Origin: Acytostelium subglobosum LB1
Taxonomy: Eukaryota; Evosea; Eumycetozoa; Acytosteliales; Acytosteliaceae
Assembly (NCBI RefSeq): GCF_000787575.1
Contig: NW_012236530.1
Location: 936,734 to 1,000,733 of the forward strand
Reading direction: 5' to 3'
Length of the DNA stretch: 64,000 nt
The notes beneath the pieces were generated by a model, which saw only the letters and a list, made by a program, of their open reading frames with translations, did not search any database and had not been told where the DNA came from. Within the stretch, counting starts at the first letter, position 1, and every line of letters begins with the position of its first letter. A program made the translations under genes and the position numbers. Shown piece after piece: positions 1 to 64,000 of this stretch.

Positions 1-1089
1 TTCGCTCGCTCAATCACTCACCCACCATACAGTGTTAATCATATTTGTTGGACGGGTGATGGCAATGTGATAAGGCGTTGAACCCGTCCAGGCCCGACAC
101 AACTACCTTCGCTCTCTCACACACTTATCGATTCATACACACACACACACTTTCCCAACTGTTTGGACTCAAACACAAACACAAACACAAACACACAAAC
201 ACACACATTGCACTGACTTGCAAAGTGCCAGTCACATTGCAACGCCATCTCAGTCCTCCACTCCAGTGTTCTACTTCGTCTATCTCCCACCAAGCTTTAC
301 CCAACGCCCAATGATCACACCTTGATCGCACGTACCCAGTTTATTTGCTTTGGACGGGCACTGATCTAGAGCATCCTTGTTCTTGTTATTGTGCTCCATT
401 CATCAGTCACTTCGTCCTCCAGTCCATCATCATTATCATTAAGTCCATAATTCCAATCCATTCATCAGATGTTTGTTTCTTTCTTTGTTTGCCTGATTGA
501 CTGACTGATTGATTGATTGAATGATTGATTGCTTGGTCACATCATCGGCATCTATATCACCCATCGTCATCAACAATTATTATTATTATTATTAATATTA
601 TTTATTTATTAGATTCACACATCTACCCTGTATTATTATTATACCCATAACAAACAGACTCTTCTTCTTTCCCTCAACCAATCAACCAAACACACAACCA
701 ATCAAACACACACACACACAACTAACCAACTTTGATCAATCGAACCATTCATTCATTCATTCATTCATTACCACCCCAACAAGTGTGGAGCCACATCATC
801 AACCGCAGTCGACTGGCAAGCAACAACAAATACAGTAACAGGTGCCCCAATCAATAACCTCGACTGATCGAAAGAGGATATTCCAAGTAATAGTGTATAT
901 AGCGGTTTAGTACTAGTAGTAGTAGTAGTAGGGTTGTATTCCTATTGCCCTCTATCTATACACATAATACCATTATATAACTTTATTCTCAACATTACTT
1001 TTTATATATATATATCTTGTATTATAGTATCAATATATATAGCATTATAAGATAACAACAACAATAATAATAATAACAATAACAATAAC
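1..1089. other. AT-rich upstream region of the cyclin gene, no gene seen
   Basis: The stretch is dominated by simple repeats: CA/ACAC runs near 130-215 and 700-720, GATT repeats near 505-530, ATT repeats near 575-605, ATTC repeats near 750-770, and AT-rich TATA-like sequence near 1000-1050. Short open frames here are only repeat translations. It probably holds the promoter and 5' leader of the cyclin gene that starts at 1090. A TACCCATAA string at 642-650 resembles the dictyostelid DUSE box of small RNA genes, but no structured RNA is evident downstream. Confidence 0.6.
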
Positions 1090-1626
1090 ATGTATTCAAA
1101 GTCACAGTCAACATCACCAAGTCGTCAGCATCAAATGGATGACCCATTGCCAGCAGGTCTACCTTCATCTATATCAGCCCCCTCACTACTATCGATTCAA
1201 AAGTCAGACCAACCATTCAAGTCAACACCAACTAATAGTGGTCGAGAGTCAGCACATGTAAAGCATAGAAGTGGTGGTAGTGGCAGTGGTAGTGGCAGTG
1301 GTAGTGCAGGCAAGGCAAGGAAGAACATATATAATAACAGCAGCGGTAGCAGCAGTAATAACAATAGCAGCAGTAATAGCAATAGCAAGCATAATAATAA
1401 TAACAAGTCAGATTATAAGCAGTCTGGCTCATCATCATCATCATCATCTTGTATTTATAGTAACACTCAACAACAACAACAACAACAACCGAGATATAAT
1501 GTCAGTGGCAGTAATAGTAGCAGGCATCATTCATCTCGTAGGAATAATAGATCAAGTGTTGACAGCATAACTACTCTCTTGGATAAGTCGATATCGATAT
1601 CATCGGCAGAGACAGTACAACAGCAG

Positions 1627-1657
<31 letters not shown>

Positions 1658-2970
1658 CATCAGCATCAGCAACACCTGAACCACAACCACAACAATCGCA
1701 ATCACAACAAACAACTACAACAACATCATCGTCAACAACAACACCAACTATCAATGATGAACAAGCTGGTGGATCAACATCGTCATCAACTTCAATGGCG
1801 GCCGCATCATCTAGTGTGGCCGACGTTGCAAAGAAACAAACATCGACTATTGACTTTAATCCAATTGTAATGGATGAAGAGTCGCTCAACTCTTATGTTC
1901 CCCTGCTCCAAACCATTGCCTCGCAGATTGAGGAGCGTCTGGAACCGGTCGAGTCGATCGTCCTGGACGACACGGCCGACGCCTACGCAATCTTTGATGC
2001 CGATCAGCTGCCCACGATCTCAGTGTTCCAATACCTGCGTCGCATCCTCAAGTACACGACGTTCAAAGAAGAGATATTCATCATGTCTGTGATCTATCTC
2101 GACAGACTGAAGCGGTTGGTGCCGCCATTGCAACTGCACATTCTCAACATCCATCGTCTCATTCTCACCAGTGCTCTCCTTTCCTCCAAGTACCAGAATG
2201 AAAAGGTGCTGAGCAACGGATACTACGCCCAGGTTGGCGGCATTACCCATGATGAGATGAATGCACTGGAGCTCACACTTCTCGATCTCTTCCAATACAA
2301 CCTCTTCATTTCCAAAGAGGAGTACGACAGTTACCTAAACTCTGTTCAGCCAGCACTGGATCACCTGTCTCAGAGGCAGGCTATGGCCATTGCCAATGCA
2401 CAACAACAACAACAGACGACAACCACATCCACCACTACTTCACCTTCACCATCACCATCGCCACCTTCATCATCAGGTGGAAATGGGGGATGCCAGGAGT
2501 CATCGCCAATGCCATCACCTCCTCATCCCAATCCAAACAATGCATCATCGACTACACCTCCACAATCATCCAAGACACATAGCAACAATGATAGGGCTTT
2601 CCGACAAAAGTCCTACAGTAACAACAACAACAGCTTTGCCCAGACAATCCATCGAGCAAGGCCACTTCACAATGCCAACTATAACACTTATCCACAACCT
2701 CAACATATAAACAACCATCACCATCAACAACAACAACATCCAAACATATATTATAACAATAACAACAACTATATAGACAATAACAACAACAACAATTATA
2801 ACAATATTGTATATCAGCAACAACAACAATACTATCCAATGTACCATCAACGATCATCAGAAATGTACCATCCGCACGGCCAGCCTGTAACCGGACATGG
2901 TGGCGCTGCAGGATGGGTGTACTATCCAAACGCTCCGTACCCTGCGTACGACCCATCGTCCAGATACTAG
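1090..2970 (+). CDS. Pho80-like (P/U-type) cyclin with long low-complexity arms
   Basis: Single-exon gene for a 626-residue protein. Residues about 260-420 form a cyclin box of the Pho80/PREG/CycP type: the stretch ISVFQYLRRILKYTTFKEE, then IMSVIYLDRL, HRLILTSALLSSKYQNE and ALELTLLDLFQYNLFIS, is the usual pattern of that family. Such cyclins bind a Pho85/CDK5-like kinase and act in nutrient or stress signalling; the partner here is inferred. The N-terminal 250 residues are Ser, Asn, Gly and Gln runs (a poly-Gln at about residues 177-189), and the C-terminal 200 are Gln, Asn and Pro rich, typical dictyostelid insertions. The ATG follows an AT-rich, CAATAA-rich leader. An AATAAA signal lies about 70 bases after the stop. 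Confidence 0.85.
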
Positions 2971-3178
2971 AGTAGAGTGGACGATACCAAGACGAACGAC
3001 AACGACAACGATAAAGAAAACTACTACCATTACCTTTTTGCAATAAAGCAATGTGCAATCCCATGCAAGGATTGCTGTATTTATTGTAATTAAATACGAT
3101 TGATTGATTGATATTGGATTGAGTTAAAGTGGTAGAGATGCACAGCGCGCACCAGGAGGCTTCCTTGGCATCGGGCGC

Positions 3179-6100
3179 TCATGACTGGCTTCGTTTATTC
3201 TGGTACTCCTTGAGCGCTGCTCCATAATCAATCTCGGGCATTGCGCCGGTGGGCGCAGCATCCAGGTCGACATACTCGCGGATACCGCGAGGGTCGGCTG
3301 GTGCCACGGGCACATTGCGCATTGGGGCTGCCGCGGGGTAGGGACGGTATCGCACGCCGCCAGCACCCTGCATCACACCTGCGGGCTGTCCGCCTGGGTT
3401 GGCCACAACAACGTTGGGCATCTGATAGTTGCCGCGACGAATCTGGATGGGTACGGGGAGGGGCAGGCCGCGTGTCCTCAAGTTAGGGTTGGCAAACATG
3501 GGTGCGACGCCAGGATACACCTGTCCGCCCATTGCTGCCATGGTCTGGTTGGCCGCCATCATTGTGGGGATCATCTGTTGGAGTGCCATGTTGGGGTCCC
3601 ATGGTCCATTCCATCTTGGTCTTGGTGGCATTCCTGGCATCATTCCACGTTGATTCTGATATAGCAGTTGCTGTTGTGATGGCTGGGTCAATCTCCTTGG
3701 GTCGGAGAAGTAGTTTAAAAAGAATTGCTCAGCATTGCCCTGTTGTTGGATGATTGAATGATTGGAATGAGTGAGTGATTCGTTCGCTTGAGTCTCATCA
3801 ATTGAGGCGCCATGTAATTACCTTCTCCTCAGAGTCCTTCTTCAACTCCTCTGGGTGCTTGAGGTTAATGTGCTTCTTGACATACTCTGCACCCTTGAAG
3901 AGCTTGGCGCACAGAGAGCATCTATACTTCTCCTCTTCGATCTTGAAGGTGTTGATGTCAATAAACTCCTCGGCGCTCTTCTCGGCCGCCTGTTGGCAAG
4001 TGTATTGTTCGTGGTTGAGTATCTTGGTGATCTTTGCTTTAATGTTGTTGTCCAAGTTCGTAACCCATACTTGGTCTATGTTAATGTTAAAGGGTGATAG
4101 GGATGTCGTGTCAGTAAAGTACGCTGTTGTGAAGGACCATCCAATACATACCAGAGTCCGACACTTTGGAATCGATGTCCATCTGGTCGTTAGATTGATC
4201 ATTGTTGTTTTGTTCGTTGGCGTCGTCTTCTCCAACGGACATTGTCGATGCTGGTTTGGTTGATGTGGTAGTGGAGTCGTCGCTGCTGCTTGGCAGTCGT
4301 CTAAGATGGACGGAGCCACACTTCCTCTCGATCTCGTCCACGTCGTTGTACTCCTCCGAGCAATAGTAGCAAAACAAATGCACATGGCGTAGATAATGGA
4401 TCATCTTATCTAGTCGCTCGATCTCCTGTTTGGTTTGATAGTGTCAGTCATAGTTGGACAGTTGATTGATTGATTGATGATCAACAACACATACAGGGAG
4501 TGATTCGTATCGCTCATCAGACAATAGTGGGTTGTCCACTATCTCACGATCTTGATCCAAATGCTTGGCCATGTTGATGGCCTGTGCCAAGTCTATTGAT
4601 ATCCTCTGTTCGCTCGATGCAATCTTTGGCGATATCCTAAACTTCTTCTGTGTGTCCTGCACCTGCTTGTTGATTGTCAACAGCAAATCAAAGTCCCTCA
4701 TCTATATCCATTGATTGATAGAGTCAGTGATGGATGTTGATTGATCAAATTAACAAATGAACTAACTAACCTTTGTTCCATTCAACTCCTTCAGAGCCCT
4801 TAGGGAGTATTCGCTGGACTTGAAGGTTACCCATCCAAGTCGGTAGAACATCTTGTATTTCATGGGCTCGCTGAGCGTCAGCTTGACCACGACGTTGGGC
4901 TCCGACTCGGTGCCAACCTTGTTGAGCACCTCTAATAATTCCTCTTTTGTACATGTTGGTGAGATGGCCTTGATAAATAGTGTGGCGTTGTTCTTCTGCT
5001 GCTGTTGTTGTTGTTGTTGCTGCAGCTGATGTCCTGATGATGTGATATCTGTCTTGTCGTCGTGATGGTGATCGTCGTGATCGTGATCATGATCATCATG
5101 GTCATGTGTGTCCATTCCATCCACCATCTTCTCGCCATCCTTCAAACTCTCGTCCTTTAATGCCAGTGAGAAGTTATGATTCTCTAAATTGATTGATTGA
5201 TTGATTGAATGGAGTGAGTGAACATGCTCGCCTTTGTGATTGATAGAGTGAAATAACATACCATCAGCCAACATGGACTTAAAGGTTGGCAATCTAGATT
5301 GTGCAAAGGAGATCTTCTCCTTCTTCTTCCTGACGAGGTAGACTGGGTCGTACTTCTCGCGGAACCATTCCTCGGTCTGGTGGTCCTTGAAGAAGAGACG
5401 TGCCTGTCGCTTGGCAAACTCCACCTTGTACTCCTCGTACTTCTTGTCGGCATCAGTGGGCACGATCGAGTCGTCCTGGTAGTCCAGGAACTGCTTGTAT
5501 GTCTTAAACTGTCCGTCGAATATGTCGCCTCTCTTTGGTGGTCGTCTCGTCAGCTGTGCCGACTTTGACAAGTCGCGGCTGCTGTCGGTCATGTTGATGT
5601 GATTGTCCTCGCGGCCATTCCTCGGGGGTGGGATGCCTGGCATCGAGTTGGACATCTGTCTTCCATTGCTGCCGCCACCAGCAACACCACTGCTGCTGTT
5701 GTTGTTGTTATATTCGTTGCCCCTGTTGTCCATCCAGTCCTCCCTTCTCCTCCTGTTGTCATGTCTAAAGTCTCTGGGACTCTCGTCGCCACCACCACGT
5801 GGACCGCCACCACCGCCGCCCCTCTTGTCGGGGGAATGATCTCTCTTTCTTTCTCCGCCACGGCCGGGCGAGTGTCTCTCGTCTCGTCTATTGTCGCGAC
5901 CACGTCGTCTATAGTTGCCCCTGTAGTCTCGATCACTATCGCTGTCTGAGCTCTCTCTGCCTGGTCTCAGAGGTCTTCCAAACTCATCAAGTTGTTCCTC
6001 CTCCTCTGGTGCACCAGTAGTAGTCTGTTGTTGTTGTTGTTGTGTTGTATTGCTCTCTGTTGTTGTTGCAACTACACCATCACCACCCTGCTTGCTTCCA

Positions 6101-6180
6101 TTGCTACTGCTGCTGGTTGTGCTGCTATATCTTGGTCTATGATGCGAGTCATCATCATCATCTTCCCATCTTCTCTCCAT
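3179..6180 (-). CDS. srrt: ARS2/SERRATE homologue, RNA-processing zinc-finger protein
   Basis: Six exons (6180-5262, 5183-4771, 4701-4495, 4425-4152, 4075-3822, 3739-3179) give 875 residues in frame. ARS2 links the nuclear cap-binding complex to processing or decay of RNA and, in plants and animals, to microRNA maturation. Evidence: an Arg/Asp/Gly-rich N-terminus; the SERRATE/Ars2 N-terminal domain (FDGQFKTYKQFLDYQDD followed by ARLFFKDHQTEEWFREKYDP); an RRM-like segment; the CYYCSEEY helix region; a single C2H2 zinc finger (CSLCAKLFKGAEYVKKHI with KHPE after it); and a C-terminal YVDLDAAP motif like the ARS2 tail. The start chosen is MERRWEDDDDD; an upstream in-frame ATG would add a low-complexity leader. 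Dictyostelids have microRNA-like RNAs, so a role there is a fair inference. Confidence 0.9.
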
Positions 6181-6773
6181 TGTTTTTTGTTTGTTTGTTT
6201 GAGTTGTGTTTGATTGATTTGAGTATGTTAAAGTTGAGGTTGAAGTTGATTGATTGATCGTTCGTTCGTTGTTACAACTTCTTCTTATATTCAATTTGAC
6301 TATATTAATATATGGTATAATAATATATATTAAATATATATAAATAAATATAATGAAGGTGAACGTGAATGAGATGTTGCTTTGCCCGCCTTCACTTCAT
6401 TCAGTTGAATAATCAACAACATTCATTCAAGGTTGACAACCCCACACGCATCAAAACAACACCAACATCAACAACAAAACAAAAAATTAGATTTAAATAT
6501 TAAAATGAACTTCGTCATGTAGTGATGTGATCAATCCCAATCTTGCAATCTCAGTCAATGTCAACCAATCAATATTTAGTAATGAATGAATGTTTCAGAG
6601 TAGGAGGAGGAAGGTATAACACATTTATTGAGGAAGTATAGGGGAGTATTCCTAAATATAACTGTGTTCCAAACGATAAAATATCATTATGTCTGTGTTG
6701 TAATGTAATGAATGATTGAGTGAGTGAGTGAGTAAGAGAGTCCCAAAGTCTTTGCTGATCGATAGATCATCAA
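6181..6773. other. Intergenic: ARS2 promoter and Rad6 3' end
   Basis: Very AT-rich sequence between the ARS2 start and the Rad6 stop, both on the minus strand. It holds TA-rich tracts near 6300-6350 suited to a promoter, and GAGT repeats near 6718-6735. No gene is supported. A possible but unneeded splice acceptor for a tiny Rad6 last exon lies at 6693. Confidence 0.5.
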
Positions 6774-7321
6774 TCAATCACTTACCCAACTTTGCTCTAC
6801 AATCTCCTTGACCTTGCGATTATATTCTCTCTTATTCTCCCTGAACAACCTTGCCGACTCTGAGTTGGCAGGTGAGTTGGGGTTTGGATCGCATAACAGA
6901 GACTGAATTGAAGTTAAAATGGCGGCGATATCATAGATTGGACTCCATTGGTTCTGCAAAATATCGAGACAGATTGCACCGTCTGTGTATACGTTTGGAT
7001 GGAACATCTTTGACAAGAATCTGACCTGAGGTGGATCGTTTGGATACTCCTCAGAGAACTGTAATGATAGCTTAAACGTACCTCCTTCCCACGGTGTGTC
7101 CTCTGGTCTGTTGATTGTTGATTGTGGTTAGTATAAGTGACAATGAATGAATGACAATGACACTCAGTGTCATCAATTGAAGTTGACTAGACATACCCAA
7201 AGATGACTGCTTGCCATTGTAATATATTGTTCTCCATTGGTGCTCCACTGATACCTGCGGGTGGATCATTCTGGAGTCTCTTAAAGTCTCTCATCAATCT
7301 TCTTCTTGCTGGAGTCGACAT
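6774..7321 (-). CDS. rad6: Ubiquitin-conjugating enzyme E2, Rad6/UBE2A-B type
   Basis: Two exons (7321-7197 and 7107-6774) give 152 residues, the same length as human UBE2B. The N-terminus [17 protein letters not shown] is the Rad6 signature and the active-site Cys lies in [17 protein letters not shown]. The HPN motif before it and the [19 protein letters not shown] segment are complete. Rad6 works with Rad18- and Bre1-type ligases on PCNA and histone H2B in DNA damage tolerance and chromatin. The last codons VSD read through a GTAAGT that could be a donor (an alternative end at 6687 would give EQSWT), but the unspliced form already has the family length, so I keep it. It is divergent from MDN1 with about 640 bp between the starts. 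Confidence 0.95.
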
Positions 7322-7958
7322 TATTGATTTGTTTGTTTGTTTGTTTGTTTGATAGTTACAAAGGGGTATATATATATATGTTATATAAAGGTATATAAAT
7401 AATTGTTTGTTTGTTTGTTTGTTCGTTCGATATCTATAATGTGACTGTATTCTATTGTTGTTGTTGTTGTTGTTGTTGTTGTGTTGTTGAACAAATAACA
7501 AGTTATTAGTAAGTTATAAGACTTTGAGGTTAATGTGTTTAAGAGCAGTTGGTATTTACAAGTTTTAACTTGATTCTGTTGTTTGTTCTTCTAGAAGTTC
7601 GAGAGAGATAATACTGTTGTTTAAAAGGCAGGTAATATATATATATGTGTGTATGTGTATGTGTATTAAGGTAGTTGGTCAAAATAAAGAAAGTACTTGA
7701 AGTCAACACAACCCTCAATTCTACCTTCACTTGTCTTCCTGTTAATAAAAATAAATAAAAATGAGATGCAAGGGGGGAGTATTCTCTCTCAATGCTCAAA
7801 ACAAAGAGGAAGTTCGCCTAAGACTCATTAAAATGGTTCAATTTCTCACTCGTTCGTCTGTTTCTCAAAGATCGAAAGACGACAACATTTTTTGTTTTAT
7901 TATCTTCAGTACCTATCTTTATTATTACATTCATATTAATACATATATCTATGTTATA
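7322..7958. other. Divergent promoter region between Rad6 and MDN1
   Basis: Holds TTTG repeats (about 7330-7350 and 7404-7420), a GTT repeat (7453-7485), alternating TA tracts near 7366-7390 and 7633-7650, and poly-A/T runs. The plus-strand frame entering MDN1 is open from about 7761, but the region to 7958 is low-quality AT-rich translation and is read here as leader. No other gene is seen. Confidence 0.5.
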
Positions 7959-10900
7959 ATGGACAAACAACAACAACAACAACAACAACCTATATTATTA
8001 TCATTCAAGTTCAATGTCCATGCGGCATTGATCACACTGCGGAAGTTTATCGAAACAACTCAGACTCAGACTCAATGTTATGCACCTTTGAACAAGTTGT
8101 TTCAGAAGAGTAGTGAGTCATTTACTGATGCCGATAGATTGTTTGCATTGGATCAGCTGGCATCAATAATGATGACCGTTCCATCACAGACCATGACAAT
8201 CGCTCACCTCTTCCGACCACTTCTCATTGATCTCGTACCAAGATATCTGATGAAATATACCTACTCACTGTCAACCATTGAGCCGTTGACATATATACTA
8301 TCCATGATATTACCAATCGCGCCTCAACTACTTGGGTATGTTGAATTTCTTGAGATGCCATATGACAGCTGATCACGTGATCAGTTGTCACGTGATCGAT
8401 CGAGTCACATGATCACAAACAAAATCCAACTAACATCATTCCGTTCCAATTCCCTACCCTTACCCTCGCCCTTGCCCTCGCACCATAACAGAATAACTAT
8501 TCAGTTCTATTCAAGTCAACCTTCGATATTTGAACGACTGTCATTCGTACAGGATATGGCGGAGGAGAATGAGGATAAGTGGATACAACTGGTACAGACA
8601 GGTTATCGCCTGCTGTGCTTCAATCAGAAGGTGTTCAGCTCGTTATGGAACTGGGCACCATTCTTTTCACTCGTGGAGTTGGGCAGTGGCCGCATCCGAT
8701 GGTATGTCATCCAGGCCATGTCCATGGTGCTCCGCCTGCCCGACAAGAACGTCCAAGCTCTCAAGCCATACTACCAACAATATCAACATGAGATAATGTA
8801 TGTATTATTGACCATGATCCCGCTGGAGATCACATTCTAACTCAGTCCATGCGCGCCACACATAGGGAACACGAGAAGGAGATACTGGACTTTGAGAGAT
8901 CATTGCTTTTCTTGAATAGCAACAGTGATCTGTGCATTGTTGACGTGAACCAGGGTAGTGGTGTCGACTCCACTACCACCTCTTACTCAAAGTGTTTGGT
9001 ACAGAGTGACGACTTGACTCCATCCATCGTGGACGTGTGTGGAGTACTACTATTCAAGAAGTTTGCCAATGTTGGCGCAGTCATCAATCAATCAGCAACA
9101 TCATCAACATTAACATCAACAAACAAGTCATTATCACAACAACAACAACAACATCACTTGGTTTATACAGAGACAGTATGTAGGAATCTGCGCAGTTTGG
9201 CAATTTCCGTCGGACTGGGCAGACCGATACTCATGGAGGGTGTCACTGGTGCCGGTAAGACGACACTAGTTAATGAGCTGGCGGCCCTCACCGACAACCA
9301 CAACATCATCAAGATACATTTGGGCGACCAGACCGACTCCAAGGTGCTGCTGGGCACCTACGTCACGTCGGACGTGCCGGGCGAGTTCAAGTGGCAGCCT
9401 GGTGCACTCACACAGGCCGTCAGCCAGGGTCGCTGGATCCTGATCGAGGATATAGACCTTGCGCCCATGGACGTTCTCTCGGTGCTGATCACACTGCTCG
9501 AGAGCCGCACACTATTCATTCCCTCACGTGGTGAGTCCATCGAGGCGGCCAACGGCTTCCAGTTGTTCGCCACCCAGACTCTGTTTGCGGGCCACTCTCG
9601 CGAGCAACACAGCAACATCCTCAGCCATCTTTGGACTCGCGTCGTTATCGAGGCGCTTACACCAGCAGAGATGCATCAGGTTCTCCAAACCCTCTTTCCA
9701 CATCTCAAGCCCATCATTGCCAAGTTCATCGACACCTTTAACCTCTTGCTCAAAGTTGTCAACGGCCAATCGATTAGCAGCATTGTTAACACAACCCCCA
9801 GCCTTAACAACAACAACAATAACAACAACACATCTGGTGGCGACGTGTCCATGGTCGACGTGTCCAATGTAGGCAGCGCCGACAAATTCCAGATATCGAC
9901 CAGCAGGTTCATCTCAACTCGTGACCTGCTCAAGTGGCTCAAGCGATCCAACCAGCGTCTGATGAGCACCAAGCTCAACAACGTCACGTCCACCGTGCAG
10001 GAGGTGATCTTTGTCGAGGCACTCGATTGTTTCTGCTCCATGGTGCCCAAGAAGGCCCTGCGTCTGCGTCTGATGGAGGTAATTGGCCGCTGCTGGGACA
10101 TCAACACCGAGCGCGTACAATACTACAATGAACTGTACAAGCCAACCATCCAGATCACACCCGACTCGCTAACCGTTGGCAGGAGTGTTCTGGCCACGAT
10201 GAGCGAGCAATCAGACTCGGTGAAGTTGGGCGGCTCGACCAAGAAGTCCCGTGTCTCTGCCAGCGCGTCCACCACACAGCACTCGGCCACCTCGGCCACC
10301 TTTGCACACACAATCAACAGTCTTCGTCTGATCGAGAAGATCTCCATCTCTATTCAGTTCAACGAGCCCATCCTCCTCGTCGGTGAGACCGGCACAGGCA
10401 AGACATCGGTCGTCCAGTACATCGCCGACCAGCTTAATCAGAAGTTGGTGGTGCTCAATCTCAACCAGCAGAGCGACAGCTCCGACCTGATCGGTGGCTT
10501 CAAGCCAGTCGAGATGCGTCTGTTGTGCGCGCCACTCAAGCAGCGCTTCGAGAACATGTTCAAGAAAGCCTTCTCCGAGTCGACAAACAGCGCATTCCTC
10601 GAGAAGATCCAGACCAGCTTTGCCAATCGCAGCTGGAAGACGTTCATCTCGCTGCTCAGCAAGGCTGTCAAGACGGTGGAGAAGCAGCTGAACAAGGATA
10701 GTGGTGGCAAGGGTGCCGCCGCGGCTGGCCAGGGCAAGAAGTCCCTGCGTCCAGAGGAACGCGAGAGATGGAAGCAGTTTGCCGCCGAGGTGGCCAAACT
10801 CAGCACACAGTTTGAGCGATCAAAGAGCAGCTTTGCATTCTCGTTCGTCGAGGGATCACTCGTCGACGCCATTCGCAAGGGCCACTGGGTGCTACTGGAC

Positions 10901-13900
10901 GAGATCAACTTGGCCACGTCCGAGACACTGGAGAGCCTCAGCGGTCTGTTTGACGGCGGCTCGCTCACTCTCACTGAGAAGGGTGAGGTCGAGCCAGTGC
11001 CACGCCATCCCAACTTCAAGGTGTTCGCCTGTATGAACCCGCCCACCGACATTGGCAAGAAGGACCTGCCCCCAGGCACCCGCAACCGTTTCACAGAGTT
11101 CTACGTAGACGACCTGGACAACCGTGCCGACCTGTGTCTCGTCGTCAAGACCATCCTGCACGAGCTGACGGTCCACCCACCAGTCGATGAGATTGTGGAC
11201 TTTTACCTGACAGCCAAGAAGGAGGCGTTGGTACGTCTGTTGGACGGTGCCAATCAGAAGCCACACTTCTCTCTACGTACACTATCACGTGCACTCAACT
11301 ACACCAAGCATGTTGCGCCATCCTTTGGATTCAACCGTGCACTCTACGAAGGTATCAACATGAGTTTCCTCACACAGATTAACCGAATGTCCTATCCAAT
11401 TATGGAGCAGATCATCCAGCAATACATTCGCAGAGGGTAAGTCCACTACATCAATCACTCACACTTCCAAACACTCACTCACTCAATCAATCATTCCAAT
11501 CAATCAATCAGTGATGCCAAGGTGTATAAACAGCCTTTGCAGAGACCATCTGAGAAGCATATTCAGATTGAGCAGTTCTGGGTACAGACTGGTGATTTGG
11601 AGCCGATTGTTCCAGCGCACTACATTCTCACACCATCGATCAAGACCAATCTGAACAACTTGGCAAGAATCCTCGTCAGCAGGAAGCATCCAATCCTTCT
11701 CCAAGGACCAACTTCAAGTGGAAAGGTATGAATGAAACACTCCTCCTCACATCCTGGAATCATTCCATACTTACTCAATCAATCAAACATAATAATAGAC
11801 AAGTATGGTAGAATATTTGGCAATTAGGACTGGACACAGGTTTATCAGAATCAACAATCACGAACATACTGATCTTCAAGAGTACCTTGGACAGTATATC
11901 TCGGACGACAAGGGAAAGCTTGTGTTCCAGGAGGGTATATTGGTGGAGGCAGTGCGCAAGGGATACTGGGTCGTGTTGGACGAGCTCAATCTCGCCCCAT
12001 CAGAAGTGCTCGAAGCACTCAATCGTCTACTTGATGATAACCGTGAGTTGTACATTCCAGAGACCCAAGAGATTGTCAAGCCACATCCAAGCTTCATGTT
12101 GTTCGCCACACAGAACCCACCCGGCCTGTACGGTGGACGTAAGGTGCTATCACGTGCCTTCCGCAATCGTTTCTTGGAGCTGCACGTCGACGACATCCCC
12201 GAGAATGAGCTCGAGGAGATTCTGTCCAAGCGTTGCCGTCTCCCACCCAGCTACTGCAAGAAGCTGGTGGCCATCATGAGAGAGCTGCAGCTCAATCGTC
12301 AGGGCGCCAGCCAGGTGTTTGCCGGCAAGCATGGCTACATCACATTCCGTGACCTGTTCAGATGGGCAGAGCGTAACCCCTCGTCCTACGATGAGTTGGG
12401 CGTTGCCGGCTACATGTTGCTGGCCGAGCGTCTGCGCAAGGAAGAGGAGAAGGCTGTGATCAAGACCGTGATCGAGAAGCATCTCAAAATCAAGATGGAC
12501 ATGGACAAGATCTACGACTGCGCAGCCACTCCAGAGTTTACACGCATGCTCGAGATCCTGTCAAAGGATCTGCCAGCCAGCGTCGGCTATCTCGAGAAGA
12601 TTGTGTGGACTGGCGCTATGAAGCGTCTGTTCACTCTGGTTGGGCACTGTCTGCGCTTCAAGGAGCCCATCCTACTTGTGGGTGAGACAGGTTGCAGCAA
12701 GACCACAATATGCCAGCTCTACTCCCTGCTCACAGAACAACACCTGCACATACTGAACTGTCATCAGCACACTGAGACTGCTGACTTCCTCGGAGGCCTC
12801 CGTCCAGTTCGTGGACGCGACCAACTTTTGTTGCGCTTCAACCAGGCAGTCGACCAGCTGGTCCAGGCAACTGGACTGACCCTCGACACGACGATGCAGC
12901 CTTCCGACCAGGTCAAGGCCATCGCCGCGGCCACCCCCGCCGACTCCCCTCACGCAGCCCTAGCTCAAGCAGTCGAGTCCGCATTCAATCAATATCAGAC
13001 ATTGTTCATGTGGGTGGATGGCCCATTGGTCGAGGCCATGAAGGATGGCCACTACTTCCTAATCGACGAGATCTCCCTGGCCGAGGATGCCGTGCTCGAG
13101 CGTCTCAACTCAGTCCTCGAGCCTTCGAGACTCCTTGTCCTAGCCGAGAAGGGTGGACTCGAGATCGAGGAGCATCGCGGCCACGATCAGTTCAGGATCA
13201 TGGCCACTATGAACCCCGGAGGCGACTTTGGCAAGAAGGAGCTCTCACCCGCCATGCGCAACCGTTTCACGGAGATCTGGGTGCCAGCAATCACATCGCA
13301 GCAAGACCTGTTGCAGATCATCAACGAGCGATTTGCCGCACCAGAGTTGCAAGCATACTCTGCTCATATGCTGGCCTTCATCGATTATCTTGGCCAAGTT
13401 CAGCGCAACAAGCGAACGATCAGTTTGCGTGACATCCTTTCGTGGGTATCGTTCATGAATCTGGCTCGCGAGAAGCGTCTGCTCAGCCCCGCCCAAGCCT
13501 ACATACACGGCGCCTGCCTCGTCCTGCTGGACGGCTTTGGCATGGGTGCAAACTCCACATCCGAGGCGGATGGCGTGCGTCTGCGCCAGCTCTGTCTCGT
13601 CAAGCTGATCGATCAGATTGAGGACGAGCAACAACGCGAGGACCTGCGCCAGTACTTTGCGCTCGAGTCCAAGCAACCAACAAGTGGCGGCGTGCCAAGC
13701 TTCATCCACGCTGACAGGTTTGGAATGGAGCCATTCTTCATCCCAATCAGACCAGACCGCGCCACCAAGATCCAGTTCTCTCTGACCGCCCCTACAACAT
13801 CTCGCAATGCCACCCGTGTGCTCCGTGGCATGCAGTTGCCTCGCGCCATCCTCATCGAAGGTTCGCCAGGTGTTGGCAAGACCTCGCTGATCACAGCCAT

Positions 13901-16900
13901 TGCTCAAGCCTCTGGCAACAACGTCGTGCGTATCAATCTGTCAGAGCAGACCGATATCATGGACCTGCTGGGCTCTGACCTGCCAGTCGAGGGTGGCAAG
14001 GGCGGCCAATTCGAGTGGCGTGATGGTATCTTCCTCAAGGCGCTACGTGAGGGTAGCTGGGTGTTGCTGGACGAGCTCAACCTGGCCTCACAATCAGTCC
14101 TCGAAGGACTCAATGCCTGTCTAGACCATCGTGCCGAGGTCTACATCCCCGAGCTGGGCCGCACATTTGCCTGCCATCCAAACTTCCGTGTGTTTGCCTG
14201 TCAGAACCCCCTGCATCAGGGAGGTGGCCGCAAGGGCCTGCCCAAGTCATTCCTCAACCGTTTCACCCAGGTGTTTATCGACGCGCTCGACTCCAACGAC
14301 CTGCTGTTCATCACTGAGACCATGTTCCCACAGATCGACCGCACCATCCTTGAGAGAATGATCGAGTTCAATCGCATCCTGTTCCACGACTCGATGATCG
14401 ACGCCAAGTTTGGTCGCAAGGGTGCCCCCTGGGAGTTCAACTTGCGTGACATCTTCCGTTGGTGTGAGCTGGTGGTCAAGGACGCGCCAGTCCTCGCCAA
14501 CTTTGGTCGCTTCGTCGACCTCATCTACCTGCAGCGCATGCGCACTCGCGAGGATCGTCTCTACATCAAGCAGCTCTACAACCGCCTGTTCCCCGCCAAC
14601 CCGATCGACTTTGACATGGACACTCTGCCACACCACGCCATCACTCCCGACTACATCCAGATCGGCAAGGCAATCATGCCAAGACGCGTGGACAATGGTG
14701 GCGGCGCTGGCTCAGACATGTCTCCAACCGCATCAACTCACAACCTCATCATGCTACAGCGTCTGCTCAACCCACTCGAGGCCATTCTCAAGTGTGTCGA
14801 GCTCAACTGGATGAGTATTCTCATTGGCCCAACCGCCACATCCAAGACGTCGGCAATCAGGATGCTCGCAGACCTCACAGGCAACACCCTGTTTGAGTTC
14901 TCAATGAACAGCGCAGTGGACACCACCGAGCTACTTGGTGGTTTCGAGCAGGTGGACCTGGTTCGCCATCAGAAGCGCATCACCACCGCCACCAAATCAC
15001 TCATTGACTGCATCAGTGGCGATATTCCTCCTCAAGATGGATGGTCGCGCCAACAACACACCACGTGACTGCATTGGCGCCATTCAGGACATTCATCAGG
15101 CTTGGTCAATCTTCACCGCTCGTTCCAAGATGGTGGAGCTCTCACTCAACTCCCCCACATTGGACGGCCAGACTGGCGCGAGCAAGTCACCGACCCGCCC
15201 CGCGGCCATCGACACTGAGCAGTTCAACATACTCTTGCAGATCCTCAGAGCGCTCGAGAAGGTCATCGGCCTGTTCACACCCGAGCCCTCCGTTGTCCAA
15301 TCATACGCCACTCAGATCACAGCCATTCGCCATTCAATCGACAGACTCAAGGCCACAGAGAAGGAGTCCGTCACAGGCTGCTTCGAATGGATTGACGGCC
15401 TGCTCATCAAGGCCCTGGAGCAAGGCGCATGGATCGTTATTGACAATGCCAACTTTTGTAACCCGACAGTGCTCGATCGTCTCAACCCCTTGCTCGAGCA
15501 GGGCGGTGTTCTGATGTTGAATGAGCGCGGTATGGTCGATGGAGAGATAAAGGTCATCAAACCCCATCCCAACTTTAGGATATTCCTGACAATGGACGAG
15601 CGCAAGGGAGAGATCTCGCGTGCCATGAGGAACAGAGGCATTGAGATCTACCTGTTCGAGGCCGAGATGACATCGTCCGTCAACCTGGACAATGCTCGTC
15701 TGCTTGGCACCCTGGGCATCCCCTCACAGCCACTGGCCCAACAGATGTTGGCGTTCCACGCAGCCGTCGTCACGCAATATGGCTCGACCGTCGAGAACCC
15801 AATGACCATCTCACACACCCTTTACTGGGGCCGCATGGTCATCGACCTGTTGCAGCGTGGCATGGCCCTTCTGGACGCGCTCACAGTGTCCATGCAGCAG
15901 ATCTACATTCGTCCAAGACGACTTGTGACACAACGCGATGTCATCACAAAGATCTTCACTGCACACTTCTCCTACGCCACGCTCAACTCTCTGATCTTTG
16001 GCAACAACAAGTCATTCCATGCACTTGGATTCTTCCCAAGTGGTTTGACTGATCAGACCATGGCCTTGGAGGCGTACAACCTGGACCATCTTCACATCCA
16101 AGCTCTGGCGAGGGTGTCCAAGGAGGCTGGCATGAAGCAGGCCATCAAAGACACTCTTGAGCAGCCTGCCAAGCAGCTATTGGCACTGCCCGCCGTCATC
16201 CTGTCATCAGTGTTCTTCCAACCACACAACACAAACGTTGGATCAATGGTCGACCTCGTCAACAAGAACATGGACACCAACCTCAACAACAATGAGGATG
16301 TGGCCAAGCTTGGACAATACATCCAGCATGCAGCGTTATACTTTATCGAGACAACTTCACAGTTTGTCAAAGCAGACCGCATGCTTTGGTTGGATCAACA
16401 ACAGGGATCATACTTGGGCAAGGCCCAAACAGACATGTACACTCAGGTCCTCAAGAAGTTGTTCGCATCGCCATTGTACAAGCGCTTTGACATCGATGTC
16501 ACCCAGCTTCTGGACAACATTGGCATGTCCAAGCACGTCAAGGATTATCAGGGTCATCAATGGAAGCACAACGAATCACTATTCAATCTTGTCAAGGAGA
16601 AGGCGTCCAACGACCCCGCCAACACCTCTCTGTGGGCCTCACTCGTCGACACAATGGACCTTCTCAAGACATTGCTCGTGCACATCCTGCAGACGTATCT
16701 CCAGGAGAGGATATACACCGAGGCCGCCAAGCAGGGCAGTAGCACCCCCAACAAGCTCTCACCCATCGTTCAATCATACTTGCACACCAAGAAGAAGCTG
16801 TCCAAGGAGTCGCTCAGCTCAGAGATGATCACCTACCTCTATCCAATGTTCAAGGTGCTGGGTGAGCAGTTTGAGTCATGGTTGGCCGCCATCGCCGAGA

Positions 16901-19900
16901 ACAAGGCACAGGCCCTGACACAGCTACCAGTCGCCCAGCTAGACCAACTCACAAGACTCAAGAACAACTTCTGGCGCAGTCTCAATGTGGTCCAGCCATT
17001 CCAGATTGGCGAGTTTGTCATTCGCTGGCGCTGGATCATCAAGGAGGTCAAGACAATCGTGCAGGCACACGCTGCCCTCTTTGTCCTGTCGAGTGGCACC
17101 GCCACCGTGTTTGAGCGCATCAACACATACCTCAGCCAGACCACGCTGTTCAGCAACAACAATCGTCTGTGGAAGCAAGCTGGCCACCCCATCGTGATGA
17201 AGACTGACGAGTTGGTACAACTTGAGGGCAAGTTCATGCAGCTCTCACAGCTCATCCGCTTCAATCACAACAATATCCTCGAGTCACCATTGCAGCTGCC
17301 AGTGTCCTACCTGGACAGCCAGTGGAAGCGCACCTTTGTTGAGGCCATCAGCACTCTCCATTGGATCAACTACCAGTTCTACGACAATGGCGCAACGACA
17401 AACGCCGTGCCACAATCACAGCGAGCACTTGAGAATGCCAAGTCGCTCATTCCCTCGTTGGTGGAGGTGCAGCAGGCGCTCCAGACCAAGCTCGATACGC
17501 TAAAGGCCGCCAACACACCGCCCAAGACAGATGGCGACGACCAAGGCAGCGAGCCAGCTGTCAACATCAACATTCAGTTCGACATGAGCACATTGCGCGC
17601 TTCCAAGGCTGCCATGTGGCCTTTGCTCCAGCACTACTCTCACACTTTTGAGAGTTCTCTGGTTGCTCAGCTCTCTCATTTGTTGCTCGGCCATAACCTG
17701 GACGTGAGCAAGGGTGTCGTGATCATTGGCGACCAACTCATGCCCACCATCAATCAGCTAGCTAACAACCTCAAGCAATACCTCGAGCTGTGCCTGACTG
17801 CCAACAGCCCCGTCCCACCCGCCAGTCTCGCCACCTATCAGAAGCTGTCGTGGATGCTCGATGGCGTGCTCGAAGCAGCCAAGAAGAAGCAACCATTCAC
17901 CATTGGCATCATTGAGCTGCAGAGCATCTTCCACTCAGTGCTCTACAACTGGAATGCATCACATTGGAACAACTCTTACAATGATCTGGCTTACTTGGAG
18001 CCAGTGTCACCGGATGCCCCACCAGGTCACATCACGCTGTCCAGTCGCTTCGACAGCATCTCGCTGGGCGCTGGCCCTCCCCGCCTGTTCCAGAGCATCC
18101 AGAGCGTCTTCTCGTTCTACTTGACGCACGAGTGGCACACTACCACGCTCGAGGACGTGCCCGCTAAGGTGCAGCAGCTGCAGTCGCTCATCGACCATCT
18201 GGCCAGCACTCGCAACTCCTCAATGACCATCGCACAGACATTCAACAATGAGTGGGCAGCCTTCCGATCACTGCTGTTCATCACAATCGGTTGTTTCGTC
18301 AAATGCTACGATACTGATATGCAATCAATCATACTCAATCAAATCATGATCCTGCAGTGTGGAGACCTCACCATGACCACAGACCAGGCCATCACCGTGA
18401 TCAATCAGTTGGCAAACAATGTGGTCACATCAAACAACCCGCTGCTCAACAGCCACATGACCAAGCTCATTGTCCCATGCCTGCATACGCTCGCCAAGCG
18501 ACACTCTTCCAGCAGCTCCAAGGCCGACAATGGCGCGCTACTTGATCAAATGTTGCTCGGCAAGTTTGCCCTGTTGCTGTCATGTTTCCGCGTTCTCTGG
18601 CTCCTGCCCGCACACCCAGTCGACCCCACCCAGAAGTACTCAGTCATCCTGGACTACTCGCGCGAGCTCTCATCACAGCTGGCCGACGAGATCCACGTGC
18701 ATCGTGTGATTGAGTCGCAGCACACTGGCAAGCAGACCAACTTGTTCATCAACGAGCTCACCGCCAAGCAGGCTGTCATTGATCGCCAGCTTAGCATCCA
18801 TCAGAAGAAGATTACCCTGCGTCCAACCCCGCCCGCCTTTGACGAGTTGCATCGCGACCTCACACAGTTCATCACACAGTTCTCGCAGGTCGACAAGATC
18901 ATCGACCTGGTGAGCCAGTTCGAGCTGGGCTCATCCGACGCGCAGGTGCTCTACAGCACCGAGGCCATGTGGCAGGAGAAGTCCGACAACTTTGTCTCAT
19001 CTCTCGAGAAGAAGTTCATGTTGTACTACCGCGATGTGGCTGTTCCCATTGCCACAGGTGTCATGCAGATGAAGTATGGTCTTAGACTGGTGTGTGACGC
19101 GTCCAAGCAGCTCCACAACATGTCGGCCGGTTCCAACATCGTGCCACATCTTCAGCAGGTGTTGACATCCGTGTGCAAGTTCCCACGTGTGTCCCTAGCC
19201 GCCGACGGACACCTCCTGGCCGACCCCATGGAGATGTGCAGTCTCCTCATGGGCCGAGACACATTTGACGGCATTCGCACAGTGCTCCAAGCAGCCGCTG
19301 CCCAGAGTGCCACCGCACACCATCGTTCGCGCTCCAACTACCGCGTTGTGGCCATCCTGTTGCGTTCGGCTGTGTCCCAGCTATTTGCCCATGTGGCCAA
19401 CACTCAATGTTTGACACACGATGTGCTCGACTCGCTTGACATGATCTTTAGGATCTTCATCCAAGAGTACAAGCTCCAGGAGGAAGAGCGCAGACGCGTC
19501 GAAGAGGAGGAGAGCCAGACCGTCAAGTTCAGAACCAAGTCGCACAAGATGGAGACACTGGAGGAGCGCGATGAGAAGGTGTTCCTCAGCTCATTCCCCA
19601 ACTTTTACAAGGAGTTCTCCGATCTTGAGGACATCCAGATTGTCGCCGAGTATGGCGACATTGACCTCAACGCACCATCAACATCCGAGGACAATGGCGA
19701 CGACTCCAAGACAAACAACAACAACAACAATCAAGAGGATGACGATGAAGACGAGGAGGAAGGACACGTGTTCAATCAGGCCATCAAGGACGAGGAGGTG
19801 CAACAGATCTACCTGATCCATCGACATTTGTTTGAACAACTTGATGGAATATCGCTGCCCCGCGCGCCATCATCAACTTCCAGCTTCAACCTTGACGACA

Positions 19901-22900
19901 CCGATCGCACCCAACTGTTCACATTGTTCCACGAGTGTGGCCAGTTGCTGCTCAACGTGCTTGAGCAACGTGCCCCCAGCAACTTTGACCAGCTGTCCAT
20001 CGGCGGCCATCTGCTCTCGGCCCTGATCGTTAAGGAGAAGTTGACCGAGTCGCCTCCATCGATGATCACCTACACCAAGCTTGACAAGAAGTTCCGATTC
20101 ATCAAGATGGCTTCATCGCTGACCACCCATGGCACTGGCTCCGCTGGCTCCACTAGTTCATCATCAGTATTTGCCACACAGAGGAACAGTCGCGTGTACA
20201 ACATCTACACTGACAGCAACATCGCAGAGATATCGATCATTCGCGAACCATTGCTGGCCATGCAGACGCGTGTCAAGCAGCTGCTGGTCGAGTTTGAGGA
20301 CCATCCCATTTTGACCCTGTTGATCCGTCTCTCGGACCGCATTCTCAAGTGCCCTTCCAGCGACCCCCTGATCAAGATAGTTACCGGCCTCGAGCTACTA
20401 CTGCGCAAGGCTCAGGAATGGGAGTCATTCGCTCACAAGGGCATCATGTTGCGTGAGCCACATCTCAACCAGATTTCACGCATCATTACACGATGGAGGA
20501 AGTTGGAGATTGAGAGCTGGCCGACGGTGTTCCAGGCACAGGAGAAGGAGTTTGAGATCAAGACGCTCAAGCATTGGTTCAGCCTCTATGAGATTGTCAA
20601 TGATGCGCCACAAGACCTGGCTGATACCATCGCCACCGATGCGCACCTCGCTAAGATCTTCACGACCGTCCAAGAGTACCTGTACACAGCGACCTTTGGA
20701 GACATGCTCACGCGTCTGGGCACGCTCAGATCGTTCGACCATCAGCTGCTGGCCACGGTGCAGATGAACACAGACGACTCGCCATACGCCACATTGCTCA
20801 TGTCCTACAAGACCAGGATACACAACATCATCCACAACTTGTACAGCTACTTCTACAACTTCATCCCGCAGTTGGAGACCAAGCTCACTCAGTTGGTCGC
20901 ACCAATTGAGGAGAAGGCCGTCGAGTTCATTCGTCTCGCCCGTTGGGAGGACAACAAGCTGCTCACACAATACGAGAGATTGAAGCAGCACATTGAGAAG
21001 TCGCACAGGACACTTGCCAAGCTCACCGTCAAGTACAAGAACGTCCTGGCGCAGCCAGTCTTCAAGATCTTTGCTGAGATGGATAGCGAGCAACTGGACC
21101 TAGCGCAACTCCAACAGGCAGCTGCCCCCGCCACCAAGACCAAGAAGGCCGCTCCCAAGGGCGCACTCCTGGCCACGAGCCAGATCAAGTCCATTCATGA
21201 TTGGATCGCACTCAAGCCAGAGACATTCGTGAGCGACATCAAGCAGCTTAACAAGATCAAGACACTCGCAAGCATGGACATTGGCGCCGACCTCCAAGAG
21301 CGCTTCAAGTTGACTCCCGCCCATCAGGACCTTTACCAGAACAAGCTCAGCATCCTGAACAAGAGGGTGATCGACATCTCCCAGAGCGATATCTTTGAGT
21401 GCCAGGCCTACGAGATGGTGCACCTCGGCGTCGAGTCCCTCGACACCCTGGCCACAGACATCATCGAGCGCACCAACGAACTTGCCAAGGACGACAAGGT
21501 CAAGCGCAAGGAGAAGTCCCTTGCCCTGCACAATCTGATAACCCGACTCACCGACCTTGGACTCACCTACCGCGCCTCGCAGTACCCCCAGGAGCAACTA
21601 CATGTCAACTACCTCTTCAATGTTGACACCATGTCCAGCGATGCCCTGCCAACATTGGCCGCATCGCATACTGACAATGGTCGCGTGCTCATGGAGCAGG
21701 CCAACACATACTACTACCGTATTGCCGCGAGAATCAATCAACTCCGACTGCAGTCGCTAGAGTACAACCCCGATCTGTCAGCGCGTGAAGTACAAAAGAT
21801 GAGCGGATTCATCGAGCACATCTTGGCGCTGATCATCGGTCAGCGTAATGAACTGATTGACGCAGTGTCGCAATGGACCACGCTCAGCACATTCGTCCAG
21901 CTCTTCCGCTCGAGCGATGACATCTCACCCAACCAGCAGTTTGTCCACAAGTGGCTCCAGCTGCAGAGCTCCCAGTTCAATCAGCTCGTCGACCTCATGA
22001 GCGAGCTGACCCTGCTGGCATCCAAGCTCGCCAATCACATTTTGCCACTGACCGATAAGACCACACTGTTGGAGGTGCACTCCACTGTTTCCCTGCTCAA
22101 GCAGGCTGTTGACAGTGACCTAGCCAATGGACGTGGACTCTACAAGTTCATTGATCACAGTCTACCAATATGCACTCAGCCCACCCAAGTACGTCTCCAG
22201 GACAACATGGACCAACTCCAAGTCCAGATCACCAAGCTGGCCGCACTCCAACAGTCCCAGACCACCGGCAGCAGCAGCATTGTCGAGGCATCAATCAACA
22301 CATTCATTCAATCCGTAAGTCCATCATTCAATCATTCAATCAATCATGCACTAACACGTATAAATATCCAGTCTCAACAATTGATTCAGAGATGGAATGA
22401 GGAATCAGGACAAGAGGCACAGGCACAGGAACAACGCGTGCGTGATCCAGAGGCAATTGAGCAGTTCACAACAGTGTTTGATACAATCATCAAGCATATC
22501 CTACTCTCGATCCAGAACAAGAAGCAATTGTCCAACACTATCCAGTCACAACAAAAGGTAGATGGACAGCCAGATACCGAGGCAGATGATACCCCAATAG
22601 AGTATGATGTCCATGATGGCCATGTTGCCAAATTGAACCAACTACTCTCCAAGCATCTGTCCATGCTTCACCTCGACACGATGAACCAAGAGCTTAAGAA
22701 GCTCCATCAACTACTTGTAAGTCATCATCACTCTCTGGAATCATTCCAATCACTCAATCACTCACATACCCACTCCCTCAAATAGGTCAAGGACAACTTC
22801 ACATCCGACGAGCTCAGAGTCATTAGGATGATGATGGCCAGCATGCAGCCAATGATGGATCAGTACGTGGCCTTGGCTAATCATGCAGTGTTGGACATCT

Positions 22901-25900
22901 TGGCTCTGCATAAGACTCTGTCCAAGCTCGAGTATATCATGTCTGGTGTGTTCAGCCAGCTCTTTACAAAGGGCTTCTGCAAGAAGGAGGAACAGAACAC
23001 AGAGGCTGGCGGAGAAGGCACCAACAACTTTGAGGACGACGTCGAGGGCACTGGCATGGGCGAGGGCGAGGGCAAGAAGGACGTATCTGACGAGATCCAA
23101 GACAAGGAGCAGTTGGCCGGCACAAAGGACGAGAAGAAGGAGGAGAAGGACGACGACGAGGAGGATGAGGAGCCCGAGGAGAAGGACAAGGATGAGGGCT
23201 TCGACATGGAGGACGACTTTGAAGGCGACATGCACGACATCAAGAAGGATCAGAAGGATGACGACAGCAAGGAGAACGAAGACGATGAAGAGGAGCTTGA
23301 CAAGGAGATGGGCGATCTCGAGAAGCCCGAGGACAACGTCGTCGACGAGAAGCTGTGGGGCGAGGAGGACGTCCAGGACGAGGAGGAACAGAAGGAGGAT
23401 GGCCAAGGCGACGAGACAAACTCGGACGAGATGATGGCCAAGGATGAGAAGGAGGACAAGAAGAAGGATCAAAAGAAGGATGAAAAGCAGAAGAAGGAGG
23501 AGAAGAAGAAGGAGGAGGAGAAGGAGAAGAACCAGGAGAAGGGTGAGGATCAGGACGACCAGGAGGATGATGAAGGTGAAGGAGACGAGGAGGACTTTGA
23601 GGGCCAGGACGAGGACAATGTCACAAACGAGGAGAATCCAGAGGAGGAGGAGAATCACATGGACCCGAGGAAGGAGGACCAGTTCGAGTTGCCCGAGGAG
23701 ATGGACTTTGGCGAGAATGATGAGGGCGATGACGCACCCCCTGAAGAGGAGGACAAGCCCGAGGACCCATTGGACCTTGACATGGACAACCAGCAACAGA
23801 TGAGCGACGGCGAAGATGAAGAGAAGGAGGGCGACGAGGAGGAGGGCAGTGACAAGGACGACAAGGAGAATGGCGACGACGAGGAGGAACAACAAGACCT
23901 CGACTCAGACATCAACGATAACTCAGAGTCCACACATGTCGAGCCCGAAGCCGATCAGGACGAGGAGAAGGAAGACGACGACAAGGAGGGAACTTCGCTC
24001 ACGACCGACCAACAAGACCAACAGGACCAGAAGGATTCAGAGCAGCCACTCGGTGTTAAGGACAAGACAGGTGTCAAGTCCAGCTCGGCCAACACAACGA
24101 CGAGATGGACGACGAGGAGGACAAGGATGAGGACGCAGGCGATGACAATGGCACAGCCATGCCAACGCCATCCAACGACGCCAACGACTCCAGTCTGAGG
24201 AACATGCGCAATCCCAACGCCAACCAACAGCAGGCCAAGCAGAAACAGCCACCAAAGGTCGACCCCAATCCATACCGTAGTATGGGTGACGTCCAGAAGG
24301 AGTGGAAGAAGAAGCTAAAGATGCTCAATGATACCGAGCAGACCGAGGACCTCAATCTCGATGATGTGGCGCCAAAGCACGATGACAAGGCCGAGGACGA
24401 TGGTGGTGATGAACAAGAGTACCAGTACATCCCCGAGGACAAGGACAACAAGGACATCCAATCCGAGCAGGCACTTGGCGCCGCAACCGACTCGCAACTC
24501 CAAGACATGCCCCAGGAGCAAACCAAGGAGGGCACTGGAGAGGACGAGGACGATGATGACGACGACCAGATGGACATCGACAACGATCAGCAAGAGATTC
24601 AGCACCAGGAGCGTCCTGAGCCCAAGAAGGACGAGCCAGAAAACAAGAAGGTGTCCACATTGTCCAAGATGCCAATGGCCGAGAAGAAGAAGCCAAAGGA
24701 TGAGGAGGACGACAAGCTCAAGGAGAAGGAAGAGGACGACGACATGGACGACGACCTCAACAACACAAAGGATGCCTTGGTCAAGGACAAGGACTCAGAG
24801 AGTATCATGCGCGAAGGTGGCATCAAGGACGACGATGTCGACATGGACGACCAACAAGACGCCGACAACTCAGACATTGATGACGAGGATGTCGACAAGA
24901 AGAAGCTTACCCGCGAGGACTTTGAGCAGATGCGTCAGGACCTCGAGAAGTGGAAGATCGACAACTCAAGCAAGCAGGAGTACGGCAGCGAACTGTGGAA
25001 GAAGTACGAGCAGCTCACCAACGACCTGTCGCAAGACCTGTGCGAGCAGCTGCGTCTGATCCTCGAGCCCACACTCGCCACCAAGCTACAGGGTGACTAC
25101 AAGACCGGCAAGCGTATCAACATGAAGAAGGTCATCCCGTACATCGCCTCACAGTTCAAGAAGGACAAGATCTGGTTGCGTCGAACTAAGCCCAACAAGC
25201 GCCAATACCAAGTGTTGATCGCCATCGATGACACAGAGAGTATGTCAATCTACCATTCCGGCCAGTTTGCGCTCGAAGCTATGGTCATGATATCCCGCGC
25301 CATGTCCCGCCTTGAGGTAGGCCAGCTAGGCATCATGCGCTTTGGCCAAGACGTCAGTCTGGTGCACTCATTCGACCAGCCGTTCTCGGACCAGTGTGGC
25401 GCACAGGTCATCCCGCAGTTCACATTCAAGCAGGACAAGACCGACATGGTCACGTTCCTTGGCAAGTCGCTGCAGGTTATGGAGATGAACAAGCAGTCGC
25501 AGTCAGCTGAGCCTGCTGCCCAACTCTTGTTCATCGTCAGTGATGGATGGAGTCTTCGCGATCCCGAAGGAACCAAGAAGTGGTTACGAGAGGCAAGCAA
25601 CAAGAATGTCTTTATCGTATTCATCGTCATTGATAACCCTGTCAACAATCATAGTATTCTAGACTTTGAGGTATGTACATTCAATCAACAAATCAGGTCC
25701 ACTCGCTCAAGCATCCACCTAACCATTCAATCAATCACTTCCAATCCAATCCAATAGTCAATATCATTCGTCAATGGCAAGATACAAAGGAGCAACTACA
25801 TGAATGAGTTCCCATTCCCCTACTATGTCATTCTTCGATCCCTTGAGAATCTACCTCAGATCCTTGGTGACACACTCAGACAATGGTTCGAAATGATCAA

Positions 25901-25913
25901 GCATATCGAATAA
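7959..25913 (+). CDS. mdn1: Midasin (MDN1/Rea1), giant dynein-like AAA ATPase for pre-60S maturation
   Basis: Eight exons of about 5,790 codons: 7959-8335, 8516 to about 8800, 8846-11436, 11512-11725, 11799-22314, 22372-22716, 22786-25670, 25758-25913. Midasin removes assembly factors (Ytm1, Rsa4) from pre-60S ribosomes in nucleolus and nucleoplasm. Six AAA modules carry Walker A motifs GVTGAGKT, GETGTGKT, GPTSSGKT, GETGCSKT, GSPGVGKT and GPTATSKT, with Walker B partners such as LLDEINLA and VLDELNLA. A long linker, an Asp/Glu/Lys region (about 23.0-24.9 kb) and a C-terminal MIDAS domain (DDTESMS, SDGWS) follow. Two oddities: the frame changes near 15.0 kb and near 24.09 kb with no recognisable intron. 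The two shifts cancel in total length. The donor of intron 2 is unclear: GTATGT at 8798 does not keep frame, GTATTA at 8802 does. Confidence 0.95.
8369..8384. promoter_or_regulatory. 16-bp perfect palindrome with CACGTG core in MDN1 intron 1
   Basis: CTGATCACGTGATCAG reads the same on both strands, and a second CACGTG (8389-8394) follows at once, with a CACATG after it. CACGTG is the E-box bound by bHLH factors. The intron is longer (about 180 bp) than most here, which fits a regulatory insert, but binding is only inferred. Confidence 0.35.
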
Positions 25914-25993
25914 CCAACCAATCAACTTCATCATAATCAATAAAAATATAAATAAACAATATATATATATATATCAATTAATCAATCAATCAA

Positions 25994-27080
25994 TCATATA
26001 TTCATTTCTTTGATTGAAGTAATAATAACTTGATCCTGGAAGTTAAGGAATATTGGATTAATGTTAGGTACTGTCTGGATACTTCTCAAATAATCTATTA
26101 AACATACTACATCTAAGTCAGTGTTGCTACTATTGAATGAACTCGGTGATGAGGATGATGAATGCTTTGGTAATTCACTTGGCTTGTTAATCACAACACA
26201 TCTCTGTGATTGATTAAGTTAATACCAGTCTAATAATAATTACAGTCAAATCCAGTCAATCCAGTCATACCTTAATTGACCTGCACAATTGTGGATTGTC
26301 CAATCTTCTTTGTAACAATGATTTGAAGTCAATTAACCTTTGTTCACCTGGTTCAATAGTGATTATGATCTCGGCTTGGTTGTTAAAATAGGCATTGTCG
26401 ATGGCCTCGTTCAACTCGACAGAGTAGTCGATCCAACCAAAGTCGCAGAGCCATTTCCATACACCACTTCCTGTTCCCATCTTGTCACTAACTTTGTTTG
26501 TGGGTTCTCCACTACAGCCAGTAGATGTGGAAATTGGGAAGAGTGATGATGCCTTGGCCTGGTTGGGTAGTAATGTCGTGTTTGAGTTTGAGTCTGAGCA
26601 TAATGATGGTAGAACTCTTATGTTTCGATTAATTGGTTTCATCTTGCTTGAATCATTATAACATTTCTCAAAGTCGATGTACGTGTCATCATCAATGTGA
26701 ACTCTCTTCTTGCTACTGGCATATCCTTCTTCGATCCTCGCGCTTGTGTCTGGATCAAAGTTAATCCATCCAAGCTTCTCTTTACAAATCCATATTGCCA
26801 TTGGGTCAGGAGCAGTTGGTCGATTGTTATGCGAAGGAGGAGGATGAGGAGTGTTAACCTTGGGAACATATTTCAACTCTCTCTTTAACCAGCGTATCTT
26901 GTTTGGATCGTCATATCTTCTAATCATCATCTTGCTAAAGTCGATGAATCTCTCATTGTCCAACCTGATGCTTCCCTTTTGAGACTTATAAGCTTCTTCA
27001 ATGTACCTGCATAAATTAGGATTGAAGTTGATCAATTCACCATATTCATTATTCCAAGACCAAATTGCTTCTGAAGTCAT
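25994..27080 (-). CDS. Protein with three WWE-like domains
   Basis: Two exons (27080-26271 and 26203-25994) give 339 residues. Three similar blocks are seen: residues about 6-70 (AIWSWNNEYGELINFNP ... ERFIDFSKM), 93-155 (AIWICKEKLGWINFDPD ... DTYIDFEKC) and 203-270 (GVWKWLCDFGWIDYS ... RLIDFKSLLQRR). Each has the W...W/F opening, a basic or acidic middle and an I-D-F end with Arg, the pattern of WWE domains that bind ADP-ribose or poly-ADP-ribose in PARPs and ubiquitin ligases. No PARP, RING or HECT catalytic domain is present, so it may be an adaptor or reader. The last 70 residues are Ser-rich and then unmatched. It converges on MDN1, with only 80 bp between the stops. Confidence 0.7.
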
Positions 27081-27626
27081 GTCTATTCTAGAATATTGTA
27101 TTATGTTTACCTTATTAGTTATTGCTTTGATTTGTGATTGAACATCAAACTTTTATTCACAAGGTAAATACCTTCCATTTATTTGTTTGATCAATCAAGT
27201 TATATCCCTGGTTGTTTGTTCTCTTTCAAGGCAATCAAGATGATGGGGGAAGTCGAGGGAAGTTCCTTCAAATTAATTCGTTGTTGGGCAACAGAATGTT
27301 TTTTGTTTTTTTGTGTACAACTTACTTTGGTACACGCCAAACCACAACAACAACAAAAGAGTACCACCAGGGCAAAACGAAGACATTCTTTCATTTCAAT
27401 CTAATACATATATTCACATACACCAAGATACAATTAACTTGGATAACAGATACAGATAACTTCATTTATATTATTATTATATATATTCATCAATCACTCA
27501 GATTCATACAATCATTATTCACTCATTCAAACTCAATCAATCACTCAATCAATCACACACTCGATCAATCAATCATACACATTGTAAACTATTTAATATA
27601 TATATATTTAGGATAAGGAGATAAAG
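27081..27626. other. Divergent promoter region, WWE gene and secreted-protein gene
   Basis: AT-rich, with runs of T near 27300-27320, CAAT repeats near 27535-27570 and TATATATATTTAG directly before the ATG at 27627. No coding region is convincing; the open frame at 27212-27616 is a translation of simple sequence. Confidence 0.45.
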
Positions 27627-28659
27627 ATGAATAGATCAATAGTGCTGATGACGATTGTGGTCGCACTTTGCTTCTGCATATATCAAACGGACGCTACAAG
27701 TATACAGGGACCAGCAGGTATCAAGGTCACTGGTGCATCTGGTAATGGAAAGCCTGGTGCTGTGTTGGACAAGTATAGTAGAGACCCAGGTTTCAACTCT
27801 GCCAAGCCAAAGTTAAGATACGATTGGAGTCTCTGTCGACTACACGTCCACGACTCTGGCATGAACTACAGAGGTTTCGCCGACTTCCATCCCAGAGTCG
27901 ATGAGTTCACAACTCTAAGAATCCCATTGTGTATGTTTGATTACCCTGGCATATGTCGCGTTTGCGACGTTCATATAATTAACACTCAATCAATCAAACA
28001 ATCAAACAGCAAACAACAGTATTCTATTCAATCCTAATGTTACTATTTGGTTAGAGTTCCAAGCAAATGTGTCGACTGTTAACCAGGTGTACACAGAGGT
28101 TGAGAATACTTATTACTGTCCAAACGCTTCGACACCTGCCAATGCGACCGCTCCACCACCTCCCCCAGCAGGCGTCGTCTGTAACGAGACAGTGACGTTC
28201 TATAAGGTGAACGAGACGATCGTGACCAACTTTACTACGTACGGCAACATCACATTGCCACCAAAACGTGTGTACTACTACGACCTGACGCGCCAACAAG
28301 GCTACACGCTGTTCTCAATGACGGTGGTGCTCACCATTGACAAGGGCGTGCTGGTCAACGCCCAATGGGACGGCGACCGCGATCACTCCATCTGCAAGCA
28401 GTGCAACTACTGTCTGATGAACCAGTGTGCGGCGCGTGCCAACACACTCAAGTGCGACCAAGAGGCAGGCTGTGCGCTAAAGATATTCGTGGCGTGGCAG
28501 GGCAAAGACAAGAATGACAAACCTTGTATCAGTATCACAAAGGCACCGTCCAACTTTAGCATGTACTCATTCAATCCCATCTCACAGCTTGGTCTTGGTC
28601 TCATCTCTGATATTCTTGGCAAGATCGTTGGCAACACCAACAACCCCAACACAGCCTAA
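27627..28659 (+). CDS. Putative secreted, N-glycosylated protein of unknown function
   Basis: Two exons (27627-27930 and 28010-28659) give 317 residues. The 79-bp intron was placed so that the frame reads IPLSNNSILFNPNVTIW across the junction; other acceptors meet a stop or the wrong phase. Residues 1-23 are a clear signal peptide (MNRSIVLMTIVVALCFCIYQ). The mature part has many N-X-S/T sites (for example NASTPANAT, NETVTF, NETIVTNFT, NIT) and a Cys-rich segment (CKQCNYCLMNQCAAR). There is no transmembrane segment apart from the signal and no family I recognise. It is probably exported or lysosomal. Confidence 0.7.
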
Positions 28660-29081
28660 AAGCCTTCATCGACCAAACATTATTACCATTATTATCACCT
28701 TTATAATTATATAACTACAATCAGTATAGTATACATTACATTATTATTATAAATCATAACTGTATTGCTAGCCATCCTCCTCCCTCCCCCTTCCCTTCTT
28801 CTCTCTTTACCATCTTCCTTGCCGCCCCATCAACAACTACCTTTTTGAAGTTCGATTGGACATGGTCGTGCCATAGGATTGATGTCTTGTCTTCAACTAC
28901 ATTGTAATAATAAATGGAGTTATACCAATATGAATGATATCCTGGTAATGTACCCTTTGCAGTCTGTGTCCATTCATTCCCAAGAAACTGGCTTTGATCT
29001 TCACAACTTGTAAAATTGGCGCGACACTCATCAATCTACAGATCATTCAAACATATAAATTAAACAAATACATATACGACA
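28660..29081. other. Intergenic region before the nurim-like gene
   Basis: ATT-rich start (28680-28760), then a C/T-rich stretch near 28775-28830. No gene is seen. It would hold the 3' end of the secreted-protein gene and the promoter of the next gene. Confidence 0.4.
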
Positions 29082-29935
29082 ATGAAGATATCACTGTTGT
29101 CAATCATCAAGAAGACATCGGTACTCATAGTGGCAGTATCATGTTTGATCATTACATTGTTCTCAACTGTACATCTGATAGACTTCCTCTCATGGATTAC
29201 AGGTGATGAAAGTACAGCTACACAACAACAACAGAAGAAACATTTGAATGAGCAATACTATGATGATCCGGACAAGTTGCGACAGCTGGAGCGTGACACA
29301 CGCCTTCATTTCATAATGGACATTGTACTTCTGACATTGTTTGTACTACAACACTCAATGTTGGCAACTGATAGCGTCAAATCATGGTTCTCAGGCAAAG
29401 GCACGGCGATCAATGCATTGCAACGATCATTCTATCTACTATGCACATCGATCAGTATCGAATTGTTGATAATGTTCTGGCACCCACTGGACAACATTGT
29501 AATATGGCGCATCGATGCACTTCAACCCTACAGCCAACTCATCAAGTCATTAGCCAAACTACTACTGCTAGTTGAACTCATCGTAGTGTTCGATGTCTTG
29601 GAGTTCACTGGTCTCAAACAAGTATGTAGCTTTTCATTCATCAATCGATAACCAACCTAACTCAATCACACTTTGCCCAGGTCTATAGATACATTATGAA
29701 CATGGAAGAGAAGCCATTATTTCCAGCACATTGCAGCTATCTTCAGAGCATGAGACATCCAAACTTGATTGGTGTCATGCTGCTTGTGTGGTCAAGTCAC
29801 AAGATGACTCTGGACTTGCTGTCCATCTGTATATTCTTCATGTCCTATATGTTCATTGGTCACTCCATGCCAACAAACGATCGCAAGGCAATTGGACAGC
29901 ATTGGTACAATCTTCTCAAATGGAAGAGTAATTAA
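29082..29935 (+). CDS. Nurim-like multi-pass membrane protein
   Basis: Two exons (29082-29621, 29681-29935) give 264 residues, close to the 262 of human nurim. Nurim is an inner nuclear membrane protein of the isoprenylcysteine methyltransferase-like fold, with no proven enzyme activity. Support: an N-terminal hydrophobic helix (residues about 11-40), the LTLFVLQHSMLA helix, a Trp/His-rich loop (MFWHPLDNIVIWRI), a helix LLLLVELIVVFDV, and the family ending MRHPNLIGVMLLVW followed by MSYMFIGHS. A short Gln run after residue 46 is a typical dictyostelid insertion. A bacterial NnrU/MddA-like relative has a similar fold, so the exact orthology is likely but not certain. Confidence 0.75.
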
Positions 29936-29986
29936 TTAAATATTTAATGGACAATAATATACCTTGTTACTTGCTAGCCAGCTAGC

Positions 29987-32900
29987 CTATCGTTTATTCT
30001 TTACAGTGGCCACAGTAGAGAAGTCCAACTTGATGACCGGCGCCAGGATGACCTCGCGATGGCCTCTTGGTGTGTACCATTCATAGTACTGTTGTTCTTT
30101 GATGATCTCGGTAAGATGCTCAACGATGGTCTGGTCGCAGTGGCTCAGCTCCCATCGCTTGAACAAGTTCTTGGCTTCGATGTTCCTTGCAGTAGTTGTA
30201 GTATTACATATTGCTTGCAGTTGCCTCTCAAGATGTCGCGAATGAGGTCGCTGGTGGTGTCTGTGCTGATGTGTCTGGTCGATCTGTTGATGGCCAACAT
30301 GATCCTCTATGATGGCGATTGTCTGTGGCATCGTCTGCTCTTGTGGCCCATCGTCTAAAACATGTTGTTGAGGTTGTTGCTGCTGCTTGGTGGGTGTCGA
30401 TTGTTGTCCATTGTCAGCCATCGTGGCGATCAGTTGGGATTCAGAATGTGATCGACGTGTCAGTCTTGGAGGTGGCACCGAGTGCGGTGACTTGGAAACT
30501 GGCATCGATGTGTTGAATGACACTAGATTGGTGTTGTTGATACCAATGGCATTGGGCGATGGTAGCTCTGAAGTGGAGAATGAGAGAGATGGGTCGCCAG
30601 CGCGTGGAGCATGATGATGATGCGCACAACATGCATGATAGTAGATGAAGCTCTTCATTGCCAACTCAAAGAACATGTACTGAATGTGACTAGTGTACAC
30701 ACTCTCATTGTCATTCCACTGCTTCTTCAGACCAAGCATCTCCTCAATGATGCCTCCAGTCGACTGATATAGTGGGCCTGTATACTCTTCAGTGTCTAGG
30801 TCAATCTTGCTCACGTAACACTATGTTGATTGATTGATTGATTGGTTAGCCATTCGTGTCGGGACTTAGTAGTTCCGTCAGCATACATACCATGACATTG
30901 GTTGGAATCTTAAAGTTAGGTGTCATCTTGGGTATGCCAACTAGTTTGAGCCATGAGAGGTCTGAGAGGGTCAGAGGCTCCTTGCGGTACAGCTCGATGG
31001 GCTCCTTCTTGTTGCACTTGGAGTAGCAGCACACGACAAAGATGCTCAATGAATAGACCATTGAGAGGATGCTGAGGTTCTTGTCCGGACTGCCGACAAT
31101 GACCACAGTGCGTCCTTTCAGCAGCGAGTAGATGGCATGCTTCATCCACACGTACTTTTGTGCAAACTTGAGCAGACCCTTACCATACTCTGGTCGTCTG
31201 CTGTTGCCCCAAAGGAAGTTGGAGAAACTCTCCAACTTGAAATCTGATGGTGTAGTTGTCTGTTGTTGTTGTTGCTGTTGGGCTTGCTGACTCATCACTA
31301 TCGGTGAGAGTTGTTGAGCTGGTGTTACAAAGGTTGATGTTGTTGGAGGTGTTGATTGATTACTCAATGGAGGTGACATATTTGAGTTGTTGTTGCTGTT
31401 GTTATTGTTGTTATTGTTATTGTTGTTGTTATTGTATAGTTGTCTAAGGTAGCTCTCATCTGGAGGTGATAATGACATGTCGGCAAAGTAATCATTCCTG
31501 GGTTGATTGATGGAGTGGACGAGTGAGTGAATGAGTGAGTGAGGCAGGTGACATTGGAAGATTGGACATGGACATACATTGAACCAGATGAGTAGACAGA
31601 GAGATAGGAGCTGGACTCGGATCCAGACAATGAGTCGATAGATTGTGCTTGGGTTTTACCTGATCGATAGGCCTGTCTGGCCTTGATATCTCTCTTTTGT
31701 GACTTTGTGTATTGATGTCTCCTCTCTGTCTCACTGTAGAAGAAGTTAAGTATCGATGTCTGGCCGATGGATAACAATGTGCTTGAAGGGTCTGTGTTGT
31801 TGGGAAAGAGTATGTCAGTCAATAAATCAGTCCAGTGGACTTGGACACAACGACAACCAATACTTACACAATGATTGTGCATCGATGTGATCAAACTCTG
31901 CCTGGATTGATGATCTGACAAAGTAGTTATGGCACTTCTCGAGCTTGCTTAGGAACTTGTCCAAGATGTCCAATGAGCAGAGCTCTTGGATGGTGCGCAG
32001 TGCGCGGTCAAGGTGTGATGTCTTTTGAAGTGAGTCAAGTATCTTGGCCTCACCACTGATGGTAGCGGGCGTATCACTGATGTAAATGTAACCAAAGTTT
32101 GGACCATCTATACAGTTTGGAAGTGTACCTCTCTTGCCACCTGCTGCTGCTGATCTCTTTGATTGACCATCCATTGTCCTTCTACGATCGGACAGACTAC
32201 CATCCACATTACCATTGGCCATTGTCATCCTCCTAGCCTCTGCATCTGTCTGTCTATTCATTCTCTCTGTATCAAACATAGTCTCTATCGATCTAAGTTC
32301 TGACCTTGCATCCGAAGCTGCATTAATCTGATGTGATTGAATGATTGATTGAGTGAGTGTGGCTTGCAAATGTGGCGAGTAATAGAATGAGTGATGGTAC
32401 ATACATGCTTCTCAATGTCCTTGACTTTGAGAATTGCTTCGTTGACAAGGCCGACGGAAACAGTGTCCTGTGGGTCAGCGCCATTGGTCCTGATCGCGCC
32501 ATAATGTTCCAGGGTGTAGTCAAGGTCTCTGACTCTCTGTCTAAACTCAATCTCGAATGATTGATGGTTAACCATCTTGAGGAAGTTGACAACCTTTTGG
32601 ATGGAAATATGGATGTTAGTATCTTGACCTGGACTCGCTCGTTCGCCCGACCATCATCAATGACATACATTGGTGAACTTTGTGACAAACTTGTCAAAGA
32701 ACTTGATGATCTTGTTGGAGTCACGTGTTAGGTAACTTATTACAAAGGGACGGACGTAGCCACGAGCATGGATGTCGTAGAGAGAGAAGTGGTGGACGTA
32801 GGCGTAGAGCTCGTATGCGCTGTTGGTGGTGGTCAACGTGAAGTACATGTGGGCGTCCTTGGCATAGGTGCGCAGGTCATTCGTCTTGTTCTGGAAGTCG

Positions 32901-33523
32901 ACCGACATGATCTTGACGACGTACTTTGAGATGTCAAAGCCATCGTACAATGGCAGATGGTCGGGGATGACATGTAGTGGCACGGGGCCAGTCTGTTCAC
33001 TAAACTCTGACAGTATTATAAAGTCCAAGTGATTCCTGTTGGTCGACAACAAGTTGCCAAAGCTTCCGAATGAGTTGTGTGAGTGATTACCAAATGCAGG
33101 TGCTGGGATACTGCCCATACTAGAGTATGGTGATACTGTTGTATTGTTATTATTAATAGATGTTGAGTTGTTGTTGTTGTTGTTGTTGAGGCTGCCTGTC
33201 AAGTTGGTAGTGCCACCAACAGCACCATTTGTTCGATTCATTGTTGTTGTTGTCGTTGATACTGATGTATCCAATGATGTTGTTGATGATGTCGATGTTG
33301 TCAAACTCGATGTTGATGATGCTAACTTTGTTGACTTTGTTGATGCTGTTATTGTCGCTCCACGTGGAGATGTAGTAGTAGTCTTTGTAGTAGGAGTAGG
33401 AGTAGGAGTAGGAGTGGGTTGTGATTCGTATTCGCCAGAGTCCATCTCACTGTCCAGCCATGATTCAAGCAAGAATGATTTTGTTACAACTTCGGATGAT
33501 GAGTGACTAGTGACAGAGGTCAT
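29987..33523 (-). CDS. smcr8: SMCR8 homologue (folliculin-like DENN protein)
   Basis: Six exons (33523-32669, 32593-32405, 32327-31868, 31791-31578, 31497-30891, 30820-29987) give 1,052 residues in frame. The N-terminal longin/uDENN region opens with DFIILSEFSEQTGPVPLHVIP and later KYVVKIMSVDFQ, the SMCR8/folliculin signature. A DENN-like core follows (LRTYAKDAHMYFTL, GYVRPFVISYLTRD, KVKDIEKH) and a C-terminal part with TVVIVGSPDKNLSILSMVYSL. SMCR8 forms a complex with C9orf72 (and WDR41 in animals) that acts as a GAP for Arf or Rab GTPases in autophagy and lysosome signalling. Long Thr/Ser, Asn and Gln inserts separate the parts. The ATG at 33523 is the first good start; an open frame continues upstream without another ATG. 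Confidence 0.85.
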
Positions 33524-34090
33524 GTTTGCTGTGCTGTTGTTATTGTTGTCTTTGCGCAAGTGCGCAAGGCAAGAGAGAGAGATCCTGACGGCCTGCGCCT
33601 GGGTTGGTTAGGTGGTTCCTGGGCGATGCTCCCAAAATCAGGACTCTTGGGAGAGTGAGGGGAACAAAAGATCTTGTTTGAAAACAAAAGATTTAAGTTG
33701 GCCTTGGTCCTCTGTCTCTTTCTTTGTTAAAGTATCTCTCTATATTTGTTTTGTCTCCAAAGTCAAATAATTGTATGTGTATAATCAATTGAATAGTTAT
33801 ATTACAAAGTAGTGTAAAAGTGATCAGAACAATCTGAATGACTTGGTCATTGAGTTAGCAAGATGTGGGAGTGTGGGTGGTCCTTTGCTTTGACTCCTTG
33901 TTGTTGGAAACAGCCCATTTGCATTTGCTTCACACACTTTGATAAATATCCAGGGTGTGTGGTAGGGAGATTGAAGTTCCAACTCTTGAAGTCAGTTTCA
34001 ACTTTACAATGAATGAAAGTCGAACTCATTGTGGTATACTTTATACAAATAATAACATTTATAACATATAATAATACATTAGATATAAAT
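33524..34090. other. Divergent region between SMCR8 and RING genes with a hairpin cluster
   Basis: The part near SMCR8 is GC-richer and folds: TTGCGCA/TGCGCAA at 33552-33567, an imperfect CGCC/GGCG helix at 33596-33625, and CTCCCAA/TTGGGAG at 33629-33653. The rest (33700-34080) is AT-rich and looks like ordinary promoter DNA. No coding region is supported. Confidence 0.45.
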
Positions 34091-35023
34091 ATGAGCGAGA
34101 CAACAGGTGGTGATATTAATGATTCACAATCAACAAACAACTGTCCAATATGTCTATCAAGTATTACTTGTTTGACATTAGTAATTCCTTGTAATCATTC
34201 ATTCTGGTAATATATATACTCATACATAATGTGTAGTTTCAACATGATATAATGTAAAGACTAACAAACAAACGACATAACAAATGTAACATAATATAGT
34301 CTAGAATGTATAGAGAATTGGATAAAGAATAAGAATAGTTGCCCTCTATGTAAGACAGAGATAAAGGAACTTGTGGTGAAGGATGAGGGTGATAGAAGGA
34401 TTGAGGTGTTGCCACCTCAGATGCCACATCCAAGCAAGGTAGAAGCGGATCTAGCTTGTTTAGATCATACATACTTTACAGAGGAGATTAATAAGTTGTT
34501 GATATTGGCAAGCTCCGTTGGATACAAGGTGGAGAATGCACGTGGTTTGAACTCTAGCTCAAAGGTTTATGTCAATCACACGGCCAACAATCAGGGTGAC
34601 ATCACCTTGATGGTCACGATCAATGAGTCACTGGGGCGACTGCAGCATGACATGGAGCAGCTCACAAGCTTCGATCCTCAACAGATGTTGTCGGAGCTCT
34701 ACTCTTTAGAGACCACATTGAAGGATCTCGATCGTGTATATAATCAATATCATCTATATCAAAACCACAATGGACATAATAATAATAACAGTAACATTAA
34801 TAGTAATAGTAGTAATAGTAATAATAGTAGTAACAGACATGGTCATGGTGGGCATGGTGGACATAATAGAGCAGCAGCAAGAGGAGGAAGATATGATGAT
34901 GACGACTATGACGATGATTACTACTATGACGACAGTGATGATGAGGATCATGATAAGTACTACGAGTCAGTCGATGATAACAAACAAAGATATCCAAAGA
35001 GTGGCAATGGCAAGAGGAAGTAA
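34091..35023 (+). CDS. TOPORS-like C3HC4 RING finger protein, probable E3 ubiquitin ligase
   Basis: Two exons (34091-34206 and 34300-35023) give 279 residues. The splice rebuilds a complete RING: CPICLSS, then CNHSFCLECIENW, then CPLC, with the central Cys codon made across the junction. The acceptor at 34298-34299 is the only one that keeps both frame and RING spacing. The motif is closest to the TOPORS/ICP0 type, which ubiquitylates nuclear targets and sometimes sumoylates. After the RING comes a region with DLACLDHTYFTEEINKLL and a helix LQHDMEQLTSFDPQQMLSEL, then Asn, Gly/His and Asp/Tyr-rich low-complexity tails. Substrates are unknown. Confidence 0.8.
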
Positions 35024-35673
35024 CTGTGAGTGAGTGACATCATCAACATCCATCCATCCCACTCCCCCAGGATACCGAGGACGAGGCCTGGTGATCGATC
35101 AATCATACACACACTCAATCGATTATGTCTAGTTCTTCAAGATCGATGTCATGACCCTTGGAAGGTCTAAGAATATGACATACATGACCAGTTTACCCAA
35201 AGTCCTGTTGTCCATCCATCAGTCGGTCTGGAAGACCTAACCAGGTTAAAATAATATTATTTTAATAACACTTTCACAAGTTCATCAAGTGTTGGTGTCG
35301 AGTCGATATATATTCAGAATCTGATCTGAATGAAGCTTGGTAAAGTTGAAGAAGAAGCGAACCATCACAACATCAATAACAATGATGGATGTCGGGTCTT
35401 CCGTTTGGACCTCACCCCTTCTGTGAATTTGAACCTTCCTGGGGTTGTAGGTGTGTATGTTTGATGATGATGTGAGTTGGAAGTGAAGGGGTTGAGTTGG
35501 AAGTGTGTTGGTTCTAGTTCAACAACAACATCATCATTATCATCACTTCACTCTTCACAACAACAACTATAACAACAGTAATAACAAACAACAACTTTTA
35601 CAAACAACTATTGCATACATCATCATCATCATCATTAATAATAATAAATCAAGCAGAGGATTAAAGATAGAAC
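35024..35673. other. Intergenic region with short inverted repeats
   Basis: Sequence between two plus-strand genes. The middle (about 35140-35245) is less repetitive, with small hairpins such as GACC/GGTC. The end (35515-35640) is CAACAA and ATC repeats leading into the next ATG. No gene is seen. Confidence 0.4.
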
Positions 35674-37237
35674 ATGGACACCACCAAGTCAAAGGATGTC
35701 ATTGAAGACCTTACTCGTCAATTGGCAGTGGAGAGATCTAGAAACAAGACGTTGACTGAGGAGGTCAAGCATTTGAAGGATCAACAACTACGTATTGTAA
35801 GTGTTTGTTATGTATATTAGACTGGACTGGACTGGATTGAAGAGAACTAACAATGACAACAACAACAACAACAACTATAGCAATTAGTTACAGAGAATGA
35901 GGAAGAGTATATTACAAACAAGTTTATGAAGTACTTGAGTCAGTTGAAGAAGGAGAAGGAGGAGCTGGCACTCAAGGTCGAGCAGGAGGAGGAGTACTTA
36001 ACAAATACTCTACAAAAGAAGATGCTTGCTGTAAGTGTCATTTGAATCATCGTAGATTGAGAGTTGATTGATTGATCTAACATCTGTTGTCATATATTTA
36101 GATCATGCAAGAGAAGATAGACTTGGAGAACAAGTTGGAGGCAGAGGAAGAGTTCATCGTCAACAAGTTGCAGAAGCAGATACAATCAGTGATGAAGGAG
36201 AAGAAGTATGTTTGATTGATTGACAAGATTTGAGTGATGTGAGTGATAATGAAGTCTAACCAATGGATCAACTATTAATTAGGGTACTGGAGAAGCGATT
36301 GGAAAGCGAGTTGAGTGATCACAAGTACTTGTTGAAGCTGGAGAGTGAGGTCATCGCCTTGAGGAATAAGATTAAGGAGCTAGAAGGATCAAGTAAGTAA
36401 TAGACAACGATACATTGATGAACAATACTAACATCGTCAATAGCTGAACATAGCAAGGATGACATTATATCATTGAAGGCAGAGAACTTTGTACTCAGCC
36501 AAAAGATCGTCAGAGAGCAGGAGCGCATCAACAAGGTGAACACAGAGAACACAGATCTGATGACCAGACTAGAGATTGGTGATGAGCGGTATGTTGGTCA
36601 TCTGTCTGATTGAAGACATTGGATAAAGGCAACAAACACAGTCACAGACTAATCATTCAATCAATCAATCAACCAACCAATCAACGACAATAGTAACTTC
36701 AACAAACAAAAGAGAAACAGGAGTGTCTCTGTACCAAACGAGGTGAAGATCACTACATCATTCATTGCAAGTCCATCACCAAAGATGAACCCGGTGCCAA
36801 TATCACGTGCGAGATCATCGTCGTCAAACAGCAACACATGTCTGCTGCCAAAGGTGCTTCGCGAGGGCTGGCTAAAGACAAAGGTGGACAGTGGGCGCCT
36901 TGAGCGCAGATTCTGCGAGCTGCTGTACAATGGCGAGCTGCGAGAGTACCTGGACGACACCAAGCAGGTGCCATTGTCGACAATCAACATGGACAACGTG
37001 GTCGATATCGTGGAGATCCCAGGCACCCCATCGCCTGCATCTGTGTCCACGGCCTCCAGCAGCATGCTCGAGCTGGTCTTCTCATCGACGTCCAATGCTA
37101 GCGCATCCGAGACGGCAACGCCATCACTCGTGGCCTGCTATTCGATCGACAAGGGCGAGCTCCAGCAATGGAAGAATCTTATGATCCAGTTGATGCCCAA
37201 GCCACCAACCATCCGCTCATCGTCCGAGTCTTCATGA
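35674..37237 (+). CDS. CCDC6-type coiled-coil protein with a C-terminal PH-like domain
   Basis: Six exons (35674-35796, 35881-36030, 36102-36205, 36283-36392, 36444-36588, 36694-37237) give 391 residues in frame. Residues about 10-200 are one long coiled coil with the repeated CCDC6 (H4) signature EEEYITNKF, EEEYLTNTLQKK and EEEFIVNKLQKQI, each about 35-40 residues apart. CCDC6 is a 14-3-3-binding protein tied to the DNA damage response in mammals. Residues about 250-385 look like a pleckstrin homology fold: REGWLKTKVDSGRLERRFCEL at its start, and a final helix with Trp (LQQWKNLMIQLM). A Ser/Pro linker holds possible phosphosites. The PH part suggests membrane or phosphoinositide binding, which mammalian CCDC6 lacks as far as I know. 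Confidence 0.8.
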
Positions 37238-37715
37238 TTTGATTGAATGCACCTGGATGCTGCCACGAGCTGCTGTCATCTTCATCATCATCATCATCAA
37301 CATCACTAAGTTACATTACTACCACTATCAAGAGGCAAGAGGCACTACGCCACACAAACACAAACATGCCATCTCCATCTACATACATCCACTATCCACT
37401 GGCTGATCATATGGACTGCGATGCGCGATCCTGGCCACACCCCCTATACCATCTCTATATCCATTCATTATCCAACAATATCCATTATCCATTATCCAAT
37501 ATCCACGAAGAAGAATAAGAACACGAACATTTCCACGTCCACGTCCATCGACGCCATTGTCTGCGTCATCTCGCGACGTCCAAACGCATATCCACTCACT
37601 GGGCTGGTTACCAAGTTGTAAATAAACAGGAGTCACCATGATGGGCACATGTCCAGCCCGCCTCTTATACATGCTTTAGCTTTGCTTGATATCTTGGATG
37701 GATGGTCGTACATAT
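37238..37715. other. Convergent 3' region
   Basis: Lies between the stop of the CCDC6-like gene (+) and the stop of the Trm9-like gene (-). It holds TCATCA repeats (37270-37295) and tandem copies of the string TATCCATTATCC (37455-37502). No coding region is supported. Confidence 0.45.
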
Positions 37716-38729
37716 TTACTTCTCCTTCTTCTTTACAAAGCAGTAGTAGTTGTCATGATCCAAATTGTTTGATAACGTCTCAATGCCTGGTATTGGCGCC
37801 AGTAATGATTCAAACTCGCCATCACTGAATAGATGATAATATCGATGAAACATCTGGTATGATGACCCAGACTTCTGGACCTCTGATGACTCAATGTCCT
37901 CGCTCGACGTCTTGCCATTACTAAACTTCTGTTGGAACATCCAAGGTACAATCACATCCTGTGAATCATAGTTCTTTCCTTTCTAAAGATGTTTGATTGA
38001 TTGATTGATTGAGTAAGCGAGTGATCGAGTGATTGAGTGATTGAGTGATTGAGTGAGTGATTGATCAATCACATCATACCCATTTCTGTGTCATTGCCCA
38101 TGCAGTCACAAGCATCACTCCGCCAGGTTTCAGTACTCTTACGATCTCCTAGAGTGATGGTTGATGAAAGGTCAGTCAGTAAGTACCTTGCCCTGTGCCC
38201 TCACTCCACACAGCACAACATAACATACTCTAAGAGCAGCGTGTCTTCGCTCAAACGTTGAGAAGTGATGTATGACAGCTATTGAAATGGCATAGTCGAA
38301 TGAGTCGTCGCGGTAGGGTAGATAGAGGTTGTCTGCAACCATTGATTCTCTACCCTTGCCATCACTGATCGTTGCGAAACTACTGCATATGTCAGAGCCA
38401 ATTGTATATATGTTGGCGCTGTTCACGCCGAGGTATTTGCCATTGCCGCAGCCGACATCGACTCCGACTGCACCTGCTGCCTGTTCATTTAGAAACTGCT
38501 CCACCATTGGCCATGCCTTATATCTTGTGCTGTCAAAGTGTGATGATATCACATCATATATCTTGTGTACATGTTTAGATTCCAAATGATAAGCGTCCCT
38601 ATCATTCGTTGGTTCACTAAAAGGTACTCTTGCAGAGACGTCCACCGGTGTCTTTCCATCGACACTTCTTTCATTACTCGTACTAGTTGTAGTACTAGTT
38701 GTCGTACTAGTTGTACTACTGCTACTCAT
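37716..38729 (-). CDS. trm9: tRNA wobble-uridine methyltransferase, Trm9/ALKBH8 type
   Basis: Three exons (38729-38229, 38148-38080, 37982-37716) give 278 residues. It has the Rossmann-type SAM site VGVDVGCGNGKYLGV, the family motifs HVHKIYDVISSHFDSTRYKAWP at its N-terminus and SIAVIHHFST plus RRHAALRVCEIVRVLKPGG in the core (the splice joins HAALR to EIVRVL), and VTAWAMTQKW. Trm9 with Trm112 completes mcm5U at the tRNA wobble position. There is no ALKBH8 RRM or dioxygenase part, so it is the Trm9/TRMT9B form. A Ser/Thr run follows the start. The start chosen (38729) leaves 120 bp to the divergent neighbour; an upstream in-frame ATG overlaps that promoter. Confidence 0.9.
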
Positions 38730-38849
38730 TGTTTGTTTGTCGATTGAAGAATGAAAGAATGAAGTAGAGAAAACTTGAGAAGAAGTGAAGGGAGGGTCAA
38801 TCAACATCAAATTCATCCTCAACTTACACGACATCACATCACAACAACA

Positions 38850-40358
38850 ATGACAATGTTAAACAACTTATTGTTGGCATCGATTGTTAGATTGTTGTGG
38901 ACTTCATCATCATCGGATGATGTGGATCATAAGAGATGGGCAAGAAGATCACTCCCATTGGTCAGTTGGTCATTCCATTCATTGTTCAGATCATTGAACT
39001 CACATCTCATAATCAATGTTGGTGCACAATCTACATGTGATCATGATGATCATCTGAATATTAGACCATACGACTATGTTGATGTTGATATGATTGATTC
39101 ATTATTCGATGTAACACTTCATCTCCTCGACAACAAGTACTCATTATATCATTCACAACATATTCAATCAATCATTCTTCAAGGTGTCGATGATACAAAG
39201 AAAGAATATACAGAGGATGGCGATGTGATTCTTGACTTCAGACCAACAACCAAACCGTTATATCCATCCCACCCTCTCGAACAAAAGCAGACCGACATCA
39301 AGATGATGCTTCAATCACTCACTTCTCGCCCAAACAGCTCTGTGACGGTTGGCATCAAGAAATTGTTTGCTGGACAGGTGACCAAACTCATTGATCACTT
39401 TGCATTGGATCCATTATCAATCGATTCACTCGTCATCAATCATCTCTATCCAAATCCATTCCAATGTATGATTGAGCGACTTCCACAAGGCAATCAACTC
39501 AAGACACTTGACCTCCGAGTGATGAATCCAACCCACTGCTGCCATAGAGACTACCTCAAGTTTGAAGATGGTGACTGGATGGAGACAATGAGTAGAGAGC
39601 TGTTTGGTCGCAGCACCAACATCACATCACTGGCCATCTATGATGAGTGTGGAGGCGGTGACTCTGCCTACGCCATGTATGTCATTGGCAAAGCGCACAA
39701 GTTCTTTGGTCACCTGGATCAACTTAATAGTCTGGAATCACTCTCATTTGACTTGTCACCGACGTGTGATCATGACTATGTCGACCAGCTTCATGAGGAT
39801 AAGGGTCAGGTGTTTCTTGAGTCCCTCACAAAGTTCATGCAACAACATCCGACACTGCACACGTTCAACTTTGCCAGATGTTTGCCAAAACCAAGAGGTC
39901 ATCGCATATATCGGTCACGAGGAGGCAATCATCGTGAACCTACCCCAGAGTATCTACCGATTCTGGAGTACTTGTTCACGGACGCCACGTGTCCTGTGAG
40001 GAACATGTCACTGGAGATCTCTTCAGAATATACTGTGCTTCCCATGCTTAGTCGGACGATTGACTCAATCATTTTGAACAGAAGTGACTCTTATTACAGT
40101 ATGGGAATGTCGTGGGAGGACGACATCTCAATGGTTATCAATCTCAAGACAATGGTTACGAATACTCTGGACCTCTCACATTTTGATATGTTTCAAATGT
40201 CAAACAATGATAGTAAGTCTCCAAAGATCATAAGGAAAACAATCAACAATGAGTTTCGATTTGGATTGTTCATTGGCGAAGTCTACAAACCTCCAAATAT
40301 ATGTTCCGCTTATGTTAACAATCCCGATGGTGGAATTATCTGGATCGATAAACAATGA
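38850..40358 (+). CDS. Hypothetical protein with F-box-like N-terminus, lineage-type family
   Basis: Single exon, 502 residues. The N-terminus (LLASIVRLLWTSSSSDD, then RRSLPLVSWSFHSLFRSL) has the hydrophobic helix pattern of dictyostelid F-box or F-box-like proteins. The rest has spaced leucine-rich segments (IDSLVINHLYPNPF, LKTLDLRVMNP, NITSLAIYDECGG, LNSLESLSFDLSP, LHTFNFARC), which suggests a solenoid of irregular leucine-rich repeats. This fits the large expanded families of social amoebae used as ubiquitin-ligase adaptors. No catalytic motif is seen and no proven partner can be named. Confidence 0.65.
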   Translation: MTMLNNLLLASIVRLLWTSSSSDDVDHKRWARRSLPLVSWSFHSLFRSLNSHLIINVGAQSTCDHDDHLNIRPYDYVDVDMIDSLFDVTLHLLDNKYSLYHSQHIQSIILQGVDDTKKEYTEDGDVILDFRPTTKPLYPSHPLEQKQTDIKMMLQSLTSRPNSSVTVGIKKLFAGQVTKLIDHFALDPLSIDSLVINHLYPNPFQCMIERLPQGNQLKTLDLRVMNPTHCCHRDYLKFEDGDWMETMSRELFGRSTNITSLAIYDECGGGDSAYAMYVIGKAHKFFGHLDQLNSLESLSFDLSPTCDHDYVDQLHEDKGQVFLESLTKFMQQHPTLHTFNFARCLPKPRGHRIYRSRGGNHREPTPEYLPILEYLFTDATCPVRNMSLEISSEYTVLPMLSRTIDSIILNRSDSYYSMGMSWEDDISMVINLKTMVTNTLDLSHFDMFQMSNNDSKSPKIIRKTINNEFRFGLFIGEVYKPPNICSAYVNNPDGGIIWIDKQ

Positions 40359-40390
40359 GTATTTAATAAATCAATCAATCAATCAATCTC

Positions 40391-40541
40391 TAATTATTTT
40401 AAAGTGAGTAACCAGATTCGATTGTGGCAGCGATCCCGCCAGCGGGTGATCAAAGTGATCTCCAAACCTGAGCACGCGAAGCTACTTTGGCAACACATCA
40501 GCGTGGAATGCATTAGAAGATCATAAAGATAACAAAGGTCA
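40391..40541 (-). pseudogene. Relic of an FNIP-repeat gene (one repeat joined to the gene tail)
   Basis: On the minus strand, 40541-40424 closely matches the repeat at about 42213-42104 of the intact FNIP gene downstream (shared core GGCAGCGATCCCGCCAGCGG on the plus strand), and 40424-40391 matches that gene's last codons and stop (NRIWLLTLK against HRIRILTLK). In the intact gene these parts are about 520 bp apart, so an internal deletion joined them. The repeat carries a stop codon (LPK*LRVL). It abuts the end of the coiled-coil gene next to it. Confidence 0.75.
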
Positions 40542-41191
40542 TCTTGGAGAGAGGATGATGTTTGGATTGTACAATCGCTCCCTAACTATCTGAACAAGTT
40601 TTTCTTTGCAATCTTGGACATCCTCTGGATCGGAGAGAATATCAATGAGATCTGTCAAGTCAGCAACATCGGAATGTAGGGGATTGTCACTGTTTTGTCT
40701 TGATGTCTTCCCCTGTTTTTTCTTGTACGTGGATCCTAAGGACTTCTTAGATGAGGCTGTCTTCGATGTTGAGGTTGTCCTCTTTTTTTCTTTCGTTGTT
40801 GGTTTGTCATCCTGATCATCGTCATCGTCATCGTCCTTGGGAGGACTTGCGTTTCCGAGTGATTGGCTTGTGGATATTTGTGACCCTCAAGAACTGATTC
40901 CTCGCTCCATTGACCACCTGGAAGTTCAGTATTGATCTGGTTGATTGTTGCGGCTCCTTCCATGTAGACAACTATTCGTTTCAAGTACTGTCTTTGTTTC
41001 TTCAAGGCGTCTGTGTTTCGATCAATTGCTGCTGCCATTGACTCGATGTTACGATCAATAGATGCCATTGTCTTGTTCAAATTCTCTAAAACATCTGTGC
41101 GTTGTAGAAAGGTAGAGCCGTCTTGAGTTTGAATGTTTGTATTGAAATAAGTTGAGTTGGACGATCTGGATGTCACTTTTTGAAAACTCAT
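40539..41191 (-). CDS. Coiled-coil protein of unknown function, with an apparent frame break
   Basis: The first part (41191 to about 40850) encodes MSFQKVTSRSSNSTYFN at the start and a helix-rich segment VLENLNKTMASIDRNIES. Translated straight on, it becomes an odd Met/Thr/Arg-rich tail ending at 40736. In another frame, from about 40890 to 40539, the sequence is clearly coding: an Asp run, Lys/Thr-rich linker, then SDVADLTDLIDILSDPED and CKEKLVQIVRERLY. No GT-AG intron joins them, so either one base is wrong in the assembly or the gene is newly broken. Its final codons overlap the border with the FNIP relic, so the native C-terminus may be lost. No family recognised. Confidence 0.55.
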
Positions 41192-41550
41192 AAATAAATA
41201 AATATCCTTCAGTCCAACCCTTCCTCAACAACTATCATGGGTTATGCCTTGAGACACCTCACAGGCCACTATTTTTTATTATTTCATCGGTGTCTATATA
41301 ACTCGTTCGTTCATCCTCACACTCATTAGCCTTGGAAACGAAACATAGAATGTATGAAGGGTTGGTAACTAAAGGGATAGGGATGGGTGGGAGATAGTTG
41401 TCTTCGTTGTGTTGTCCTTCGGATATTTATCAACAACACTTCCTACGTCGTATTGTTTCACAAATAAATAAAATCCAATTAAACAATTTATCTCTAACAG
41501 ATATAACATGACATTATTTAAAGAGTACTCACCACATAATCAATCACCAA
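41192..41550. other. Intergenic region between coiled-coil and FNIP genes
   Basis: AT-rich promoter-like DNA for the coiled-coil gene and 3' end of the FNIP gene, with no coding signal. The 41535-41580 part resembles 40375-40420, which places the start of the FNIP-tail duplication just outside the coding part. Confidence 0.4.
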
Positions 41551-43518
41551 TTATTTTAACGTGAGTATCCGGATTCGATGAGATGGCGCCAACACCTTGG
41601 TCGATCTGATGAGTGCTGCAGTGGCATCAATCTTTCTAACTTGGTACATGGTCAAGGTCTCCTTGCCATAGAGTCGAATTATAAAGGTCTCCACATTTGG
41701 CTTGGCAACGAATAGACTCTTGATAAATGTTCCAGCCAAACAATCATCATTCATCACTGTCTTATACGTGGAGGATACTGCCACATTCAATGATCTGAGT
41801 TTGTTTGTTGATGGAAGTTGCAGTTGATCCACATCAACAGCATAATGTATCTTTACATTCCCGATTGATTGATTGACACTGTCTGTGGTGATGCTCTCCA
41901 TTTGCATTTGGAAACTGGCTGCATTGAAATCATCATAGGATGGAAGTACAATAGACAACAGATTGGCGGGATATTGAATTGATTGACAGTGCGAGAAGCT
42001 ATAGCCTAGATCAAGATGTTGGATTGATGGTGGAAGTACATCATTGCCATCGATTGGTGTGTCGAACGAACGTCCAAGAGCGAGATGGGTAAGTGATGGT
42101 GGCAGCGATCCCGCCAGCGGTTTGTCAAAGTGATCACCAAACCTGAGCACGCGAAGCGACTTTGGCAGCACATCAGTGTGCAATAGTCGATCAAAATGAT
42201 AACCAAAGGTCAACTTGTGAAGGGTAACGGGCAACGCGTTGAGATGTATGTTTGAGTTGAAGTAATAGCCAAATGTAAGTGAGGTCAAGGCCTTTGGCAA
42301 AGACCCTGCCACTATATCCTGATCGAATGAGTATCCCATTGTAAGTTTGACAATATGCAGGCACAGATGTAGTGATCGAGGCACGTGTGTCGTGGATAGG
42401 ACGAGCTTGGTGAGTGATGTTGGTAGTGCGCCAGGTTCAAGATGGTGGTCCACAGAGTACAACACAAGCGACCGCATTGATGAGGGCAGCACACCTGGCC
42501 CCAGTGTAGAGTTGGCGTAGGTCATCATTGTGAGTGATTGTGGTAGCGATCCAATGGTGATGGGCTGTTTGAAATTACATGATCCATTAAAGAGTAGTGT
42601 TGTGAGTGATGGGAGAGCGCTAATGGAGTCGATCGACTGATTGAAGCTTAGACCAAACTTGAGCTCCAAGAGCGATGGTGGTAGCGTGTCTCGGAAGATG
42701 GGTCTGCTGAACGATGATCCAAAGTTGAGCTTGGTAAGTGAATGAAGTGTTGCCACTTGGTCAATCATTTGATTGAACCAATCGCCAAAGATTAGAGTTG
42801 TGATACCAGCTGGCAACACTGAAGGTGGAAGTGTTTGATTGAATGATCGTCCAAAGATCAGAGTTATGAGGGAGGCAGGAAGTGTGCCTGGGAGGAGCGG
42901 ACGATCGAATAGCTTGCCAAATGTAATCGATGTGATTGATTGTGGCAATGAGCCAGCCTTGATCTTCTTGTTGAATCCATCACCAAATGTGAGTGATCTC
43001 AATGATGTTGGCAGCCAACCTCTGTAGCTGCTGCTGCTGGTGGTGGTACCATCTGACCTTCGACCCTTCGACCTGAGAACACGCTTGATAATCGACTGAT
43101 TCATCTTTTGATTGAAGCTGTTGCCCAATGTCAATGAGGTGATGGTCTGAGGCAGTGCGCCAGGCATGGGTATCGTGTTGAACATATCACCAAAGACAAC
43201 CCTTTCAACAACACCATCAGGTATGTCACCAGTCTTTAGTTGATCATTGAAAGTGTCACCAAATGTCAAAGACTTGCTCAAAGGCAACAACTGTTGTGAT
43301 GATGATGTTGATGATGATGAGGATGATGTTGATCGTCTGGTTGAGTTCACATTATGCCAGAGACTATGTAGTGATTGTATCCTTGGACTTAGAAGTTTAT
43401 ACAATGTCTTGCAAGTCAGACACAACATCAACGAGTCAAGAACTTCCTTGTCATCGTTATTGACAGTATACAACACATCCAATATCAGTCTAATGATATT
43501 ATGTGGTAGATGTTCCAT
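41551..43518 (-). CDS. F-box-like FNIP-repeat protein
   Basis: Single exon, 655 residues. The first about 60 residues (MEHLPHNIIRLILDVLYTV, CLTCKTLYKLL) look like an F-box. From about residue 75 to 530 there are some 18-20 copies of the FNIP/leucine-rich repeat of about 22 residues, with the pattern LPxSLTxLxFGxxFNxxI, for example LPASLITLIFGRSFNQTL and LPPSLLELKFGLSFNQSI. FNIP repeats are hugely expanded in dictyostelids and are thought to bind substrates for SCF-type ubiquitin ligases. The last 120 residues are unlike the repeats. A Ser run follows the F-box. A partial degenerate copy lies 1 kb away. Confidence 0.9.
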   Translation of the reverse strand: MEHLPHNIIRLILDVLYTVNNDDKEVLDSLMLCLTCKTLYKLLSPRIQSLHSLWHNVNSTRRSTSSSSSSTSSSQQLLPLSKSLTFGDTFNDQLKTGDIPDGVVERVVFGDMFNTIPMPGALPQTITSLTLGNSFNQKMNQSIIKRVLRSKGRRSDGTTTSSSSYRGWLPTSLRSLTFGDGFNKKIKAGSLPQSITSITFGKLFDRPLLPGTLPASLITLIFGRSFNQTLPPSVLPAGITTLIFGDWFNQMIDQVATLHSLTKLNFGSSFSRPIFRDTLPPSLLELKFGLSFNQSIDSISALPSLTTLLFNGSCNFKQPITIGSLPQSLTMMTYANSTLGPGVLPSSMRSLVLYSVDHHLEPGALPTSLTKLVLSTTHVPRSLHLCLHIVKLTMGYSFDQDIVAGSLPKALTSLTFGYYFNSNIHLNALPVTLHKLTFGYHFDRLLHTDVLPKSLRVLRFGDHFDKPLAGSLPPSLTHLALGRSFDTPIDGNDVLPPSIQHLDLGYSFSHCQSIQYPANLLSIVLPSYDDFNAASFQMQMESITTDSVNQSIGNVKIHYAVDVDQLQLPSTNKLRSLNVAVSSTYKTVMNDDCLAGTFIKSLFVAKPNVETFIIRLYGKETLTMYQVRKIDATAALIRSTKVLAPSHRIRILTLK

Positions 43519-44067
43519 CTTATTCTTATCTGTTTGTTGTGTTTCAAGATTGATTCATCCATCCATCAATCACATAAAAACGTGATGTTCATTCATTCCA
43601 CAGACCAATCACTTAACCATTCAATCAACTAACCATCAAATAACATAACAAACATCACAATACTAATCAATGTACAAATTGATTGTTCGTAATGTCAATC
43701 TGACAACTGGATGTTCATAGTTTGAATACTTGGAAATGATGATTATACTTGTACAAGTATCAAAGATCATAAAGCATCAGATATTGAGTGATAATTATTA
43801 CACATTCAGACCAACAAAGGGGGGTACTTTCCTTTCTTGATGTTATGGGCACATCGTCATTAACTTAAATGATGAACATACGACTTCCAAGAAATTCAAC
43901 ATATATGTTGCTTAGGCTAACATCACTATTCGTCTTTTTATTAATAACCAATCTTGGGTGGGTCTGTCTTTGATCACAAAACAACAACACAAATATCACA
44001 ACGTCGTTTCGTTTTTTATTTGATCATTCATTACTGATTACCTCACATAAATACATAATAATAATAA
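43519..44067. other. Divergent intergenic region, no gene seen
   Basis: Between the FNIP gene (-) and the GyrI-like gene (+). AT-rich with CAATCA repeats near 43565-43630. A minus-strand GCCCATAAC string at 43841-43849 resembles the DUSE box of dictyostelid small RNA genes, but the 60 bases beyond it show no clear structure. Confidence 0.4.
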
Positions 44068-44577
44068 ATGGACGCCACTACTTCAACTCCAGCAACACCA
44101 ACTATTTCATTCAGAACAATCCCTGATGCAACATTGTACGCTATCAATCATAAGGGACCATATTATGGAATTGGCAAGTGTTTCCAACAAGTTGCTCAAA
44201 TAGCTGCCACACAGGGTGTGATCAGCAAGGGTGTGTTGGCCGGTCTGTTCTACGACAACCCCGCCACTACACCAGAGTCCGAGTTGAGATCAAAGGCATG
44301 CTTCTACCCATCTGCTGCTGACCTATCTGTCAAGATTGAGGATCCAGCCATAAGCACCGTCACTCTACGCGGTGGCGAGTACGCCGTATTCCTACACAAG
44401 GGACCATATGAGACATTGCCCGCTGGATGGATGTACGTCTTCAAGACATGGAGACCAGCCTCTGGTCGCGAGGTCATTGTCGACGATGACCATCCCACCA
44501 TGGAGATCTATCTCAATGATTATACCAAGGTTGCCAGTGAGGACCTTCTCACAGAGTTACTTGTTGCTCTCCAATAA
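44068..44577 (+). CDS. GyrI-like small-molecule-binding domain protein
   Basis: Single exon, 169 residues. It is a stand-alone GyrI-like/AraC effector-binding fold: ISFRTIPDATLYAINHKGPYYGIGKCF at its start (written here in two parts: the beta strand ISFRTIPDATLYAI and the motif HKGPYYGIG), and a second half-repeat GGEYAVFLHKGPYETLPAGW with the same HKGPY motif. The ending HPTMEIYLNDY is typical. In bacteria this domain binds drugs or other ligands or inhibits gyrase; in eukaryotes its job is unclear, although some members hydrolyse xenobiotics. No signal peptide, so probably cytosolic. Possible old transfer from bacteria, but the codon use now matches its neighbours. Confidence 0.8.
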   Translation: MDATTSTPATPTISFRTIPDATLYAINHKGPYYGIGKCFQQVAQIAATQGVISKGVLAGLFYDNPATTPESELRSKACFYPSAADLSVKIEDPAISTVTLRGGEYAVFLHKGPYETLPAGWMYVFKTWRPASGREVIVDDDHPTMEIYLNDYTKVASEDLLTELLVALQ

Positions 44578-44862
44578 ACATGCACCCTTTTGTCCAAAAA
44601 TAATGTAATGGCCCAACACTAAACTTGTCGCTTCTAAGTTTGGTCATGATCATTGGGGTTGTGTTGGCCTCCAAAATATCAGCCCATCACCAAATTGCCT
44701 TTTCTGGACATCCTCGCGCACTCCAGAGAATCATCAATGCGGAGGTAGATAGACAAGTGAAGGTAGTAGTCGGACTATCTTTCCTTTCCCTCATTACGAT
44801 CAATCAACACATCAACACACTACGAGACACCGTCAATCAATCATAAATTTACTCTTTCAAAC

Positions 44863-46079
44863 ATGTCCAGAACAACTCCATTTATATCAATTATCCTGGT
44901 TTTCATTTGCTTTTGCCAATCAGTAAGTTTCACGTGATCATCTCTCGGATCACATATATAAGGGCTCAGAGACTGACCATCCATCTATTCAATTTATTCG
45001 ATCCACCAAGGTGCCTACTGCGACATCAGCTCCAAATGTGTTGAATGTATTTGCTGGCGACACCAACCAGTATGCCAGAGTGAACCTGACCTCTGGTGCA
45101 TTGATGGCCAATCAGTCACCCAATCAACTTAATTGCCAACCCACCCTGTTGGGAATCGTTGGCTACCAAGGCAAAGATGGTGTTCTGGTCAATGGCTTCT
45201 CTGGTTGCAATTGGAATGCGCAAGTGTATCTCTACAACGTCACCACCAACAATTACACACCGTTGTACGCGGCTGGCTCATTCCAGATTGACACAATGGG
45301 TGGCAATGACATCAACTATCAAATGTTCAACCATAGCATCTTCTACATGAGTTTCTCCCTCATATACAACAAATACAATCTGGCTGTATACTCGCTCACC
45401 TCCTCAGGACAGTAAGTACAATCACTCATTAACCTGTGATGGATGCGATCACTGACTGACTGATTGGCTGATTGAAACTCACAGGAATGTGTACTACCTC
45501 ATTGAGATGAGTAATGAGATAAACACATTCAATGGATACTTGGATGAGAGCACAAGCATCTACTACATGGCCTACCTCTACCAAAACAACTCGATTGCAA
45601 TTTATCAGATGAAAGTTTCTGGCAATTTTGTTGTTGAGAAAGAAGAAGAAGAAGAAGTCGAGCAGGAACCAGTCTACTTTGACATCCCAGAGATGAGTCT
45701 GGAGCATTGCGTCAATAACTCTGCCAGCGGTGAGCAGCTGGTCACTGCCTACACCTACCTCGCCTTCCAAGTGTACCAGGGCAAATTGTTTGTGGGCACC
45801 GGATGTCGAAACCCTGGCTCACCTCTCTACTTTGCCCAACTGGACATGGACACTGGCAATCACAAGGAGATTCTCTCCATCCCCCACGTCACCATTCCAG
45901 GCTTTGAGGAAGCCTTTGTATTTGATCCTGTCACTGGCTATGTCGCAGGATTCGTCCATGTCAGCAACAGCACTCTTCAAGTGAACATGATCAACCTCAA
46001 CACATTGGATGTCACCCAGAGTACCATTCCCAACTACTTCCCCAACTACACCTCTGTCATGTCAATTCAAGCAATCTAA
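44863..46079 (+). CDS. Putative secreted protein, possible beta-propeller-like, unknown function
   Basis: Three exons (44863-44922, 45011-45411, 45485-46079) give 351 residues. The first exon encodes just a signal peptide (MSRTTPFISIILVFICFCQS), which is the reason to include it. The mature part has repeated beta-strand-like segments (TLLGIVGYQGKDGVLVNGF, IFYMSFSLIYNKYNLAVYSL, VYYLIEMSNEINTFNGYL, FVFDPVTGYVAGFVHV style) spaced like blades, and N-glycosylation sites (NLTSG, NYT, NHS, NNS). A short Glu run sits near the middle. Dictyostelids have many secreted proteins of this look with no known role. Intron 1 contains CACGTG at 44932-44937 and TATATAAG at 44956-44963. Confidence 0.65.
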
Positions 46080-46942
46080 TAAACTTATCGAGACAAATCC
46101 ATCAGTATGGTTTCGCTGGATGCTGTCATTGTCATCAATCATACTTGCAATTAATCAATCAATCTTATTTGTTTTATCAAGTAAGATACGATAATGGCTG
46201 GACACCACAAGTGTTCAGGTGCAAACGAAGGGTCACAAAGTGAATCCACGAGGTAGCCCAGGGCTTCGGTCACTCATACATCACCATTGTATTATTGGGC
46301 TGAAGCACCAAAGCTGATCTCCCAGTTAGTTCCCATCAATCAACCATTGATTCGCTCGACTTACACCCATCACAAACCTGGCAACACACAATCACTCACA
46401 CACAGCTCGCAGATATTTTTTTCGAGAGAACTACATCGCTTTTTCTAGTACTCGTTTTTGATCACCTTTTCAAAACTAAACTAAACTAAAAAATGAATCT
46501 GATTTTGACATGAAATACTCGAGTTTTGATATAACTGACGAGCCAAACGTCCATCTTACGGCAGCGTGTCAACTCTGCCGAGTGAGGAGAGTGCGTTTGG
46601 TGAGGTATGTATGAAGAAGAGGGTCGAGCTTAGAGAATTGTTAACAAGAGTTGTGTGCTAGTGTGCTCTCGAGAAGATCGAGGTACATCCATCATTTCGC
46701 AATAGATTCATTCATTCATTCATTCACTCACCTTACTTATACATACATTCACAACCAAGTAGTAGTACTTGTTCACAAACATTTGGATTGGATAACACAA
46801 TATCCAAAACCAAGGTTGTCGCCACTCATTCAACCATTCAACCAACCAACCAACCAACAATACTTTCAATAATATAACATTACCCTTGTTGTACAACTAC
46901 TATTTGAGGGCACAATCAATCAATCAATCAAATATATAAATA
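46080..46942. other. Long intergenic region with several hairpin-forming stretches
   Basis: Two parts are less AT-rich and fold well. At 46200-46265 there are three small hairpins in a row (GGACAC/GTGTTC, GGGTCAC/GTGAATCC with a bulge, AGCC/GGCT). At 46542-46601 an outer helix CCAAACG/CGTTTGG encloses an inner CGGCAG/CTGCCG hairpin, and a CTCGA/TCGAG hairpin follows at 46668-46682. No coding region is seen; the rest is CA/AT simple sequence before the ATPase start. Confidence 0.45.
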
Positions 46943-49840
46943 ATGACATTGGAGGAACCAACAACAAATCCATTCATCTCGATTCAGGATTATGGAGCTG
47001 ATGATGGAGCGGCAACTGCACCGCTGATTATAAAACGCGAGAGAGAGACAAAGTTGATAAAGTTGCAGAGAATGCTTGGACTGCGCGCAAAGAAGAAGAA
47101 GGAGAGAGACCCCAACCAGGAGAAGATATTCAATGAGCGCTTCAGAGAACTGTCCTGTCTGCAGCCGGACGCGATGCTGGCCCGCACTGGCACACATGCC
47201 GGCGGTCTCACCGTCGAGGAGGCCGAGCGTCGACTCAAGGAGCATGGCCGCAATGTCATCACCACGGTCAAGCCCACGCCATGGTACAAGCTGTTGTTCA
47301 CTGCCCTCACGCATCCATTCAACATTGTGCTCACCATCATTGCCGTCGTGTCCATCTCGACCAAGGACTACGCCACCTTCACCGTCGTCATGACGATGGT
47401 GTTGCTGTCGGCCGGTCTGCGTTTCTACGAGGAGCAAAAGTCCAGCAAAGCCTTCACCCATCTCAAGTCTCTGATCAAGACCACGGTGACCGTGCGTCGT
47501 CGTCGCAGCTCCAGTGACACTGAGGGCGAGGACATCCCCATTGACATGGAGGAGGTTGTTAGCGGCGACCTCATCCCACTAAAGGCCGGTGATGTCTTCC
47601 CCGGAGACGTGCGCATCCTTCAGTCCAACAGCATGTTTGTGTCGCAGTCCTCACTCACAGGCGAGTTCCTGCCAGTGGAGAAGTCGGCCCAGCACTCAGT
47701 CGTCCAGACATCGATCTTTGACACCCCCAACGTCTGTCTGATGTCCACCAACATCGTGTCAGGCAGTGGCGTTGGCCTGGTCTTTGAGACTGGCTGTAAC
47801 ACCTACATCTCGTCCATCTCTGAGATCCTCACCAGCACCAAGACCACCAATGCCTTTGACGTTGGTGTCAAGAAGGTGGCCTACCTGCTCATGGGCTTTG
47901 GCGTTGTGATGGTGCCCATCGTCATCGTTATCAACGGCCTTACCACACGCGACTGGTTCGACTCTGTCATGTTTGGCCTTTCCGTAGCCATTGGTCTCAC
48001 CCCAGAGATGTTGCCCATGATCCTCAATGCCAACTTGGCAAAAGGTGCCGCCGACATGTCCAAGAAGAAGACCATCGTCAAGCAACTCCATTCAATCCAA
48101 AACATGGGTGCCATGTATGTAGATGATGTACACCTTGGTGGGATCATTCCAGACAATCACCTGTTCACACACTAACAATCAATCAATCAACTTCCATCAA
48201 ACTCCAGGGATGTACTGTGTTCAGATAAGACTGGCACATTGACAGAGGATGATGTACGCCTGCATTCATACATTGGAGCAGACAGGGAGCAGTATGACAA
48301 TGTGCTCAAGTATTCATACTTGAACTCACACTTCCAGAAGGGTCTAAAGAACGTCCTGGACGAGTCCATCATCGAAACCTTCCATAATAAGCAGGGCGAT
48401 TCCACACCATCTGGTGACGTCGACTATAGAATGATCGATGAGTTCCCATTTGACTTTACTCGTCGTAGAGTATCCGTCATCTTGGAGAAGCAGAATGGTG
48501 CAGAGGGCGAGAGACTGTTGGTTTGCAAGGGTGCTGTCGAGGAGGTGTTGTCCTGCTGCACCAGCGTTGCCAACGCCGCCGACAAGTGTGTCGACGAGCT
48601 CACTGAAGACTACAAGGAGCGTCTGTTGCAGATCTCCCACGACCTCAACGTTGATGGACTCAGAGTGCTGTCAGTGGCCACCAAGCGCGCCGACATTGAA
48701 GGACCCGACCATGTATACGACGTGAGAACTGACGAGAGAGGCCTGACCTTCCACGGATTCCTCGCCTTCATCGACCCACCCAAGGCTGACTGCGCTGACG
48801 CCATCCAGCTGCTGAGAAAGAACAACGTCCAAGTCAAGGTACTCACAGGTGACAACCTGGCCGTGGCCAAGAAGATCTGTCGCGATGTCGGTATCGATGT
48901 GACCAAGGTCATCTCTGGCCCCGAGTTGGAGGACGCCTCGCCAGAGGAGTTTGAACTGATCGTCGAGGAGTGCACACTCTTTGCCAAGCTTACACCCATC
49001 CAAAAGTACAACGTCGTGCGCGCCCTCAAGCGCCACAAGCACACCGTCGGTTTCCTGGGTGATGGCATCAATGATGCGCTTGCCCTGCGTGAGGCTGACA
49101 TTGGTATCAGTGTCGACACTGCCACCAACATTGCCAAGGACGCTTCAGACATCATCCTGCTCGAGAAGTCATTGAATGTCATCAACATGGCCATCACGAC
49201 CGGCCGTACCACCCATGCCAACACCATCAAGTACATCAAGATGGCCGCCTCATCCAACTTTGGAAACGTGTTCTCTTTGCTTATCGCCTCTGCCTGGTTG
49301 CCATTCATCCCCATGCAGCCACTGCAGCTGCTCACTCAGAACCTGTTGTACGACTTCTCACAGATTGCCATCCCCTGGGACAACGTCGACGAGGAGTTCC
49401 TCGAGATCCCGCATCCATGGAGTGTGTCCAGTTTGTTCAAGTTTATGGTGTTCCTCGGCCCCATCTCATCGATCTTTGACGTGACGACCTTCTCATACAT
49501 GTGGTGGTACCTGGGCTGGGACAATGCCAGCTTCGAGCAGCACTTCCAGACCGGCTGGTACGTCGAGGGCCTGATCACACAGGTGTTCATCGTGCACATG
49601 ATCCGTACACAGAAGATCCCCTTCATCCAGCGTTGGGGCTCGTGGCAGTTGGTGCTCAACACGGCATGGGTGGCCATTGTCGGTGTTGCAATCCCCTACA
49701 CGCCACTGGGCAAGCTCTTGCACATGGAAGCTCTTCCCCTTATGTACTACCCAGGTCTGGCCGTATCCTTCTTTGGTTACTTCATCCTGACCCAGATCAT
49801 CAAGCATATTTACATCAAGTTGTTCAAGGAATGGTTGTAA
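46943..49840 (+). CDS. P3B-type (MgtA-like) magnesium P-type ATPase
   Basis: Two exons (46943-48114 and 48208-49840) give 934 residues. The splice rebuilds the family hallmark QNMGAMDVLCSDKTGTLTED, with the phosphorylated Asp in DKTGT. Other parts: the dephosphorylation loop SLTGEFLPVEKSA, the PEML motif of the helix near the ion site (GLTPEMLPMI), TGDN in the nucleotide domain, GDGINDALALREADIGI, and paired membrane helices before and after (for example IVLTIIAVVSIS, VVMVPIVIVINGL, NVFSLLIASAWLPF). P3B pumps bring magnesium into bacteria and are present in only some eukaryotes; nickel or another divalent cation is possible. The N-terminal 50 residues are extra and basic. Whether it sits in the plasma membrane or on a vacuole is not visible. 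Confidence 0.9.
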
Positions 49841-50276
49841 ACAATCGATCGACTAATCAACACCAATCATTCCGTTGCACCTCGAACAGAAGGAGTTGCT
49901 ACACCAAGCAAGGCAGTTTGAGTTTGGGAGGATCATGTAGGCGCAACATTGACAACAACAACATTGCTGTCAATCATATCGATTAGCCAACTACCTGTAC
50001 TGTTTTTGGAATGGCTGCATGGCCAGTCCATTATCATTCAATCCCCTCCTTCCCATTACAGCCAGGTGTGTCCAATACTCACTCCTACTCCTTATTTAAT
50101 AAACCCTCCCTCCAATACTACTACTACTACAACAACAATGGCCAACTACTATGATTGATAGATTACACTACATTGATGTTTACTCTACATTACAACAGGT
50201 TTGTTTGATGATGAGATGAAAGCATGGTACTGATGATGATGATGGTTGATGGGTGGATGAGGAAGAGGAGAGTTGT
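49841..50276. other. Convergent 3' region
   Basis: Between the stop of the ATPase (+) and the stop of the penta-EF-hand gene (-). Contains CTACTA repeats near 50119-50130 and TGATGA repeats near 50230-50245. No gene is supported. Confidence 0.45.
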
Positions 50277-51023
50277 TTAGATGAGTGCCATGATGTCAAA
50301 GAGCTGGAGCATGTTGAGGTGGACCATTCCAGTTCTCATTGGGTCGTTCCACTCAAAGAGGGAACGGCACAGGGCAACAGAGGCACAGAGGTTGATGTAA
50401 TGCGTGAAGAGGATTGGCATTCCAGTTGGGGAGTACTTCAAGAAGAACAAGTTAATGGTGTTGTATGGCAGGTTGAAGCCTGCGGTGATGAGAGCAGAGT
50501 GGATCTCACGGAGGTCGATCGTGCCAGAGAAGTTCTAAAAGTGAATGAGTAATGTAAGTACTCGGACGATGATGAAGGGATTGATGGATAACATACCCTG
50601 TCATTGGCAACGAAACATCTGTACATGGTGTTGACAAAGGCGTGCAGAGCGGCATACTCGTAGAAGTCAATGTGACCGTTTCTGTTTGAATCGAAACATT
50701 TGATCAACTTGGTGGCAGTGTCCAAACCCAATGGAGTACCTCCAATGATCAAGGCCTGCAACTCATAAGCAGAGATAGTACCAGATCTATCTCTGTCCAT
50801 CGACATGAACCAAGCGTGCATCTCCATCAACTGAGCCTGCTGCAACTGAGAGAACAAAGAGTAGTACTAAGAGATGTTGAGGTTTAGTATGATGAACATT
50901 GTTGAAGTAGGTAGGTAGTAAGTGTGAGGTACATACCCAGAAACCTTGGAAGGCAACGGGTGGTTGGAAGACCATTGGTGAGCCAACGGCGATCACTCCT
51001 GGGGTGGTGTACATCATAGCCAT
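50277..51023 (-). CDS. Penta-EF-hand calcium-binding protein (ALG-2/sorcin family)
   Basis: Three exons (51023-50937, 50866-50597, 50534-50277) give 204 residues. A Pro/Val-rich N-terminus of about 30 residues is followed by EF-hands with calcium loops [24 protein letters not shown] and [12 protein letters not shown], the third rebuilt across the exon 2-3 junction; two weaker hands follow, the last ending FDIMALI, as in the dimer-forming fifth hand of the PEF group. D. discoideum has two such proteins, PefA and PefB, which join calcium-dependently and act near membranes; which one this matches I cannot say. It is divergent from the amino-acid permease. Confidence 0.9.
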
Positions 51024-51909
51024 CTTATGTAATGTTGTTGTATTATGTTATAAATATAATATAAAATATGTTGTGTATATGTTTGTTCTAACTTGAGATG
51101 AAGTTGAAAGGTAGACAGGTCAACCAAACTTTATATTAATGCTATGACCAAAGTGTTTGACACTACTGTGATGTTGATTAAATTGTTAATAAATATAAAT
51201 ATCGTCAAATTAACAAATCACATCACATAACATAACCTCGTGTCAGTTCATATCAGTTCAAGGGCATCCATCCACAGAGGCTACATCATCAAACACACCC
51301 CTGGTTTATTCACACAAGTTGGTGGCTGTCAAACACACTTTTGGGATCAAATGTTGAGACTCATCAGTTTTCATTGAATGAACCAAATGTATGTAAAAGT
51401 TGAATTCTAAACAAACTAAAGGTTTTATTTAGAGAGATAAAAGATATTATTAATCTTTGTTCTGTTTGTGAGTGTACATATTACTTAATTAATTAATTAC
51501 TTGTTGTCGACTTGATTAACAAAGATAAGGACAGTCTTCTATCCCATCAATCAAGAACTCAGAATGATAAGTTTTGTTTGGTGGTTGGATTGTTGATTGA
51601 AATAAATAAATAATAAAAAATCAGAATCTTCTTTTGACAATCAAAACAAAACGAATCCCAAACTGTGATGGGATAGAATGAATGAATGGAAGTGTGTTTG
51701 ATGAGTGGTGAATGATTGTGTGTTTGTGTTTGGAGTTGTTGAGTTTATTCTGACTTTCATTATGTGTTGTTAAGTTATAGTTAGAAGTTAGAGAGTTAGA
51801 GATAGTAATATATATATTTATATATAATATAATATTACAATATTGTATTATTATTATTATTACTATCTGTATCATCATCATAATCAATAACAAACAAACA
51901 AGGACAGAA
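51024..51909. other. Divergent promoter region between PEF and permease genes
   Basis: About 890 bp of strongly AT-rich DNA with TAATTAATTAAT near 51485-51500, TATA-rich tracts near 51810-51850 and no convincing open frame; the minus-strand frame at 51621-51986 translates simple sequence and lacks any family pattern. Confidence 0.45.
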
Positions 51910-53430
51910 ATGCTAAAGAATAGGATGTCACAGGATAATCTAGAGAAGTCACCACTTGTCGGACCTCCACCAGTCAAGGAGGTCATGATAAATGGCTACC
52001 ACGACGAGTCTATCGCACAATCCAGACCATTCACACCAGTCTCTGCCTTTTGGAATACCGTCAAGGCTTTTGCCGGTGCCGGTTCATTCGCTCTGCCGTA
52101 AAGTATCATGATCCCCTACTCGATCAATCAATCACTCAATCACTTACGCCCGACAAACATATACAGATGGGCAGTTTCACAAGCTGGTATTTGGATTGGA
52201 TCAATTGGTCTGGTGGCCATTGCATTGCTGTCAAACTATACGATGTCATTGCTGCTGAAATGTAATATAAAGATGTCGGACGAGCAGCTGGGTACGGACC
52301 AGCCACCACCTTCTTATGCCGATCTGGGCCGTCGTGCCTTTGGTCGCGTCGGTGAGCTCTTTGTCTGCTTCATGAACTTCTCCGTGACAATGTCCATCTG
52401 CATTGCCTACCTCATTCTCATTGGCCAAAACTTTGGCGAGCTGGTCAACTACAATCAACAGATCATCATCTGGTTCATCTTGCCCGTAATCATGTTGCTC
52501 ACTTTCTTGACCGACATGTATGTATCATCGATCATTCATTCATTCATTCGATCAATCATGTAGCTGACTCAATCAATCAATCAATCAATCAAATACTCTA
52601 GGAAGTATCTAGGTTACACAAGTATATTTGGAGCATTATCATTGCTGTTGGCTATGGGTACAGTACTTACTTATGGTGGCATTGACTATGATATTCTGCC
52701 ATACAAGGAGTACCATGTGGACTACACAAAGGTGCCACTCTGGTTCGGTGTGGCCGCATTCTTCTTTTGCAATCACATCGTGGTCATTCCCATCAGTCAT
52801 GCCAGTGGTGACTACCACCGCTATCCACGCATTCTCGACTACTCGATGGTGTTCATCACGATCGTCAATGTGATCTTTGCCACACTGGCCTATCTTTACT
52901 TCTACTCGTACGTGGACCCAGTGTCGCACGTCAAGGGTGTGCCATCGTCGATCACTCAGGCACTGCCCAACGGTGTCTTTGCCAACATCGTCAGAATGTG
53001 CGTGGTGTTTGAGCTGACCTGCTCGTTCCCCATCGTTTGCGGTGCCGGACTCAACGTCGTCGACTCATCCATCGAGTTCTTCCATCGCCACTTCTCGGCC
53101 TTCCCCAATGGAGCACTCAACAACGAGGGCGAGAAGATGTTCTTCTCGCGCAACTGGATGTTCTACGCCGTGCGCATTGGCCTGACCGCCGTGTTGGCCG
53201 CCGTCGCCACGACCATCACCAACTTTGGCTCGTTCACCTCACTGATCGGCTCGCTGATGCTGGCTATCGCAGGTTTTGTCTTGCCACCACTGGTGTACAT
53301 CAAGTTCTTCCCCGAGCAGTCTCGTCTCTCATTCATCATCCACATCATCATCTCTGTCTTTGGTGTTGGTGCCACCATACTTGGAACCTATCAGTCCATT
53401 TTGTCACTCATCAATCCTCCACCTTCATAA
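51910..53430 (+). CDS. AAAP-family amino-acid permease (AVT/SLC36-like)
   Basis: Three exons (51910-52097, 52167-52517, 52602-53430) give 455 residues. A soluble N-terminus of about 45 residues leads to FWNTVKAFAGAGSFALPWAV (the first exon junction falls in the Pro codon), the GxGxLxLP-type motif of helix 1 in this family. About 11 hydrophobic helices follow, for example IWIGSIGLVAIALLSNYTMS, IAYLILIGQNFGEL, IIIWFILPVIMLLTFL, VVFELTCSFPIVCGAGLNVV and LIGSLMLAIAGFVLPPLVYI. Members carry neutral amino acids with protons, often on the vacuole or lysosome. Substrate and site cannot be read from sequence. Confidence 0.85.
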
Positions 53431-53685
53431 ACAATAAATCGCAACATCTGTTGTTGCGCGCAGTCTTTCCTCCATCATTCATTCGTTCGCTCATTCAATC
53501 ATTCTTTGTTGTCGTCATAGGTTGAATCCTATTTATTATCTTATACTATGTGATTGATAACTTGTTAGAGGTCATTCATTCATTTATTCGGTCCAATCAA
53601 TAACATACCTATATATTATGTTCGTTCGTTCGATCGTTCATTCATTCATTCGTTCAGTCAACATGTGATCACGATCAGATGATAG

Positions 53686-53934
53686 TTAACAACGACTCAT
53701 GTTTGATCTTGTGCCATTGATTCTCTTTCTATGCTTCTTGAGTGTCTTTCTTGATGTCTTGTTCATGACAGTCTCGAATGACTCTTGCTGTGTCTGTTGC
53801 TCTGGGATGACATTGATTGGCATCTGAGTCTGCATCATAAAGTTGTTCATGAAGAGTGTACCAGTTTGACGTTGAACAGTGTTCATGCTCAACATTCTGT
53901 TGACTGGTGTAATGAATCTGATAATGCCTGACAT
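53686..53934 (-). CDS. Small basic protein, possibly a mitochondrial ribosomal or mS38-like protein
   Basis: Single exon, 82 residues. The first about 40 residues (MSGIIRFITPVNRMLSMNTV) have the Arg-containing amphipathic look of a mitochondrial targeting sequence, and the end is very basic (KTSRKTLKKHRKRINGTRSN). This layout, a presequence plus a short basic C-terminal helix, is that of AURKAIP1/Cox24 (mS38), but the match to the family motif is weak. It could also be another small mitoribosomal or RNA-binding protein, or a chance frame. It is bracketed by the permease end and the twin element. Confidence 0.45.
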   Translation of the reverse strand: MSGIIRFITPVNRMLSMNTVQRQTGTLFMNNFMMQTQMPINVIPEQQTQQESFETVMNKTSRKTLKKHRKRINGTRSNMSRC

Positions 53935-54092
53935 TGTCTATACTATATCTATATCTATCTTTCTCGCTTTTGTCAATCTGATCGATTGATGTGAAGTGTC
54001 TCAGTTCAGTTCTGTTTTTTTCGCAACTTTGGAAACATGGTTGACTCAATCATCAATCATTATGAAGGATCCACAATGTAACTAACTACAGA

Positions 54093-54490
54093 TAATAATA
54101 ATTAATGAGGTGGAAATAATAAAGAATTATTTGTTTGAAACAGAACCATAAACAATTCGTAAGATTTTGAAATCTCATTGATATTTTAATATGATTATGA
54201 CGTAAGATTTGGGGGCAAGGTGCATAACTGTGATCGTCATACTTCGTACTTAATGATAATCCAACATTTCACTGTGAATAGAAAGCGACCGCCGATCGGA
54301 AGGAGCTATGCTTCGAACTCTCGTGGAGTCATGGCCACAATCGTGGCTGTGACGAAACAAACAAACATCCTACACATACCTAGCTGGTGTGTGTTCCAAA
54401 TCCAATCGGCGACGCGCAACTACCTCTAACCCAACCCTATTGTTGTTCTGTAGTAACTTTGACGACCTTGGTTCCAAGTCGTCAAACTAC
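54093..54490 (+). repeat. Twin element, copy 1 (with conserved 5' flank)
   Basis: Direct repeat of copy 2 at 54612-55010, about 515 bp apart. Identity is high in the 54211-54445 core, with several small indels, and lower but clear in the 120 bp before it (GAGGTGGAAA, AAAGAATTATTTG, AACCATAAA and GAAATCTC are shared). The indels shift reading frames, so common ancestry of a protein gene is less likely than a non-coding unit. Confidence 0.8.
54208..54490 (+). ncRNA. Candidate structured non-coding RNA, copy 1
   Basis: Predicted by eye. Two perfect-or-wobble hairpins are conserved: 54330-54351 (9-bp stem, loop AATC) and 54372-54394 (ACACATACC/GGTGTGTGT with loop TAGCT). A long-range helix CGCCGAT (54290-54296) with ATCGGCG (54405-54411) encloses both, TTGGG (54209-54213) can close with CCCAA (54430-54434), and a third hairpin TTTGACGAC/GTCGTCAAA lies at 54458-54486. 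AACCATAAA at 54144-54152 ends 57 bases before the start of the closing helix. This box resembles the DUSE promoter box of dictyostelid small RNA genes, which I recall as A(A/T)CCCATAA about 60 bases upstream. It matches none of the U snRNAs, U3, SRP or RNase P RNAs that I checked from memory. Confidence 0.5.
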
Positions 54491-54611
54491 ATATCAATTT
54501 GGGTTCAACTTTGGCAACAATTTAATGGCCAGGAGTAGGACATTAATTTCTAAATGTTCATTATGACTAACTGGCATAGTTTAGATAGTATCCAACATAA
54601 AGGTAATTTAA

Positions 54612-55010
54612 AAATAATAATTATAAAGAGGTGGAAAAATTAAAGAATTATTTGATAAACCATAAATAATGTTTAAAAAAGTGAAATCTCTTTGATTATT
54701 GGGTATTGATCAGATATCATGATTGGGGCAAAGGTGCATAACTGTGATCGTCATACTTCGTACTTTAATGATAATCCAACTGATGAATAGAAAGCGACCG
54801 CCGCCGAGAAGGAGTGATCTTATGATTGCTTCGAACTATCGTGGAGTCATGGCCACAATCGTGGCTGTGATGAAACAAACAAACATCCTACACATACCTA
54901 GCTGGTGTGTGTTCCAAACCTCGTCGGCGACGCGCAACTACCTCTAACCCAACCCTATTATTGTTTGTTTACCATGAACGACACCAGGTCGTGGCGTGAC
55001 CGGTCACGTC
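54612..55010 (+). repeat. Twin element, copy 2 (with conserved 5' flank)
   Basis: Second direct copy of the element at 54093-54490. It ends against the stop codon of the minus-strand GNAT-repeat gene at 55014. The 3' hairpin (ACGAC/GTCGT at 54978-54992) matches copy 1 in its core, and a perfect 14-bp palindrome CGTGACCGGTCACG follows at 54995-55008. Confidence 0.8.
54722..54992 (+). ncRNA. Candidate structured non-coding RNA, copy 2
   Basis: Both hairpins of copy 1 are kept exactly at 54848-54869 and 54890-54912. The enclosing helix keeps CGCCGA/TCGGCG, although the outer pairs differ: copy 1 continues with GG/CC after a mismatch, copy 2 with AGG/CCT after two mismatches, which is a change that preserves pairing. 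AACCATAAA at 54658-54666 again ends 57 bases before TTGGG at 54723. The two copies keep this spacing although the DNA between differs in sequence and in small indels. Confidence 0.5.
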
Positions 55011-55013
55011 TAT

Positions 55014-58000
55014 TTATTTATCTTTTGAGGACAATAGTATGTTGGGTTCGTAACCAGCGTTGGTATTGGTGTTTGGAATCACTTGGCTGTTGTGTAGTGA
55101 TGGTCCGAGTGCTGGTGATAGAGGGGCATCTGATGGTTGGTGAAGGAGGGTGTGTGAGTATATCAAAATGATTGATTGGAATGATTGGAATGATTCCAAG
55201 ATATAAATATACATACCGCTGACACTAATATTTGGTCGTTGATAGCTATAGTTGATATTCTTCTTCAACCCAGACTCTTTACCTTGTTCGGTCATTGGTC
55301 GATCGATACGAGTCTTGAGCCAAGGAAGGTCGAGACAGTGGAAGTAGTCGCTGTTGTCCAACAGGTCCATCATGTGTAGATAACAAGCATCGTTGGAAAA
55401 GTCGTATCCAATCAGTCCACACTCGTCCTCCCATAGATTGGTAATGAATGATCGCAATAGAGAGGATGGCACGTAGGGCTGTATCTCGCTGCCCTCGCCC
55501 AACTTGGGAATGCGGGGCGTGAGTAGTACGGTCAGACAGACGTTGTTGGACTTGGGATGCTTGAGGGATGTGGGGGGCTGGTAGTATTCGAAATCCAACA
55601 GACGGAAGCCTTTGTTGAACAGGAAGACGTGCGATAGGGACGAGTCAGTAGCACCAGTCGTCTCACTCAGTGATGAGAACATCACCTCCAAGAAGATGGC
55701 ATTGCATCCTGCAATGTGGCCCTTTTGCTTGGCGTTCTGGTCCAGGATGGTCAGGGTTCTCAGCACCAGGTCCGTGCCGATACCTTTGCCCGACCACTTC
55801 TGGTTCACGACCAGGTATGTGACCAGGGCGTTGTTGGTCTCGGGATAGTACTCAAACACCAGACCACCAATGATGTACTTGTGGCCCTTGCCCTTGTGCT
55901 CTCCAGGCAGGCCCAACACGAGTAGTACGTGCAGGTCACAAATGTTGGGGTCATCACGTCCCTCATCAGACATTGCCTTGTGCCAGTTCTCGATTGGTTC
56001 CAACTCGTCTGAAGTGCCAAACTGCGTGATCATGTACTTGTTGTAGAAAGCGTCGAGCAGATCTTCATCATAGTCCTCCCAGAGATCCACGATCGTCCAG
56101 TCTTTGCCATCGCCCCATGGAAGGTCAAGCAGGGGCACCTTCTCTCGCAGCTCCAGCTGATCCAGTGATTGATTAAAGTCAAAGTCCTGGTTGGGTGGCG
56201 TAGACAGACGTCCATTGCGCATGGCACTCTCCCATTGCGCCGAGATGAAGTTCTTTAGAAGCACGTTGGGCAGGAAGTACTGGCGGTTGTTGTTAAAGTC
56301 CTGATAGGGAATGTGCGGCGTGAGGTAGACCGTCAGCAGCAGCACACTCTTTAGCTTCTCGTAACCGGCGCACAGGGGCGGCATGATGTATTCAAAGTTG
56401 ATCAGACGGAAGCCCATCTTGTGATAGATCGTGTGTCTCATACGCGGGTCCATGACGTCCTGCTGCACTGTCACCTTCTCTGCCGAGTTGGTCTCAAGGA
56501 AGATGGCGTTGCATCCAGCCAGCTGTCCACGCTGTTTGGCGTGGCGGTCCAGCAGCTCGACAGATCGCTCCACAAGTATGCCTGCCAGGCCCTGTCCACG
56601 ACTGGAACGGTGCACGACCAGGTATGACAAGAGTCCACAGTTTGTCGATGGATAGTATTCAAAGGTGATGCCGGCACCAATCGTGGGTTGCAGATCGGAA
56701 GAGTCTGTGGGCCAGCGCAGAGCAAGCAACACGTGCAGCTCTGCGACATGTGGGTTGAAGTTGGTTCGTCTCTCCTCTGAGAGCGCATTGATGAAGTTTG
56801 AGAGTGGCTCCAGCTCGTTCTTGATTGGGAAGTTGGGTAACATCAGCTCGTTGTAGAATCGAATGAGCAGCTCCTCGTCGTAGTCGTCCCAGAGGTCGAC
56901 CAAGGTCCATGGCTTGCTCTGACCCCAGGGCAAGTCCAACAGGGGTATCTTCTCACGGTACTCAACCTGTTCAATCACTCGCTGGAAGTCGCTGTCCTTG
57001 TTGGGGAACTCCTTCATCTTCTTTGTAGCGTATGCATTGCGCCACAACACTGTGACAAAGTTCTTGAGCACTGAGCTTGGCAGGTAGTACTTGCCCTCCT
57101 CAAGCGGCATCTTGGGGATGTGCTCCGTCAAGTAGACGGTCAGCAGGAAGTTGCGAAGCTTGGGCAAGCCCATGGCGATTGGTGGCGCGATGTACTCAAA
57201 GTCAATCAGACGGAAGCCTATCTGGTGGTAGACTGAATGACGCATACGTGGGTCCACGACATCTTGCTTGATAGTCACCTTCTCGCCACTGTACACTTCG
57301 AGGAAGATGGCATTGCATCCGGGAAGATAGCCTTGCGACTTGGCATTCTGATCGAGAATCTCCAGGGCTGACTCCACGAGTATTCTGTCCAGGCCCTTGC
57401 CCTTGAATGCCTTCTGGACGATCAGGTAGGTGAGCAGGCCACAATTGTTGGCCGAGAAGTATTCAAAGATGATTGCAGCCTCGATTATCGGTTGTGTATT
57501 ACTATTGTCCTGTGGCCATCGCAGCGCCAACAATATATGCAAGTCAGAGATGTTTGGATCGTCTCTTGCCTCTGATGAGAATGCTGATATCATGCTTTCC
57601 AATGGTTCCAACTCTGTATCCATCAGTTGATTGAGTGAGAGAATGAGTGAATGAGTGTGATTGAGTGAGGGTGAGTGTACTTACCAGACTTGTTGGGGAA
57701 GTTGGGTATCATTATCTCTTTGTAGAATCGCTCAAGGAGATCCTTGTCATAGTCCTCCCAGAGGTCGACCAGTGTCCATGGTTTACCTAAATCCCACGGA
57801 AGATCCAACAGGGGAATGCGCTCGCGCAGCTCAATCTGCTCGAGCATTCGCTGATGCTCTGGATAGACATTGGGCGACATCTTGATCTGCTGGCTGCCAT
57901 AGGCATTCTCCCATTGTAGCTCGACGAATGATTTGATCAAGTTGAATGGTATGTACGGCTTGTCGCCCTTCTCATGTGAACGTGGGATCAAGCTGGTGAG

Positions 58001-59757
58001 GTAGAGTCCCAACATTGACTTCTTTGGCGCGGCATTGTTGTCGAGTGGTGCGAGATAGTAGTCAAAGTCCAGCAGACGGAAGCCCATCTTGTTGAGCGTG
58101 ATATGATGCTGGCACACATCGATGATCTCCTGGCTGATGGTTGTGCTTGGCATCTTGATGTGCATGAAGATGGCGTTGCAGCCGGCCAGGTTGCCACGCT
58201 CTCTAGCGTTGGCGTCCAATATGTCTACTGATGACTCGACAAGCAGCTGGTCGAGGCCCTCCACTCTGTTCTTTTTCTGGAGAATCAGATGTGTGAGCAC
58301 AGCGCAGTTGAGCTCGGCATGGTACTCAAACACGCACAGACCATCTATGATGGGATGGGTGGGCATCGACTTGGTCTCTGGTGGCCAGCGAACGGCAATG
58401 AGTACGTGTACGTCTGGCAAGAAGTCCGAGTCATTGCCCTCGGGCGACATTGCCAGGAGTACATTCCTCAGCGAGGAGATCTCGCTGTGCTTGACGCTAG
58501 GTACCATGAGCTCACGATAACATCGCTCCAGAAGCTCCTCATCGTAGTCTTCCCACAGGTCGACCAGTGTCCAAGGGTTGCCCGCACCCCAGGGCAACTC
58601 TAACAGCGGGATCTTCTCACGCAGCTCCACCTGCTCCAATACTCGCCCGTACTCTGGATCTTCGTCTGGTTTCATCTCGAGCTTCTCAGTGAGGAACGAT
58701 GTCTCCCACAGGTCGTATATAAAGTTCTTGAGCAGGACGCTGGGGAGGTAGTACTTGTCGCCGTCCAGCGTGGGTATCGAAGGGATGTGTGCGCTGAGGT
58801 ACACTGTGAGCAACAGGTTGTTGGCCTTGCCCAATCGTTTGAGTGGCAGCTTGGTGTAGTCAAAGTCCACCATTCTAAAGCCAATGTTATAGAGGATCGA
58901 GTGTTGCAGACGAGGGTCCACCTGGTCTGGCTGATTGGCAGAGCTCAATGCAGACTTTGTCTCAAAGAAGATTGCATTGCATCCTGCCAAATGGCCATGT
59001 GAATGAGCATTCTTATCCAATATCTCAATTGCCTTCTTTACCATCATTCTATCCATTCCCTGATTTGATTGAATGATTGAGTGAGTGAGTGAGTATGAGT
59101 GAGTGGAATAGTTCCATTGATTGATTGAGTGAGTGGATCATGGGATCATGATATTTACCATATTCCTATACTTCTTGTGGATGATCATATGAAGGAATAG
59201 ACCACAATTGATGTTTGAGTAGTACTCAAAGAGTACCGCAGCACTGATTTGTGATGAGGTGTAGGGTATGGATGTTGGTCGACTACTCTTTAGGTTGTGC
59301 GATGATGCGCCCGAGGAGGAGGAGGTTGGAGACGATGACAGTCCCTGATCTTTAAGGTTCTGTGCAATGTCGGACATTGGAGAATCGGGCGGAGACATGC
59401 CAACGAAATCCGATGATTTGAATGCGAGCAAGATGTGCAAGTCTGGAATATCTGGATTGTCGTGTGCCTCTTCGGACAAGGCTTTGGTCCATTCGTCCAA
59501 TGGCTGTATATCTGAGCTGTGGAACGAACTAATGACCAACTCTTTCCAGAACTTCTCCATCAATGACATCTCATAATGCTCCCATAAATCGACAAAAGCA
59601 TATTCATTGACATCCTGTTCTGTATATATGTCATCACTATTTGGTTGATTGATTGATTGATTGATTGAATGAGGGATGGTTAGTTTATTGAATTGACTTA
59701 TGTTGGATAATGTACATACTGTGCTGCAGCTGGAGTGGAGGATGATGATGAGGACAT
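55014..59757 (-). CDS. Giant protein of five tandem GNAT-like acetyltransferase repeats
   Basis: Five exons (59757-59720, 59636-59159, 59059-57685, 57613-55217, 55129-55014) give 1,467 residues in frame. Five similar units of about 280 residues are seen. Each starts with LHVLLALRWP-like strands, has FEYYP, then a GNAT motif A with the acetyl-CoA loop (RGQGLAGILVERSVELLDRHA-type; variants KGKGLDRILVE, SGKGIGTDLVL, and two weaker ones), the conserved AGCNAIFLE, a GFRLxxFEY turn and an LTVYLTPHIP strand, and ends LPWGxGxPWTLVDLWEDYDEELL. The last unit is followed by an unstructured tail. GNATs transfer acetyl groups to amines; the substrate is unknown. The first unit is shorter and carries a Ser-rich insert. 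Confidence 0.75.
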
Positions 59758-60327
59758 CTTTGTTTATATATTATATTATATATTCGGTCAGAATTGATAT
59801 TTAATGTTTAAATTGTTGTTGATTACATGTAATGATCGATTGATTGTTTGATTGTTTGTTTGTTTATTGTGATTGTTTGTTGTTTTAGTTTAGTTTGATT
59901 GATTAGTTTGATTGATTGATTGATTATATGTTTAGTTTGAATGATCGAAGTATTGATTGAATGATTAAATGTACATGTAACAAGTTTAACTTGACTTGAT
60001 TGTGGTGTTGCTGTTGTTGGTGTTATTATGATTGGTGGTGATATTACTCAATTGATGATGATGATTAAATTACACAAGAGAGATGGGTCATCTTGGGAGA
60101 TTGATCCAAGAGTGGTAAGAGAGTATGAGAGTGGGGGGGTGTAGAGGTGTTGAAATGGAATCCAAACAAAGTAATTGTTTATGATGATTGATGTTCATGC
60201 TCGCTCGAGAGTTACATTGTTCATATGCTTCGATAGTTTATAATAATACTATCTTTTAGATATCAAGCAATCTTAAGTCTAAGAAGTCAAGTCAAGAACT
60301 AATCGATGTATAGAATATAATAAGAAA
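59758..60327. other. Divergent promoter region between GNAT-repeat gene and CDK11
   Basis: AT-rich with many GATT and GTTT repeats (59830-59960), no open coding frame. It should hold both promoters; the CDK11 ATG at 60328 follows an AATATAATAAG context. Confidence 0.5.
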
Positions 60328-61537
60328 ATGGACAACAATAACAACAACAACAACAATAATAATGGTGATGCAATGATAATAGGTGATGGTCAATCACGTC
60401 AACAACAACAACAACCACCAATGAAGAGAGTATTCACTCCATTCCAACCATGTCGATCAGCAGACTGCTACAAGAAACTTCAAACAATCAATGAAGGTGC
60501 ATTCGGTGTTGTCTGTATGTATCATTGAACGAATGATTGATCGAATGATTGAATGATTGAATGAATGAATGAATGATACTTACTTCATAGTCTATAGATA
60601 AAGCATATGATAAGGAGACAGGTGAGATAGTTGCATTAAAGAAGATAAAGATGGAGCGTGAGAAGGAGGGATTCCCTCTGACATCAGTGCGTGAGATAAA
60701 GGTGTTGATGGAGCTGAAACACCCATACTTGGTGGATGTAAAGGAGATGGTGTTTAGCGATAAGAGTGTGTTCATGGTGATGGAGTACATTGATCACGAC
60801 CTCAGAGGACTGATGGAGGCCATCAAGAAGCCACTGATGCAATCAGAGATCAAGACATTGATACATCAACTCTTGTCAGGTGTCAAGTTCCTGCATCAGA
60901 ACTGGGTCATTCACAGAGATCTCAAGACAGCCAACCTGCTCTACACCAATAGTGGCGAACTAAAGATTGCGGATTTGGGTCTGGCGCGTGAGTATGGCTC
61001 GCCACTCAAGCCATTCTCAGAGGGCGTCGTCACACTATGGTATCGAGCACCAGAGCTACTGTTGGGCACTGCGATCTACTCCACACCAATCGACATATGG
61101 TCCGTTGGCTGCATATTTGCCGAGATCATCTCACGTGAGGTGTTACTTCCAGGCAGTTCAGAGATTGATCAATTGGACAAGATCTTCAAGATGTTGGGCA
61201 CACCCAATGAGACCATCTGGCCAGGCTTCTCCAAGCTTCCCTTGGTCAAGAACCTTAACCTTATTCCACAACCGTATGTACAACTCACTCTTGATTGATT
61301 GCACGACAGCACTGACAATGACATCCTCCCCAACTTCAAAGATACAATAACCTTCGCAGCAAGTTCCCTCACATCACTGATCTAACTTATGACTTGTTGG
61401 AAAGACTACTGACATTGGATCCAGAGAGGAGGATCACTGCCTCTGAAGCACTGGAACATCCTTACTTCACGGAGAATCCACCTCCCAGGGATCCAGTTCT
61501 AATGCCACACTTCCCTACGACACACAAGGCTTCATAG
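60328..61537 (+). CDS. cdk11: Cyclin-dependent kinase 11 (PITSLRE) homologue
   Basis: Three exons (60328-60514, 60598-61273, 61342-61537) give 352 residues. A short Asn/Gln N-terminus leads to the kinase domain: Gly loop INEGAFGVV, catalytic Lys in [21 protein letters not shown] (written in parts: VALKKIKM then the PLTSVRE helix, this family's version of PITSLRE), catalytic loop [19 protein letters not shown], and APE motif [10 protein letters not shown]. The [11 protein letters not shown] insert and [14 protein letters not shown] ending are full. CDK11 with cyclin L acts in transcription and pre-mRNA splicing. The long RE-rich N-terminus of animal CDK11 is missing, which is usual in protists. 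All kinase residues needed for activity are visible. Confidence 0.9.
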
Positions 61538-62836
61538 TAGTCAAGCTTAGACAGACATGTCTGTCTTATCCTTCATATCCTGACGTCAGTCAGTCAGTCC
61601 CATGCTGTCGATCAGTCATGTGATTAGTTCACTCACACACACACACACACATACCACTCAATCACACTAGTTCCAGTGATCATTCGAATGTGATCGAGTG
61701 TGTTGTAGAGTGTGTGAGAGTGAGGGTGTTGGCAACAACGTCACTACCACCCATAACATCAACAACGCGCGCGACACGACACGAGCCCAATGCATTATGT
61801 ATTCTTCGCTTCCTCCTCGACAAGTGATCAGATAGATGTTGATGGTTGTTGATGAGTGTCGGAATGGCGCGCACTTCCATTCCCGCCACCATCTATCTCT
61901 TGCCATTCATCCATTCATCCAGCCAACACATATCATCAACATGATTAAAATCATATGCCTGCTAAGATTGATTCTCTGTCTTGCATTTAGCGGGTGATCA
62001 TCATCATCGTCGTCCACCACCTACAACATGACCTTATGTTCTACTACTACTACTTACTACTACTACTAACAACCTTGTTTGATGGTGTTGGACCACTACT
62101 ACACTCAAAGTGCTAATCCAACAACTTGCCTGTCTTGTTTCGCCACCTTCCCTCCTCCCATCCCATCTCATTCATTCACTCACTATCACTATAACTCACA
62201 CCCAATCAATCATGTTGAATGACATTAACTCTAATTGATTAAAGAGATAGAAGTGTAGACTCAATTAATTATACATCCAACTCCATCACTCATCTCAACC
62301 CATCCATCCATTCATCAATCCATCCAATCCAAGTGATCACTTCATCATTCCAGACTTTGACCAGACCTCCTGATCAAATCATTCATTCATTCATTCAATC
62401 AAACAATCCAATCAATCAAACAAACAATCAATCAATCAATCATTATCACTACCGATATTTGGTTCCAGCCGCTACAGACAGTGTATTAGATTGAAGTGCA
62501 AAGAGGCGTAGTTGTACACATCTCATCAAATAGCTTGTTTTCACATAACACTGTCGTAGCTTCTGGTAATTTTTGGCATCTTGCCTTGGCAGACCCATCA
62601 AGTGACGACCGAGATTTTTGGATAAGGCTTGGGCACTGCCACCTATCAATCTTCCAGGTTCTACCAACCGTTGGTCCGACAACCTTAACACACATATTAC
62701 ATCCAATTCATCAATATACCAGTCAGTCTACACTCAATCAATCAATCAATCATATTATTTATCATTATTTATTTATTCAAACACTCACTGGAACTATTCC
62801 AATCACTCAATCAAATAATCAAACAATCAGTCAAAG
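61538..62836. other. Long intergenic region with one structured island
   Basis: 1.3 kb with simple CA, CTA and CAAT repeats (61630-61650, 62040-62070, 62390-62440). Between about 62455 and 62690 the sequence changes to complex, non-repetitive DNA that folds into long hairpins (see the candidate RNA). No gene with family support is present, although an 85-codon frame is open there on the minus strand. Confidence 0.5.
62455..62690. ncRNA. Candidate structured RNA, strand not known
   Basis: A long hairpin joins CCAG-GCTAC-GACAGTG (62465-62468, 62471-62475, 62477-62483) to CACTGTC-GTAGC-CTGG (62549-62555, 62556-62560, 62563-62566), 16 pairs with one 2x2 loop and one bulge. GGTT/AACC (62657-62660, 62681-62684) encloses ACCAA/TTGGT (62663-62667, 62671-62675), and GGC/GCC lies at 62632-62640. 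The island stands out from the simple repeats around it. The same DNA reads as an 85-residue minus-strand frame with no family pattern. No DUSE-like box was found on either side. Confidence 0.35.
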
Positions 62837-64000
62837 ATGTCTGATTCAGTCGAACATCAGCAACAGGTGACTCCTACTTCAAAGAAGAAATTCCATATAT
62901 TCCATGGACACGCGAGTAGTTCACCAAACTTGAAGCAATATGTACCTCCAGGTAGTCCACCTGACGCAGCAGCAATGAATGGTCCCAGAACACTATCAAA
63001 CTCAATGGTTGGACTCTCAGATGGACGTGATCTCAACTCTTCATCACCATCACTCAGTTCATCATCCAATACTATATCACCACGTGATCGTGAACGTGAT
63101 CGTGATAGTGGACTATCAACTCCAACACCATCACCACGATTGCCTGGTATGAGTATTGGTGGCAATGGAGATCATCAGGATCTAGGTAGCAGTGGTGATG
63201 ACATTGCAGGTAATGCCGCACAACAAGATGTTGGTGGCAGCTCAAACAAACCAAAGAGACAATCCAAGTGGACATCGGCACTCAGACGTGTGAGGAAGAG
63301 TCACAAGCTCAAGAAAGAGATTCAAGAGATGCAACTCAAGAGTGGATTATCACAACAATATAACGCTGCCAACCCACTACCCTTCAACTACAGCCATGAC
63401 AAAGACTCTGATGTGAAAGGACCAGTGGCAGCTGTTGCCGCCATGTCTGGCACGAGGAAATCCAGGTTCATTGAGCCAATTGGAACAGTATGTATTGGAC
63501 ATCATGGATATGGGCATGGCGTGGACTCTAACATTGATCAATCATTAGTCCACAGATGACTACACTGACATTCCCAAGATTATCAAGCTATCCATTGAAT
63601 ATCTGTTTGAGAAGGGTATGTTTGGCCCGTGATGTTGACATTGGCGATGATCATTTTTGATATTAACTCATGATGGACATAGCTTTGAAGGTACCAGGAC
63701 TTTTCAGGGAGTCTCCCAATGCACTTGGACTCCAGAAGCTGCGACAACTGATTGACTCGGAGGAGGATGTCGACTTGTCCGATTACACAGAGCATCATAA
63801 TGTTGCTGGACTACTCAAACAGTACATCAGGGACAGACCAACAGCTCTATTCCCCTACGATCTACACAAACAGATCAATGATATATATGGTAATGATCAA
63901 TATTAATGTCCAAATCGGGAAAGATTGGAATCATTCCTAACCCCACTCCATCACATTCCCCGATATAGAAATGGAACCGAAGCAACCACAACAGGTAGTT
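62837..64000 (+). CDS. RhoGAP-domain protein, 3' end beyond the window
   Basis: Four exons so far (62837-63487, 63549-63615, 63683-63889, 63969-64000 and beyond), 319 codons in frame. The N-terminus is Ser/Pro-rich with a basic helix SKWTSALRRVRKSHKLKKEI. The RhoGAP domain begins at about residue 225: IPKIIKLSIEYLFEK, then the arginine-finger strand VPGLFRESPNALGLQKLRQL, then HHNVAGLLKQYIRDRP and LFPYDLHKQI. It speeds GTP hydrolysis on Rho/Rac-type GTPases that steer the amoeba's actin. The acceptor at 63547-63548 was chosen over a later AG because it alone keeps the frame. The catalytic Arg is present. The rest of the domain, and any further domains, lie outside. Confidence 0.85.

Follow-up and report, generated by a model that had tools for sequence, protein, structure and literature searches.

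A four-copy family of putative structured RNA genes

The window, by which we mean the whole 64,000-nt stretch of Acytostelium subglobosum DNA under analysis (C54:936734-1000733), carries two direct copies of an element on its plus strand, and we hold with moderate confidence that these and two further copies in the same genome form a four-member gene family for one structured non-coding RNA of ~234-263 nt, most likely an RNP scaffold, whose transcription and function we infer. The family probably represents a genuine cellular RNA that has yet to be described. An earlier note on this DNA had read the copies as RNA genes of a candidate new family, each preceded by a DUSE-type box, and this reading is supported. 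The features of copies 1 and 2, in window coordinates, are as follows.

54144-54152, plus strand: DUSE-like box AACCATAAA of copy 1, CCATAA 67 nt before GGTGCA
54208-54441, plus strand: putative RNA body of copy 1, 234 nt
54209-54213, plus strand: 5' strand of the closing helix, TTGGG, pairing with CCCAA at 54430-54434 (in copy 4, TGGGC with GCCCA)
54218-54222, plus strand: second closing helix, AGGTG, pairing with TACCT at 54421-54425; missing from the single-copy fold of copy 4
54285-54299, plus strand: 5' strands of two helices, GCG/CGC (54285-54287 with 54415-54417) and long-range (54290-54299 with 54402-54411)
54302-54314, plus strand: hairpin A, of different length in different copies
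54328-54353, plus strand: hairpin B, 97.7% of cells paired
54372-54394, plus strand: hairpin C, loop CTAG, 97.2% of cells paired, changes on both sides in 4 of 9 pairs
54402-54441, plus strand: 3' sides of the closing, GCG/CGC and long-range helices, with ACCCTATT as the shared end
54658-54666, plus strand: DUSE-like box AACCATAAA of copy 2, CCATAA 67 nt before GGTGCA
54723-54959, plus strand: putative RNA body of copy 2, 237 nt
54799-54929, plus strand: helices of copy 2, namely long-range (54799-54808 with 54920-54929), A (54811-54832), B (54846-54871) and C (54890-54912)

The two direct copies had been placed ~515 bp apart, and this is borne out by alignment and by the repeat families of the window (139, 108, 31 and 31 nt at spacings of 518, 514, 521 and 509, i.e., 509-521). 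A DNA search of the genome (30.73 Mb in 56 contigs, one species) with copy 1 located copy 3 at C24:47451-47673 (minus strand, 73%, E 4e-26) and copy 4 at C36:378921-379108 (minus strand, 70%, E 1e-9), both on contigs other than that of the window and within dissimilar flanks. Used as a DNA query against the genome, copy 4 returned itself and both window copies and missed copy 3. A core pattern of 35 places, with three mismatches allowed, occurs at four places in the genome, each with zero mismatches, and at none in a reversed control. The family total thus stands at four copies found; such DNA searches score the best candidates only, so more diverged copies are possible. Pattern scans gave no match in the viral_contigs and genome_contigs collections, a further pattern scan of viral_contigs gave one match, without covariance-model support, and blastn against plasmids gave no match.

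Copies 1 and 2 are identical at 210 of 227 aligned bases in the body, as against 84 of 122 upstream and 28 of 62 downstream (130 nt upstream and 65 nt downstream compared); judging by this alignment, the element is held in these copies while its surroundings drift. On the upstream side, the flanks of copy 3 and copy 4 agree with that of copy 1 at 62/128 and 59/129 aligned bases, respectively, the level of unrelated DNA. The strong likeness among the copies ends past ACCCTATT (counterpart in copy 3, ACCCTTTT), giving a shared RNA body of 234-263 nt across all four.

The neighborhood of the copies holds other features. An 82-aa basic ORF without Pfam match (window 53686-53934, minus strand) diverges from copy 1, and an 869-aa ORF (window 55014-57623, minus strand), with GNAT acetyltransferase domain matches in apparently repeated units, converges on copy 2. 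A tRNA gene (58.4 bits, L003 2503-2576) lies ~800 bases from copy 3.

A fold that covaries between copies

A hand-written core structure of 42 pairs shows changes on both sides in 12 pairs (18 cells), a number reached by 0 of 500 shuffles, this covariation resting on four sequences, a small number, two of them close. Paired cells amount to 91.5% compared with a shuffled mean of 80.8% (0/500 as good), and sliding the partner strand lowers pairing to 28-51%, a control that is flattered by the core structure having been drawn with the four sequences in view. In RNAalifold, the four copies yield 51 pairs, 11 of them with both-side changes. A covariance model of the core scores the four copies at 137.6-171.3 bits; searched against the window, L003, L004 and 13 RNase P, MRP, SRP, U3, U1 and U2 loci, its only extra match was the opposite strand of copy 3 (E 0.24).

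The long-range helix contributes both-side changes in 5 of its 10 pairs. Its outer five positions vary between copies and yet pair, apart from a single mismatch in copy 1 and another in copy 2, and copy 4 has one mismatch in the inner part. The earlier description of this helix (54290-54296 with 54405-54411, CGCCGAT/ATCGGCG) as kept in copy 2 with a changed outer part is confirmed, except that the changed part includes one mismatch. Of the two hairpins described as identical in both window copies, hairpin C (54372-54394; 54890-54912) is so, and hairpin B (54328-54353; 54846-54871) is nearly so, with a difference only at the final base, which makes a basal G-C or G-U pair. Hairpin C has three different sequences across the family. 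Homologues with compensatory changes had been predicted, and they turned up as the two further copies in the same genome.

Folded singly, copies 1-4 have z values of -3.64, -4.46, -6.18 and -2.95, and each of the four folds contains some form of the closing helix, the long-range helix, hairpin B and hairpin C. Hairpin A is less regular: in copy 3 only its inner four pairs form, the hairpin base pairing elsewhere, and in copy 4 it is out of register in the alignment and was scored as broken, the copy's own fold containing a six-pair version. For the 5' domain, no two copies give the same fold.

A DUSE-like box at a fixed distance

Within the window, both strands considered, AACCATAAA is found only at the two sites listed above. 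The distance from the end of CCATAA to GGTGCA is 67, 67, 68 and 68 nt in copies 1-4, and in all four CCATAA ends 56-57 nt ahead of the closing-helix region, in agreement with the earlier claim of a box at a fixed distance before that helix. CCATAA occurs 21 times on the two strands of the window, which corresponds to a chance of 0.0005 per locus for a 3-base slot.

The same box accompanies other RNA genes of this genome, being upstream of 9 of 13 U1, U2, U3, SRP-like, RNase P and MRP genes. Its end lies 54-55 nt before U1 (3/4), 50 nt before U2 (2/4) and 57 nt before U3 (1/1), and 74-75 nt and 92 nt before the model start of the SRP-like (2/2) and RNase P (1/1) genes, respectively; no CCATAA was found within 130 nt of the MRP gene (0/1). 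According to two studies, a DUSE lies ~60 nt ahead of dictyostelid ncRNA genes, whether these are transcribed by Pol II or by Pol III (PMC3188802; PMC7919456), and the latter describes the A. subglobosum DUSE as having two Cs in most cases (PMC7919456). The spacing of 67-68 nt in all four copies matches both the known DUSE spacing of ~60 nt and the U1, U2 and U3 genes of this genome.

The 3' end

Each putative RNA had been estimated at ~240-285 bases, and a third 3' hairpin with ACGAC/GTCGT had been described. The gene candidate stands, with a common body of 234-263 nt that ends near ACCCTATT and excludes this hairpin. Both window copies do have the hairpin, but it lies beyond the last stretch common to all four, and copies 3 and 4 are not followed by it. 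Directly 3' of copies 1 and 2 are strong but different hairpins (54461-54490 and 54978-55011), possibly tied to the 3' end. The minimum free energies of the 75 nt downstream are -19.0 and -15.1 for copies 1 and 2 and -4.7 and -8.5 for copies 3 and 4, the latter without ACGAC/GTCGT.

Other RNA genes of the genome have recognizable 3' signals. A AAAGATAAACAAA-like box with at most two mismatches lies 14-22 nt after the model end of all eight U1/U2 hits, and none was found after the U3, two SRP-like, RNase P and MRP genes and the four copies (0/9, best 4-6 mismatches). The box after U1/U2 (L124-L131) is thereby a candidate for an snRNA 3' box. Runs of at least five T's occur downstream of the U3 and SRP-like genes only, none being found after the four copies, and CCCTATT occurs 23 nt beyond the end of the RNase P model.

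Search for known RNA families

The earlier note found no fit to known small RNAs, and the searches agree. Rfam gave no match at cut-off in the window; with E up to 10, five weak matches fell near copies 1-2, none of them to RNase P, MRP, SRP, U3, spliceosomal or telomerase families, and with E up to 5 none overlapped copies 3-4. The known RNAs have loci elsewhere: RNase P RNA (RF00009) on C47 with 91.6 bits, MRP RNA (RF00030) on C53 with 69.9 bits and U3 (RF00012) on C40 with 76.9 bits, all passing the cut-off. Searches for U1 and U2 (RF00003/RF00004) gave four U2 hits above cut-off (86.6-110 bits) and four U1 hits below it (48.8-67.3 bits) that start with the expected ATACTTACC. A genome search with RF01570 returned nothing. 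Two SRP-like genes (L012 and L013, on C49 and C45; 38.2 and 37.5 bits, below the cut-off of 65), each with CCATAA upstream and a 3' T-run, are missed by the Rfam model Dictyostelium_SRP.

An identity of the copies with RNase P, MRP, SRP, U3 or U1/U2 RNA was rejected, as no model matches them with E up to 10 (copies 1-2) or 5 (copies 3-4), these RNAs have their own loci and the U1/U2 3' box is missing. The suggestion that TAACCCAA recalls the CR-V of RNase P also falls, since this string forms the 3' side of the closing helix and the gene for RNase P RNA lies at a separate locus. Class I RNA was likewise discarded: a length of ~50-70 nt with a terminal stem and an 11-nt motif would be expected, and the body measures 234-263 nt and matches no Rfam family at cut-off.

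Alternative explanations

Two alternatives deny the family a functional RNA. A short family of protein-coding genes could be read from the ATG in hairpin B: the frame that it starts is open in every one of the four copies, and in copies 1-3 it is open upstream as well. This reading fails and is barely credible: in-frame stops lie upstream in copy 4, the frames have different ends in different copies, copies 1 and 2 differ by a one-base indel near 54249, hairpin C of copies 3 and 4 has one-base length changes, and the sequence changes track base pairing. A small SINE-like or other repeat family devoid of functional genes would account for several dispersed copies and for a possible Pol III-like box, but it is very unlikely given that only four copies were found in all, each with core and promoter box intact, and that their changes are compensatory and not random.

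The other two alternatives assign the RNA to a known type, and both are weaker options than a new RNP-scaffold family, neither having positive sequence support. A divergent relative of RNase P/MRP, working either as an endonuclease or as the specialised paralogue of such an enzyme, is unlikely, though the gene anatomy resembles that of RNase P here (CCATAA upstream, no T-run of at least five, no U1/U2-type 3' box, a CCCTATT string). The helix order also equals that of P/MRP, with the closing stem as P1/P2, the 5' domain at P3, a helix at P4 and the three-hairpin junction as specificity domain. However, likeness by helix order alone is weak, no P/MRP match appears with E up to 10 (copies 1-2) or 5 (copies 3-4), and the element's model finds neither the bona fide RNase P (91.6 bits) nor the MRP gene (69.9 bits). 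A dictyostelid telomerase RNA is, like the repeat family, very unlikely. A TERT RNA-binding domain is present in the genome (43.6 bits) and CCCAACCCTATT is template-like in appearance; yet this C-rich string varies by copy (CCCAACCCTATT, CCCAACCCTTTT, CCCAAACCCTATT) and lies at the 3' end, partly inside the closing helix, copies 1-2 match no Rfam telomerase family with E up to 10, and four copies would be unusual for telomerase RNA. One report describes ordinary GT-rich telomere repeats in P. pallidum and D. fasciculatum (PMC4931340), so that a telomerase RNA is to be expected, and in D. discoideum it is given as not known in another (PMC6592521), a question that a telomerase identity would answer.

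The telomere repeat of A. subglobosum was also sought. No G-rich tandem repeat was found at 112 contig ends (800 bases each; 17 all N). A triple TWRGGG pattern with one mismatch occurs at 184+180 places compared with 32+26 in a reversed control, and nine distinct TWRGGG runs from 20 loci resemble interior microsatellites. An 11-bp satellite, TATTCACTGGC or near variants, was seen in up to 68 copies in the last 800 bases of C54, C29, C12 and C16 (L074, L143, L162 and L166); it is possibly subtelomeric or centromeric.

A putative RNP scaffold

In the preferred reading, that of a new RNP-scaffold RNA, each gene would be transcribed from its DUSE-like box, with a start near the closing helix and an RNA 3' end near ACCCUAUU, and the closing stem would join both ends of the RNA. 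The 5' domain, with its conserved stretch GURAUCGYCWUACUUYG, may offer a recognition surface, and the long-range helix would carry the three-hairpin junction, whose near-unchanged linkers GUGGA and GAYGAAACAAA and loop CUAG could bind proteins. Four copies, as for U1 and U2 in this genome, suggest an abundant RNA of the housekeeping type. We give slightly less than even weight to the more specific proposal that the family is the founding member of an undescribed dictyostelid RNP, its RNA being abundant and of the housekeeping type, with a fold of its own, as many gene copies as U1 or U2 and a job outside those of the known eukaryotic small RNAs.

Eukaryotes are not known to have many structured RNAs of such a length outside the described families. 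Among the open-licence papers listed in topic searches, no title or abstract dealt with such an RNA, which may be in print elsewhere. If expressed and present in other dictyostelids, the family would be a sign of an RNP so far unrecognised. A search model that combines the covarying fold with the fixed promoter box is already provided by the four copies.

Comparison with known systems

The U1 and U2 genes resemble the family in having four hits each and CCATAA upstream (5/8), but show no sequence likeness to it and are all followed by the AAAGATAAACAAA-like box (8/8) that the four copies lack. The SRP-like and U3 genes share the upstream CCATAA (3/3 loci) and, unlike the family, end in 3' T-runs at their separate loci. 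RNase P/MRP RNA is similar in size, closing stem and long-range helix order, and the RNase P gene likewise combines a CCATAA box with the absence of T-run and 3' box, albeit at a separate locus and with no model match. The dictyostelid Class I/II RNAs, as two studies describe them (PMC7919456; PMC3188802), are like the family in their DUSE ~60 nt upstream, their several diverged paralogues, the compensatory change in their stem and their conserved unpaired motif. They differ in architecture, being short (~50-70 nt) and having a single terminal stem and a motif of the CCTTACAG type, whereas the RNA proposed here would be a multi-branched molecule of 234-263 nt.
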